Virus record (IMG/VR): IMGVR_UViG_3300029319_000252
Span: 1-32,506 of that record
Direction: 5' to 3' (one strand)
Length of the DNA stretch: 32,506 bases
Source: a virus
How positions within the stretch are numbered: position 1 is the stretch's first letter; every line of letters starts with the position of its first letter. The position numbers and the translations under genes are program-made. This document shows positions 1 to 32,506 of the stretch, one piece after another. The notes under the pieces were generated by a model that was not told the DNA's origin, ran no database searches, and worked only from the letters and a program-made list of their open reading frames with translations.

Positions 1-251
1 GTATTGCCTGCAATGTGCCCAATGACCGTGACATTCATCGTGCTGTACATGTTTCCGCCTGGCTGGTGCTGGAAGCTTTCCGATGTTGGGACGTACCCAA
101 TAAAAGGCCGCTCGCCTGTCTTCACATCAAAGTAGCCACGCGCCAGAGCCTGGACGGTGGTCACGGTCGTCTTGTACCCGTTGCCCGTGGTCACGCCCTC
201 GAACGTTGTCTGAAGATTCTCGAGAATTAGCTTCCTTGTTGGCGTACCCAT
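1..251 (-). CDS. Tail terminator-like protein, 3'-truncated copy at window edge
   Basis: The first 83 codons of a small tail-joining protein are present, and the left edge cuts off the rest. The translated part is identical, residue for residue, to the N-terminus of the complete 151-residue protein at 32002-32457, although the two DNA copies differ at roughly 27 positions in this stretch. All the differences are silent, so this is a second strain's version of the same gene at the junction of a circular genome, not a decaying duplicate. The ATG lies just downstream of the stop of the gp10-like gene at 253. The family role (completing the tail tube at the head-proximal end) is inferred from position and size. 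Confidence 0.75.
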   Translation of the reverse strand, partial: MGTPTRKLILENLQTTFEGVTTGNGYKTTVTTVQALARGYFDVKTGERPFIGYVPTSESFQHQPGGNMYSTMNVTVIGHIAGN

Positions 252-300
252 TTTAGCCCGCCTTGCCCATTGCTGTTACGACGGCGCCGCCGGTGATTTC
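1..300. repeat. Terminal direct repeat, left copy (about 90% identical to right end)
   Basis: Bases 1-300 align without gaps to 32207-32506. By hand count there are about 30 mismatches, mostly third-codon changes. The repeat covers the start of the tail terminator gene and the end of the gp10-like gene. It implies a circular or circularly permuted genome of about 32,206 bp. Confidence 0.85.
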
Positions 301-849
301 GAGAATGGCTGGCATGGCTTCGTCTATCGCCTCGGTGACGTAGTTCGTCGGCTTGATTGTTACCGACGCCATCAGGGTATAGGCAAGCTGGCCTGTTCTC
401 TTATCCACCAGATAGCCGCGCAGTCTGCCTGGAGATATGGCCGGGTAAAATTTCAAAAGCGTTCGGCCTGGGTCGTATTCTCGCGGAGCAATCGCCACGT
501 TGTTTTTGATGATGGGCCGATAATCCCGATTGGGTACAGCCAGAGCTTTCACGCGCTTAGGCCGAATCACGCCGCCGGTTTCGTGAATGGCTGCGTAGGG
601 CACAAGGTTGAAAACATCGACCTTGAAAGCGTTTTCGCCCATCTTGATGGGCCCCACTGTCCAGCCTCGTTTCAGTGTGCCTTTGGGGTTCTTAAACAGG
701 TTTTCGGAAGTGCTATCCTGCAAGACGCCTTGCAAAACCTGACCGGCATATAGAAGCTTTTGGCCCAGCTCTGCTCCAAGCGTATCGGTGAATTCTTCGG
801 CAAACCTCGAGAACTCGTTATTAATATCTAGTTTGAACCCCTTCGCCAT
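253..849 (-). CDS. HK97 gp10-like head-tail joining protein
   Basis: This 198-residue protein is probably a head-tail connector or tail completion factor of the HK97 gp10 type. The call rests on three points: an N-terminal helical region, a central segment reading PYAAIHETGG followed by a basic stretch and ALAVP, and a C-terminal helix (KPTNYVTEAIDEAMPAI). This arrangement is common in gp10-like proteins, whose usual length is about 120-200 residues. It lies between a connector-like gene (853-1257) and the tail terminator, the expected place. Its last 15 codons recur at the right end (32459-32506), where the stop is TGA instead of TAA. Exact subfamily is uncertain. Confidence 0.65.
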   Translation of the reverse strand: MAKGFKLDINNEFSRFAEEFTDTLGAELGQKLLYAGQVLQGVLQDSTSENLFKNPKGTLKRGWTVGPIKMGENAFKVDVFNLVPYAAIHETGGVIRPKRVKALAVPNRDYRPIIKNNVAIAPREYDPGRTLLKFYPAISPGRLRGYLVDKRTGQLAYTLMASVTIKPTNYVTEAIDEAMPAILEITGGAVVTAMGKAG

Positions 850-852
850 GAC

Positions 853-1257
853 TCAGCTTCCATTATTCTTAAACTGGTCAATTCTGAACGGCGTCAGCGG
901 TGCGTCAGAATCATCGCGGTTGGATTCTTTCTGGGAGATAGAGCCGCCACCGAAAAAGATTCCGGTATCGCCTCGAGCTGCTTCGGCCCGAAGCTCTTTG
1001 AGTAGGTCACGATAAAACTGCGTTTTTTGAGAACGCGCGCCGCCCATACCCAAGGCGCTGCGGTCTATATCGCGGGCAAATTGCGCGAGGATACCATTCA
1101 CGGCATCAATCGCGGCAAGTGTTGGGGTTGCCCGTGTTGCGAGAAGAGCGTCCAAGAGCTCGTTGCTCAAGAGCTGTTCGTTGGTGTCCGTGTCGCCTAT
1201 CTTGAATCGCAACTTGTCGCGATCCGTGGCCAGTGCGTCACTGTATGACCAGCTCAT
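853..1257 (-). CDS. Head-tail connector/adaptor protein
   Basis: This 134-residue, mostly helical protein begins MSWSYSDALATDRDKLRF and continues KIGDTDTNEQLLSNELLDALL. Such a start is typical of small phage adaptor proteins (HK97 gp6 / SPP1 gp15 type) that sit under the portal ring and take the tail. The C-terminal 40 residues are polar and probably extended (GGGSISQKESNRDDSD). It follows the capsid gene and a 69-residue protein, and overlaps that gene's end by 4 bases, so translation is likely coupled. The function is inferred from position and general pattern rather than a diagnostic motif. Confidence 0.6.
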   Translation of the reverse strand: MSWSYSDALATDRDKLRFKIGDTDTNEQLLSNELLDALLATRATPTLAAIDAVNGILAQFARDIDRSALGMGGARSQKTQFYRDLLKELRAEAARGDTGIFFGGGSISQKESNRDDSDAPLTPFRIDQFKNNGS

Positions 1258-1463
1258 GGTTCAACCCTCTTCCGGGGTCGCCCCCGTCCACGCTTCTCTT
1301 GTTTTGGTTTCACTTGGTCGGCAAGAAGACGGTCAGGAACCTCAACGAGAGTTCCCGCCGTCATCATTCGCCGAAAGCCTGGCCAACTGCGGGCATCAGG
1401 GACGGGGGTCCATGCCTTGATGGTCCCGTCGTTTGTCCTGATGTCCCGCGTTGGAAAAATCAT
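1254..1463 (-). CDS. Small basic protein with AT-hook-like tail
   Basis: This 69-residue protein of unknown function is encoded directly after the capsid gene. I chose the ATG at 1463 because it overlaps the capsid stop (TAATG); an in-frame GTG 12 bases upstream is a weaker option. The C-terminus is lysine/arginine-rich and includes RGRGRPRKR, which matches the AT-hook core (GRP flanked by basic residues) that binds the minor groove of AT-rich DNA in other proteins. A small basic protein between capsid and connector genes could be a head component that contacts packaged DNA, but that is inference. It could also be a non-structural passenger. Confidence 0.6.
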   Translation of the reverse strand: MIFPTRDIRTNDGTIKAWTPVPDARSWPGFRRMMTAGTLVEVPDRLLADQVKPKQEKRGRGRPRKRVEP

Positions 1464-2428
1464 TATGCAACGCACTCGTTGAAGAATACGCCCAAGTCAG
1501 CTCCGGTAACTGCGAAGTCAAACGCGCTCAAAGCTTCGATGCGCTCTGAATGCATTGCTTCTTCGCGGTAGCGTCGGGTTCGCAGTCCTTCGAACTGGTA
1601 AGCGCCGCTTACGCCGGTGAAGCTGAACATGTAACCAGCAGATGGGGTCATAAGACCCGGAGAGTCTGGAACGTAGCAGAGAAGAGCGTCATCAGGATCG
1701 AACACTCGACCGTAGGAAGCTGTTCCGCTTTCTGGTCCGCTGTTCACGATTGGAGCCGCAACGATAACCTTCTCAACGCCGAAGATTGACGCCATCAGGT
1801 CAGTGGTTAGGATTCCGCGCTCAGAATACTTGACTCGATCTAGGATATCATCTGAGTCACGGAGAGCCGTATATACGTCAGATCCCAAAACGAGAACGTT
1901 AGGCTTGCGCCCAGTCTTAGACTCAACCGCGTCTTGCTGCGTTTGAATGTCTTTGATTGGGGTTCCGCCTGAAGCACTCCAGAGCGTTCCCGGTGTGATG
2001 TCGCCTCCGGTAGTAGAACCGGTCCAGACGCTGGTGGTAAATGCCGCCGCTGCGAAGACTTGGTCACGCTTCAAAAGAAGCTGCTCAGTGACGTAGCGGG
2101 TTGTGCTTGTAAGAATATCAAGACCGGCGTCAGCGTTAGCTGCTACCAAGTCGTCGACGTTCATGGCGACGCCGTACTCTTCACAAGAGTAAGTACCAGT
2201 CGAAAGCTGGAAGTTTGCAGTTCGAGACCGTGAGCCTGGAGCTCGCAAACCTGCTTCACTTCGTAGGTACGCATCCTTGGAAAAGATATGATATTTATTG
2301 GAAAGGTGACTTACGTTGACCGAGGGAAATACCTGGCTGGCAATAAATCGATTTTGTTCTTGGGCGTAAGCAATGGAAACATTGCTCAACGCCTGATCCA
2401 CATGAACATCTGAAGTAGTCAATGGCAT
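1463..2428 (-). CDS. Major capsid protein
   Basis: This 321-residue protein sits downstream of protease, scaffold and decoration genes, exactly where a major capsid protein is expected. The N-terminal part (residues about 10-60) reads ALSNVSIAYAQEQNRFIASQ and then FPSVNVSHLSNKYHIFSKD, a pattern I associate with HK97-fold capsid proteins of the 'VFP.v.V...s.ky..f' type. There is no evident N-terminal delta domain, consistent with a separate scaffold gene. The ATG is preceded by a strong AAGGAG ribosome site. Abundant synthesis is expected, and a promoter candidate lies three genes upstream at 3812-3840. I cannot assign a specific capsid subfamily with certainty. Confidence 0.85.
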   Translation of the reverse strand: MPLTTSDVHVDQALSNVSIAYAQEQNRFIASQVFPSVNVSHLSNKYHIFSKDAYLRSEAGLRAPGSRSRTANFQLSTGTYSCEEYGVAMNVDDLVAANADAGLDILTSTTRYVTEQLLLKRDQVFAAAAFTTSVWTGSTTGGDITPGTLWSASGGTPIKDIQTQQDAVESKTGRKPNVLVLGSDVYTALRDSDDILDRVKYSERGILTTDLMASIFGVEKVIVAAPIVNSGPESGTASYGRVFDPDDALLCYVPDSPGLMTPSAGYMFSFTGVSGAYQFEGLRTRRYREEAMHSERIEALSAFDFAVTGADLGVFFNECVA

Positions 2429-2441
2429 TGATCAATTCTCC

Positions 2442-2825
2442 TTATGCGGCGCGTGAGCCGGTTGGGTTAAGGAACATGCTCACGGTGTCGCCTGCTGCTG
2501 CAGCCTCAAGAGCCTGGCCCATGGTGTAAACGGTGGTATCAGAACCCGCCGCAATGGCGTCCGCTTGGCTGTCCGCTGAGGTCCCGATAAGGTTGCCCGC
2601 TGCCAGGGTTCCATCCGCTGAAACTTTAGAGATTCCAAACAGACAAACGGTCGCAGCTTCGCCGCTTCCGGGCTTGTTCTGCAGAATGCCGATTGGGATG
2701 TCTGTGATAGCGGAGCACACGTTGACCGTGTTCGCCGCGCTTAATTTTACAAAGTGGTATTGCTTGGCGCTGAGGTCTGCTCCGGCCTCGAACGTTGCGC
2801 AAATTTGCTGGCCTGCATATGCCAT
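2442..2825 (-). CDS. Capsid decoration/head protein (DUF2190-like)
   Basis: This 127-residue protein is rich in Ala, Gly, Ser and Thr and looks all-beta. The start MAYAGQQICATFEAGADLSA, the middle IPIGILQNKPGSGEAATVCL and the end TVSMFLNPTGSRAA follow the pattern of DUF2190-type capsid proteins, in which 'pvGil.n.p.aGe.a.v...G' is a hallmark. Such proteins usually decorate or stabilise the capsid and are found beside the major capsid gene, as here. The ATG has a perfect GGAGGT ribosome site located in the tail of the scaffold gene. A 90-codon ORF in another frame (2626-2898) is treated as a shadow. Confidence 0.75.
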   Translation of the reverse strand: MAYAGQQICATFEAGADLSAKQYHFVKLSAANTVNVCSAITDIPIGILQNKPGSGEAATVCLFGISKVSADGTLAAGNLIGTSADSQADAIAAGSDTTVYTMGQALEAAAAGDTVSMFLNPTGSRAA

Positions 2826-2827
2826 GA

Positions 2828-3736
2828 TTACTTACCTCCGGTGCGCTGCTCATTATATTCTTGATACAACGCTGGGTTGGTTTGAATTGCTTTAGCAATG
2901 GCCGCGGGCATTGTTAGCTTACCGCCACTGGTCTCAACTTCTGATTTTGCAATTTGCTGGATTTTTGCCCACGGGTCGCCCGCGTTCATTTCCGGCACGT
3001 TGCGGCCAGCTTCAACAAGAAGAGGCCCGCCCTGAAGTGCTGCGCTCGCAGCTTCCAAAGCTTTTTCAACACGTCCACCGAGCTCGGTGTCGCGTGCTTT
3101 AATGTCAATCATCAAATCAACAACTTCCTCAAGGCTGTGGCCTGGGATGTTGCAGAGCGTTGTTTCGGCCTTGGCCAAATACTCGCGGCGCGCTCGCTTG
3201 GCGATTTCTTCGCCCAGCTCTTTCTCGCGGTCTTCGAGTTTTTTGGCTAGCTCTTCGCTGCGCTTCCAGATTGCTTGCATCGCGTTCTGGGCTGGCGCTG
3301 GAAGATCTCCGAGAGACTTCATCAGCTTTTCTTCTTCTGATTCGTCTGCTTTCTCGGCCTCCTCTTCCATCTTCTCCGCGGCCTCTTCCATTTCGGCTTT
3401 GTCCGCTTCTTCTTCTTCTTCGCCAGATGCAGAACGCAGAGCCGCAAGGGCTTCACCTACTGGCATCATGTCAGAATAAGCTTCGAGAAGTTTCATTGCT
3501 GCCATCACCGCGTTTTTCGCGTCTTCTGGCATCTCTTCCTTCAGAATGCTTGTAAGCTTCTCAACGGCTTCGCTCTGCCCCTCAGCTTTCAGCACTTCGA
3601 CCAAGATCTCGTCCATGTCGTTTTCGCTCCGTGATTTCATGATTGGAAATCGTTTTTTCATGTTTGCGCCCGCTTCGACGAGAGAAACCTCAAGGGTCTT
3701 GACGTCCTTGAGCGCAGTGATTCGACGCTTGCCCAT
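2828..3736 (-). CDS. Capsid scaffold protein with protease-like N-terminal segment
   Basis: This 302-residue acidic, highly helical protein probably acts as the internal scaffold during prohead assembly. Residues about 105-185 are almost entirely Glu, Lys, Ala and Asp with coiled-coil periodicity (for example EEEEEADKAEMEEAAEKMEE), and the C-terminus (AIAKAIQTNPALYQEYNEQR) resembles the capsid-binding ends of phage scaffolds. The first 35 residues are different: ALKDVKTLEVSLVEAGAN followed by KKRFPIMK. In XkdF/S78-type proteases the same EVSLV..paN strand normally closes the protease domain. It therefore looks like the missing end of the upstream protease gene. The start has a GAGG ribosome site and a promoter candidate about 75 bases upstream. 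Confidence 0.75.
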   Translation of the reverse strand: MGKRRITALKDVKTLEVSLVEAGANMKKRFPIMKSRSENDMDEILVEVLKAEGQSEAVEKLTSILKEEMPEDAKNAVMAAMKLLEAYSDMMPVGEALAALRSASGEEEEEADKAEMEEAAEKMEEEAEKADESEEEKLMKSLGDLPAPAQNAMQAIWKRSEELAKKLEDREKELGEEIAKRARREYLAKAETTLCNIPGHSLEEVVDLMIDIKARDTELGGRVEKALEAASAALQGGPLLVEAGRNVPEMNAGDPWAKIQQIAKSEVETSGGKLTMPAAIAKAIQTNPALYQEYNEQRTGGK

Positions 3737-3811
3737 GGCTTGCCTCGCTTTGTTTTTTGATTGTTTTCGCCCTGGCTCGGGCTGGGTAGGTCAGATTCTC
3801 GACCTGTTCGA

Positions 3812-3840
3812 ATTATTGCCCATCTGGGAGATTCGGTCAA
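3812..3840 (-). promoter_or_regulatory. Sigma70-like promoter upstream of the scaffold/capsid genes
   Basis: On the minus strand TTGACC (3840-3835) and AATAAT (3817-3812) are separated by exactly 17 bases. Each hexamer has five of six consensus bases. It lies at the end of the protease gene, about 75 bases upstream of the scaffold ATG at 3736. Such placement would raise expression of scaffold, decoration and capsid proteins above that of the packaging genes. Confidence 0.5.
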
Positions 3841-5615
3841 CCACTTATAAATTCGACCTTCGGCATCTCGCTTGCTTCGATGGGCTCACGGGTCCCGAAG
3901 CCGCCGATAGAGAAAGCGTTCAGCTCCCCGGCTTGAACCTTGGCCCAATTCTCAGGGCTTAGTTTTACGCCTAGAATCCAAGAGCCTGAATGCACGAAGT
4001 CATCGCCGAAGGGCTTTTTATGCGCTCTGTGCTCTTCGCCGTTTATCGCTTTCTTATAGTCTTCATCGCTTGGATATTTTTCAACCCATGATTCAACTAC
4101 CTGCGCTTCGGTGGCGCCGTTGTGGTCCAGCCCAATGGTCCGGCTTGATATCATGAAGTTGTGCGCCGTCTCTTCAATCTCTTTGGGGCTTACATAATCA
4201 TCGTGAGCGTCAACGATATAGGGGTCTAAGACCACGCCATAAACGATGCGCTTGGCTTTGTCTGCTTTATAGATACTGACGGCTTTCTTGGCCTGTTCCC
4301 GCTCGTGCTGCCGCAGGATTTTTTCAGCCCATCGCCGCCCTGGGTCGCCGCCCCAGAGCAGATGCGCAACAAGTCCCGCCCCTGGGTAGTCTTTGTCCCT
4401 GGGGTTCTTATTGGCTGGCGCTTCCAGGTCTCTGGCGTGGCGAGTGAAGAAATTCACCATCCGCTTGATTGTATCAATGGAAACGCGGCGCCCGTTCTTC
4501 AAATCACGAGCCCGCGCAACTCCCACCTCTGTACCGCCTCGCCCATGTTTGGCCCGAAGCATTAGCCCACGCGCCGCCGCGTCTTGGACGCCCAGCGGTG
4601 GCTGATAACTCTGCTGCTTTTCCAAGAGCTGGCCGATGCGCTTGAATTTACGCGCCAGCTCTCCGCGCTTATCGCCGCTCTTTCGAATGCTCCACGGGTG
4701 CGGAAGGCTGAAGTCCGCGGCCTGGCCCAGTGCGAGCCTAGCAGCTTTACCAAGAGCGACAACGGCCAAGGGGTCGGCGTCCTGGTGCTCTGCGAGCTCG
4801 CCCAAATCAATCACGTCCACGGTTGAACGCTCAAGCCCCAGCGGGTCCAAATACTGCTCCTTGAACACTCGGCCTTCAACGCCGCACAAGTGAAACTTGC
4901 GAACGCGGTCTAGGTTGCTCGGCTGGCTTACAACGAAGAGAAGACGCTTTTCGGCCTTTTCTTCCTTGCCTGCTTTCGGGTGTCCATCTGGAAGCAGGTC
5001 ATAATCAGTTGTATACTTTGGGTTCGATGGCCGCCCAGAGCTTAAAAGCTTTAGGAACGCATTGACGCGGGCCATCGCCCACTGGTCCCGGCTTTGCACG
5101 CTTGGCCGGTGGCTTGTCGAGAATGCGCCAGCCCCTCGCCTGAATACGGCCTTAAGTGCGCCTAGGTTTGCCCGCTTGGTCTTATCATCGCCCACCTTAT
5201 CGTTGTGCTCGTCGCGCTTTGTTTCAAGGGCTTTGATGTTTGCTTCACTTAATTCAATACCGCCGCGTTGCCCACTGGCGGAGCCTTCGGGGTTTGTGTC
5301 GCTTCCAGTTCTGCGCTCGCTCGGCTTGGCTGGTGTCTTCGGGTCGTCGTTCTTCTCATATCGCGAACCAGTGCGAGCGGTGGCCGTTGCGGCTGCCAGC
5401 TCTTTGTTCCCGGTGCGCTCAAGAATTGCATTATAGATTTTGTCCCACTCTGCGCCCTTGGCCAGCCTCTCAGGGTCGTGCTCGTCAATGACTTCAAAAG
5501 CCACGGATTCGGCTGCGCCTTCATGGGGCACGTAATCGCCGACCATAAGAACCGGCCCGCCCTCATATTCCATCCAGTGGTAGCCATCTGGTGCTGCGAT
5601 ATTAACCGTCTTCAT
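3837..5615 (-). CDS. Multi-domain XkdF-type prohead protease with uracil-DNA-glycosylase-like domain
   Basis: The protein has 592 residues from the ATG at 5615, which has an AAGGTG ribosome site 7 bases upstream; an ATG at 5633 would add 6 residues. Visible parts are: an N-terminal cap (1-45); a helical segment (WDKIYNAILERTGN, 57-70); a conserved phage segment around FRRGAGAFSTSHRP (158-171) and DQWAMARVNAFL (177-188); a glycosylase-like alpha/beta domain (about 224-332) with FVVSQPSNLDRVRKF, GVEGRVFKEQYLDPLGL, AVVALGKAA and LPHPWS; a segment ending LLWGGDPGRRWA (419-430); and a C-terminal XkdF-like serine protease domain (about 445-585) with likely catalytic His498 (GLDHNG) and Ser569 (NAFSIGG). 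Activity of the glycosylase-like domain is unproven. The protease presumably matures proheads. Confidence 0.75.
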   Translation of the reverse strand: MKTVNIAAPDGYHWMEYEGGPVLMVGDYVPHEGAAESVAFEVIDEHDPERLAKGAEWDKIYNAILERTGNKELAAATATARTGSRYEKNDDPKTPAKPSERRTGSDTNPEGSASGQRGGIELSEANIKALETKRDEHNDKVGDDKTKRANLGALKAVFRRGAGAFSTSHRPSVQSRDQWAMARVNAFLKLLSSGRPSNPKYTTDYDLLPDGHPKAGKEEKAEKRLLFVVSQPSNLDRVRKFHLCGVEGRVFKEQYLDPLGLERSTVDVIDLGELAEHQDADPLAVVALGKAARLALGQAADFSLPHPWSIRKSGDKRGELARKFKRIGQLLEKQQSYQPPLGVQDAAARGLMLRAKHGRGGTEVGVARARDLKNGRRVSIDTIKRMVNFFTRHARDLEAPANKNPRDKDYPGAGLVAHLLWGGDPGRRWAEKILRQHEREQAKKAVSIYKADKAKRIVYGVVLDPYIVDAHDDYVSPKEIEETAHNFMISSRTIGLDHNGATEAQVVESWVEKYPSDEDYKKAINGEEHRAHKKPFGDDFVHSGSWILGVKLSPENWAKVQAGELNAFSIGGFGTREPIEASEMPKVEFISG

Positions 5616-6981
5616 TTTCTTCACCTTCCCCATAAGCTTTGATGGATTCCTCAGCCATTGCCACGGCGTCCTGCTCTTCCTGTCGCGCGGTCATGGAATC
5701 CACCGCTGGAAGATTTGCATACTCGCGAACAAAATCCTCAAGCTTATCGTCTGGCGTCAGGATACCGGATCCTACGAGGCCAGAAAGCGCCCCGGTCAAC
5801 TCTGCGAGCTCTGGCGTCTCGATGTCATCGTAGGCAAGCCGTGGGAAGTCTTTTTCGGCGAAGCCATTCAAGCGCATCAGTTTTGGAATTGCATGGTTGT
5901 TAAACTCTGCGCTCATGCTGTCCAGGTACGTTCCAAGAGCCTGGGCAAATAGCGAGGTCTTGGTGTCAGCCAGTGCATAAGAGCCCACCGACTCGGAGCC
6001 CAACAGAATGAACTCGCCCAGCATGCTCATCGCAATTCGGGATTCATACCGCTTGATGATTTCGTTGACGTCAATGGGGCGCCGTCCGCCTGCGCTTAGT
6101 AGCTTAAGCTTGTAGCCGCTCGGGGAACCGTCCGCCAGCTGCTCGCTTGGAATAACCAAGCCTTCATATTCATCGCGCCCAACGCGCTGAATCATATTTT
6201 TCATTGCGGCCAGTACAGCCTTCTCGCTTGCGCTTGCGCTGCTTGCCAAGATTTGAAGCGGAACCTCGAGGACCGGGAGACCTGCTAGGTCCCGGCTGAT
6301 ACCTATGGCCTCATATGTGGAAATCTTCTTTTTGTAATAGTAGGAAATGTAGCACCCGCGCAGTATGCTGCGGCCTTCCGGGTTGTTCTTATGCGCGTCC
6401 GCTCTGAATAGTAGAAACTTATCCCGCGGAATGTAGCGCATGTTATAGTTCGGCGGTGGCTGCTGGTAGACGCCCAGAATTGAACCGTCTTCGTTGTCGA
6501 TGTCCCATTTCCAAACCGACTCCTGGGCTCGAATCGGAAAGCCTCGCCAGCCTATACGATTGTCTGAGAATTTTGATTTGAACCGCTTATCTTCTTCGGT
6601 TGGTCCGCGTCTAATCTTATAGGTGATTTCGTTGACTGAATATCCGAAAGTCAGAAAGCTCAGAATCTCGCTCAACGTGTCCGACCAAGTCTGTTCCATG
6701 TCTTCGAACAAGCATTCCGAAACAAACTTTGCCGCCGCCTTGGCTTCTGGCGTATCGTCGGCTTCTCGAATCTCCCAACGGGTCTGACGCACCAGCGTCC
6801 GGATGGCGTAGAGAATGCCGGTGATAACCGGCTCGTTCATGCTCATCTCTTTGAACATGCGCGCCGCCTTGTCGCCTTTTAGGTCAGGCAAAAACTCTTC
6901 GGAGATTTTACCGTCCCACTGCTTGAGGCCACTGGCGCCGATTATATCAAGCGTCTCGTCTCTGTTCTTTTCTTCTGCCAT
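5602..6981 (-). CDS. Portal protein (DUF935 / Mu gp29-like)
   Basis: This 459-residue protein forms the DNA entry and exit ring at one capsid vertex. The pattern is that of Mu-like (DUF935) portals: an early helical region (MNEPVITGILYAIRTLVRQT), a clip-like segment (SEILSFLTFGYSVNEITYK), a tryptophan-rich part (GWRGFPIRAQESVWKWD) and IPRDKFLLFRADAHKNNPEGRSIL. After these comes a long helix beginning GCYISYYYKKK. I chose the ATG at 6981 because AAGGA lies 9 bases upstream; the ATG at 6990 directly abuts that site. The gene ends with an acidic tail and overlaps the next gene's start. Its position after, rather than before, the MuF gene is unusual. Confidence 0.85.
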   Translation of the reverse strand: MAEEKNRDETLDIIGASGLKQWDGKISEEFLPDLKGDKAARMFKEMSMNEPVITGILYAIRTLVRQTRWEIREADDTPEAKAAAKFVSECLFEDMEQTWSDTLSEILSFLTFGYSVNEITYKIRRGPTEEDKRFKSKFSDNRIGWRGFPIRAQESVWKWDIDNEDGSILGVYQQPPPNYNMRYIPRDKFLLFRADAHKNNPEGRSILRGCYISYYYKKKISTYEAIGISRDLAGLPVLEVPLQILASSASASEKAVLAAMKNMIQRVGRDEYEGLVIPSEQLADGSPSGYKLKLLSAGGRRPIDVNEIIKRYESRIAMSMLGEFILLGSESVGSYALADTKTSLFAQALGTYLDSMSAEFNNHAIPKLMRLNGFAEKDFPRLAYDDIETPELAELTGALSGLVGSGILTPDDKLEDFVREYANLPAVDSMTARQEEQDAVAMAEESIKAYGEGEENEDG

Positions 6982-7001
6982 CTTGTCCATTCCTTTTGTG
7001 A

Positions 7002-7916
7002 CTATAGCTCAGTCAATTTGCTCGGAGTTATGCCCATTCGCCGTTCATATTCTCGAACCTGGGCTGGGGTTGGTGTTGCGATTCCGCATCTACAGTTTGC
7101 AGTGTGCTTAATGGGCCCATTGGGGTCGCCGGGGTACATCATCCTTGTCCCATCGGGCAACTTGAAAGGCTCGCCCATTGGGGCAATTTCGCCGCGCATT
7201 TCCTGGTGACCTCTGCCGCCGTCGCTTCGCTCAGGCATCCACATTTTATATTTTCGACCTGTCGCTTTGAGTGCTTCAAAGTTGCCGCGGTTTTGCGCCA
7301 TGCCCATTTCAGTCCGAGCAATCAGCGAAGCCCGCGCGAAAACATCACGGGTGATTCGTGGCCCGCGCTCCAGAGGCTCGAGAATTCCTCGGCTTGGCTT
7401 CTGATTCGGCGCCAGCACTTCAGCCCCATCGGCGTAGAAAGAAAATCGAATCCGCCGCGCGAGCTCTGCTTGAGTGATGCCAGGGTCTTCCGTCAGCCAT
7501 TGGGCCATAAACTCACGCATCTTGCTTTTGAACTCATCGTCAACGTTTGTGAGCATCGCCGTTGCTTCGTTCTTCTTCTCGTTGAAGTATTGCTGGTAGA
7601 ACGTCGGCGAAACCTTAAACTCTGGGTCTTCTCTTCGGCCTGCGTCTTCCACTTCGCGGATTCCGCTCACTGTCAAAAGCGTCGCCATTTGCTCGATAAA
7701 TCTTTCGCGGTCTGCTGCGCTCTTTCGAACCATGCCCTTGACGCGCTTAACTTCTTCATCGACCAAGACCCGATAATACCGGTCAAAGATGGCTTTGATT
7801 TTCGGAGCAAGGGCTTTGCTCCGCGCTTCAGCCTTGCGGGCGCCAGGGCCTCGCCGGGTTCTTCCCATCGGTGCGAACCGTCGCCGCGCTTTCGCCTTGC
7901 GTACCTCGCCCCTCAT
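7002..7916 (-). CDS. MuF-like minor head protein (SPP1 gp7 type)
   Basis: This 304-residue minor head protein is probably packaged in or attached to the portal and involved in head assembly or DNA delivery. The C-terminal half carries the MuF signature: ARASLIARTEMGMAQNRGN, then KMWMPERSDGGRGHQEMRGE, then YPGDPNGPIKHTANCRCG. The N-terminal half is basic and helical, including RGEVRKAKARRRFAP and many Arg and Lys pairs. The ATG at 7916 overlaps the terminase stop (ATGA), so translation is coupled; a GTG at 7922 is possible. No extra toxin or protease domain follows the MuF motif. It lies between the terminase and portal genes, not after the portal as is usual. Confidence 0.85.
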   Translation of the reverse strand: MRGEVRKAKARRRFAPMGRTRRGPGARKAEARSKALAPKIKAIFDRYYRVLVDEEVKRVKGMVRKSAADRERFIEQMATLLTVSGIREVEDAGRREDPEFKVSPTFYQQYFNEKKNEATAMLTNVDDEFKSKMREFMAQWLTEDPGITQAELARRIRFSFYADGAEVLAPNQKPSRGILEPLERGPRITRDVFARASLIARTEMGMAQNRGNFEALKATGRKYKMWMPERSDGGRGHQEMRGEIAPMGEPFKLPDGTRMMYPGDPNGPIKHTANCRCGIATPTPAQVREYERRMGITPSKLTEL

Positions 7917-9274
7917 AACCACGCACTCGCCACGAAGCCATCATCAGGATTAATCGCAATATCGAAGCTCGGCAGCATGTCCAGTTCGGTGCAAGCCCAC
8001 ACAAAAGCGTCCAGCCTGTCGGGGGATTTCTTGCTTAGGCCGGGGACGTAGTTGGTCAATTGATCCTCGAGCTCTGGCCATATTCCGACGAAATGAATGC
8101 GGCCCTGTTCCGTCCGGCTGGCGATAGGCTCCGCGCGCGCGTGCTTCCCTCGAGATGCATGGACAAGCTTGACGGCTGCGTTTCTATCGAGCTGGGCGGT
8201 GATGCTCTTCCATGTCTCGCCGCCTTGGTTTGACTCGAAAACCACGCAATCAGCTTTGTGGAAATGATACGCCTCGAGAGCTCGTCTGCAAACAGCATCC
8301 GGCGTGCCCCTCATACTGATATCGTCGAGAATAAACATGTGACCTTTATCCCCCAGACCTGCGACAACTATTCCCGATTCGTCCGCTTCGTCTGAGCTGG
8401 TCACCGCGGGGTCAACTGCTACGACTATCCGGCGCAGGGTCGGCGCCTCTTTCACTCGGTGCTTATCGATATCGCTGCGCATAAATAGCGCGCCGGGTAG
8501 CTGGCTCAAGAGCTCGCCTTCGAGTTCCTGGCGGCCCAGGGTCGAGCCTTTGTATCGGTCATGAATCGCGCGGATGAAATCCCTGCTGAGGTTCTGCCGG
8601 TTGTCCATGGTGGCGCCGCGTGTCAGGTATGTGCGCGGGTCCTCGGCAATCCGGCGCAGCCTTGCCAGGGGTCTCGGCGTCGTGGTCACAACACAACGCG
8701 GATTGTCGCCAAGTCGAAGACCAAACTGAAGCTGGTCCCAGGTATCCCACCGAGGCCACGCCGCCAGCTCATCGGCCCAGGCTATATGGTGCTGTGGTCC
8801 GCGCAGCTGGTCAGGCTTGTCTGCGCTGTACGTGCTCGCCATTGAACCATTGGCCCAAGTCACCCGCCGCTTACTTGGTTCGTATTCTGGCCGGTCGGCG
8901 CCACCGCAAGCCAGGATGCCAGACTGGCCTTCAACCATAACATCCCGGGCATCGGCGGCGGTTCGTGCAACCAGGGCAATCCGGATGCCGGGGTTGGTCA
9001 TCGCCATCATGTGCACCCACTCGGCGCCGGTCCTGGTCTTGCCCCATCCGCGCCCCGATTGAATCAGCCAGATGCGCCAGTCCCCGTCCGGCTGCAGCTG
9101 TTCCGCTCTGGCCGTGAAAAGCCAGTCATTCTCGAGGGCTGCGATTTCTTCCTCGTCCAGCGAGTTAAGAAACGTCGTCCGGCTCTTCACTGGCAGCGAG
9201 GCGAGCCAGTTTAGCCAGGAGCCGTTCCCGGGCATCGCTGATTTCATGTTTGATAGGTCCCCCATCCGGTCCAC
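7913..9274 (-). CDS. terL: Terminase large subunit
   Basis: This 453-residue ATP-driven DNA packaging motor also cuts concatemers. The N-terminal ATPase has Walker A SGRGWGKT (73-80), Walker B IAWADE (164-169) and a coupling motif VVTTTPR (195-201). The C-terminal RNase H-like nuclease shows acidic residues Asp288 (VAVDPA), Glu347 (VFESNQGGE) and Asp422 (DRLDAF). Length and motifs match the Terminase_6 type used by many headful or cos phages, so packaging mode cannot be told. The GTG at 9274 has AGGAG 4 bases upstream; ATGs at 9265 or 9247 are alternatives. The start lies inside the end of the small subunit gene. Confidence 0.93.
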   Translation of the reverse strand: MDRMGDLSNMKSAMPGNGSWLNWLASLPVKSRTTFLNSLDEEEIAALENDWLFTARAEQLQPDGDWRIWLIQSGRGWGKTRTGAEWVHMMAMTNPGIRIALVARTAADARDVMVEGQSGILACGGADRPEYEPSKRRVTWANGSMASTYSADKPDQLRGPQHHIAWADELAAWPRWDTWDQLQFGLRLGDNPRCVVTTTPRPLARLRRIAEDPRTYLTRGATMDNRQNLSRDFIRAIHDRYKGSTLGRQELEGELLSQLPGALFMRSDIDKHRVKEAPTLRRIVVAVDPAVTSSDEADESGIVVAGLGDKGHMFILDDISMRGTPDAVCRRALEAYHFHKADCVVFESNQGGETWKSITAQLDRNAAVKLVHASRGKHARAEPIASRTEQGRIHFVGIWPELEDQLTNYVPGLSKKSPDRLDAFVWACTELDMLPSFDIAINPDDGFVASAWL

Positions 9275-9638
9275 TTATCTCCTGCTTTACGGTCGTAATC
9301 ATGTCGTGGCGCCGCTCCAGAATCCACTGCGCAGGCTTGTGCCCGCCGTCCGCCGCGGCGTCGCGTTCCACGTAGCCCAAAAGTCTTTCCTGTGCCTCGG
9401 CTCGGTTTTGGTCAATCTTCTCCATAAACTCTGCAATGCCCGGCTCCGCCGTACCGTTTCGGTATTGTTCCTGGTACTTGTGAAAGGTGGCCGGGGCCAT
9501 ACCCGCTAGGGCGCAAGCTGCCCGAATTGTACAGTTATTATTGATGGCCTGAAAAAAACGCTTCTGCTTTGCCGGTGTGAGAAATTGTATACCGCCTCGG
9601 CGCCCCGTCTTCTTTTTGGCCTTCTTCTTCGCCGCCAT
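9165..9638 (-). CDS. terS: Terminase small subunit
   Basis: This 157-residue DNA-recognition subunit directs the terminase to the packaging site. After a lysine-rich tail (MAAKKKAKKKTGRRGG) comes a helix-turn-helix segment (KQKRFFQAINNNCTIRAACA, then LAGMAPATFHKYQEQYRNG, about 20-65). Next are helices with IDQNRAEAQERLLGYVERDA, as in small terminases that form ring oligomers. I chose the ATG at 9638, which overlaps the upstream gene's stop by ATGA and has GAGGTG upstream. The terL gene begins inside its 3' end. The upstream extension to 9701 in the same frame is regarded as non-coding. Confidence 0.85.
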   Translation of the reverse strand: MAAKKKAKKKTGRRGGIQFLTPAKQKRFFQAINNNCTIRAACALAGMAPATFHKYQEQYRNGTAEPGIAEFMEKIDQNRAEAQERLLGYVERDAAADGGHKPAQWILERRHDMITTVKQEISGPDGGPIKHEISDARERLLAKLARLAASEEPDDVS

Positions 9639-9940
9639 CAAAGCACCTCGATGATTGGTTCTCTCGCTCTGTCTTTCCATACCCAGACTTCGCGGCTGCA
9701 ATTGGTCGGCGCCACAAAAGAGTTCAGCGTCTCCATCTCAACCGAGCCAGGCCGCCGATTCGCCTTCACTTGAACCAGTCTCACCCCAGCCGGTCCAATC
9801 GCAATCACATCCCATTCGCCAAGGCTTGCCGCACTGCGGCAACACTTGTAGCCCGCCGCCTCCAAAACTCTCATAGTTTTGTGCTCGAGCCGGGTCCCTT
9901 TGGCCTTCGTATTGATGCGCTTTTTCTTAGGCTCCGCCAT
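9638..9940 (-). CDS. Small PD-(D/E)XK nuclease, Holliday-junction-resolvase-like
   Basis: This 100-residue protein probably cuts branched DNA before packaging. The lysine-rich start is followed by GTRLEHKTMRVLEAAGYKCC (Glu19), RSAASLGEWDVIAI (Asp44) and VRLVQVKANRRPG (Gln57, Lys59). That is the E...D...QxK layout of the PD-(D/E)XK fold seen in archaeal Hjc-like resolvases and small phage nucleases. It is the first gene of the packaging unit, and its stop overlaps the terS start (ATGA). I chose the ATG at 9940 because GGGGGC lies 5-10 bases upstream; the longer frame to 9997 has no ribosome site. A VRR-NUC-like nuclease is an alternative name for the same fold. Confidence 0.75.
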   Translation of the reverse strand: MAEPKKKRINTKAKGTRLEHKTMRVLEAAGYKCCRSAASLGEWDVIAIGPAGVRLVQVKANRRPGSVEMETLNSFVAPTNCSREVWVWKDRAREPIIEVL

Positions 9941-9958
9941 TTTCGCCCCCTGCTTGGC

Positions 9959-9986
9959 ATTATAAGCAAAACCAAGAAAACAACAA
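9959..9986 (-). promoter_or_regulatory. Candidate promoter of the late leftward unit
   Basis: The minus strand has a perfect TATAAT (9964-9959) with TTGTTG (9986-9981) 16 bases upstream. It sits directly before the first gene of the packaging operon (ATG at 9940). The predicted leader is very short, about 12 bases, with the GGGGGC ribosome site almost at the 5' end, which lowers confidence. Confidence 0.4.
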
Positions 9987-10090
9987 CCAACCGCCAAAAA
10001 GTACGTTTTTTCTGCACTGCGTTAAACAGGACCAAAACCGGGCCTATATCTCTCCTGTCTTTGACGCACTGCGAAAATATGGCATAATCT

Positions 10091-10337
10091 GTCACCGTCT
10101 AGTGACGTATTTTTTGCCAACAAAGAAACCCCAACATGGTTGTTATTATTATATATTTCATATACTCTATTATATTGATACCTAATTCTGTCATTTCGCA
10201 CCGGGGTACCCCCTTACTTTACAAACTGCCATACGTTGCCATACAAAAAACTAGGGGGGTAGGGGGTCGGTGCGAAATTCAATAATTGGGTTAAGTGCTT
10301 GAAATCGTTGAAATCAATATGTCACCAGGGCGGTGAC
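10091..10337. other. Repeat-rich, AT-rich intergenic core: candidate replication origin/control region
   Basis: No gene is supported in 9941-10532. Within it are two similar palindromes, GTCAC-N6-GTGAC (10091-10106) and GTCACC-N5-GGTGAC (10321-10337). Between them lie an AT-rich stretch (10140-10192), arms ATTTCGCACC (10193-10202) and GGTGCGAAAT (10269-10278) forming a long inverted repeat, the pair TGCCATAC (10227-10234, 10237-10244) and the tandem TTGAAATC repeats near 10300-10316. AT-rich DNA with short iterons and symmetric sites between the primase unit and the packaging unit is typical of phage origins. The role is inferred. Confidence 0.45.
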
Positions 10338-10500
10338 GAATTGTTCCATAATTATAATTCAGGGATTTCTTAGGACGTTGCCCGATTTCCGGGGCCATGG
10401 CGATTCTATCAGCTTTTCAAGGCCATGTCACATGGGTTTAATTGTTCCCCGTTTGGGGTCAATTTCCCCCATGTGGGCCGATTGGGACGCTTGGGCCGTT

Positions 10501-10528
10501 GTCCGGAAAGGGTAGGGGCTTTCCGGAC
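10501..10528 (-). terminator. Strong stem-loop after the primase/zinc-ribbon unit
   Basis: GTCCGGAAAG (10501-10510) and CTTTCCGGAC (10519-10528) form a perfect 10-bp stem with an 8-base loop. It begins 5 bases past the stop of the small zinc-ribbon gene. There is no clear T run, so it may be a weak or factor-assisted terminator, or a protein-binding site. Confidence 0.45.
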
Positions 10529-10532
10529 GACT

Positions 10533-10712
10533 CTAATTGTCGTGTCTGGTATCATCCGGCATCAGGGCCAGCATGACTTCAAAATAGACGTCAAACGGGG
10601 TCTCATCGATTGGCTCCCCGGTCGGCTCTTCGCATAGCGGACAAAACCGAGAGCCACGCCAAACCGCATCGCATTCAGCGCACTTCCTCAAAGTCTTATC
10701 TTTAATTGGCAT
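10533..10712 (-). CDS. Small zinc-ribbon protein
   Basis: This 59-residue protein of unknown function is encoded right after the primase-helicase. Its ATG lies inside the primase gene's last codons (TATGCCAATTAA), so it is probably translated by coupling. Two CxxC pairs (Cys11 and Cys14, Cys24 and Cys27) in KCAECDAVWRGSRFCPLCEE form a compact zinc ribbon. The rest is acidic (PIDETPFDVYFEVML). Such ribbons often bind nucleic acid or a partner enzyme; a helper for the primase is a guess from position. It is followed by a strong stem-loop at 10501-10528, as expected at the end of a transcription unit. Confidence 0.7.
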   Translation of the reverse strand: MPIKDKTLRKCAECDAVWRGSRFCPLCEEPTGEPIDETPFDVYFEVMLALMPDDTRHDN

Positions 10713-12915
10713 ATTCGGCCCCGTCTTCTACAGCCACAAAAGCCTGACGCTTTCGCCCAGCGCCCCGGTGCTCAATTTCAACCAGTGCAATTTCGCCCGC
10801 ATCAACCAGAGCCCGAACCGCCTCGGCGTGTTCTTTCGGCTTAAGCCTCTTAAATCGCCGCTTCATTTCTCTATCAGTCATGCCCCGTTCACCTGCTGCC
10901 GTCACCGCCTCAAGTATAGCTTGACGCCTTGCGCCGAACTCACTCCCAGTCATCTGGGTGCCAACGGCTTCAACGAGTCCATTGAATGCATGGCCGGAAT
11001 AAACCACCGCCCATTCCATGGCCTCCCGGTCAATCCTCGGCGATTGCTTCGAGCAAGCCACAATAGCCGCCAGCCGCATGGCAATCTCAACCGAACGAGC
11101 CAGCAAAACATCCATCCCGCTATTGGAAAGCCTGCGGCGCCTCTTTACTGTCTCGGCTTCAAAAGCATCCAAGACTTCATAGGCCGCTGGTGTGAACTCA
11201 AGTTCAACGGTCTTCGGCGCCACGTCGTGAACCTCAACCCCGGCCAGATTACCACCGCCCGCATCACGCATGGATTGAGCCCACCGAACAACGCCAGCCG
11301 GTGGCGCCGCTTTAGTTTGTCCACGTTTACGAGCTCCGCATTCCGCATCACTATTCACAACGAGAAACCGGCCCAGCATCCCCGCTTCGATATCTGCTTC
11401 ACCGATGGCCGAATAAAACTGCTTTGGCGTCGTCATGCTGTACAGCGTGATAGCTGGCCGCAGCACCTTAAGCCGCTCAACGTCGCCCCTCTGTTTTTCT
11501 GTCAGACCCATAGACGAGTATGCGCGCGGTCTAAGCGTCCCATCGAGCCGCCCGAAAGCCTCAACGAGCGTTGTCACTGCCTCCTGGAGCTGGCTGTTGC
11601 CCGACGCGCTGCACGCCTGCAGGTATTTCCCAAACTCATCAATCACGGTGATATGCGTTGGACGGTCCCGAAGCTCGGAATATACCGCGCCCGGGCTGGT
11701 GTAGCCGCTGCCGCCTATGAGGTCATCGAGACCTGCTGCGTCAAGAATTTTCTCAATGGCCTTTTTGCCGTACTCTTTGCCGGTGCCGGACTTGGCCACG
11801 GTTAGGAAATAAAGGCTTGTAAAGTTTGATTCCGTTGTCACGTACTTGCGGCCAAGGACCACCGAGCCCAAAGCCAGAGCAGATTGGACCGCCATCTCTA
11901 CATGGGGCGCCGGTGCCGTCTCCATATACCACCGCACGAAATCACCCAGAATGCCCGGTATAGTGTGAAGCTTCGCCGGTAGCGCACTGATAACAGTCTT
12001 GGGCTTTTTAATCCTTATAGGCTCAGTGGTAGGCTCTATAGGCTTGTCTTCGGGATGGTTTCGCTGGTGGCTCTTGAATACTGAAACCGCCGTTTTGTGA
12101 AGCTCCCTGGCCTCCAGCGGGACCGGGTTTCTTTCGTTCCAGTCCGAAACCTTCTTGAAAGCCCGGTTGAAGTCATCACCCTCATGGATGAACTGCCCAA
12201 CAAGTGAAGCCGCCGCATTGTTGCGGCCCTCATTCTCACCGACTGGCCGCCCGTCATGCGGGATTTTAACGCCGGACACGTCAAAGATATTTCCAGGCTG
12301 CCCTCCTGGCGGGAAGACCGTCCCAACCGGCCCATTCGTCCCAATGGCCCGCATCAGCTCAAAAATCACATCAGGAGAACGATAAGCCAAATCATCAAAA
12401 TCATCGATGCCATCGAAGACAACTAGATCGTACACCGCCCGTTCAACGCCGTAGCCCTTCAATTTCAAATCTCTATCAGCCGTTCGCACGCTCCCCGGCG
12501 CCACCACATAAGATCCCTTCGAGCTATCACCGCTTGGCGAGCAAAAAATATCCACACCGCCCATAATGCGAGATGGAATCTTGGCCCCTGGGTCAGTTCG
12601 AAAATATAGATGCCGCCCGCGCGGCGTCTGCACTTCAAAATTGCTATGCCCGACGATGCCACGAATCAGCGGCTCTTTCTCTGGCTTGTCGATATCAACC
12701 ACAACCAGGCCGCGCCCGGTTCTTATGCCCAGATTGAACGCCGGAGCCTCGCCGTCAATTGCCTCCAGCTCTTCAGCTGTCACAGTGTTGCCCGTGCTGA
12801 AAAGGTTCCAGCCTTCTGTCTTTACTGCATTGGTTCCGCGCTCGCCGCGCAGCAAGCGCCCATTGAATATTGAGGCCAGTTCGCACCACTGCGCCGCCGT
12901 AAAATTCGCCATCAT
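10702..12915 (-). CDS. Primase-polymerase/helicase fusion protein
   Basis: This 737-residue replication protein should lay down primers and unwind DNA. The N-terminal prim-pol domain (about 15-165) shows NLGIRTGRGLVVVDIDKPEK with the metal-binding DxD at Asp74 and Asp76, QTPRGRHLYFRTD with His102, and SYVVAPGS. A PriCT-like linker follows (about 220-285, NEGRNNAAASLVGQF). The helicase-like ATPase (about 315-540) is of the DUF3987 type, with Walker A AKSGTGKE (374-381) and Walker B ITVIDEFGK (422-430). The C-terminal 80 residues (GMTDREMKRRFKRLKPKEHA, then ALVDAGEIALVEIEHRGAGR) look like a winged helix. It is the main replication gene seen here; no DNA polymerase gene is visible. Confidence 0.88.
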   Translation of the reverse strand: MMANFTAAQWCELASIFNGRLLRGERGTNAVKTEGWNLFSTGNTVTAEELEAIDGEAPAFNLGIRTGRGLVVVDIDKPEKEPLIRGIVGHSNFEVQTPRGRHLYFRTDPGAKIPSRIMGGVDIFCSPSGDSSKGSYVVAPGSVRTADRDLKLKGYGVERAVYDLVVFDGIDDFDDLAYRSPDVIFELMRAIGTNGPVGTVFPPGGQPGNIFDVSGVKIPHDGRPVGENEGRNNAAASLVGQFIHEGDDFNRAFKKVSDWNERNPVPLEARELHKTAVSVFKSHQRNHPEDKPIEPTTEPIRIKKPKTVISALPAKLHTIPGILGDFVRWYMETAPAPHVEMAVQSALALGSVVLGRKYVTTESNFTSLYFLTVAKSGTGKEYGKKAIEKILDAAGLDDLIGGSGYTSPGAVYSELRDRPTHITVIDEFGKYLQACSASGNSQLQEAVTTLVEAFGRLDGTLRPRAYSSMGLTEKQRGDVERLKVLRPAITLYSMTTPKQFYSAIGEADIEAGMLGRFLVVNSDAECGARKRGQTKAAPPAGVVRWAQSMRDAGGGNLAGVEVHDVAPKTVELEFTPAAYEVLDAFEAETVKRRRRLSNSGMDVLLARSVEIAMRLAAIVACSKQSPRIDREAMEWAVVYSGHAFNGLVEAVGTQMTGSEFGARRQAILEAVTAAGERGMTDREMKRRFKRLKPKEHAEAVRALVDAGEIALVEIEHRGAGRKRQAFVAVEDGAEYAN

Positions 12916-12933
12916 TATTACCCCCTCTTTGAA

Positions 12934-13116
12934 TTATTTTCTGGCTTCTTCCAGTGCATCAAGACCCATAATGATAGCAAGACGCACAACGTCAGCCCGC
13001 CCAGCTTGCCCGCTTGGAAAGCGCCGGACGTCTTTGCTTAGGTCTTCCGCAACGCGGTCGGCCCGTTCTAATATCTCCGTTGAAATTTTGATTCCGTAAA
13101 CTGTTGACTCACTCAT
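12934..13116 (-). CDS. Small ribbon-helix-helix-like regulator
   Basis: This 60-residue protein has the layout of a ribbon-helix-helix DNA-binding protein. A short beta strand (STVYGIKIS) is followed by helix 1 (TEILERADRVAEDLSK) and helix 2 (AGRADVVRLAIIMGLDALEE). Such proteins bind palindromic operators as dimers, usually to repress their own promoter. Its ATG overlaps the methyltransferase stop (ATGA), so both come from the promoter region at 13953-14052. The perfect 14-bp palindrome there is the natural target to test. It is the only repressor-like gene in the window. Confidence 0.6.
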   Translation of the reverse strand: MSESTVYGIKISTEILERADRVAEDLSKDVRRFPSGQAGRADVVRLAIIMGLDALEEARK

Positions 13117-13952
13117 GGATTTATCTCCTTTAAAATTTGATTAACTCTCAGTCCCACTTGGTAAGCCACCTGCGGGACCACTGCGTTTCCTAGCGCCCTT
13201 ATCTGTTCTCTTCGACGTCCAGCCATCCCTCGGGGAAGCCCATCAACCACCGGACAAACTCTGGACTCAATTGACCACCCATGACTTCTGGCAATTGCGG
13301 GGAGTGCCCGTTCTCTTTGCGCCCTTTGCCGCTTTTCCAGTCTCGAGCGGCTGGGGTCGGAAGCATCATGCGCTTCACTGCGGTTGCTAGCCCGTCTCCG
13401 CTTGTCTTCGATGCGCCCTTTTTGTTGTAGTTCCCGCAGACCGTTGGCGTCGGCAACATCTCTCCAGGCAACGATGAAAAGGCGATCACGTCTGTGCCGC
13501 GCCCCGACGGCTGCCGCGCTGATAATATCCCATTCACAAGCGTACCCGAGCTGGGCAACGGAGCAGAGAACTTCGGACAATCCCCGAGAAGTGAGTGCTG
13601 GAACGTTCTCAGCGACCACGACTCGCGGCAGAGCCAGGCCAATGAGCCGGTGCATTTCCCACCAAAGGCCGGAGCGGTCCCCAGCCAGACCGGCCCCCTT
13701 TCCTGCGACGCTGATATCCTGGCAGGGGAATCCGCCGCAGATAACGTCGGCGCCTCTGATATCTTCAAGCTCAACTGTTCTGACATCTTCAAACCTTTCA
13801 GCGTCGGGCCAGTGTTTGGCTAAGACGCGCCTACAAAAATCATCTTGCTCAACTTGCCAGCAGGTACGCAGCCCCGGAATCGCTGCCTCAAGCCCCAGCT
13901 CGAGCCCACCGATACCGCTAAATAGTGAGCACATTTTAAGTTCTTTTTGCAT
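13113..13952 (-). CDS. DNA cytosine-5 methyltransferase
   Basis: This 279-residue enzyme transfers a methyl group from S-adenosylmethionine to carbon 5 of cytosine in a specific DNA site. Visible motifs are I (LFSGIGGLELGL, 9-20), IV (GGFPCQDIS with catalytic Cys77), VI (AENVPAL, 114-120), VIII (RHRRDRLFIVAW, 152-163) and X (RALGNAVVPQV, 252-262). The target recognition region between VIII and X is short (about 85 residues), so the protein is compact. No partner restriction enzyme is near, which fits an orphan phage enzyme protecting viral DNA. It is the first gene of the leftward early unit. Most of the gene also encodes an ORF in the +1 frame (13199-13786). Confidence 0.92.
   Translation of the reverse strand: MQKELKMCSLFSGIGGLELGLEAAIPGLRTCWQVEQDDFCRRVLAKHWPDAERFEDVRTVELEDIRGADVICGGFPCQDISVAGKGAGLAGDRSGLWWEMHRLIGLALPRVVVAENVPALTSRGLSEVLCSVAQLGYACEWDIISAAAVGARHRRDRLFIVAWRDVADANGLRELQQKGRIEDKRRRASNRSEAHDASDPSRSRLEKRQRAQRERALPAIARSHGWSIESRVCPVVDGLPRGMAGRRREQIRALGNAVVPQVAYQVGLRVNQILKEINP
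13199..13786 (-). CDS. Overlapping +1-frame gene inside the methyltransferase
   Basis: This 195-codon ORF lies wholly inside the methyltransferase gene in its +1 frame. The ATG at 13786 has AAAGG about 7 bases upstream. Its product is not random: it has SWSLRTFQHSLLGD and FSAPLPSSGTLVNGILS, then LPTPT (111-115), LPTPAARDWKSG (142-153) and LSPEFVRWLMGFPEGW (173-188). From memory, the 'LPTPtArDwksG...WlmGFP.gW' pattern recurs in proteins encoded with or fused to phage and bacterial cytosine methyltransferases. Here WLMGFP is read from the same bases as the VVDGLP stretch just before motif X. The function is unknown, perhaps a partner of the methyltransferase. A mere shadow ORF would not be expected to carry such motifs. 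Confidence 0.6.
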   Translation of the reverse strand: MSEQLSLKISEAPTLSAADSPARISASQERGPVWLGTAPAFGGKCTGSLAWLCRESWSLRTFQHSLLGDCPKFSAPLPSSGTLVNGILSARQPSGRGTDVIAFSSLPGEMLPTPTVCGNYNKKGASKTSGDGLATAVKRMMLPTPAARDWKSGKGRKENGHSPQLPEVMGGQLSPEFVRWLMGFPEGWLDVEENR

Positions 13953-13977
13953 TTTCTTTGTTTTAGCATTGAAAAGT

Positions 13978-14011
13978 ATTTGACGTCAAATGCAAAGCAT
14001 GTAAATATAAT
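13978..14011. promoter_or_regulatory. Divergent early promoter/operator with perfect 14-bp palindrome
   Basis: ATTTGACGTCAAAT (13978-13991) is a perfect palindrome between the divergent methyltransferase and early rightward units. It contains TTGACG on both strands, so both -35 boxes would overlap in one operator. Rightward -10 candidates are TAAATA (16 bases away) and TATAAT (14006-14011, 20 bases away). A leftward TAAAAC lies 18 bases away. Spacing is imperfect, so the exact boxes are uncertain. Confidence 0.5.
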
Positions 14012-14052
14012 CATGTGAGGCAATGACGCTTCACCGAACGAAGGAAAGAACG

Positions 14053-14247
14053 ATGGATTTAGATGCTCAAACACTCGCCAAACTTACCGAAGCCCAGAAG
14101 CTTGTAGGTCAAAAAGTCCGGTCCCGGATTTACGACACAGAGAAAACAGTCTCCGAGGTATACGTTGTCGACAAGGATGATTGTGGCCTTGTTATTTGTG
14201 TTGACTTCACCGACTGCACTTATTGTGAGCTTTCTGACATTATTTAA
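14053..14247 (+). CDS. Small early protein, unknown function
   Basis: This 64-residue protein begins MDLDAQTLAKLTEAQKLVGQ and is the first gene of the rightward early unit. The start at 14053 is preferred over an ATG at 14023 because GGAAAG lies 4 bases before it, inside a 19-base leader that is repeated almost exactly before the next gene. The second half looks beta-rich (RIYDTEKTVSEVYVVDKDDCG) and ends CTYCELSDII, with one CxxC pair. No family is recognised. As a first early gene it may act on host takeover or on regulation, but nothing in the sequence proves this. Confidence 0.6.
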   Translation: MDLDAQTLAKLTEAQKLVGQKVRSRIYDTEKTVSEVYVVDKDDCGLVICVDFTDCTYCELSDII

Positions 14248-14278
14248 AAACCAAACCAAACAAACGAAAGAAAGAACG

Positions 14279-14833
14279 ATGACAAACAAGCAAGAACCCA
14301 ACCCCCTAGACGCTCCGACAATCACGCGGCTCTGTGATTACGTTTCAGACTTGAGCCGCCAGCTGGACGCAGCCCATCAAACAATCCGAGCAATTGACCA
14401 GGAACGCCGCGCGGAGGCCGAACGCCACCGCAAGCAAGTGGATAAGGAAATCATCCGTCTGCGCGGCGAGTTTGGCGAAGAAATCGTAGCTCTCGAAATG
14501 CAGCTTATGCACGAACGCAGCGAACGCGAAGCCGCGCAACGCACCATTGCAAGACTCGGCGGCGGCTTAGATGAGTTTGAATGGCCAGTGTGCGCAAACG
14601 ATGACTGCGTGAACGAGGTCAGAAGCAAGCGCAGCAACGCGCTCTACTGCTCCGATCAGTGTAAATGGGCAGTGCAAAAACGAAGAGCTCGCGCAAAGCT
14701 TGCACCGTGTCAAAATGATAAATGCCGCAAGAAAATAGAAGGCAGACGAAAGAACGCCCGCTACTGCTCCCCTCAATGCAAAAACGCCGCCGGGGTTCGC
14801 CGTCACCGCTCAAACAATGGCGAAGGTAAGTGA
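14279..14833 (+). CDS. Coiled-coil protein with two tandem zinc-finger repeats
   Basis: This 184-residue protein has a long N-terminal coiled coil (about 15-100, for example QERRAEAERHRKQVDKEIIR). Two zinc-binding units in its C-terminal third are copies of each other. Each reads C-x4-C, then about 13 residues, then YCSxxC followed by a basic tail: CANDDC...ALYCSDQCKWAVQKRR and CQNDKC...ARYCSPQCKNAAGVRR. The spacing suggests two treble-clef-like, probably DNA- or RNA-binding fingers that arose by duplication. The coiled coil should dimerise it, giving four fingers. The ATG at 14279 has the same leader as the previous gene. Function is unknown; a transcription or recombination factor is possible. 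Confidence 0.7.
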   Translation: MTNKQEPNPLDAPTITRLCDYVSDLSRQLDAAHQTIRAIDQERRAEAERHRKQVDKEIIRLRGEFGEEIVALEMQLMHERSEREAAQRTIARLGGGLDEFEWPVCANDDCVNEVRSKRSNALYCSDQCKWAVQKRRARAKLAPCQNDKCRKKIEGRRKNARYCSPQCKNAAGVRRHRSNNGEGK

Positions 14834-15006
14834 TGACTCTCGACAAGTACCGAATCGACTGGGCCTGCGGCCACGTCTACGAATATCAGCCGGAGCATAG
14901 TGCTTATTATTTTATCGGTGATTTTTACAGCTACGGAATCACGCACGACGATAGCAACGCGCAAGCAATTGCGAAGATTGAAAACAAAAAACAAGGGGGT
15001 TTCTGA
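14833..15006 (+). CDS. Small early protein, unknown function
   Basis: This 57-residue protein (MTLDKYRIDWACGHVYEYQP, continuing with an aromatic-rich middle HSAYYFIGDFYSYGI) has a start overlapping the previous stop (TGATG) and a stop overlapping the next ATG, so it is translated as part of a coupled set. It has a single Cys-Gly-His near the N-terminus and many aromatic residues. No family is recognised. The tight overlaps on both sides are the main evidence that it is a gene. Confidence 0.6.
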   Translation: MTLDKYRIDWACGHVYEYQPEHSAYYFIGDFYSYGITHDDSNAQAIAKIENKKQGGF

Positions 15007-15197
15007 TGGCCTTAATGGCTTACAAGATGCGCCGCTCTGGCGGCAAGGTAGAGGTATATCATCGGACGCATGGATGGGTTGAGGCTCTAAGCATCAAACC
15101 AGACACGGTCAAAATCAAGCGATACGATGCGCGAGATGGTGGCTTTGTGGTCCATAACGAATCACACGATAATTTCAGATTGACCGGCGAAGCTTGA
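15006..15197 (+). CDS. Small early protein, unknown function
   Basis: This 63-residue basic protein (MALMAYKMRRSGGKVEVYHR, then THGWVEALSIKPDTVKIKRY) appears to be built of beta strands. Its ATG overlaps the stop of the preceding gene by one base. A second ATG four codons in is a possible start. The alternation of charged and hydrophobic residues suggests a small beta-barrel or SH3-like fold, which is only an impression. It is followed by an 83-base gap holding two tandem hairpins before the recombinase gene. Confidence 0.6.
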   Translation: MALMAYKMRRSGGKVEVYHRTHGWVEALSIKPDTVKIKRYDARDGGFVVHNESHDNFRLTGEA

Positions 15198-15249
15198 ACC
15201 CTTCGGCGAAGCTGGTCAAGCCTCGGCGGGTCGCGCAATCCCGCCGGGG
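15193..15249 (+). promoter_or_regulatory. Two adjacent stem-loops upstream of the Sak4-like gene
   Basis: Hairpin 1 (15193-15220) pairs CTTGA with TCAAG and, inside, CTTC with GAAG. Hairpin 2 (15221-15249) pairs CCTCGGCGGG with CCCGCCGGGG, nine Watson-Crick pairs plus one wobble, around a 9-base loop. They abut exactly and fill the gap before the recombinase ribosome site. No T run follows, so they may control translation, RNA decay or partial termination. Confidence 0.5.
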
Positions 15250-15280
15250 CATTCTCAAAATGCGAAAGGAAACTTGAACC

Positions 15281-15952
15281 ATGAAGATAACCAGAACAAA
15301 CGACCTCGGCGGTCACTTTCTCAAGATGGTAATTTATGGCGAAGCTGGCGCAGGTAAGACGCGGCTCGCTGCAACAACCGGAGCCCCCACTGTGGTGATT
15401 AGCGCAGAAGGCGGCCTGCTGTCTCTACGTGACCACGATATCACAGCGATTGAAGTCAAGAGCATCGCCGATATTCAAGAAGCGTATAAGTGGGCGGTAG
15501 GGTCCAAAGAGGCGCAGGGCATCCAATGGGTATGCCTAGATTCAATCTCTGAAATCGCGGAAGTTTCACTTGCCCACGAGAAAGCAGAGAACAAAAACAC
15601 GATGCGCGCCTATGGCCAAATGGCGGACCAAATGACCAGTTTGATTCGCGCGTTTCGAGACCTGCCAGAGCGGCATGTCTACATGACCGCGAAGCAAGAA
15701 AGAACCCAGCTGGACGATGGGTCCATGATTTTTGGCCCATCGATGCCGGGCAAAAACTTGACTCAGGGCCTCGCCTACTTCTTCGATGAAGTCTTCGCTC
15801 TACGTGTTCACACTGACGAAGAAGGCAACATCCAGCGATGGCTTCAGACTTCGGCCAACGGTACGCACACTGCGAAAGACAGAAGCGGCGCGCTTGAACT
15901 TTTTGAACCTTGCGACCTGTCGCAAATTAAAACCAAAATCCTAGGAGGATAA
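15281..15952 (+). CDS. Sak4-like RecA-fold recombinase/ATPase
   Basis: This 223-residue single-domain RecA-fold ATPase is likely the phage single-strand annealing or recombination protein of the Sak4 type. Walker A is GEAGAGKT (20-27) and Walker B is WVCLDS (Asp87), followed by a long helical part and MTAKQERTQL, which resembles the sensor region of this family. The length is usual for Sak4. It forms a module with the DUF669 protein (4 bases downstream) and a Cas4-like exonuclease, an arrangement well known in phages that lack RecT or Red-beta. The ATG is preceded by AAAGGA. The hairpin leader just upstream may set its expression. Confidence 0.82.
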   Translation: MKITRTNDLGGHFLKMVIYGEAGAGKTRLAATTGAPTVVISAEGGLLSLRDHDITAIEVKSIADIQEAYKWAVGSKEAQGIQWVCLDSISEIAEVSLAHEKAENKNTMRAYGQMADQMTSLIRAFRDLPERHVYMTAKQERTQLDDGSMIFGPSMPGKNLTQGLAYFFDEVFALRVHTDEEGNIQRWLQTSANGTHTAKDRSGALELFEPCDLSQIKTKILGG

Positions 15953-15956
15953 TTAA

Positions 15957-16472
15957 ATGGCAAATCTATCTCACATCAATATCGATAACGTAGACATTGG
16001 ACCGGACGCGGGAACAGGGTACGGCCTTCTACCCGAAGGCAAATACCTCGCGAAAGTCACAGAATCCAAAGTACAGCCAACGCGCTCAGGCAATGGCCAG
16101 ATTCTCGAGCTCACTTGGCAGATTCAAAGCGGCCCACATGAACGGCGCCTCGTATGGGACAAGATTACCATCGTACACAGCAGCGAGCAGGCTCAAGAAA
16201 TTGGGCGCAAGCAATGGAAGAAAGCACTGCGCGCCGCTGGCATTGACCATAGCCCGCAAGACTCCAGCGAAATCCACGGTAAACTGGTTCGGATTCAAGT
16301 TAAGACCAAACCAGCGAGCAATGGATACGAGGCTTCAAACGCCATCGCAGCTTACTACCCAGCGCCGAAACAGGCAGATATGAGCCAGCCAGCTCAAGCA
16401 CCGATAGCGGGTGAACCTCAAGCGGCGCCACCATGGGGCGGCAATCAAGGCCAGGGTACGGTTCCATTCTAA
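15957..16472 (+). CDS. DUF669-family single-strand-binding-like protein
   Basis: This 171-residue protein of the DUF669 type is commonly encoded next to Sak4-like recombinases and thought to act like a single-strand DNA-binding protein. Visible signs are LLPEGKYLAKVTESKVQPTR, then ILELTWQIQSG near the N-terminus, and KQWKKALRAAGI. The C-terminus is proline-, glycine- and alanine-rich and ends GTVPF, similar to the flexible, protein-binding tail of bacterial SSB (which usually ends in an acidic DDIPF). Here the acidic residues are missing. The gene has a perfect AGGAGG ribosome site and starts 4 bases after the Sak4-like gene. Confidence 0.8.
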   Translation: MANLSHINIDNVDIGPDAGTGYGLLPEGKYLAKVTESKVQPTRSGNGQILELTWQIQSGPHERRLVWDKITIVHSSEQAQEIGRKQWKKALRAAGIDHSPQDSSEIHGKLVRIQVKTKPASNGYEASNAIAAYYPAPKQADMSQPAQAPIAGEPQAAPPWGGNQGQGTVPF

Positions 16473-16485
16473 CAATCAAACCAGG

Positions 16486-16516
16486 GGCTGGCGGGAGTGA
16501 TTCGCACCCGCCAGCC
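16486..16516 (+). promoter_or_regulatory. Perfect 10-bp stem-loop upstream of the exonuclease gene
   Basis: GGCTGGCGGG (16486-16495) pairs perfectly with CCCGCCAGCC (16507-16516) around an 11-base loop. It ends immediately before the GGGGGT ribosome site and TATTTTCT that lead into the exonuclease ATG at 16531. The arms share GGCGGG/CCCGCC with the hairpin at 15221-15249. It could be an attenuator or a translation control element. Confidence 0.5.
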
Positions 16517-16530
16517 GGGGGTATTTTCTG

Positions 16531-17403
16531 ATGGCAAAACTTCCGAAGATGCAATCGCCAACAATAGCAGAGATTTATCATCAAATTCGACGCGCCGCCA
16601 GCCCGTGGCAACGTGACCACTTGGGATGCTCTGGGCTTGGTGACGATTGCGAACGGAAAATCTGGTACAACTGGCGCTGGTGGCGTCCGCCGGAATTCGA
16701 TGGCAGAATCCTTCGACTATTTCGTCGCGGCGAGATTGAAGAGACTTGGCTGATTTCAGACTTGCGCGCGGCTGGTGTTGAAGTAAGTGAGGGCCCAGAG
16801 CTCGGCAAACAATGGCGCGCCAGTGCGTTAGGTGGGCACCTGGGCGGCTCTATGGACTCAGCCTTGCTTGGGCTTAAGGAGGCCCCCAAAACGTGGCATT
16901 GTGCCGAATTTAAGACCCACAACCGCAAAAGCTTTGACGATCTGGAGAAGAAGCGAGTTCGAAAAGCGAAGCCCATGCATTACGCCCAGATGCAGCTATA
17001 TTGCCATCTTTTCGGCCTGAGCCGCTGGGCCTATTTCGCGGTGTGTAAAGATTCGGATCGCATCTACTTTGAGCGGGGCGAGTATGACAAATACTACGCT
17101 GGTGAGCTCGTGGAAAAAGCCCGGCGTATTATTGAATCGTCAGATCCACCCGCTAAAATTTCAGAGCGGGAAGATTATTACCAGTGTCGCTGGTGCCACC
17201 ACCGCGAAGCGTGCCAGGCCGAAATCATCGGTCCGGTTCAAACTTGCCGAAGCTGTAAACATGGCAAGCCAGTGATTGAGGGGGAAGGAGGGCAATGGGT
17301 TTGTAACTTGAGCGGTTCGCCGCTCAGTGGGGAAGAGCAGCGAAAGGGCTGCGCAAAATATAGCCAGATTGGAAGCCGCGCGCTTCCAGTTTTTGGGGGA
17401 TAA
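16531..17403 (+). CDS. Cas4-like PD-(D/E)XK exonuclease with Fe-S-type cysteines
   Basis: This 290-residue nuclease of the RecB/Cas4 group should resect DNA ends for recombination. The catalytic core shows LGGHLGGSMDSALLG (His103, Asp109) and HCAEFKTHNRKSF (Glu126, Lys128), followed by KPMHYAQMQLYCHLFG with Gln153. Cys40 (DDCERKIWYNW) and the late cluster Cys219-x2-Cys222-x5-Cys228 match the four-cysteine iron-sulfur arrangement of Cas4 and AddB. A further C-terminal set (Cys239, Cys242, Cys258, Cys274) could form a separate zinc site, which is less usual. It is the last member of the Sak4-DUF669-exonuclease module. No Cas1, Cas2 or CRISPR repeats are nearby, so a role in CRISPR is not supported. 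Confidence 0.83.
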   Translation: MAKLPKMQSPTIAEIYHQIRRAASPWQRDHLGCSGLGDDCERKIWYNWRWWRPPEFDGRILRLFRRGEIEETWLISDLRAAGVEVSEGPELGKQWRASALGGHLGGSMDSALLGLKEAPKTWHCAEFKTHNRKSFDDLEKKRVRKAKPMHYAQMQLYCHLFGLSRWAYFAVCKDSDRIYFERGEYDKYYAGELVEKARRIIESSDPPAKISEREDYYQCRWCHHREACQAEIIGPVQTCRSCKHGKPVIEGEGGQWVCNLSGSPLSGEEQRKGCAKYSQIGSRALPVFGG

Positions 17404-17408
17404 TCAAA

Positions 17409-17585
17409 ATGGGAATTGCAATTCTATATGGATTCGGCGTGATTGCGCTGGGTTTGATTTGTTCGGTGCTTTACGAGAAGCGCCAGAGCCGGAAACTGAT
17501 TGACCGCTTGCGTTCTGAAGTGCTGAACCATCAGCGCAAGAACGCAATGACGGAATATCACGAGCCGGGAAGCTGGCGGCGGTGA
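17409..17585 (+). CDS. Small single-pass membrane protein
   Basis: This 58-residue protein starts with a hydrophobic helix (MGIAILYGFGVIALGLICSV, residues 1-20), followed by a basic cytoplasmic tail (YEKRQSRKLIDRLRSEVLNH). Its stop (TGA) overlaps the next gene's ATG. Function is unknown. It is the first of several very small membrane proteins at the end of the early unit, a position often used by phages for host-directed or superinfection-blocking factors. That role is inference. Confidence 0.65.
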   Translation: MGIAILYGFGVIALGLICSVLYEKRQSRKLIDRLRSEVLNHQRKNAMTEYHEPGSWRR

Positions 17586-17779
17586 TGTTTAAAAAAACAA
17601 GTTACTGCCAAGGATGCATCCGGACGGATGTCACATTGAAACTGACCAAGGCCGACGGGAAACCCTATTGGCTTTGTGAAAAGTGTTTAAATCCCTTGCC
17701 TCGTAAAGCTTACGAGCTGGGTCGGGCCCATAGTCGTAAGAACTGGCCCGGAGAAGAAGAAACCAAAAAGGCCAAGTAA
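17585..17779 (+). CDS. Small zinc-ribbon protein
   Basis: This 64-residue protein has two CxxC pairs: YCQGC (Cys8, Cys11) and LCEKC (Cys31, Cys34), joined by a beta-like stretch (TDVTLKLTKADGKPYW). It is followed by a basic lysine- and arginine-rich tail (LPRKAYELGRAHSRKNW). This is the form of a small four-cysteine zinc ribbon that could bind nucleic acid. The ATG at 17585 overlaps the previous stop (TGATG); a GTG one codon earlier is possible. It is unrelated in sequence to the zinc ribbon at 10533. Confidence 0.65.
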   Translation: MFKKTSYCQGCIRTDVTLKLTKADGKPYWLCEKCLNPLPRKAYELGRAHSRKNWPGEEETKKAK

Positions 17780-17803
17780 GGCCAAAAAAATAAGGGGTAT
17801 TTG

Positions 17804-18127
17804 ATGAGAGATATTATGGACCGGCGCCCCAGTGCGCCTAGACAAGAGAAACAAGACGATGGCTGGTGGTTTAAGGGGCTGCTCTTCGTCGCAGCTGTAG
17901 CCATGACCGTGGCCCACTTTGGGCTTCAACGAAGCTTCGCGCTCGAGCGTGCCGCCGTCGGTGAAAGAAACAAAACCCTTGCCGAACTGGTTCAGCAAAC
18001 AAAGATTCTCGACAAGCTCAAAGAAGAAGATTCCGAGAAGATGCGAGCTCAGGAGCTAGAGCGTTTTGTGGATTACTCAGACGAAGACCGGGCCGGGCTG
18101 GCTGCAATTATCGAGGGGGCGAAGTAA
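17804..18127 (+). CDS. Membrane-anchored coiled-coil protein, unknown function
   Basis: This 107-residue protein has a polar N-terminus (MRDIMDRRPSAPRQEKQDDG), one transmembrane helix (WWFKGLLFVAAVAMTVAHFG, about 21-40) and a C-terminal charged helix (ERNKTLAELVQQTKILDKLK) likely to form a coiled coil. The ATG at 17804 is favoured because AAGGGG lies about 9 bases upstream. Its stop overlaps the next ATG (TAATG). The layout suggests a protein anchored in the inner membrane that binds a partner through its helix. No family is recognised. It is not in the lysis cassette, so a spanin role is unlikely. Confidence 0.6.
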   Translation: MRDIMDRRPSAPRQEKQDDGWWFKGLLFVAAVAMTVAHFGLQRSFALERAAVGERNKTLAELVQQTKILDKLKEEDSEKMRAQELERFVDYSDEDRAGLAAIIEGAK

Positions 18128-18438
18128 TGGGGAAGCGAGAAAAACCAAGAGAGTTGTTAGACCTGGAAAATTGCCAACGGCTTATGGCTGAAATCGAGCA
18201 CGCCTGCAGCGGCCTTGCGTCTTATGGCTCGGAGTTTGTTGGACGCAGCTGGTGCAACGATAGTGAAACCCACATCAAGACTGCTGCCATCTACGAGGAA
18301 ACGGTTAAGACTCTGCGCGCAGCCTATCGGGGCTTAAGTGTGGCGGAAGAACTTCTGGAGTCAGAGGCCGCTTCGGCTCTACCCATTCGTCGCCCTGGTG
18401 TTGTTCGTCGTTTGTTGGGAGGTGGCGGTCGTGCTTAA
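18127..18438 (+). CDS. Helical early protein, unknown function
   Basis: This 103-residue, mostly helical protein (MGKREKPRELLDLENCQRLM, then AEIEHACSGLASYGSEF) has an arginine- and glycine-rich C-terminus (IRRPGVVRRLLGGGGRA). Its start overlaps the previous stop. No transmembrane segment or known motif is visible. The end is overlapped by the next gene, whose GTG start lies within its last codons. Function is unknown. Confidence 0.55.
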   Translation: MGKREKPRELLDLENCQRLMAEIEHACSGLASYGSEFVGRSWCNDSETHIKTAAIYEETVKTLRAAYRGLSVAEELLESEAASALPIRRPGVVRRLLGGGGRA

Positions 18439-18820
18439 AACTCTGTTCAATGTCCTGGCCTGGTGGACGGTTATGGTCCTGTCTCTTTCCGTGGTGGTCG
18501 TCAGGCTTTACGAGAAAGGGGTCCGCCCTGGCCTTCTAGCTGCCGGATGCGCTGCGGTTCTGCTTGTCTTGTTTTTCTACATCAGAGGCATTTCAAGAAA
18601 GAATGAATATAACCTTGGTCTGGACGGCGTTCATTTTGACAAGCCACTGCCTCTTAAACTGAGACAAGAGCAGGCCCGATATTACACTTGGTTAAGAAAA
18701 GAAAAAGAGCACGAGGGAATGGACCCTGACGATGCTTCACACTATGCATTGAAAAGGGCCAGTGTGGCTTTTATTGACAAGTACGGAATTAAACAAAAGC
18801 CATTTAGGGGAGGAAAATGA
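18431..18820 (+). CDS. Two-helix membrane protein, unknown function
   Basis: This 129-residue protein has two close hydrophobic helices near the N-terminus (VLAWWTVMVLSLSVVVVRLY and LLAAGCAAVLLVLFFYI, about 7-57), then a soluble charged C-terminal part (KLRQEQARYYTWLRKEKEHE, then DPDDASHYALKRASVAFIDK). I chose the GTG at 18431 because GGGAGG lies about 9 bases upstream and the overlap with the preceding gene stays short. A longer ATG-started frame from 18338 would overlap by 100 bases. The C-terminal part looks like a small helical domain facing the cytoplasm. Function is unknown. Confidence 0.55.
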   Translation: MLKTLFNVLAWWTVMVLSLSVVVVRLYEKGVRPGLLAAGCAAVLLVLFFYIRGISRKNEYNLGLDGVHFDKPLPLKLRQEQARYYTWLRKEKEHEGMDPDDASHYALKRASVAFIDKYGIKQKPFRGGK

Positions 18821-18951
18821 TGGGAAGCTTTTTAGGTTGGACGCTTGGATTCTTCGGCGCTGTTGGCGTCGCTATGCTGATTCGCGAGGGGTATGAAAAA
18901 TACGCGCGCGAGAACTTGCGGCGCAAAATAGAAAAAGCCTATAACGATTAA
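18817..18951 (+). CDS. Very small membrane protein, unknown function
   Basis: This 44-residue protein is the last gene of the rightward unit. It has one hydrophobic helix (SFLGWTLGFFGAVGVAMLI) and a basic tail (REGYEKYARENLRRKIEKAY). GGGGAGG lies just upstream, and its ATG overlaps the previous stop. Two ATGs in a row give two equal starts. Function is unknown. The layout is like other small phage inner-membrane proteins that act on the host. Confidence 0.55.
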   Translation: MMGSFLGWTLGFFGAVGVAMLIREGYEKYARENLRRKIEKAYND

Positions 18952-18956
18952 TCACC

Positions 18957-19034
18957 GGCCCCGCTCGCAAGAATGTGAAATTTTGCGGATCCCTCAAACA
19001 GATTCAAAAGATTTTTAAAACCTAGAGCGGGGCC
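18957..19034. terminator. Long-range inverted repeat at the convergent junction
   Basis: GGCCCCGCTC (18957-18966) and GAGCGGGGCC (19025-19034) form a perfect 10-bp stem enclosing 58 bases. A second pair, TAGCGCA (19046-19052) and TGCGCTA (19078-19084), follows. They fill the 136-base gap between the ends of the early rightward and late leftward units, so a bidirectional terminator is the simplest reading. The large loop leaves room for a small structured RNA. Confidence 0.5.
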
Positions 19035-19087
19035 ATTTTAAACAATAGCGCAGACGTATCCGCCGCACATGAAGTATTGCGCTAGGC

Positions 19088-19507
19088 TCACCGCGGCCAA
19101 CTGTATTTCGACCATCTCGCCATCCCTCCACCTTGTTCGCCTCTGGTATCCAGATGCACCCAGCCATTGTACAAGCCAAGACCATAGGTCACGCCTCGGC
19201 GCCTCGCTGCGTTCTCAAGCTCAACGTAAAGCCGGAGAATGTGTTCTCCGTGGCGTTTGGTGCTTTCTGAATAAGTTACATCCGCCGCATATCCAACGCC
19301 GCCACGGGGCAAATGCCAGCTCTTAGGGGCGCCGCCCACTGCTTGATTGTGAGACTCACAGCGCAGTCCGCTCGAGATTCGAAGCGGTACGCCAAGAGCC
19401 TTTCGGGTCTCGTCTAAGATACTGACCAAGAGCTGGCTGGGGTTTGATAGATTGCAACAAGGGCAAGCAAACTCAGCCGCGTTGAAATATTGTCCGACCC
19501 GGCCCAT
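19088..19507 (-). CDS. Endolysin, M15-type peptidase
   Basis: This 139-residue peptidoglycan-degrading enzyme belongs to the zinc-dependent D,D-peptidase family M15 (Peptidase_M15_3 type). Key parts are ISSGLRCESHNQAVGGAPKS, then SWHLPRGGVGYAADVTYSES with the zinc-binding His and Asp, and a final GLGLYNGWVHLDTRGE with the second His. The length is standard, and there is no cell-wall binding domain, no signal peptide and no SAR anchor, so it needs a holin to cross the membrane. The ATG at 19507 overlaps the stop of the upstream small gene (TAATG); a TTG at 19543 would add 12 residues. It is the last gene of the late unit. Confidence 0.85.
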   Translation of the reverse strand: MGRVGQYFNAAEFACPCCNLSNPSQLLVSILDETRKALGVPLRISSGLRCESHNQAVGGAPKSWHLPRGGVGYAADVTYSESTKRHGEHILRLYVELENAARRRGVTYGLGLYNGWVHLDTRGEQGGGMARWSKYSWPR

Positions 19508-19680
19508 TACCAATTCACCCGTAGCCCAGTCATCGCCTGCCAATTCCGAGCCGTGTCCACGCTGCCGCTGGCAAATAGAGACACGCTTTCATTGATTCGA
19601 GAGCTAAAAGAAGCGTCAAGCTTGCCAACATCATTGACAACGCCCACGCCAAGCGTAAAGAGTCCCGAACCCGGCGCCAT
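19507..19680 (-). CDS. Small lysis-cassette protein, unknown function (frame uncertain)
   Basis: This 57-residue reading frame ends exactly at the endolysin start (TAATG). Its product (MAPGSGLFTLGVGVVNDVGK, then LDASFSSRINESVSLFASGS and NWQAMTGLRVNW) has the alternating pattern of a beta-rich protein. The frame stays open upstream to about 19749, so the true start may lie earlier. A competing 61-codon frame (19530-19715) starts 3 bases after the holin stop and would give a basic protein with one hydrophobic helix. I favour the 57-residue frame for its more usual composition and stop/start overlap. Both could be used, since lysis cassettes often hold overlapping genes. Confidence 0.45.
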   Translation of the reverse strand: MAPGSGLFTLGVGVVNDVGKLDASFSSRINESVSLFASGSVDTARNWQAMTGLRVNW

Positions 19681-19718
19681 GGCGGCAGCTTTATTTGCCC
19701 CAGAGAGCGCCGCATTGA

Positions 19719-19958
19719 TTAGCTCTTGGGGTCTTGCTTTTTTGCGAGCTCACGCGCCGCTTGAACCTGAGCGGCCCCGATGGCTTCCTTCCCTTTTACC
19801 ATCGAGCGCCCCATGGTGTAACTGCCACCGCATACCGCCGCAAGAATGCCGCCGATGATTTGCGTCCATTGGTTGCCTTCGATAGACGCAAGCACCACCC
19901 CGCCAATCATGCCTATAAGCGTAATAATCATTTCGCTCGTTTTGATTCCTGGTTTCAT
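19719..19958 (-). CDS. Holin-like membrane protein
   Basis: This 79-residue protein has two hydrophobic helices (MIITLIGMIGGVVLASI and WTQIIGGILAAVCGGSYTMG) joined by a short polar turn (EGNQ). A basic tail follows (KGKEAIGAAQVQAARELAKK). This is the layout of a class II holin, which makes the membrane lesion that frees endolysin. It lies one small gene upstream of the M15 endolysin, and its start overlaps the previous gene's stop by 4 bases. Sequence similarity to a specific holin family is not clear, so the call depends on size, topology and neighbours. Confidence 0.65.
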   Translation of the reverse strand: MKPGIKTSEMIITLIGMIGGVVLASIEGNQWTQIIGGILAAVCGGSYTMGRSMVKGKEAIGAAQVQAARELAKKQDPKS

Positions 19959-20335
19959 TGTTCCCCCCTCACGGCCATAGCCTGCGCTCGGCCTCTTTCT
20001 TCAGCTTCTTTCAGTCTCACGTCTTCAAGCAACTTGAAAACGTTGGCGCCTGTTTCGGTTGTCACCCTGTTCATGTTATCTGACAGCGTTTCAACTTTTG
20101 TTACTTTTGTATGAACGTCATCAATCTTGTCATTGATGCGTTCAAGCGTTTGGCCGGTAGCCGCAAGGCACTCCGTCATCTGCCCCATTTGATTCGCAAT
20201 CTCGGTTTGATGCAAATCAACTTGAACAGGCTTGTGACCATTGCCCATCTTCTTGTCGACGAGTTTTTCTATCACTTTGATGAGGGCCATCAACGTGGCA
20301 AACATCGCCCCCGCTTCTACCATGCCCCCTTCCAT
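19955..20335 (-). CDS. Coiled-coil protein of the lysis region
   Basis: This 126-residue protein has a short hydrophobic or amphipathic N-terminal helix (MVEAGAMFATLMALIKVIEK). After it comes a long heptad-patterned region (MTECLAATGQTLERINDKID and VHTKVTKVETLSDNMNRV), which should form a parallel coiled coil. The ATG at 20335 has GGAGGAG upstream; the longer frame to 20365 overlaps the previous gene. In some phages such membrane-tethered coiled-coil proteins (XhlA-like) help the holin, but there the hydrophobic part is C-terminal. It could also be a tail-associated protein. Confidence 0.55.
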   Translation of the reverse strand: MEGGMVEAGAMFATLMALIKVIEKLVDKKMGNGHKPVQVDLHQTEIANQMGQMTECLAATGQTLERINDKIDDVHTKVTKVETLSDNMNRVTTETGANVFKLLEDVRLKEAEERGRAQAMAVRGEQ

Positions 20336-20336
20336 T

Positions 20337-20657
20337 TTACTCCTCCGGGTCCGGCAATGCAGCAACCCAGGCAGCAGCTTGGGCCTGGTTTAACATCTCA
20401 TAACCAAGGGCTCGAAACTTATCGAAGTCACCATCAACCTCTAGACCCAGGCAGCTAATCTTAAACACTCGATGCGTATCTGACTGAGCACCCAGGCCAA
20501 AACTTCTGCTCTGCGTACTAAAAGTTGGGTGGACGGTGGTTACGTTGCCGTCGTCATCCGTTACATCAAAATCGTACTGAGTAACTTCAGCCGGAAACTC
20601 GTTATCGAGATCCGCCAAAGGCACCAACATATAAGTCCAAGACCATTGCGACATCAT
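20337..20657 (-). CDS. Hypothetical protein following the lectin-domain gene
   Basis: This 106-residue acidic protein (MMSQWSWTYMLVPLADLDNE, then VTDDDGNVTTVHPTFS) has a helical C-terminus (FRALGYEMLNQAQAAAWVAA). Its start overlaps the stop of the 716-residue lectin protein (ATGA). No family is recognised. It may be a chaperone or small partner of the fibre proteins, as suggested by position only. Confidence 0.5.
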   Translation of the reverse strand: MMSQWSWTYMLVPLADLDNEFPAEVTQYDFDVTDDDGNVTTVHPTFSTQSRSFGLGAQSDTHRVFKISCLGLEVDGDFDKFRALGYEMLNQAQAAAWVAALPDPEE

Positions 20658-22804
20658 AAACCCCTCACGACTCGAAGGCCGCTCGAATATAAAAGCTTTA
20701 CTTCATTAGCAGAAAGTTCACGTGCATAGATTTTTGGATACGCGATTGCTCCAGCCCATTCAGCAGTTGTGCTGGCTCCGCCGATAACGAGAGGCCCTGT
20801 AGATGGATTCGTCTGCGTCCTTGCGCTGATATCTTCACCGCTCGTTTGAATCGCCCCGTCCATGTATTGATCGGCCGTGGTCCAAGTAGAGCCGCTCGTT
20901 TTCAAAATGAAAACGTAGTGGTGCCAATCATTGTCTGTAAGCGTCCCGCTTCCTATATCAGTGGTCCCTGTACCGTCCCCAAAGTTGAACTGGATTGAGT
21001 CTCCGGCGTCGTCTCTTATTCGCAGATAGTATCTACTGCTGCCGCTATCTTTTTGAAGAATAGCTGTAGACGATCCGTTTCCTAGGTTCGTCATCTTGGC
21101 CCAAATTGAGACAGTAAACCCATCAGTGACAGTGGGGTTCAAATCGGTATCGCTTGGGATAGTCACATAAGAATGACCATCTAAATTGATTACGGCACTG
21201 TCTGCGCGTTTTTCTTCAGTGTTTCCGAATACCGTTGTTCCCGCTGTTGCTCCTTCTGGCAAAACTGAAAGAACAGGACTACCTGACGCTGTTGCGTCGT
21301 TGTTATAGGACGTTAAATCCTGGGAAGTAAAAGCATTGTTTATCTTCCACCAGCCCTTTAAGTTGCTACTTACATCGTAATTCCCAGAATCGGACAAGAG
21401 ATCAAAACCTTGAACACCTGAGTTATAGATCGCCGTTACTGCGTCAGCGTCAAGCACCGTCTTCCACATAGCGCATTCTGAGATGTAGCCGTCGAAAGCT
21501 CTTCCGTTTCCAGCTTGGTTGCCGATGATCTTATTGCTGTTATCTGCGTTGACTGTACCTGTCGGGTCAGTGTCTTCCGTGATGGCTTTTGAACTGGCGT
21601 TCACGTAGATCACAGGATCGTTCGCGACGTCAGATGCGTCATAGGTAATCACAATATGGGACCAAGAGCCTATGGGCACATCCAGGTTCGTTGTTTTCCA
21701 GTTGCCATCATCGCCGTCGAAAAAATGAATAAAGGCGAGTTGAGCGTTCCCCCCGCTTTCACCTTGAATCAAAAACAAATAACCCGTGTTTGATGCATCG
21801 ATTAATCTTCCAAAGTTACCTTCCCCGTCAGAGAACGGACAGATCCAAAACGACATTGAACCGCCGGAAGCGAACAATGCGTTGATGTCTGAATCTTGCG
21901 TGATTGTATATAAGTCGTCCACCTGCGAAAGATAACGAGCACTGCTTGGCATCAATCCCAATTGAGGGCACGGTGACTCTTCTTTACGATCCATCCCCGT
22001 GCCGTAGGCTTCCGCGTTAGACTTAGCCGTTCCCAAATCCATAAAGTACAGGCCATCAAGACTGTTGGGGCTAGTGTTATCAAAATCAGACAAGGGCCAA
22101 AATGAGATTAGGTTCGATGAGGTTGCGCCCGTTGGCAGAACTTGTTCGGGGTTATTGTATAGCTCAGTGATCTGGTCAGCACTCAAGGCAGTGTTGAAGA
22201 TCTTGACATGGGACATTGAACCAGTAGCGAGCTTAGTCGGCGTCGATGCGTAGTTGCCGCCAAGCGTCATGCGCTGGCCGCTGGTGCCCAGTGCTATTGA
22301 ATTGTTATAGGTGTCAGTATCCGACCCAATAACACCGTCCACATAACCTTCTAGGGTTCCGTTATTTGCACGAAGAACAATGTGCCTCCATGCGCCGTCG
22401 TCCCAATTTGCACTGACTTGAGTTTCATAAACGCGAGCGTGCTGCCAGCCTGCATCGTCGGCGACTGAACATTGCCAGTAGGCTGGATTTTGATCTGCTC
22501 TTAGCGTTACTTGATAGCCCGTCGAACCACCACTGAACTTCATTAGAAACGTTTGCTCTGTAGCAGATGAGGACTTAGCCCACAATGAGACAGTGAACGA
22601 ACCGGTAAACGCATGAGCTGCTATGCTTCCCCCGTCGAGATAGTCGCCAGTTCCGTCAAACGAAATTGCCCGACCGCTTACAATAGTTCCGGTGTTTGCA
22701 TCACTCGACAAATCCCGCGCATTGCCCTCACCGACAATAAAGCGAGAGTCGAGCGTTAAGCTTTCTTTCGGATAGGTTTGGCTTATGTCTGGAACGCTTA
22801 TCAT
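20654..22804 (-). CDS. Triple LamG/concanavalin-like lectin protein (receptor-binding candidate)
   Basis: This 716-residue protein is built mainly of three LamG-like jelly-roll domains: residues about 45-222, 290-465 and 537-710. Each has the pattern 'f.g....v.....f..sFTvS.WaK' and a conserved 'W.HiV' strand (WRHIVL 139-144, WSHIVI 381-386, WHHYVF 627-632), then '..ig.......f.G.i.....y...Ls...v..LY'. Such domains bind sugars, so a tail fibre or tip protein that recognises the host surface is likely. The ATG at 22804 overlaps the stop of the preceding fibre gene (ATGA); a frame to 22864 would overlap far more. The three domains differ enough to suggest old duplications. Confidence 0.7.
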   Translation of the reverse strand: MISVPDISQTYPKESLTLDSRFIVGEGNARDLSSDANTGTIVSGRAISFDGTGDYLDGGSIAAHAFTGSFTVSLWAKSSSATEQTFLMKFSGGSTGYQVTLRADQNPAYWQCSVADDAGWQHARVYETQVSANWDDGAWRHIVLRANNGTLEGYVDGVIGSDTDTYNNSIALGTSGQRMTLGGNYASTPTKLATGSMSHVKIFNTALSADQITELYNNPEQVLPTGATSSNLISFWPLSDFDNTSPNSLDGLYFMDLGTAKSNAEAYGTGMDRKEESPCPQLGLMPSSARYLSQVDDLYTITQDSDINALFASGGSMSFWICPFSDGEGNFGRLIDASNTGYLFLIQGESGGNAQLAFIHFFDGDDGNWKTTNLDVPIGSWSHIVITYDASDVANDPVIYVNASSKAITEDTDPTGTVNADNSNKIIGNQAGNGRAFDGYISECAMWKTVLDADAVTAIYNSGVQGFDLLSDSGNYDVSSNLKGWWKINNAFTSQDLTSYNNDATASGSPVLSVLPEGATAGTTVFGNTEEKRADSAVINLDGHSYVTIPSDTDLNPTVTDGFTVSIWAKMTNLGNGSSTAILQKDSGSSRYYLRIRDDAGDSIQFNFGDGTGTTDIGSGTLTDNDWHHYVFILKTSGSTWTTADQYMDGAIQTSGEDISARTQTNPSTGPLVIGGASTTAEWAGAIAYPKIYARELSANEVKLLYSSGLRVVRGL

Positions 22805-23856
22805 GCGAATGCCTGCCCAATTACTGCCGCGTAGATGTTGAACGTTGATCCGCTTGGAATGCAAGTAAAGCTGACAAGGTCAACGGCACCGCTGCCCGTG
22901 CTCTGAACGTGGTGCGCCCCGCCTGCAAATTTAATTTCGCCGGTTACTGCTGTACTGCCGCCGTCGCTGTAAACCGTTACCGCTGAATCCGAATAATCAA
23001 AAGTTCGGGCGCTTGAATCTTGGGTAATCTTTGCCGTTACTGTTGCGACTGTCCCGTCTGCTGGTGCATTGAAAAACTTAACTGCTGTGACGTTTGCGGC
23101 CAGTGTAATATCTCCAAAGTTTCCTTTTGAAAAATCAACAATCATTGTGCCGTTTGTGTCTGCCAAATAGACCGGTTCGGTGGTGTCTGTGTCTGAACCA
23201 GTCCCGGATCTATACTGAATTCCGCCTGCCTTTGCAGTAATAACCCCTGTTGTTGAGATGTTTAAATGCTGAGTTCCTCCATGATTTCTGACCTGAAACC
23301 CGCCGTTAGCATCGATTGAAAATTTAGATTGCCCACGATAACCCATCGTAGTCGTAGCACCGCCGCTTAACTTGAAGGCCAGCTCTGCCTCGTCACTGTC
23401 GCCATTAAGCTGCAATAAAGTATTGTTCACATCGTCGGCAGCGCCATTTATGCCTACATAAACAACGTCTAGGCTGTCGTCTTTGGCGATGCGAATCCCT
23501 TCCACGCCTCCGGCCACTAATGAAAGCGCGTCTGCCCCTGCCCGCCCGATTCCGGTATCAGGGTCGTTCTTGCTAGGATTAAAGACGGGCGCGGTTGCGG
23601 TAGCAGTCGTCTTCGCTTGAATCCCGTAACCGTCAGCTTGAGATGTGTCGATGACCCCGTTTGCAAAAAATCGCATCATATCAGAAGAGGCACCAACGCC
23701 AAACTTCATGTTTTCGCTGCCCTCGGTTGTATCAATAGTGATATAATCCTCAGCGTTAGCATCCGTCGATTCGATGTCCAAGGCTTCGCTGGTGTTGTCT
23801 GCTATCTGGGTAACGGTTCCACCAGGAGCGATATGGAATTGAACTATCTTAGGCAT
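22801..23856 (-). CDS. Tail fibre-like protein
   Basis: This 351-residue protein is rich in Gly, Thr, Ala and Asp. Its repeated short strands include NDPDTGIGRAGADALSLVAG, VEGIRIAKDDSLDVVYVGIN and LQLNGDSDEAELAFKLSGG. The 'dTGi.r.g.d.lslv..G.e.iri' pattern is common in trimeric phage fibre shafts. The C-terminal part (FGDITLAANVTAVKFFNAPA) looks like a fibre tip or attachment domain. It is translated in tight coupling with both neighbours (TAATG before, ATGA after). I infer a structural role as a fibre or fibre-like appendage. Confidence 0.65.
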   Translation of the reverse strand: MPKIVQFHIAPGGTVTQIADNTSEALDIESTDANAEDYITIDTTEGSENMKFGVGASSDMMRFFANGVIDTSQADGYGIQAKTTATATAPVFNPSKNDPDTGIGRAGADALSLVAGGVEGIRIAKDDSLDVVYVGINGAADDVNNTLLQLNGDSDEAELAFKLSGGATTTMGYRGQSKFSIDANGGFQVRNHGGTQHLNISTTGVITAKAGGIQYRSGTGSDTDTTEPVYLADTNGTMIVDFSKGNFGDITLAANVTAVKFFNAPADGTVATVTAKITQDSSARTFDYSDSAVTVYSDGGSTAVTGEIKFAGGAHHVQSTGSGAVDLVSFTCIPSGSTFNIYAAVIGQAFA

Positions 23857-24161
23857 TAGTGACCCCGCCCTTCCGCGTTGATTGTCCCGCCGCTTGATGT
23901 TCCCTGATACGCCAGCCGCACTTTGGAAATCGGAAAATTGAAAGTCACGGTGGTCAGATCATTCGCCGCGCAGCTGGTCGTCTGAAGCGTCCGCACGTTA
24001 TCGGACGGGTCGATATAACTGAATGTAGCCGTGCCTGCTGTGCTCGGATAGAGAAAGAACACGACACCGCGCTTTGAAGTGTGCGGGCATTCGAATTCTA
24101 GGATTGTGGTTGCGCTGGTGGTGTAGGCTTTGGAAGCCTCGTAGGAACCTCTGGATGCCAT
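23856..24161 (-). CDS. Small beta-rich tail-region protein, unknown function
   Basis: This 101-residue protein (MASRGSYEASKAYTTSATTI, then FECPHTSKRGVVFFLYPSTA) is likely all-beta. It is encoded between the hub protein and the fibre protein, with a GGGAGG ribosome site. The stop overlaps the next start (TAATG). It may be a fibre-attachment or decoration domain. No family is recognised. Confidence 0.55.
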   Translation of the reverse strand: MASRGSYEASKAYTTSATTILEFECPHTSKRGVVFFLYPSTAGTATFSYIDPSDNVRTLQTTSCAANDLTTVTFNFPISKVRLAYQGTSSGGTINAEGRGH

Positions 24162-24311
24162 CGGTCATTTCCTCCCTTTAGGGTTAAAGTTGCAGCGGCT
24201 GCCGATAGCCTTGCAACGGTTCGATTTTAGCGGGTCGGATGGTGTAAGGAAACCAAAAAAAGAAGCACGCATCCGACCCTGGCGCGGTTGGGTATGTGCT
24301 CCGCGCCCGTT
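24162..24311. other. Structured intergenic gap between hub and fibre genes
   Basis: This 150-base gap is unusual in a unit whose genes otherwise overlap or nearly touch. It holds a perfect 10-bp inverted repeat, GGGTCGGATG (24232-24241) and CATCCGACCC (24270-24279), around 28 bases that include an A-rich run. A run of GGGAGG lies just before the next ATG. A terminator, RNA processing site or weak internal promoter are possible; none is clear. Confidence 0.4.
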
Positions 24312-27300
24312 TCATGATATTTTTCGCCCGCTGAAATAACTGTCGTCAGGGTCTGCTGCTAGTGTTGCGTTTCGGTTTCCAACAAAAACCCCCGGCGTTA
24401 TATAGTCGCCTGCGGCCAGCTCCATCGGCCCGCTTGACACGGTGACCGACGCCGAAAAGGCGCCCGCACTATGCGTGCCGCCCAGTGCAACGGCAAACTT
24501 TGACCCGTTCTTAAACAAATAGCCCGCAATCATCGAAGCCTCGCCGCCGGTGCATGTGACTTGCACCGTTAAATTGAACTCATAAAGCCCCGCGCTCGGT
24601 GCCGTAAATCGTCCGTTTGACGTGTCGTGAACTGCTCCATAGTCATGAACATCGGTCCCGAAAATTAAATCTGTGTCAGTGTCTTTGGTGATACTCGAGC
24701 CGCCGCCCGCAGATGGCGCCCGCGCCCTAAAGCTTATCGGTTCCGGCTTGATGGTTATATCGTCCCAATAACACTTATGACCCGGCGAAACTGGCCGCGT
24801 GATTTTTAGCTTGGCGTAGGCCACATCACTGCCAGGTTCTACGATGGTAGTCCTGTTTTCCCACACGTTATTAGCGGCGCAGGCTGCGTTTGTGATGCTC
24901 GTTGACGAAGTGCTAGCGGCCACTTTTTCAGCGGTGTACCAGAAAATATCAGAGCGCATGGTGACGCTTCCGGCCTGTCTTGCCCAAAGTGAAACGCGGT
25001 AAGGTTGTGTATTGTCAATCGGAATGAATCCGCTGAACCAGACCACGCTCTCGGAGGTGTCGTTCATTTTCAGGGCGTAGCGTCCAGAGTGAACTACAGA
25101 AACTTCGCGCTCTGTATCGGTACCTGCTGCGCCGTTGCCTGTTTCAGTCCAGCCCATGGGGACCGCGCCGGGGTTTGCCCAGTCTTCGAAATCACCATTC
25201 CACAAGATACCGTTGGCCGGTGCCAGAAGCTCGCGGTTGAACTGACTCGCTGTGATGGCGCCGATTCGCCGCAGGTCTATAACGCTCGTGACGCTGCTTC
25301 CGTCGCTGACTACCTTGGCCAGTCTGATTTCACCCGGCAGAAGTTCAGGCTCATCGGCGCTTGTTGAAACCTCGTTTTGAACAATCGTTCCGGATGCCGC
25401 ATTGAATCCAATGTAGGTATGCTTGCTCGCGGTTGCTGTGAAGGTTTGAGCATTTTGAAGAAGTGAACCAACGCCCTTTCCGAGAAGCTTTCCAGGTTCA
25501 ATTTGAAAACCTAGCCCGCTTGTCGCTGAAACTTCCAAGCCATTGAAGACTGAATCCTCCGAGGCCATGGAGTAATTTTGGGTTATCATGTCCTTTTTTA
25601 TTATCGGTGAAAAAAGAACATCAAGCGAAGGTATCCAGCTAATGCTTACAGATGGCGCGCTGGTCTTCGTCATGTAGACGGCTTCGTACTGGACGCCGAT
25701 TGTTGCACCGGTAAGATTCACTTCTTTTTTTGTGATTTCAAACTTTACGTTGGAATCAAGGCTGGTAAGCCCCAGCTCTGAACTAATGAACCAGTCGTTG
25801 TCGATGGAGATTAAATCGCCAAGCTCGAGGTTTATGTTATCAAGCCCCGTGAAGAACTTGATTTTCGGGGCGCCGTTGCTGAATCTTTCCAAGAGCTCCT
25901 GAGCGAAGTTGTACGGGATTGTGATGTCATGCCACAAAAGCCCCTCGTTGTTAGTTGGCGCGTCGTCTCCGGTGACTTTTGTCAGACCGTTTAGATTTAT
26001 CTGCGACGGACCGTCGTACCTAGTATCCTCTCCCCCGGCTGTGTCGAAGGCCCAATATTGCTGACCATGCGCGGGGCCGCTGGCTGTGATTGCGCTGGTG
26101 CCCTTGTAGATGGCTTTAAGATAGAGGGAGTATGATGGGTTATCAGAATCAATTTGATCAGCGGCTACCTGTGTTCCGGCGTGAAGATTTCTGGTTCCAC
26201 AAAAACCACTGATCCCCGCTGAGGTTAGGCTCATCGGCCCTAAAGCGCCATCTTCGAATGTCACATGGGCATCTTCAGAAACATCACTACCCGCGGATAG
26301 GTATGCGGTGTCTGTTTCGTAAGTGAATTCACCAAAAGCGGCGACCGAGGTATCGTCCTCAAATGAAAGTTTCACGGCGGCATCGCCGACGCCAACACTA
26401 ATGGAACACCGGTTGAAAATGACGGTGTTCGAGTCCATCTCGAAGTCGCTATATTCATCTGTTGTGAAGTGCTTCGCCACTGCATCAGATGCCAACGGCT
26501 TAACCATCTTCAACTTGTTATTGACGACGTCAGCCCGAAGGACTGAGCGGGTCATTTCCAGGTATTCCTTAAGAAACTTCTCGGGACGAACAACCAAGAG
26601 CGTCGTATTCCCGTATCCCATATAGTCCGAGCTGATTGTGCCAGATGGTAGCCCGCTATGATATCCGCTAACCAGGATATGGTCGCCCTCGGGTAACCCG
26701 TTTGCAATCGCGTATTTTGAAAGCTCGTTTTGAGGCTCGCCATAAGTGTTGCCCGGGTACGAGTTAAAAACGTAATGACTCGACTCAGCCACGGAATTGA
26801 AAGCAAAGCTTGTAGAATCTATTCTGGCCGCAGGTATGCCGCAGTCTTGGAGAGCCTGAAGCAAAACTTCAAGCGGATGCTTGTTGAAGTACGTCCTAAA
26901 GTTAAACTTTCCAAGAATAATATCTTCGTAGTCAGTCGCCTCAAAGATAAGCTTTCCAGCCTCTGACCAAGAACGAGAAACCCGGCCAAAAAAGACCGGG
27001 CAATAATCCGTTGTTATCATGTCAGCGGATCCGACGCTGACCAGCACGTAGGCATTGTAGAATTTGTAGCTTGCCGCAAGGCTTCGAATGTAGCCGTCAT
27101 CAAGAAATTCAAACTGAATCGAGCTCACTTGATTCTTGCGCGTCACGGGGTCCAGTGAATTACTGACGCTTGTCACCGATGCCAGAATGGGATCTCCGGC
27201 CACCGTTGCGTCTACGCCGTTGTACCCATTATGCGCATAGAACGATTGGGCACTCGGCGCCACTGTCTGAACTGCGACCTGGACAACCGGCTCGGCGCTC

Positions 27301-27347
27301 GCTCGGCCCATATGCTCTTTGTATTCATCTGAAAGAGTGAAGGCCAT
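24312..27347 (-). CDS. Baseplate hub/tail tip protein with CBM-like and C1q-like C-terminal domains
   Basis: This 1011-residue protein has an N-terminal half that looks like a central baseplate or hub protein (YKFYNAYVLVSVG, then FFGRVSRSWSEAGKLIFEAT and KHPLEVLLQALQDCG). The last 300 residues are add-on binding domains: a carbohydrate-binding-module-like jelly roll (about 712-872: ILWNGDFEDWANPGAVPMGW, VHSGRYALKM, then CYWDDITIKP) and a C1q-like trimeric head (about 873-1011: NGRFTAPSAGLYEFNLTVQV and LAAGDYITPGVFVG). So the tail tip itself may bind host glycans. A GAGGGAA ribosome site precedes the ATG. No lytic motif is seen. Confidence 0.7.
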   Translation of the reverse strand: MAFTLSDEYKEHMGRASAEPVVQVAVQTVAPSAQSFYAHNGYNGVDATVAGDPILASVTSVSNSLDPVTRKNQVSSIQFEFLDDGYIRSLAASYKFYNAYVLVSVGSADMITTDYCPVFFGRVSRSWSEAGKLIFEATDYEDIILGKFNFRTYFNKHPLEVLLQALQDCGIPAARIDSTSFAFNSVAESSHYVFNSYPGNTYGEPQNELSKYAIANGLPEGDHILVSGYHSGLPSGTISSDYMGYGNTTLLVVRPEKFLKEYLEMTRSVLRADVVNNKLKMVKPLASDAVAKHFTTDEYSDFEMDSNTVIFNRCSISVGVGDAAVKLSFEDDTSVAAFGEFTYETDTAYLSAGSDVSEDAHVTFEDGALGPMSLTSAGISGFCGTRNLHAGTQVAADQIDSDNPSYSLYLKAIYKGTSAITASGPAHGQQYWAFDTAGGEDTRYDGPSQINLNGLTKVTGDDAPTNNEGLLWHDITIPYNFAQELLERFSNGAPKIKFFTGLDNINLELGDLISIDNDWFISSELGLTSLDSNVKFEITKKEVNLTGATIGVQYEAVYMTKTSAPSVSISWIPSLDVLFSPIIKKDMITQNYSMASEDSVFNGLEVSATSGLGFQIEPGKLLGKGVGSLLQNAQTFTATASKHTYIGFNAASGTIVQNEVSTSADEPELLPGEIRLAKVVSDGSSVTSVIDLRRIGAITASQFNRELLAPANGILWNGDFEDWANPGAVPMGWTETGNGAAGTDTEREVSVVHSGRYALKMNDTSESVVWFSGFIPIDNTQPYRVSLWARQAGSVTMRSDIFWYTAEKVAASTSSTSITNAACAANNVWENRTTIVEPGSDVAYAKLKITRPVSPGHKCYWDDITIKPEPISFRARAPSAGGGSSITKDTDTDLIFGTDVHDYGAVHDTSNGRFTAPSAGLYEFNLTVQVTCTGGEASMIAGYLFKNGSKFAVALGGTHSAGAFSASVTVSSGPMELAAGDYITPGVFVGNRNATLAADPDDSYFSGRKIS

Positions 27348-27350
27348 ATT

Positions 27351-28274
27351 CTATTCCCTCGAGAGGTATGGGGGTTGCTCTGTCATATCAAAAGACAGAC
27401 GACGCTCAAACGGCCCAACAAGATCGAACGATAGGGCCGGGGTATCGAGAATCATCAAGTGAGCCTTTGCCGCTGTTTTGGGCGTCTCAATGTAGGCAAA
27501 GGGCTTCGTTCCCTCTTCTGTGGCATTCCACCAGTTATCCACCACGGTAATTTCAGAGCTGCTTGATATTGGAGCGGATAGCTTGCGGATAGCTTGCCCC
27601 CTATATGCCACATACCGCTTGTTAAGCCCGCTCTCTGCTTTGAAGTCTGTTACCTGGCTGAACTCTGCTTTATTGTTCCAAGGCACATCTGGATTGCGTT
27701 GCAGCTGATAGCGGGTTCCAAGAATGATTTCCCCAATCTCTGGAGTCTTTGAGCCTGAATGCGTGATAACCAGTCGGCAATATTCAACGCCGCTGTACCT
27801 TTGCGCCGTTCCGCTTGAACTATAGCCTCCTGAGTCTTCGCTGTTCAGGTTTGTGCATATTATACGATCATCGTCACCGCTAAGAGCTCCGCTCACGTAT
27901 GGACCAATTACGCCGCTTGAAAATGTGTCGTTGTTTGAAAGCTGAAGTTTTACGTTCGTGGCCGCTATCGTGTTGAGGTTGTGCCCCAATATAATCAGCG
28001 TGTCGAAACTTATCGCTGTGCTGAAATAAAAGTTATAATATTTTGTTGTTGTAGCCGCTGAGGCTGAGTCCGTTTTTGTGACTAGGTTTCCAATGCTATC
28101 ATAAGCCCTTGTTGCCGGTGTATCCGTGCTTGTGACGTCGGCGCTTCCGTGGGTTCCCACTAGGGTCCAATGGGCATCAGATGGAGAACTGGCAGACTGT
28201 ACCACCATCATAGGCTTATCATTGTCGAAGCCCGTTGTTTCCGCCGTCGTTAGGTTTGCCGCTGAATATGCCAT
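27351..28274 (-). CDS. Distal tail-like protein
   Basis: This 307-residue protein lies between the tape measure and hub genes, where the distal tail protein normally is. The N-terminal part shows a galactose-binding-like jelly roll (YYNFYFSTAISFDTLIILGH, then NVKLQLSNNDTF). The second half begins TPEIGEIILGTRYQLQRNPD, a stretch I have seen in similar phage tail proteins, and then has repeated strands. It probably forms the ring that links the tail tube to the hub. Its start lies just after the tape measure stop. Confidence 0.6.
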   Translation of the reverse strand: MAYSAANLTTAETTGFDNDKPMMVVQSASSPSDAHWTLVGTHGSADVTSTDTPATRAYDSIGNLVTKTDSASAATTTKYYNFYFSTAISFDTLIILGHNLNTIAATNVKLQLSNNDTFSSGVIGPYVSGALSGDDDRIICTNLNSEDSGGYSSSGTAQRYSGVEYCRLVITHSGSKTPEIGEIILGTRYQLQRNPDVPWNNKAEFSQVTDFKAESGLNKRYVAYRGQAIRKLSAPISSSSEITVVDNWWNATEEGTKPFAYIETPKTAAKAHLMILDTPALSFDLVGPFERRLSFDMTEQPPYLSRE

Positions 28275-29816
28275 TTAGAACATCCCCTGACGCCTTAAGT
28301 CCTTAAGGGCTGGTACAAGATTCTGTCTCACAAACTTATTCAGCTCGGCCTTGTTGGCTGGCATTCTGGAGTTCAACTCTATGTTGACGGTACCGCCGCC
28401 CATAGAGCCATCCTGACGCATTCGGTCGACTTGGTCACGTGTCAAAACCATCTCCCCGGCCTGCGCCATAATAGGAACCGAATCATGGCCCGGTATCCCG
28501 CCCTCGACGATACCGCCGCGCGCCATGCCTTGAAAGCCCATGGCAATGAATCCCCGAACAAGGCTGAACATCGTCGCCGCCGCTGCAGCAGCGAGGGCCG
28601 GTCCTACAATGGGAATCCCTGCCTGGCTACTTGCCGCCCCTGCTGCGGCCTCTGCCGCTCGCATGGTTACAATGTTCTGCATCGTTGCCAATGCCACGTC
28701 AATCATCTCCGCGGTCATAGCTTTGAAGCCTTCGGCCACTGCGTCCTGGCCCTCTTCCGCCGCGGAGAAGCCTGAAATAAACGCGCTGCCGATTGTCGAG
28801 CCCACGTTCGCGTACTCCATGGCCTGCTGCCTTAGCTTGTTCGCGGTTTCATCAAGCCGGGCTTTTTCTGCTGCGGCAAACTCTTGTTTCTTTTTCTCCA
28901 GGTCTTCTTCGATGCGTTTTCGTTCTTCAACTATGGCGTTTTGTTGCTCAAGAGTCTGATTCGCCAAAACGGTTTCACCCACAAAAGCTTTGCTGGCTTC
29001 GGTGGCCACTTGGCCAATGGCATTGTAGACGGCTTCACCATTGCGCTGTATTGCTTTCTCGAAAGCCTCTTGGGCTTTAACTTGCTTGTCTAGCTCAAGC
29101 GTAGACTCATCAACAGTGCTCTGAAAAACATCACCAAAGCTCTTGACCTCTGCGGCGCCTCTTCTGAGTTTGCCAGCCAGCCCATCCATTCCCACGGCAT
29201 CGGCAAGGCTCGCCATCTTCTCAAGAGCCTTCGAACCCTTCTCCATAATGGCGGCGAAAACGCTATTGACCGCGATTTTTAACGTTGGCCACATCATAGC
29301 CCAGCCGCTGGTGATTTTAGAGATTAGGACCAGCCCCTTGGCCGCAGTCACAAGTGAGAATTTTGCGAAGCGTTCAATGTACTCAACAAGCTTGAGACCT
29401 ATGAGGTTTTGGTTTGCCTGAAGCCAATTCTGCGTTCTCTGGATAATCGGCCCCAGCGCCTTGGCTGCTCCGTTTAAAGCCTTTATGAGAACAACGCCGA
29501 CGCCCGCGCCTAGTCTCTTCACGCTCGTTGACGTTGCTTCGAAGCTCTTCATCAGCGGGTCGTTTGCGTCAACAAATTGCCGCGTTGCTTCGATGGCAAT
29601 CATGCCCACATCTCGAAACTTTTTGACCAGCTCAATGGATTGGTTAAGCATGACGCCAGCCGCGCCGACTTTAGCGAAAGCCGAAGCAGCACCGGCGCCA
29701 AATCGTTTGACGGCTGAAAGCGCGCTTTTCGATTCCTTGCCAACCTTATCGATTTTGTCGCTGGCTTCGTCCGTGGCCGTGACTTCGATATTTATGCTTT
29801 TGTTCATATCAGCCAC
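28275..29816 (-). CDS. Tape measure protein
   Basis: This 513-residue protein sets tail length. It is mostly long helix with coiled-coil blocks (ERKRIEEDLEKKKQEFAAAE, about residue 320) and hydrophobic helices (for example IPIVGPALAAAAAATMFSLV). The C-terminal part has the hallmark ARGGIVEGGIPGHDSVPIMA, then GEMVLTRDQVDRM. At about 1.5 angstrom per residue it would fit a tail near 77 nm, on the short side. The GTG at 29816 has AGGAG 8 bases upstream; an ATG at 29807 is an alternative. It follows the G/T chaperone genes, as in lambda-like tails. No lytic domain is visible. Confidence 0.88.
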   Translation of the reverse strand: MADMNKSINIEVTATDEASDKIDKVGKESKSALSAVKRFGAGAASAFAKVGAAGVMLNQSIELVKKFRDVGMIAIEATRQFVDANDPLMKSFEATSTSVKRLGAGVGVVLIKALNGAAKALGPIIQRTQNWLQANQNLIGLKLVEYIERFAKFSLVTAAKGLVLISKITSGWAMMWPTLKIAVNSVFAAIMEKGSKALEKMASLADAVGMDGLAGKLRRGAAEVKSFGDVFQSTVDESTLELDKQVKAQEAFEKAIQRNGEAVYNAIGQVATEASKAFVGETVLANQTLEQQNAIVEERKRIEEDLEKKKQEFAAAEKARLDETANKLRQQAMEYANVGSTIGSAFISGFSAAEEGQDAVAEGFKAMTAEMIDVALATMQNIVTMRAAEAAAGAASSQAGIPIVGPALAAAAAATMFSLVRGFIAMGFQGMARGGIVEGGIPGHDSVPIMAQAGEMVLTRDQVDRMRQDGSMGGGTVNIELNSRMPANKAELNKFVRQNLVPALKDLRRQGMF

Positions 29817-30213
29817 GGCTTCGGCTCCTCTTCATCGCCTTCTCAATCTCGGCCTTCTGCCGCTTCGCGGTTTCGGCCTCAATCTCTCGAATCACCACGC
29901 TAGCATGGTGAATCACATCATACACATACGCAGGCTCATCCAAGAGCCTATCACTTCCGAAAGGCAAGACCTGATAATCCCGCCAGTCGGTGAACCACTG
30001 AATGACCATCATGGTTTCAGCGTCAATCTGTGACCAGGGGCACCGCCGAAGCGATGGGGCAAAATCGAAAGCCAGGTTCTGCGTCGTCTCATCGTCGCAA
30101 TTCCTAAACTCTCTTTTGTGGTCATGCTCTGCCGCCTCTGGCCCCCTGCATCTCGAGCATTTCCATTTTAGAGAGGCATGGCCACTCGAAAAGAATCGAG
30201 CAGCCAGCTCTAT
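29809..30213 (-). CDS. Tail assembly chaperone T domain, made by -1 frameshift (G-T fusion)
   Basis: This 134-codon open frame has no good start of its own: the first ATG is at 30012, yet the frame is open all the way back to the slippery site at 30213. It would be translated as the C-terminal part of a 253-residue G-T fusion after a -1 shift. It holds a possible zinc site (CSRC, then Cys39 and Cys58 in RRCPWSQID) and a helical, basic end (IEAETAKRQKAEIEKAMKRS). In lambda the G-T product helps load the tail tube on the tape measure. The next gene, the tape measure, starts within its last codons. Confidence 0.8.
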   Translation of the reverse strand: MELAARFFSSGHASLKWKCSRCRGPEAAEHDHKREFRNCDDETTQNLAFDFAPSLRRCPWSQIDAETMMVIQWFTDWRDYQVLPFGSDRLLDEPAYVYDVIHHASVVIREIEAETAKRQKAEIEKAMKRSRSRG

Positions 30214-30569
30214 TTTTTTCGGAGCCCCTCCGACAAAGTCGAGATTTCCGTTATTGCATTGTAGAGCTCATCGATCAAAGACTGCTCCCCACGATCCCAA
30301 AGCTCTGCGCCGTCAGCGATTGGCCTGTCTAGGATATCGGTGGCGCCGTCCAGTTTTACCACCCTGGCTTTGATAATCTTTTCAATTGCAGCCTCAGCCG
30401 CTTTCAAGCTTACCTTGCCGTCCTTGCCAATGCTTGCCCGCTGGGCTGCTCGAAGCTCGCCGCCCGTCATCGGCGCAAGCTCCGCGCTCATCTGCTCTTC
30501 TTCGGGCTTGTCCCGATTATCATTCCACTTTGGAACGTATACCCTCACGTCCTCTGCGTTGTATGTCAT
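30210..30569 (-). CDS. Tail assembly chaperone G
   Basis: This 119-residue protein is encoded between the tail tube and tape measure genes, where lambda gpG-like chaperones are found. The start MTYNAEDVRVYVPKWNDNRD is preceded by AAGGAAACCAAA, which favours the ATG at 30569 over one at 30605. The middle has a helical, charged segment (SLKAAEAAIEKIIKARVVK). The last codons read CGA AAA AAA TAG, a slippery stop. The same role as lambda G, coating the tape measure before tube assembly, is inferred from position and the frameshift arrangement. Confidence 0.78.
   Translation of the reverse strand: MTYNAEDVRVYVPKWNDNRDKPEEEQMSAELAPMTGGELRAAQRASIGKDGKVSLKAAEAAIEKIIKARVVKLDGATDILDRPIADGAELWDRGEQSLIDELYNAITEISTLSEGLRKK
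30213..30219 (-). other. -1 programmed ribosomal frameshift site A AAA AAA
   Basis: Seven As on the minus strand are arranged so that the 0-frame codons are AAA AAA followed at once by TAG. This is the canonical X XXY YYZ heptamer, and slipping one base back joins the T frame (29809-30213). The stop right after the site would help ribosomes pause. I did not find an obvious downstream pseudoknot by eye. Confidence 0.8.
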
Positions 30570-30589
30570 TTTGGTTTCCTTGTTTTTTG

Positions 30590-31804
30590 TTAGTCTTGAT
30601 TCCATGCGAGCGTTAGCTCATCGCTTCCGCTCGTTCCGAGTGCTGTGAAAGGCAAGCTCAAAACCGCTTCCTCTGATTCTGGAATTTCAATCCCTGCGAA
30701 ATCGATTTCAACCTTGCTCATCGTTGCCACCACTTTGTAGCCCGTTGTGCTGCCCATGGTCACTACCAGAGCCACGCTCGAGAAAGTTGGGTCATAGTTG
30801 GTAGCGGTCGGGTCAGTGCCGTTTAGCTGAACATATCGCTGGGCCAGTGACTTGATGAAGTCCTTTCTGGCTCGCACTGAGATGTTTCCCTTTACTGAAC
30901 GAAAGCCAGCCACGAAATCAGAAGTGCCTTTCTCAAAGGCTTCATCTGAAAGCGCCTTGATTCCGTTGGTGACGGTCACATCGAAAGAAGTCACCGGAAG
31001 TGAAACACTGTTAAGCGTCAGGCTTCCGCTGATTCCGTTGATTGGGCTTCCACCTGCTCCGGTCTCTGTGTATGTCTCCGGCGTCACCGCTTCACCTGTG
31101 GCATAGCTTCCGGAAGTAACTGTAAGCGTATCCGCCGCGCTTTTTGCTGTGACGATAGCGGAGCCCCCATTGATATCAATGCAGGAACCCACCATGAAAT
31201 TTACGCCGTCTCCAGAAACAAGAGGGACGGACGTGGCTGAAGGGGCAGAAGATGCGTGCGTGGTGCCGGTACCGGTCAACGCATAATTGAAGGCCCCGCC
31301 GCTGAAGCTGATTTTGGGTTCTTCGCCGCCGCTTGCGCTGATGCTCATCTCTTCAACGTATGCCCCAAATAGGTCTTCACGCAAAACGCCGTTGGCCGTC
31401 CGTGCGACTCGGCAAGTCGGCAAAGCGTTAGAATCTGAGAATTCGTAAGTCTTCGCGGTGCTGCCGCCGAAGCTGCCGCCCATGGCTGCTTCGATAAACG
31501 GGTCAATGTCTGGTGCCGTTGTGCTGCCCTTGGGTAGCAGATAGCTTTCGCAACTCCAGCTGATTTCCTGCTTGCCTGTGATTCGCTCTAGGACTGACCG
31601 GCTGGTGCGGCTGTCCATGCGGTCATTGCGTGCAACGGTGAACTCCATAGAAGACGATAGAACCTTGGCAGCATTGCTGCCAGAAAGGGCAATCTGATTG
31701 GCCGTGCCATATCGTCCGCCAGGATAATCGGTGCCTGAGTCTGTTTCTTTCTTGCAGAAAAATCGTAAGTTTCTGCCCAATGCGTGGTCTGTAGATGCGC
31801 CCAT
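30590..31804 (-). CDS. Tail tube protein
   Basis: This 404-residue protein has the features of a tail tube subunit: an N-terminal part (MEFTVARNDRMDSRTSRSVL, then ITGKQEISWSCESYLLPKGS) like other phage tube proteins, and a C-terminal half (INGISGSLTLNSVSLPVTSF, then RSVKGNISVRARKDF) rich in beta strands. A middle insert (about 175-260, for example TSVPLVSGDGVNFMVGSCID) looks like an extra beta domain, which may decorate the tube surface. It is larger than a minimal tube protein (about 150-200 residues). It lies between the tail terminator region and the chaperones, the usual place. Its start overlaps the stop of the previous gene (TAATG). Confidence 0.78.
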   Translation of the reverse strand: MGASTDHALGRNLRFFCKKETDSGTDYPGGRYGTANQIALSGSNAAKVLSSSMEFTVARNDRMDSRTSRSVLERITGKQEISWSCESYLLPKGSTTAPDIDPFIEAAMGGSFGGSTAKTYEFSDSNALPTCRVARTANGVLREDLFGAYVEEMSISASGGEEPKISFSGGAFNYALTGTGTTHASSAPSATSVPLVSGDGVNFMVGSCIDINGGSAIVTAKSAADTLTVTSGSYATGEAVTPETYTETGAGGSPINGISGSLTLNSVSLPVTSFDVTVTNGIKALSDEAFEKGTSDFVAGFRSVKGNISVRARKDFIKSLAQRYVQLNGTDPTATNYDPTFSSVALVVTMGSTTGYKVVATMSKVEIDFAGIEIPESEEAVLSLPFTALGTSGSDELTLAWNQD

Positions 31805-31998
31805 TATTCAGCTCCCTCGTTTTGTGTCTCTTCAGCCTTTGCGGCTTTTTTCGCTTTTTTCTTAACGGCTTCGAACCTGTCAGACTTGAGCAGCTGCTTC
31901 GCGTCTGCGTCCGGCAAATCTAAAACGTCTCCGTTTTTCAGCAAGCTGTCACCGTACCTAATCGCCGCTAAATCATCGCCCACATATTTGATTTTCAT
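31804..31998 (-). CDS. Small lysine-rich protein, unknown function
   Basis: This 64-residue protein begins with a beta-like part (MKIKYVGDDLAAIRYGDSLL) and has a lysine/alanine-rich C-terminus (EAVKKKAKKAAKAEETQNEG). It lies between the tail terminator and tail tube genes, with its stop overlapping the tube gene's ATG. Comparable small proteins at this place in other phages are head-tail joining or tube-capping factors, but no motif proves that here. Confidence 0.55.
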   Translation of the reverse strand: MKIKYVGDDLAAIRYGDSLLKNGDVLDLPDADAKQLLKSDRFEAVKKKAKKAAKAEETQNEGAE

Positions 31999-32001
31999 TT
32001 T

Positions 32002-32457
32002 CTAACTCGCTGCCGTTGTTCGAATGTATTTTATCTGGGTCTGCATCACGAAACTACCATCACCATAGGCGTCAGGGTCGCCTTCGTCCGTGTCGACGCT
32101 TACCGCCGTGGTGCTGATTGCGTTGGCGCCGCGCGTGGTGTCCACGTTTAAGACTGCAATCACATCATCAATCAGATTGTTAATCTTCGTCTGACGCTCG
32201 CCCAGTGTGTTGCCTGCGATATGCCCAATCACCGTGACGTTCATGGTGCTGTACATGTTGCCACCCGGTTGGTGCTGGAAGCTTTCAGACGTGGGCACGT
32301 AGCCAATAAAAGGCCGCTCGCCCGTTTTCACGTCGAAATAGCCGCGCGCCAGAGCCTGGACGGTGGTCACGGTCGTTTTGTAGCCGTTGCCCGTGGTCAC
32401 GCCCTCGAACGTTGTCTGAAGGTTCTCAAGAATCAGCTTCCTTGTTGGCGTCCCCAT
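32002..32457 (-). CDS. Tail terminator-like protein
   Basis: This 151-residue protein is the complete copy of the one cut by the left edge. It begins MGTPTRKLILENLQTTFEG and has a strand-rich middle (NMYSTMNVTVIGHIAGNTLG), then a helix (RQTKINNLIDDVIAVLNVD) and a final beta part ending QIKYIRTTAAS. This general layout fits the small tail terminator or tail completion proteins that lie between gp10-like and tube genes. The neighbours agree. The assignment is by position and shape rather than by a signature motif. Confidence 0.6.
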   Translation of the reverse strand: MGTPTRKLILENLQTTFEGVTTGNGYKTTVTTVQALARGYFDVKTGERPFIGYVPTSESFQHQPGGNMYSTMNVTVIGHIAGNTLGERQTKINNLIDDVIAVLNVDTTRGANAISTTAVSVDTDEGDPDAYGDGSFVMQTQIKYIRTTAAS

Positions 32458-32506
32458 ATCAGCCCGCCTTGCCCATTGCTGTTACGACGGCACCGCCGGT
32501 GATTTC
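32207..32506. repeat. Terminal direct repeat, right copy
   Basis: This is the partner of bases 1-300: same length, no gaps and about 30 substitutions by hand count. The encoded protein parts are identical in both copies. It marks the join of the circular map. Confidence 0.85.
32459..32506 (-). CDS. C-terminal end of the gp10-like protein (second copy)
   Basis: Only the last 15 codons and stop are inside the window. They encode the same residues (EITGGAVVTAMGKAG) as the end of the full gene at 253-849. The stop codon is TGA here and TAA in the full copy. This confirms that gene order continues across the window ends. Confidence 0.7.
   Translation of the reverse strand, partial: EITGGAVVTAMGKAG

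Follow-up and report, generated by a model that had tools for sequence, protein, structure and literature searches.

A phage C5-cytosine DNA methyltransferase gene with a second coding frame nested in it: very probably one enzyme split over two overlapping genes

M.EcoHK31I (YGGCCR) was reportedly found by Lee, Kam and Shaw in 1995 to consist of an alpha and a beta polypeptide. The beta polypeptide is also encoded within alpha, in another frame. M.SPRI and M.phi3TI of Bacillus phages are single-chain, multispecific C5 methyltransferases with modular target recognition domains. In M.EcoHK31I, motifs I–VIII and X were located on the larger subunit, to which the target recognition domain was also assigned, and only motif IX on the smaller polypeptide; M.AquI is a naturally split C5 methyltransferase with motif IX in the small subunit (PMC3404938). 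M.EcoHK31I has been employed as a naturally split methyltransferase (PMC3439449).

The window, that is, the whole stretch of viral DNA analysed here (32,506 nucleotides, IMG/VR record IMGVR_UViG_3300029319_000252), carries terminase, Prim-Pol/DUF3987 primase and AAA_24/DUF669 genes, so its source would be a tailed phage or prophage. We verified on its minus strand a nested ORF of 195 codons (13786–13199) lying in the +1 frame of a gene for a 279-aa C5-cytosine methyltransferase (13952–13113). The nested ORF starts with an ATG at 13786, its stop codon ends at 13199, and from a TTG at 13792 it encodes 197 aa. The products of the outer and the nested frame are called alpha and beta below. The preliminary description of this DNA had reported the nested ORF together with its ATG and an AAAGG, and its coordinates and strand were found to be correct; the motifs quoted there are also present, and the bases encoding GGFPCQDIS and VVDGLP in the methyltransferase indeed read ADSPARIS and RWLMGFP in the other frame. 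The features of the locus are as follows.

13113..13952, minus strand: putative alpha subunit, C5-cytosine methyltransferase of 279 aa, with motifs I–VIII and X and without motif IX (PF00145, E 1.6e-42)
13893..13931, minus strand: alpha motif I, CSLFSGIGGLELG (sequence and alpha profile against HhaI)
13794..13798, minus strand: AAAGG, Shine-Dalgarno-like, 7 nt 5' of the beta ATG (sequence)
13199..13786, minus strand: putative beta subunit, nested +1-frame protein of 195 aa from the ATG (from 13792 with the TTG start; frame and constraint tests; PHROG 1008, E 2.1e-19)
13710..13736, minus strand: alpha motif IV, GGFPCQDIS, with the catalytic cysteine (C77 invariant)
13457..13786, minus strand: beta N-terminal block (ADSPA..SWSLRTFQ..SG.L.NG), overprinting alpha motifs IV–VIII (alpha-synonymous third-base identity 0.34–0.51 vs 0.29 before beta)
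13467..13505, minus strand: alpha motif VIII, GARHRRDRLFIVA (H153, R155 and R157 invariant)
13364..13456, minus strand: beta PTP module 1, LPTPTVCGNYNKKGASKTSGDGLATAVKRMM, putative recognition unit (cassette type found in 18 loci)
13277..13363, minus strand: beta PTP module 2, LPTPAARDWKSGKGRKENGHSPQLPEVMG, putative recognition unit
13220..13276, minus strand: candidate motif IX of beta, GQLSPEFVRWLMGFPEGW; alpha reads VCPVVDGLPRGM from these bases (profile–profile alignment, P 0.006; third-base identity 0.80)
13152..13196, minus strand: alpha motif X, ALGNAVVPQVAYQVG, 3' of the beta stop (sequence, alpha profile and alignment)

The locus is best read as a split C5 methyltransferase of the M.EcoHK31I kind and not as a methyltransferase with a regulator. 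Compared by motif layout, the two systems both have motifs I–VIII and X without IX in the large subunit and motif IX in the small one. They also share an out-of-frame nested gene for the small subunit, which we found in the window and in 254 of 257 loci. M.EcoHK31I belongs to a restriction-modification system, whereas the window gene appears to be an orphan phage gene; no partner restriction gene was found among the 10 window proteins scanned, and the 25 Pfam families seen most often in 108 neighbours of the bacterial loci included no restriction enzyme. Recognition was placed in alpha of M.EcoHK31I, but here it apparently resides in beta, in one to six modules. M.AquI (CYCGRG, alpha/beta) differs from the window in that its motif X is in the small subunit as well; this partition is seen in a minority of the relatives (phiBT1, Vash, L252 and L203), although theirs comes with a long overlap. 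As in M.SPRI and M.phi3TI, a variable number of short (about 30–42 aa) exchangeable modules lies between motifs VIII and IX, but those enzymes are single chains, whereas here the protein would be split and the modules are only putative specificity units. The working principle is already known from M.EcoHK31I, and the window adds a further case of it; possibly new are the breadth in phages, the location of exchangeable recognition-like cassettes in beta instead of alpha, and the variants with swapped frames. We found no paper on nested beta genes in phages among open-licence papers.

An open frame alone is weak evidence here, because two opposite-strand ORFs, presumably due to chance, cover the same region (13384–13983, plus strand, 199 aa; 13494–13823, plus strand, 109 aa). 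When synonymous codons of the window gene were permuted, the +1 frame contained 3.7 stops on average and zero stops in 0.2% of the shuffles. We rely on comparative evidence, namely stops, frame relation and synonymous constraint: beta is a real coding sequence and not a shadow. In 50 non-redundant alpha/beta pairs (alpha identity below 70%), the +1 frame held 3 stops, where shuffling of synonymous codons predicts 163; the +2 frame held 414. In two loci with one stop each (L017 and L084) the open beta fragment ends just within the N-terminal edge of the match, and the stops probably lie 5' of the true beta start; in a third (L043), also with one stop, it is found at the C-terminal end of beta. 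A few loci have a stop or a frame change in beta, and assemblies may carry frame errors. The 31 control C5 methyltransferases, 30 of them genes sampled from bacterial genomes and one E. coli Dcm, had 260 stops in the +1 frame compared to 259 expected, and none of them was open. One control (L295) has six +1 stops, yet it gave a weak partial match to the beta profile.

Loci were collected in three ways, via beta, via alpha, and via the beta profile in bacterial genomes. Beta overlapped alpha in exactly the +1 frame in 254 of the 257 loci in which both profiles were found (viral contigs, phage records and bacterial genomes). Some of the loci gathered via beta had been retrieved with WLMGFPEG patterns, and their conservation there is partly by construction; the third-base analysis described below was redone on the alpha-fetched set. 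When selection was by alpha only, beta was present in the +1 frame in 80 of 80 loci, these being the best 80 of 580 and close relatives. Beta was found in 17 of 299 genomes sampled from one phylum. In an Enterobacteriaceae-like family containing close Dcm relatives, 28 of 392 genomes had homologues of the window beta, and all 20 regions examined there showed +1 nesting. The same nesting was seen in the named phages checked, and one beta query among annotated phages returned 210 records, including Paenibacillus, Klebsiella, Escherichia, Salmonella and Mycobacterium phages.

The two frames were also searched separately in databases, alpha matching PF00145 and beta PHROG 1008 with the E-values given above. 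The beta family is that of PHROG 1008, a profile labelled 'DNA methyltransferase' (category other), which matches 72 of 72 aligned beta sequences; no beta family was found in Pfam or NCBIfam. A PDB sequence search gave only chance antibody matches with the single beta sequence and no match with the profile. Some depositors did annotate the nested ORF (K1G ORF30 as 'Mte8-like', Rani as 'g50 Internal gene', and Leyra), but these records state neither a function nor a partnership with the enclosing gene, and in many records only alpha is given. The preliminary description had named a protein family with the pattern ADSPA...LPTPtArDw...WlmGFP.gW and had proposed dual coding, perhaps widespread, which would go with reduced synonymous variation; the family is real, and the proposal agrees with the near absence of +1 stops in homologous genes, the frame relation across loci and the third-base identities described below. 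Its suggestion that C5 methyltransferase genes in general might carry this family in their +1 frame was not supported, since the controls place it in one subfamily only.

Selection along the two frames was examined in 82 sequences selected by alpha, at third bases of shared four-fold alpha codons, where an identity of 0.265 is expected. Outside the overlap, identity was 0.288 before the beta start and 0.326 after the beta end, and in the alpha-conserved overlap it was 0.402. Within the overlap it amounted to 0.34 at motif IV, 0.51 around motif VI, 0.40 at motif VIII and 0.42 in the variable part, and in the motif IX stretch it reached 0.802. Since position 3 of an alpha codon is position 2 of a beta codon, this pattern is as expected from selection on beta. 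In the motif IX stretch, the most variable alpha codon position is the first, corresponding to beta position 3 (0.473/0.283/0.381 by codon position), and each frame is about half identical; the alpha-only segments show the ordinary pattern in which alpha position 3 varies most (0.396/0.331/0.68). Cassettes of the variable region common to otherwise divergent betas were 71% identical in beta, 34% in the alpha frame and 35% in the unused third frame; the beta value is partly conditioned on clustering by beta similarity, whereas the equality of the alpha and third frames is not. Purifying selection was shown on both frames. From the identity, codon-position and cassette data, motifs I–III and X are under selection in alpha only, IV–VIII in both frames, the variable region essentially in beta, and IX again in both.

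Alpha contains motifs I, IV (PCQ), VI (ENV), VIII and X of C5-cytosine DNA methyltransferases, and its PF00145 match is confined to residues 6–179. In an alignment of the alpha profile with HhaI, motifs I–VIII were aligned and X weakly, and no motif IX was found in alpha. The AlphaFold2 model of alpha, for which, as in all structure predictions, the alignment rows came from the window and contig sequences, had a mean pLDDT of 82.6 with a confident catalytic domain, and it superimposed on M.HhaI with Z 24.7 and rmsd 2.8 over 205 aligned residues. Residues of about 180–242 are predicted to be disordered, and this is the place where the recognition region and motif IX would be expected. Beta modelled alone gave a pLDDT of 59.4 and a pTM of 0.21, and this model was not used for a fold search.

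Compared with other C5 methyltransferases, the beta profile matched best at motif IX (beta residues 169–189, P 0.006), in a short alignment of 21 columns with an hhalign probability of 6%, in which GGqLnPtwVEWLMGFPeGW of beta lies on R.LTpREaARLqGFPd.f. In the window the FP codons of beta precede the GN of alpha motif X by about 15 codons; in other C5 methyltransferases the distance is 17 residues. In the usual arrangement, recognized by pattern in 218 loci, motif IX is in beta and motif X in alpha. Both are in beta in L252, L203, phiBT1 and Vash, and both in alpha in L074 and L151; neither motif was ever detected in both chains of one locus. One relative, from a Pelosinus MAG (L229:2305-3561), has motifs I–VIII, three PTP modules, IX and X in a single ORF, which is either a natural fusion or a frame error of metagenome assembly. 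A shift of motif X to the beta frame was noted in phiBT1 (L001), Vash (L004) and Brevibacillus borstelensis (L252). The phiBT1 record remarks that the methylase 'may be inactive', perhaps due to considering alpha alone.

That alpha and beta form one enzyme is argued chiefly by the complementarity of motifs IX and X between the chains. Judged by the sequence comparisons, the locus very probably encodes a single C5-cytosine DNA methyltransferase in two overlapping genes, whose products would work as a heterodimer. Alpha, read in the outer frame, would fold as the catalytic domain with the SAM site, the catalytic cysteine and motifs I–VIII and X, and beta, made from its own ATG and Shine-Dalgarno (SD) sequence, would supply motif IX and the target-recognition modules, which is most of the small domain. 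Along the DNA the order is still that of an ordinary C5 enzyme (I–VIII, putative recognition region, IX, X); what is read one base over is just the middle, and in this stretch the alpha frame evolves like non-coding sequence. Beta begins far upstream, and its constrained N-terminal block over motifs IV–VIII probably docks on alpha. The heterodimer, for which both chains would be needed, would methylate specific cytosines in phage DNA, probably evading host restriction.

Between the N-terminal block and motif IX, beta carries 1–6 modules, mostly of 30–44 aa and starting with [LWF]PTP; the window has two. In close relatives of the window (L007 and L008), extra modules are inserted at one site, in frame for both proteins, and the flanking beta sequence is well conserved. 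The type of window module 1 (PTPTVCGNYNKKG.SK.SGDG) is found in 18 loci, most of which have divergent backbones. By their likeness to modular target recognition domains, the PTP modules are probably recognition units. We give roughly even odds to the wider idea that beta is an exchangeable multi-specificity subunit in a widespread class of split C5 methyltransferases, in which phages gain, lose and swap 1–6 recognition cassettes in an overprinted gene and specificity lies wholly in the hidden frame. If this is true, each cassette must keep the second frame open so that alpha reaches motif X, and the annotated alpha gene expressed alone would give an inactive enzyme. Should the cassettes prove to be recognition units, one could predict and engineer specificity, as in the specificity subunits of Type I systems.

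Other explanations were weighed against the split enzyme. In a passive shadow, the +1 ORF would mirror a conserved methyltransferase gene and yield no functional protein; some of the N-terminal similarity (ADSPA) does sit under the conserved alpha motif IV, and one methyltransferase gene with five +1 stops (G006:C1) still gives a weak beta-profile match. This null was rejected by codon shuffling, by the constraint on alpha-synonymous sites and by the control methyltransferases, in which the +1 frame is not open, and the cassettes of the variable region are conserved in beta while their alpha frame equals the third frame; a shadow is thus extremely improbable. The preliminary description had supposed that beta alters or blocks the methyltransferase. 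A separate regulator or inhibitor would suit an ORF that is separately started and strongly divergent in sequence, but we consider it very unlikely, as beta holds the motif IX that is absent from alpha and needed by catalytic C5 enzymes, this motif switches frames yet never occurs in both, and there are relatives with a single ORF or with IX and X in beta. The evidence points instead to a required part of the enzyme, namely motif IX and target recognition.

Programmed +1 (and –1) ribosomal frameshifting, by which a single polypeptide would join motifs I–VIII to the recognition region and IX, is suggested by the canonical motif order along the DNA and by the single-ORF relative L229. However, beta is constrained over alpha motifs IV–VIII, far 5' of any useful shift site, most loci would need two opposite shifts, and M.EcoHK31I is made as two polypeptides (PMC3404938). 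In addition, 24 of 75 loci have, 5' of the conserved block, a beta-frame start codon with an SD match of at least 5 nt; the expectation is 5.9, none of 200 shuffles gave more than 11, and the +2 frame gives 2. About two thirds of the loci are without a clear 5-nt SD before the beta start. The excess of beta-frame starts with an SD favours independent initiation of beta, and frameshifting seems hardly probable. It could also be that the methyltransferase is split but the PTP modules are not its recognition region, beta providing motif IX and stabilising alpha, and recognition residing in the variable region of alpha. The published prediction of the recognition domain of M.EcoHK31I in the large subunit (PMC3404938) would agree with this. 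The alpha variable region, however, is non-coding-like in the shared cassettes and predicted to be disordered, and the conserved exchangeable cassettes lie in beta, so this arrangement appears rather unlikely.

If the locus is a split enzyme, many annotations of phage and prophage C5 methyltransferases would describe half an enzyme, the half with motif IX and recognition lying in a frame often dropped by gene callers, and a missed beta would account for inactive or misassigned clones. The loci are also a large natural set for studying how selection acts on two proteins encoded by shared bases, with a clear frame-to-frame handover along the gene.

Several other arrangements were noticed among the loci and in the window. 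One contig (L177:205-1922) has two tandem alpha/beta pairs, the second in shifted frames. In L203:2050-2560 and L099:1740-2420 an insert splits the alpha gene near motif IV, and that of L203 encodes an HNH-like protein, which suggests an intron or homing element inside the overlapping region. A second alpha subfamily was seen in Escherichia phage K1G (L271), ESSI2_ev129 (L267), Klebsiella phage S9a (L275) and L372, where an N-terminal YYNE[IW]D (motif II-like) is followed by HFFAGIGG (motif I), and the PCQ of motif IV comes immediately after; by its motif order this alpha appears circularly permuted. Beta is still +1-nested in these loci and has PTP modules. In the window, the plus-strand ORF at 14165–14833 encodes 222 aa without a Pfam match; two zinc-ribbon motifs resembling CxxxxC...CxxxC (CANDDCVNEVRSKRSNALYCSDQC and CQNDKCRKKIEGRRKNARYCSPQC) lie close to its C-terminus.
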